Shown here: piece after piece, positions 1 to 5,346 of the stretch | Layout: each line of letters starts with the position of its first letter | Position numbering within the stretch: the stretch's first letter is position 1 | Source of the DNA: an archaeon | GTDB lineage: Archaea; Thermoproteota; Nitrososphaeria; Nitrososphaerales; CADDZS01 | DNA length: 5,346 nt | Direction of reading: 5' to 3' | Assembly: GCA_021792315.1 (NCBI GenBank) | Contig: JAJYUX010000098.1 | Span: forward strand, 1-5,346 | Notes under the pieces: generated by a model | The model's database searches: none | The model's input: only the letters and a program-made list of their open reading frames with translations | Told to the model about the DNA's origin: nothing | Translations under genes and position numbers: made by a program

Positions 1-677
1 GGCTCCTCCATGAACAGAGGATTCAGATCACTGAGCTTTTTCGCGACGGCGATGGCTGAATTTGGATTGAACCTGCCATGGTGTTCTATCAAGAGTTCCA
101 CTTTTCCGTTCGTGGCCTCTTTCACAGCCTTCATTCTTTGATATGCTAACTCTATCCCTTTGTCGTCGATGTAATTGTAGTTGTTCCCAAAAACGTCGAA
201 CTTCAGAGCAGAATATCCCATTTCTTGGAATTTCTTGGCTTTCTTCCCGAACTGCTCAGGAGTAACGCAATCATCGTACCACCCGTTCGCGTAGTGGCGC
301 ACCTTCGAACGAAACATTCCGCCGAGAAGTTGATAGATAGGAGCGCCGAAGTGTTTTCCAATTATATCCCAGCACGCAATGTCGAAAGCGCTCAATGCAG
401 TAGTTGATTCAAAGGAAACAGGAAGATAAAAATCGTGTTTGTGCCACTCATGCATGTTCTTTTCGACATCTAGAGGATCCTTTCCTTTGTAAACACGAGC
501 AACCTCCTTGAGTGATTGAATCACCGGCTGCACCCTCAAGGTCGGGACAGCTTCACCGTAACCAACAATACCATCCGAAGTTGTGAGCTTGAGCAAGATC
601 GAGTTTCCCGCCCAAGTTGCTCCTCCGGCTCCTGCAGGCTGACCAAGCTGATAGACATCAATGTTGGAGATTTTCAT
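1..677 (-). CDS. gnaD: D-gluconate/D-galactonate dehydratase (enolase superfamily), 3' part cut off by the window edge
   Basis: Expected to remove water from D-gluconate (possibly also D-galactonate) to give 2-keto-3-deoxy-sugar acid in the archaeal Entner-Doudoroff pathway, as a Mg2+-dependent cytoplasmic enzyme. Only 225 full codons of about 395 usual for the family are visible. Residues 1-130 form the mandelate racemase/muconate lactonizing N-terminal capping domain ([11 protein letters not shown] at 39-49, [12 protein letters not shown] at 97-108). The start of the TIM barrel follows, with LKFD at 158-161 giving the barrel lysine K159, EHHGRF at 198-203 giving a likely metal ligand E198 and catalytic-type H200, and MEEP at 223-226 giving the second acidic ligand. 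GEAVPTLRV, the ANGWY-DCVTPE stretch and IEHHGRFN match what I remember of the Saccharolobus solfataricus gluconate dehydratase almost word for word. The ATG at 677 is chosen because a GGTG lies six bases upstream and the N-terminus aligns with that protein. An in-frame GTG at 685 is a possible alternative. The remaining metal ligand and barrel histidine lie outside the window, so substrate specificity cannot be settled here. Confidence 0.9.
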
Positions 678-683
678 TTCATA

Positions 684-687
684 CACC
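684..687 (-). promoter_or_regulatory. Weak Shine-Dalgarno (GGTG) of the gluconate dehydratase gene
   Basis: On the minus strand GGTG is followed by six bases and then the ATG at 677. GGTG is part of the archaeal GGAGGTGAT consensus, and the spacing is normal. It favours the ATG over the in-frame GTG, which overlaps this element. Confidence 0.4.
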
Positions 688-696
688 GGCAGAAAC

Positions 697-709
697 AGCG
701 CGAGGCGCT
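697..709 (-). other. GC-rich hairpin in the gap before the dehydratase gene
   Basis: Perfect 5-bp arms AGCGC/GCGCT enclose a 3-base loop and end about 20 bases before the dehydratase ATG. Transcribed on the minus strand it would fold just upstream of the GGTG ribosome site. It has no following T-run, so a terminator is unlikely. It may affect translation of the dehydratase or be chance. The rest of the 93-base gap (678-770) shows only a weak CAATA/TATTG inverted repeat right after the ATPase stop (754-770), and no convincing TATA box. Confidence 0.25.
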
Positions 710-770
710 CTAATCTATCTTTTGGAAGAGATACATCAAAGCAAATGCAAGGCCAATAGACGCTATATTG

Positions 771-2603
771 CTAGAACTCGATTTCTTTGCCCGTTCTTCC
801 ATCAATCCAGACGTATCTTTTTTTCCTGTTGAGAATCAGTTCGGCGAGGTACACAGGATAATAGATTTGTCTGAAACTTTCCATGTCCGCACCCTTCCAC
901 AATCCCTTTACGATTTCTCGAACAGAGGCGTCCTTGATCTTTAGCTTGGCAAGTTTGAAACTATTTGATACTTCGAGCTCATTGAGTTTGAGCAAAGGAT
1001 TAGACAGAAGTTCCACCTTTGGCACATCGACGAGTCTGCGATACATCCTCGCTCTTCCCATCTTTGAGGATCTAACTAGCCTCTTTGCCTCCAAGCCTCG
1101 CAACAAGCCGCGAGTTTCATCCTCAGTCCTATTTATCCTGCTTGCAATCTCAATGACGCTGAGGTCTTTGCCCGGATCCAGCTCCTTCAGGACGAGAATC
1201 TGCCATTCACTCAATCCGAGCAGCTTCTCAATTCCGCTCTTGAAGTTCAGCCTGTCAGTAATTGCGGCAAGCTTTCCACTCACACCGTCCATAAAGAAGT
1301 ATCTTGTCTCGAATTTCTTCTTCAAGACGCCAGACCTGATTCGCACTCCGATCTCGATAATTGGTCTGTAGGCTAAACCGACTCTAGTTACATTCTCCTT
1401 CTGTCCAAAGACTCTGTAGCTCTTTCCAAGTTTCAGAAGATTCGGGACAGATTCTCTTTCAATAAGTGGCGTAAAACCCATAATCCCTGAGGTCTTTCTA
1501 GAATTGTCCCAGTCGAGAAAATCATCCATCGGAAGTGGAGCGACAGCTTCAGGAAATTCTGTATCTTCAATCTCGGCGCGTATCTCAGATCTGTCCAACT
1601 CGTATGCAGTGGGAACGATCTTCGGAGCAGGCGGTAATTCTCGGACAATTTCGGGTTTGGGAAGCGCGACTGGAATCTCTTCTCGAATCTCATTCTCAGT
1701 CACAGGTTTGGTAGATTGAATTGATGCGAGCATTCTTTCAACAGAAGGGCGCACGGTAGCAGTACCAAGTTTTGGAGTCATTCCACCATGTTTGGTCTCC
1801 CTTTCTCGAAACTTCACCTTAGTTGGTTCCTTTACCAGTCCGCCAAGTGCGAAAAACTCTCCTGGTTTTAAATTGGTCAGTACGTTTGGGGGGTCTCTTC
1901 CGGAAAAGAACTGTGCAACCGAGTTGAGATCGTTCTTAATCACGAGTTTACCAATAATTTGGTTTGAGCATTGGCTTAGGATGTTCTTATCCACAAGCGA
2001 GGGCCTCTGAGTGCACAGCATCAGCCCCAGACCACGCTTTCTTCCCCGTCTTGCAATTTCATCAATTATTGGCAGGCGATCCCCACCTGACTGTGGAGAA
2101 AATCTATCAGCTTCTTCGATCACAACCATATAGGGCGTCCTCCTCTTGGATACCTCGTAATACAAAGCAATCAGGAATTCGTTAACTTTCTCCCTCGGGC
2201 GGCTAGCTTCAGATAGGTCGAGTATAATTGGTGGAGACTCAGGCGCCAACTTTGCAAGCAGCTTTAGGTCTACTTTTTGACTCCACTTCAAGTCACAATC
2301 GCTATCATCTCCGACCCAGATGGTCTCGTACTTCTCCTTGAGACCGGAGTACTCACCTTCAACATCTATGATTACAAATGGAACCTTCGCCTTGCAGAGT
2401 TCTTCACAAATTACACCCACGGAGTAGCTTTTCCCACTTCCAGAGGACCCGATGACGCAAGTTCTACTTGTCATTATGGAGTCAGCTTCAACTCGGAATG
2501 GATCAGCAGATTGCTCGTTGTCCTCAGCAAAAAATAGCGAATCTATATCTCCAGAATTGATGACCGAACCGAGGTTCAAGATGTACGACGTTTGAATCGA
2601 CAT
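771..2603 (-). CDS. HerA/DUF87-family P-loop ATPase with C-terminal winged helix
   Basis: A 610-residue ATPase of the HerA/FtsK group, whose members form hexameric rings that move DNA. The role of this one is unknown. The nucleotide site is complete: Walker A GSSGSGKS at 52-59, the family DVEGEY motif at 80-85, Walker B MVVIEEAD at 159-166, a basic RRGRKRG stretch at 185-191 in the place of the arginine finger, and the sensor glutamine in CTQRPS at 197-202. Only about 45 residues precede the P-loop, so the N-terminal HAS-barrel of classical HerA (roughly 100 residues) is missing or reduced. A proline-rich linker (about 310-335) leads to a C-terminal half with a winged helix at about 464-523 (EIASRINRTEDETRGLLRGLE as its core). 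The winged helix is flanked by two copies of a short RY..DG.sGK module. There is no signal peptide or membrane segment. No NurA nuclease partner is next to it, which argues against the usual HerA-NurA resection operon. It starts at ATG 2603 behind a GAGG; the next ATG (residue 44) would remove the acidic stretch usually preceding the P-loop. Confidence 0.85.
   Translation of the reverse strand: MSIQTSYILNLGSVINSGDIDSLFFAEDNEQSADPFRVEADSIMTSRTCVIGSSGSGKSYSVGVICEELCKAKVPFVIIDVEGEYSGLKEKYETIWVGDDSDCDLKWSQKVDLKLLAKLAPESPPIILDLSEASRPREKVNEFLIALYYEVSKRRTPYMVVIEEADRFSPQSGGDRLPIIDEIARRGRKRGLGLMLCTQRPSLVDKNILSQCSNQIIGKLVIKNDLNSVAQFFSGRDPPNVLTNLKPGEFFALGGLVKEPTKVKFRERETKHGGMTPKLGTATVRPSVERMLASIQSTKPVTENEIREEIPVALPKPEIVRELPPAPKIVPTAYELDRSEIRAEIEDTEFPEAVAPLPMDDFLDWDNSRKTSGIMGFTPLIERESVPNLLKLGKSYRVFGQKENVTRVGLAYRPIIEIGVRIRSGVLKKKFETRYFFMDGVSGKLAAITDRLNFKSGIEKLLGLSEWQILVLKELDPGKDLSVIEIASRINRTEDETRGLLRGLEAKRLVRSSKMGRARMYRRLVDVPKVELLSNPLLKLNELEVSNSFKLAKLKIKDASVREIVKGLWKGADMESFRQIYYPVYLAELILNRKKRYVWIDGRTGKEIEF
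783..863 (-). repeat. Second copy of a short protein module in the ATPase (residues 581-607)
   Basis: The extreme C-terminus has YYP, then KKRYVWIDGRTGKE. Residues 596-606 align without gaps to residues 434-444 as R-Y-[VF]-[WF]-[IM]-D-G-x-[TS]-G-K, with a shared Y-x-P about 13 to 20 residues earlier. It is likely a beta-hairpin module duplicated within the protein. Confidence 0.55.
1035..1214 (-). other. Winged helix-turn-helix domain of the ATPase (residues 464-523)
   Basis: The segment begins with LSEWQILVLKEL, passes through a helix-turn-helix (SVIEIASRI then EDETRGLLRGLEAKRLV) and ends in a basic wing (KMGRARMYRRL). The pattern is that of archaeal MarR/ArsR-like winged helices and suggests DNA contact by the ATPase. 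Confidence 0.65.
1269..1370 (-). repeat. First copy of the short protein module in the ATPase (residues 412-445)
   Basis: YRP, a hydrophobic strand, KKKFETRYFFMDGVSGKL. It lies before the winged helix and matches the C-terminal copy in the RY..DG.sGK core and in the preceding Y-x-P. The copy here is about seven residues longer in the turn. Confidence 0.55.
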
Positions 2604-2606
2604 TTT

Positions 2607-2610
2607 CCTC
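2607..2610 (-). promoter_or_regulatory. Shine-Dalgarno GAGG of the ATPase gene
   Basis: GAGG followed by AAA and the ATG at 2603. The match to the anti-Shine-Dalgarno is good, but the spacing of three bases is tighter than usual. It supports this ATG as the start. Confidence 0.5.
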
Positions 2611-2612
2611 TA

Positions 2613-2636
2613 AACCATATTTTCGGTCAGATGGTT
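2613..2636. promoter_or_regulatory. Inverted repeat directly upstream of the ATPase start
   Basis: Arms AACCAT/ATGGTT (6 bp, perfect) are separated by 12 bases and lie 10 to 33 bases before the ATPase ATG, covering the AT-rich stretch where a TATA box or transcript start could be. It fits a dyad operator or a small hairpin in the leader. The remaining gap (2637-2755) holds only a GAGTC/GACTC inverted repeat across the archaeosortase stop codon (12-base spacer, no T-run). No clear promoter could be assigned. Confidence 0.3.
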
Positions 2637-2755
2637 CTATTAACTTGTCTAAAGAATTTCAGCAGTGGATTCTGCAGATGATCCCGTTCGGATAGGGAAC
2701 TGCAATTCAATATCGTAGTGGAATCGCTTCATGTGGAGTCAGACTTTATCCGGAC

Positions 2756-3661
2756 TCAGAGATGAAACCAGGATCTATTCCCTGGCGAAGACAAACCGAC
2801 TCTTGATCTTTTTCCCATTCTAGAATAAACAAGCAAGGCAGCAAGATAGAATCCGATAAAGAAAGCATATCCGAGCCAGTTGTGGATAGACCACAAGGCA
2901 TTTGCTCCGCCAACGTAGCCAATCCAGATCAGTCCGGCTATTCTAACCGCATTCAAGAAGACAAGAACTGTGACTCCTACAATGGCTACCTTCGCAGTTG
3001 AAGACAAGTCTTTTCTCAAGTCAAGATGCATCAAAGCGAGAAGCCCCAAGAATGTGGTGATAGAAATTACACTGGAACATCCGGCAGTTACCGTGCCGGA
3101 GACAAGACCGCCAGCCCTTGAAATGAGACTGAACTGGCTCCCATCCCAAGTTACTGGAAGACCCAGCAATGACACAATCTTTGCAGAAGAAACTGTTGAG
3201 ATTGAAACAAGCGGTGCGCCAAAACCCCATTCCAAGACTGAAGGAGCGGCGATTCCGACTGAATATATCGCCGCGTAGGGAAGCACGATCCTATTTGTAA
3301 GCGGGTTCATTAAAAGGGACATTCCGTAAAAAGTCGCGACCAGCGCCACTCCTGCGGTTTCGACCCAATTTCCGGTGATTCCTCTCAACACTACGAGCGA
3401 TGCTACCAAGCAAACTCCTACAATTCTCGTAGGAACCTCTGTATCCAACTGTCCTTCCATCAACAAGGTGTCGTGCAAGTCATTCCAGCGGAGGGCAAAC
3501 AGTACGCTCAGAAGTGCGGCGAACGGAATTGCGGGAAAGATGCTCCCGAAATTGTCGTTAAGATCCTGGCTCAGTAATTGCGGGAAGTTGGTAGCTGTAA
3601 TTGCCGCTATTCCCGACGAAGCGCTGACCCAGATAACAAAACGCAGATGTCCGGAATCCAT
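2756..3661 (-). CDS. Archaeosortase (exosortase/archaeosortase family transpeptidase)
   Basis: A 301-residue integral membrane protein with about eight hydrophobic segments (near 8-24, 42-57, 78-95, 103-118, 126-143, 185-212, 223-247, 262-280). The exosortase triad is present in order and in the right settings: Cys195 in VTAGCSSV, Arg240 in FLNAVRIAG at the outer end of a span, and His260 in IHNWLGYAFF. The segment before the cysteine (LLGLPV, WDG, then a hydrophobic approach) also follows the family pattern. Known members cut secreted proteins near a C-terminal tripartite tail and are thought to transfer them to a membrane anchor. The usual CSG after the active cysteine is CSS here. The gene starts eight bases after the stop of a protein with such a tail, with no Shine-Dalgarno of its own, so it is probably translated by coupling and acts on that neighbour. 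I cannot assign it to a named archaeosortase subtype; the PEF-type substrate tail points toward an ArtC- or thaumarchaeal-like class. Confidence 0.87.
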   Translation of the reverse strand: MDSGHLRFVIWVSASSGIAAITATNFPQLLSQDLNDNFGSIFPAIPFAALLSVLFALRWNDLHDTLLMEGQLDTEVPTRIVGVCLVASLVVLRGITGNWVETAGVALVATFYGMSLLMNPLTNRIVLPYAAIYSVGIAAPSVLEWGFGAPLVSISTVSSAKIVSLLGLPVTWDGSQFSLISRAGGLVSGTVTAGCSSVISITTFLGLLALMHLDLRKDLSSTAKVAIVGVTVLVFLNAVRIAGLIWIGYVGGANALWSIHNWLGYAFFIGFYLAALLVYSRMGKRSRVGLSSPGNRSWFHL

Positions 3662-3669
3662 GTAGGCCG

Positions 3670-5244
3670 TCAGCGGTGGTATTTAGGGCCACGTTCTAAA
3701 GGATGACGCCTGATTACCAGATATGAAGCGACAATGAGTAGCGTGAAGACAGCTGTAATGACTATTTGGAATGGAAATTCTGGAACGCCGCCACCCTTAG
3801 AAGCAGATGTTCCAGTTGAAGTTGTCACACCGCCATTAGTGGATGAGTACGTTGAGCTGGTGGAACCAGTTGTTCCTTGTGGTGAGCTGCTGGACGACAA
3901 TTCCACGTTAGCGAGTTGACTCAACTGTATTGAAGACCAAGTGGCAGAGTTTGCGGTACTCGATGTTGGAGTCGGCGCTCCTGGCGGCAAGGCAAGATGA
4001 ACTGTGCCGGCTGAGTCAGTACCACCAACCAGAGTGAAGTTTCCGGGGAAGGAAGACGTAGAGTTGAAAGCTTCAAAAACCGATGACATATTGATCTGGT
4101 TTCCCTGCCTAGTAATGGGTGGATATACCGTGAGGCCACTCGTTGCAATTTTGACTGTATATTCTCCACTTGCTTGCTGACTTTCGCTGTACGTGGCTTT
4201 AAAATGGGACAAATTGAATTTAGTCGAGTTCAGAAGCTGATAGGGAACCGTCGTAGATTGCCCATAAGTACTTTGGGTCTGTGGGGTCATGCTTTCCAAA
4301 AGCTTTGTCAACTGGGTGAGATTGATATTTTGGGCCGCTTGAAGCGAGACTTGAAAGCCCGCGATGCCATTTGAGTAACTCAAATTGTAACTGTAGCTCT
4401 TGATGGACGAGAAGACTATCGACAGAGCCGAGAAGAGCGACTCGCATTGGGGTTGACTGTATATCGAACCACCACTTGAGCTATAAGTGGATCCGCCCGT
4501 ACTTAGAAGTGCGGGACAATACTCTTGAGTGATAAAAGCAGCCGGCAAAGCACTAATGTTTCCAGATAACTGAATATTGGCACTTATCAGAGCTGAACTT
4601 GACCCATAGTTGGCATTGATTGATTCCTGCGAAACACTCAGTCCCGCATAGGGAACTTGGCTCGCAAAAGTGTTAAGATAGGTTGCGTTTATTTCGTTCT
4701 GAAGATGAGTGACGAGCTGACTGATCGTGCTTTGGTCATATGTTACTCCTCCTTGGTAAGTGCCATACTGAAAAGTTGTATTACCGGTAGCTGTGATTGA
4801 ATTGCTATTGCCGTTATAATTCATCAGAAAGGAAGAGTAAGGAGATGATATGCCAGGCACTATCTGAAGAGTTATCGATCCTCTCGACACATCGTTCGAA
4901 TACGAACCAGAAATTGATACAGATCCTGTGTCGTTGTACGGTGCCTGATTCCTATATTGGTTAGGAATGGAAGCACTACCGCTGACGATCAAAGAGACTA
5001 TACCATTTGAGGTGGTAGATGAAACATGCAGGCTTGCGTCCGGAATTGTTCCTGGCTGGGTCGAATTTGTAAGTGTGGCGTTAAAAGAAATTGTCACAGC
5101 ACCTTCTGGGTACACCGTCAGTTGAAGTGACTCGGATTCAGACTGCGATTGCCCGAAGGATTCCAGGGTGACGGCGGAGGAGAAAGCTAGTACTACTACA
5201 ACAAAAAACGCTATGGTGATCGACCTAATAGAACTTGATTGCAA
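3670..5244 (-). CDS. Secreted, probably glycosylated surface protein with PEFPF-type C-terminal sorting tail
   Basis: A 524-residue protein of no family I recognise, built like an archaeosortase substrate. Residues 1-28 are a signal peptide (basic Arg7, hydrophobic core 10-23, cleavage plausible near 25-32). Residues 35-420 are rich in Ser, Thr, Asn, Gln and Tyr and have 13 N-X-S/T sequons (N55, 60, 104, 155, 186, 229, 287, 308, 339, 344, 385, 394, 402). There are only two cysteines, C243 and C267, which could form one disulfide. Residues 426-482 are a Ser/Thr-rich stalk. The end is GGGVPEFPF (484-492), a transmembrane stretch (493-511), RR (512-513) and a short basic cytoplasmic tail. It is followed after eight bases by the archaeosortase gene. 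The start is TTG at 5244: an in-frame TAA lies ten codons upstream, and no ATG or GTG gives the signal peptide. No catalytic motif is visible, so it may be structural, an adhesin or an S-layer-associated protein. Confidence 0.85.
   Translation of the reverse strand: MQSSSIRSITIAFFVVVVLAFSSAVTLESFGQSQSESESLQLTVYPEGAVTISFNATLTNSTQPGTIPDASLHVSSTTSNGIVSLIVSGSASIPNQYRNQAPYNDTGSVSISGSYSNDVSRGSITLQIVPGISSPYSSFLMNYNGNSNSITATGNTTFQYGTYQGGVTYDQSTISQLVTHLQNEINATYLNTFASQVPYAGLSVSQESINANYGSSSALISANIQLSGNISALPAAFITQEYCPALLSTGGSTYSSSGGSIYSQPQCESLFSALSIVFSSIKSYSYNLSYSNGIAGFQVSLQAAQNINLTQLTKLLESMTPQTQSTYGQSTTVPYQLLNSTKFNLSHFKATYSESQQASGEYTVKIATSGLTVYPPITRQGNQINMSSVFEAFNSTSSFPGNFTLVGGTDSAGTVHLALPPGAPTPTSSTANSATWSSIQLSQLANVELSSSSSPQGTTGSTSSTYSSTNGGVTTSTGTSASKGGGVPEFPFQIVITAVFTLLIVASYLVIRRHPLERGPKYHR
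3706..3786 (-). other. C-terminal protein-sorting signal (VPEFPF, hydrophobic helix, Arg-Arg)
   Basis: Encodes residues 487-513 of the surface protein: the VPEFPF motif, an approximately 19-residue hydrophobic helix and two arginines. This tripartite order matches the PEP-CTERM, PGF-CTERM and PEF-CTERM signals recognised by exosortases and archaeosortases. The adjacent Ser/Thr-rich stalk and sortase gene strengthen the call. Confidence 0.8.
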
Positions 5245-5277
5245 ATGCTTTGAGACTACTTGAGGAAGTAAGTTTTA

Positions 5278-5288
5278 GTTATTTATTG
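5278..5288 (-). promoter_or_regulatory. TATA-like promoter element of the surface protein/archaeosortase operon
   Basis: The minus-strand sequence AATAAATAACT is the most TATA-like stretch upstream of the TTG start, centred about 39 bases before it. With the usual archaeal distance of about 26 bases, transcription would start near 5257 and give a very short leader. That is in keeping with the lack of a Shine-Dalgarno before the TTG. Confidence 0.4.
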
Positions 5289-5301
5289 CTATCGAGCGAA
5301 A

Positions 5302-5311
5302 AGCAATTGCT
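5302..5311. promoter_or_regulatory. 10-bp palindrome AGCAATTGCT upstream of the TATA-like element
   Basis: AGCAATTGCT is a perfect palindrome. Its half AGCAAT occurs again on the minus strand at 5285-5290, running into the TATA-like element. Palindrome plus half-site next to a promoter is a typical layout for a dimeric regulator, but no regulator gene is present to support it. Confidence 0.35.
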
Positions 5312-5323
5312 GAAAAACATAAT

Positions 5324-5340
5324 GCTCTATCCAATAGAGC
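5324..5340 (-). terminator. 7-bp hairpin, possible terminator of a gene beyond the right edge
   Basis: Perfect arms GCTCTAT/ATAGAGC with a 3-base loop are followed on the minus strand by ATTATGTTTTT, which suits an end signal for an upstream minus-strand gene outside the window. The same bases also resemble a tRNA D-arm (TAGCTC, TTGG, GAGCA). No anticodon arm or T-arm follows, so a complete tRNA is not called. Confidence 0.3.
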
Positions 5341-5346
5341 TATCTT

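What the first reader, a model, noticed from the sequence alone, without database searches (positions are those of the whole stretch)
2756..5244. Dedicated archaeosortase-substrate operon
Seen: a signal-peptide protein ending in VPEFPF + hydrophobic helix + RR is followed, after eight bases, by a membrane protein with the Cys195/Arg240/His260 exosortase triad. Known: exosortases and archaeosortases process substrates with such tails, and most serve many substrates scattered over the genome. Inference: the tight, probably translationally coupled pair suggests a one-to-one system devoted to anchoring this single surface protein, and the PEFPF tail may define its own class.
Basis: partly seen in the sequence, partly recalled or inferred. 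Interest (0 to 1): 0.75.

Follow-up and report, generated by a model that had tools for sequence, protein, structure and literature searches.

The report
Archaeal sortase with adjacent tagged protein
Two neighbouring genes encode a membrane enzyme and a tagged surface protein that it probably anchors; relatives show that the enzyme often keeps such a neighbour but commonly has further tagged proteins elsewhere, and that different surface proteins can carry the same tag.

Summary
In detail: a 524-aa protein ending VPEFPF + helix + RR lies 8 bp upstream of a 301-aa archaeosortase whose Cys195/Arg240/His260 are invariant in a 38-row alignment. The enzyme passes only superfamily-level models, none of the named models listed. 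Its nearest placed relatives are Nitrososphaerota MAGs. Pairing is conserved: of 28 related genomes with readable context, 20 have a tail gene immediately upstream, 1 with one gene between, 1 convergent, 6 none. Tails occur in 28 of 29 genomes with the enzyme and 10 of 371 others. 'One-to-one' is not general: 20 of 29 have two or more such tails, and homologues of the window protein in three of them are scattered. Adjacent bodies fall into groups without BLAST similarity yet share the tail; a homologue in a genome without detected PF09721 lacks the motif. Best reading: a small-regulon archaeosortase with a neighbouring substrate whose ectodomain is replaceable, plus scattered substrates. Cleavage and anchoring are inferred. 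The window's genome is not held, so its own tail count is unknown.

The parts
2756..3661 (-). archaeosortase (PF09721/TIGR04178), 301 aa
   Evidence: 145 proteins at E<=1e-3, itself included, of 8000 candidates scored; AlphaFold2 mean pLDDT 86.3
3077..3079 (-). Cys195 codon, proposed nucleophile
   Evidence: invariant in 38 rows of A1; role by analogy with archaeosortase A (PMC7157517 passages)
2942..2944 (-). Arg240 codon
   Evidence: invariant in A1
2882..2884 (-). His260 codon
   Evidence: invariant in A1
3662..3669 (-). 8-base gap between substrate stop and enzyme start
   Evidence: gaps in relatives mostly -14 to +31
3670..5244 (-). tail-bearing surface protein, 524 aa, TTG start
5152..5244 (-). 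putative signal peptide (about residues 1-31)
   Evidence: hydrophobic stretch aligned with N-termini of P0122 and P0123; no predictor run
3787..3903 (-). Ser/Thr/Gly-rich linker (about residues 448-486)
   Evidence: sequence; similar linkers before tails in relatives
3769..3786 (-). signature motif VPEFPF (residues 487-492)
   Evidence: P-x-F-P invariant in the 36 tails of A4, chosen partly by pattern
3712..3768 (-). C-terminal hydrophobic helix (residues 493-511)
   Evidence: tail profile match E 1e-18
3673..3711 (-). basic C-terminus RRHPLERGPKYHR
   Evidence: Arg nearly invariant in A4

Best explanation
The pair is the home locus of a small-regulon archaeosortase. Shown from sequence: the enzyme belongs to the exosortase/archaeosortase superfamily with an intact Cys/Arg/His triad; its neighbour has a signal-peptide-like start and a tripartite tail; the tail class co-occurs with this enzyme lineage; a tail gene is usually kept next to the enzyme although its ectodomain differs between lineages; most genomes with the enzyme have further tail proteins elsewhere. 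Inferred: after export the enzyme cuts at or near the PEFP[FYL] motif through a cysteine thioester, releases helix and basic end, and passes the new C-terminus to a membrane lipid, so that the ectodomain is displayed on the cell surface. The neighbouring protein is a default cis substrate; others are served in trans.
For: Superfamily match and triad. Tail gene immediately upstream in 20 of 28 genomes with readable context, loci found by enzyme sequence alone. Tails in 28 of 29 genomes with the enzyme against 10 of 371 others; among enzyme genomes that gave no tail to the profile, 7 of 7 first met, or 7 of 8 if G021, which has none, is added. The same tail stands on bodies without mutual BLAST similarity at the same locus, and on the enzyme tree the commonest body group needs 7 changes, 5 of them forced by well-supported branches. 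Within the window protein's ectodomain family, homologues in G014, G015 and G065, which have the enzyme, end in [IV]PEFP[LYF]; the homologue in G063, a 2.7-Mb MAG with no PF09721 match at E<=0.1, lacks the motif. Mechanism by analogy with archaeosortase A and lipid anchoring (PMC7157517, passages).
Against: No cleavage, lipidation or display was measured. Six of 28 genomes have no tail gene beside the enzyme. G101, G106 and G163 have strong tails but no PF09721 match; they are 0.8-1.0 Mb, perhaps incomplete, and in G101 and G106 no enzyme lies beside the tail gene. G148 has strong tails and a window-protein homologue ending IPEFP but only a distant archaeosortase. G071 keeps an intact tail protein while the enzyme beside it is reduced to a C-terminal remnant. 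The genomes are related MAGs, so p-values overstate independence, and 21 of the 29 supplied tails to the profile or are near kin of those that did.
Confidence: 0.75

Rival explanations
1. A truly dedicated one-to-one system: in the window's own organism the enzyme processes only the 524-aa protein.
For: 8 of 29 related genomes show exactly one tail at E<=1e-8, and in 6 of these 8 it is adjacent; G017, whose adjacent tail is 86% identical to the window's over 28 residues, is one of them.
Against: 20 of 29 relatives have two or more tails; homologues of the window protein are non-adjacent tail proteins in G014, G015 and G065. MAG gaps and capped scoring make single-tail counts lower bounds.
Confidence: 0.2
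2. The tail is only an ordinary C-terminal membrane anchor and the adjacency reflects co-expression of surface genes; the enzyme acts on something else.
For: Homologues without the motif (G063, G084, P0122) still have a C-terminal helix and basic end, so plain anchoring may work for this protein family.
Against: The second Pro and the helix Tyr, not fixed by my selection pattern, are each kept in 45 of 47 scattered tails; the motif co-occurs with the enzyme; the neighbour slot is kept while bodies change.
Confidence: 0.07
3. The enzyme is an ArtC-type archaeosortase and the tail a PEF-CTERM signal, i.e. a known pair in a new host.
For: ArtC is the best-scoring named model (35.8 bits) and PEF is shared with PEF-CTERM.
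Against: 35.8 bits against a cut-off of 100; TIGR03024 hits none of three tails (window, G001, G020) and a fourth, remote one at 13.7 bits against 23.
Confidence: 0.1

Closest known systems
Archaeosortase C / PEF-CTERM (ANME-2 and, as recalled, methanogens)
   Same: Pro-Glu-Phe signature and archaeosortase of the PF09721 superfamily (PMC5244752 passages)
   Different: 35.8 bits against the ArtC cut-off of 100; tails tested not accepted by TIGR03024; motif runs on as PEFP[FYL]Q
Archaeosortase A / PGF-CTERM (Haloferax)
   Same: Proposed cysteine chemistry, C-terminal cleavage and lipid attachment (PMC7157517 passages)
   Different: Different tail motif; no ArtA model among those listed at E<=1; lipid attachment not testable here
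Rhombosortase / GlyGly-CTERM
   Same: Tail-and-protease pairing, adjacent genes in most single-target genomes (PMC3237569 abstract and passages)
   Different: Unrelated protease; there target and protease are far apart in multi-target genomes, whereas here 14 of 20 genomes with two or more tails keep one immediately upstream
PEFG-CTERM proteins of ammonia-oxidising archaea
   Same: Similar motif in the same phylum (PMC6593220 passages)
   Different: Residue after PEF is Pro, not Gly; no PEFG model appeared for four tails scanned at E<=10, though I did not check that the library holds one

Membership tests
Exosortase/archaeosortase superfamily (PF09721, TIGR04178) | score above curated cut-off | tested here: met
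   54.7 vs 25.7 and 45.7 vs 23 bits
Exosortase/archaeosortase superfamily (PF09721, TIGR04178) | conserved Cys, Arg, His | tested here: met
   C195, R240, H260 invariant in 38 rows
Exosortase/archaeosortase superfamily (PF09721, TIGR04178) | transpeptidase/protease activity on CTERM substrates | not testable with these tools
   needs experiment
Archaeosortase C (TIGR03762) with PEF-CTERM (TIGR03024) | enzyme above ArtC cut-off | tested here: not met
   35.8 bits vs cut-off 100
Archaeosortase C (TIGR03762) with PEF-CTERM (TIGR03024) | tail recognised by TIGR03024 | tested here: not met
   no hit at E<=10 for the window tail and two relatives; 13.7 vs 23 bits for a fourth tail; HMMER's filters may drop weak hits of so short a model
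Archaeosortases E, F and exosortases D, G, K, R, S | enzyme above the named model's cut-off | tested here: not met
   each listed model is far below its cut-off
Tripartite CTERM sorting signal | motif + helix + basic end at the C-terminus of an exported protein | tested here: met
   export judged by hydropathy and homologues only
Dedicated (single-target) sorting system | one target per genome | tested here: inconclusive
   own genome not held; of 29 relatives 8 have one, 20 more, 1 none at E<=1e-8

The most novel reading that the evidence does not exclude
The position beside the enzyme is a display slot: sortase gene and sorting tail stay while unrelated ectodomains (a small ~100-residue domain, an NHL-type propeller, a Vps10-like protein, the window's own kind) are exchanged in front of the tail, so that one anchoring machine presents lineage-specific surface proteins. 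The window tail is 86% identical to that of G017, which has an unrelated body, but only 36-50% identical to tails of its own ectodomain homologues, as exchange upstream of the tail would predict.
Probability: 0.3. Interest if true: 0.65.

Novelty: new variant of a known kind. Interest (0 to 1): 0.48.

Why it matters
It gives an uncultured archaeal lineage a candidate surface-anchoring pathway with a defined enzyme, a defined tag and a short client list, outside the named models tested. Several of these genomes also carry a second archaeosortase with its own convergent neighbour and a different tail, so enzyme-tail specificity could be tested within one genome. Keeping an adjacent substrate in multi-target genomes departs from the pattern reported for rhombosortase.

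Tried and rejected

Display-slot idea, wider test: mean identity over 28 tail residues was 0.429 between adjacent tails on different bodies, 0.413 adjacent-scattered, 0.424 among scattered tails (22 adjacent, 47 scattered; G153, G071 and duplicate G007 dropped). So only the window-G017 pair stands out; the best scattered tail is 64% identical to the window's. The pair is not generalised.

Counting. The 29 enzyme genomes are those with A1 E<=1e-77; the other 7 of 36 hits (G071 remnant, G153 fragment, G125, G148, G172, G175, G321) are counted among the 371. G021 has the enzyme at a contig edge and no tail; it is dropped from the adjacency count only. G022's enzyme frame is interrupted in the MAG and is counted as adjacent. 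G005 and G007 have identical adjacent proteins. Two G019 tails (C35, C40) have the same score and may be one gene at contig ends; G128 and G143 counts include short frames. One search scored 19 of 21-28 candidates in six genomes, one search scored 3 per genome at most, so counts are lower bounds. One search used the table typed by hand at E<=1e-8.

Body groups rest on BLAST at E<=1e-3 with the last 60 residues removed (24 proteins, including G009, G073 and G153). Pfam was run on 6 of them. The 'small' group has only a sub-threshold MG2 match in one member; propeller is supported by Pfam for G018, G032 and G178. In the tree I labelled G178 as propeller although BLAST did not join it; all six labels together, which include 'no neighbour' and 'unknown', need 10 changes against 14.3 in shuffles (0 of 200 as low), so the label is also clustered by kinship. 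G007, G022 and G153 were left out of the tree; six second-type enzymes were added, one (G125) on a very long branch; the window's place is unresolved.

G032: the list was read by eye; PEF-type tails at 12383, 497808, 512675, 753012; a PAQFP-type tail at 750807 flanks the enzyme on the other side and is not counted.

P and F of the motif are partly fixed by my search patterns.

Literature: Haft et al. 2012 is not held; what I know of its content is recalled. Seen as passages only: PMC3237569, PMC8416519, PMC7157517, PMC5244752, PMC6593220; the rest as search listings. No description of this pair turned up in those listings and passages, which leave out most subscription journals.

Full report
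What is there. On the minus strand a 524-aa protein (3670-5244) is followed after 8 bases by a 301-aa archaeosortase (2756-3661). The tail GGGVPEFPF-helix-RR matches a profile made without it at E 1e-18, next best window frame 0.9. The enzyme passes only superfamily-level models; the best named model, ArtC, scores 35.8 against a cut-off of 100. Its triad is invariant in 38 aligned rows. The substrate's start is uncertain: the TTG start gives a hydrophobic N-terminus aligned with two homologues, while the database call starts 49 residues later.

Relatives. One scan of genome contigs with the enzyme alignment gave 22 loci; record titles read Thaumarchaeota, Nitrososphaerota or Nitrososphaerales for 13, 'archaeon' for 7 and 'bacterium' for 2. 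The window's own organism is not told, so its placement is inferred. A search of 400 genomes of one order gave 36 with a match, 29 of them clear members. Of 28 with readable context, 20 have a tail gene immediately upstream on the same strand, G009 has one gene between, G073 has it convergent, and G006, G008, G010, G015, G065 and G128 have none. Gaps run from -14 to +31 bases in 21 of 22 pairs measured (window and G153 included); G017 is ambiguous between 1 and 61.

One enzyme, several clients. A tail profile over the same 400 genomes hit 38: 28 of the 29 enzyme genomes and 10 of the other 371. Most of those 29 contributed tails to the profile or are near kin of contributors, so the fairer test is the genomes first met: 7 of 7, or 7 of 8 with G021, which had given none. 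Shared ancestry makes the p-values (1e-33; 9e-11 and 7e-10) unfit to be taken at face value. At E<=1e-8 the 29 genomes carry 0 (1 genome), 1 (8) or 2-12 (20) tails. In the single-contig relative G032 (1,504,237 bp) there is one PF09721 protein and at least four PEF-type tails, one adjacent.

The window protein itself. Its ectodomain has eight homologues in hand at 29-41% identity. In G014, G015 and G065, which have the enzyme, they are not beside it and end in IPEFPL, VPEFPY and IPEFPF. In G148, with a distant archaeosortase, it ends IPEFPI. In G063 (2.7 Mb, no PF09721 match at E<=0.1) and G084 (an exosortase-like protein of another kind) the motif is absent; P0122 lacks it and P0123 has VLEFPY, with unknown genome content. 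The sample is small, but it points to the motif following the enzyme rather than the body.

Same slot, different bodies. Bodies of 24 neighbouring tail proteins fall by BLAST into a small-domain group of 14 (one member with a weak, sub-threshold MG2 match), a group of 7 with NHL/propeller matches in the two members scanned, and three with no match to the rest: G017 (Vps10/sortilin-like), G178 (NHL) and the window. On the enzyme tree the group of 14 (12 in the tree) needs 7 changes, 5 forced by well-supported branches; labels are nonetheless more clustered than in shuffles. So neighbour position and tail outlast the ectodomain. The window tail is 86% identical to that of G017 over 28 residues although the bodies do not match and the enzymes are 51% identical, while tails of four of its ectodomain homologues are 36-50% identical. 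A wider comparison did not show the same trend.

A second system. Nine of the first 22 genomes carry a second PF09721 protein. In G005, G007, G010, G014, G015, and in G172 and G175, a gene with another tail (P[LDE][FI]PxG) lies convergent to it, 395-780 bases away, in four cases with a short ORF between. In G006 the tail gene precedes and overlaps it on the same strand; G002 shows none; G016's enzyme lies at a contig edge; G017's second enzyme is of a different kind.

Mechanism and limits. Cleavage through a cysteine thioester and lipid transfer are taken from a speculative model for archaeosortase A (PMC7157517, passages). Nothing here shows processing. Translational coupling is suggested by spacing only. 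Adjacency persists in multi-tail genomes (14 of 20), unlike the rhombosortase pattern (PMC3237569, abstract and passages).

Noticed in passing
L116, L119, L122, L120, L046, L185, L186: A second archaeosortase (ECSG motif) with a convergent neighbour bearing a P[LDE][FI]PxG-type tail in seven genomes.
   Followed up: partly
L189:6635-8089: G148 archaeosortase-like protein carries an extra C-terminal region ending in its own PDFG-helix-KRR tail, as if enzyme and substrate were fused.
   Followed up: no
L188 (about 6218-6535): G071 keeps an intact 1176-aa tail protein, 62% identical to G017's over 1074 residues, beside only a C-terminal remnant of the enzyme.
   Followed up: partly
L278, L279, L280, L281, L282, L297: Homologues of the window protein lie next to a 373-375 aa FtsX/MacB-like permease (my reading; no family scan), divergent in five genomes and same-strand with an ATPase-like gene in G063, suggesting a transporter partner.
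   Followed up: no
window:771-2603: HerA-like ATPase (DUF87, 8e-14), far below the equivalog cut-offs.
   Followed up: no
window:3-686: Start of a gluconate/galactonate dehydratase-like gene cut by the window edge.
   Followed up: no
L008:3674-6758: G008, which lacks an adjacent tail gene, has a large repetitive surface-type protein directly downstream of the enzyme, cut by the contig end.
   Followed up: no
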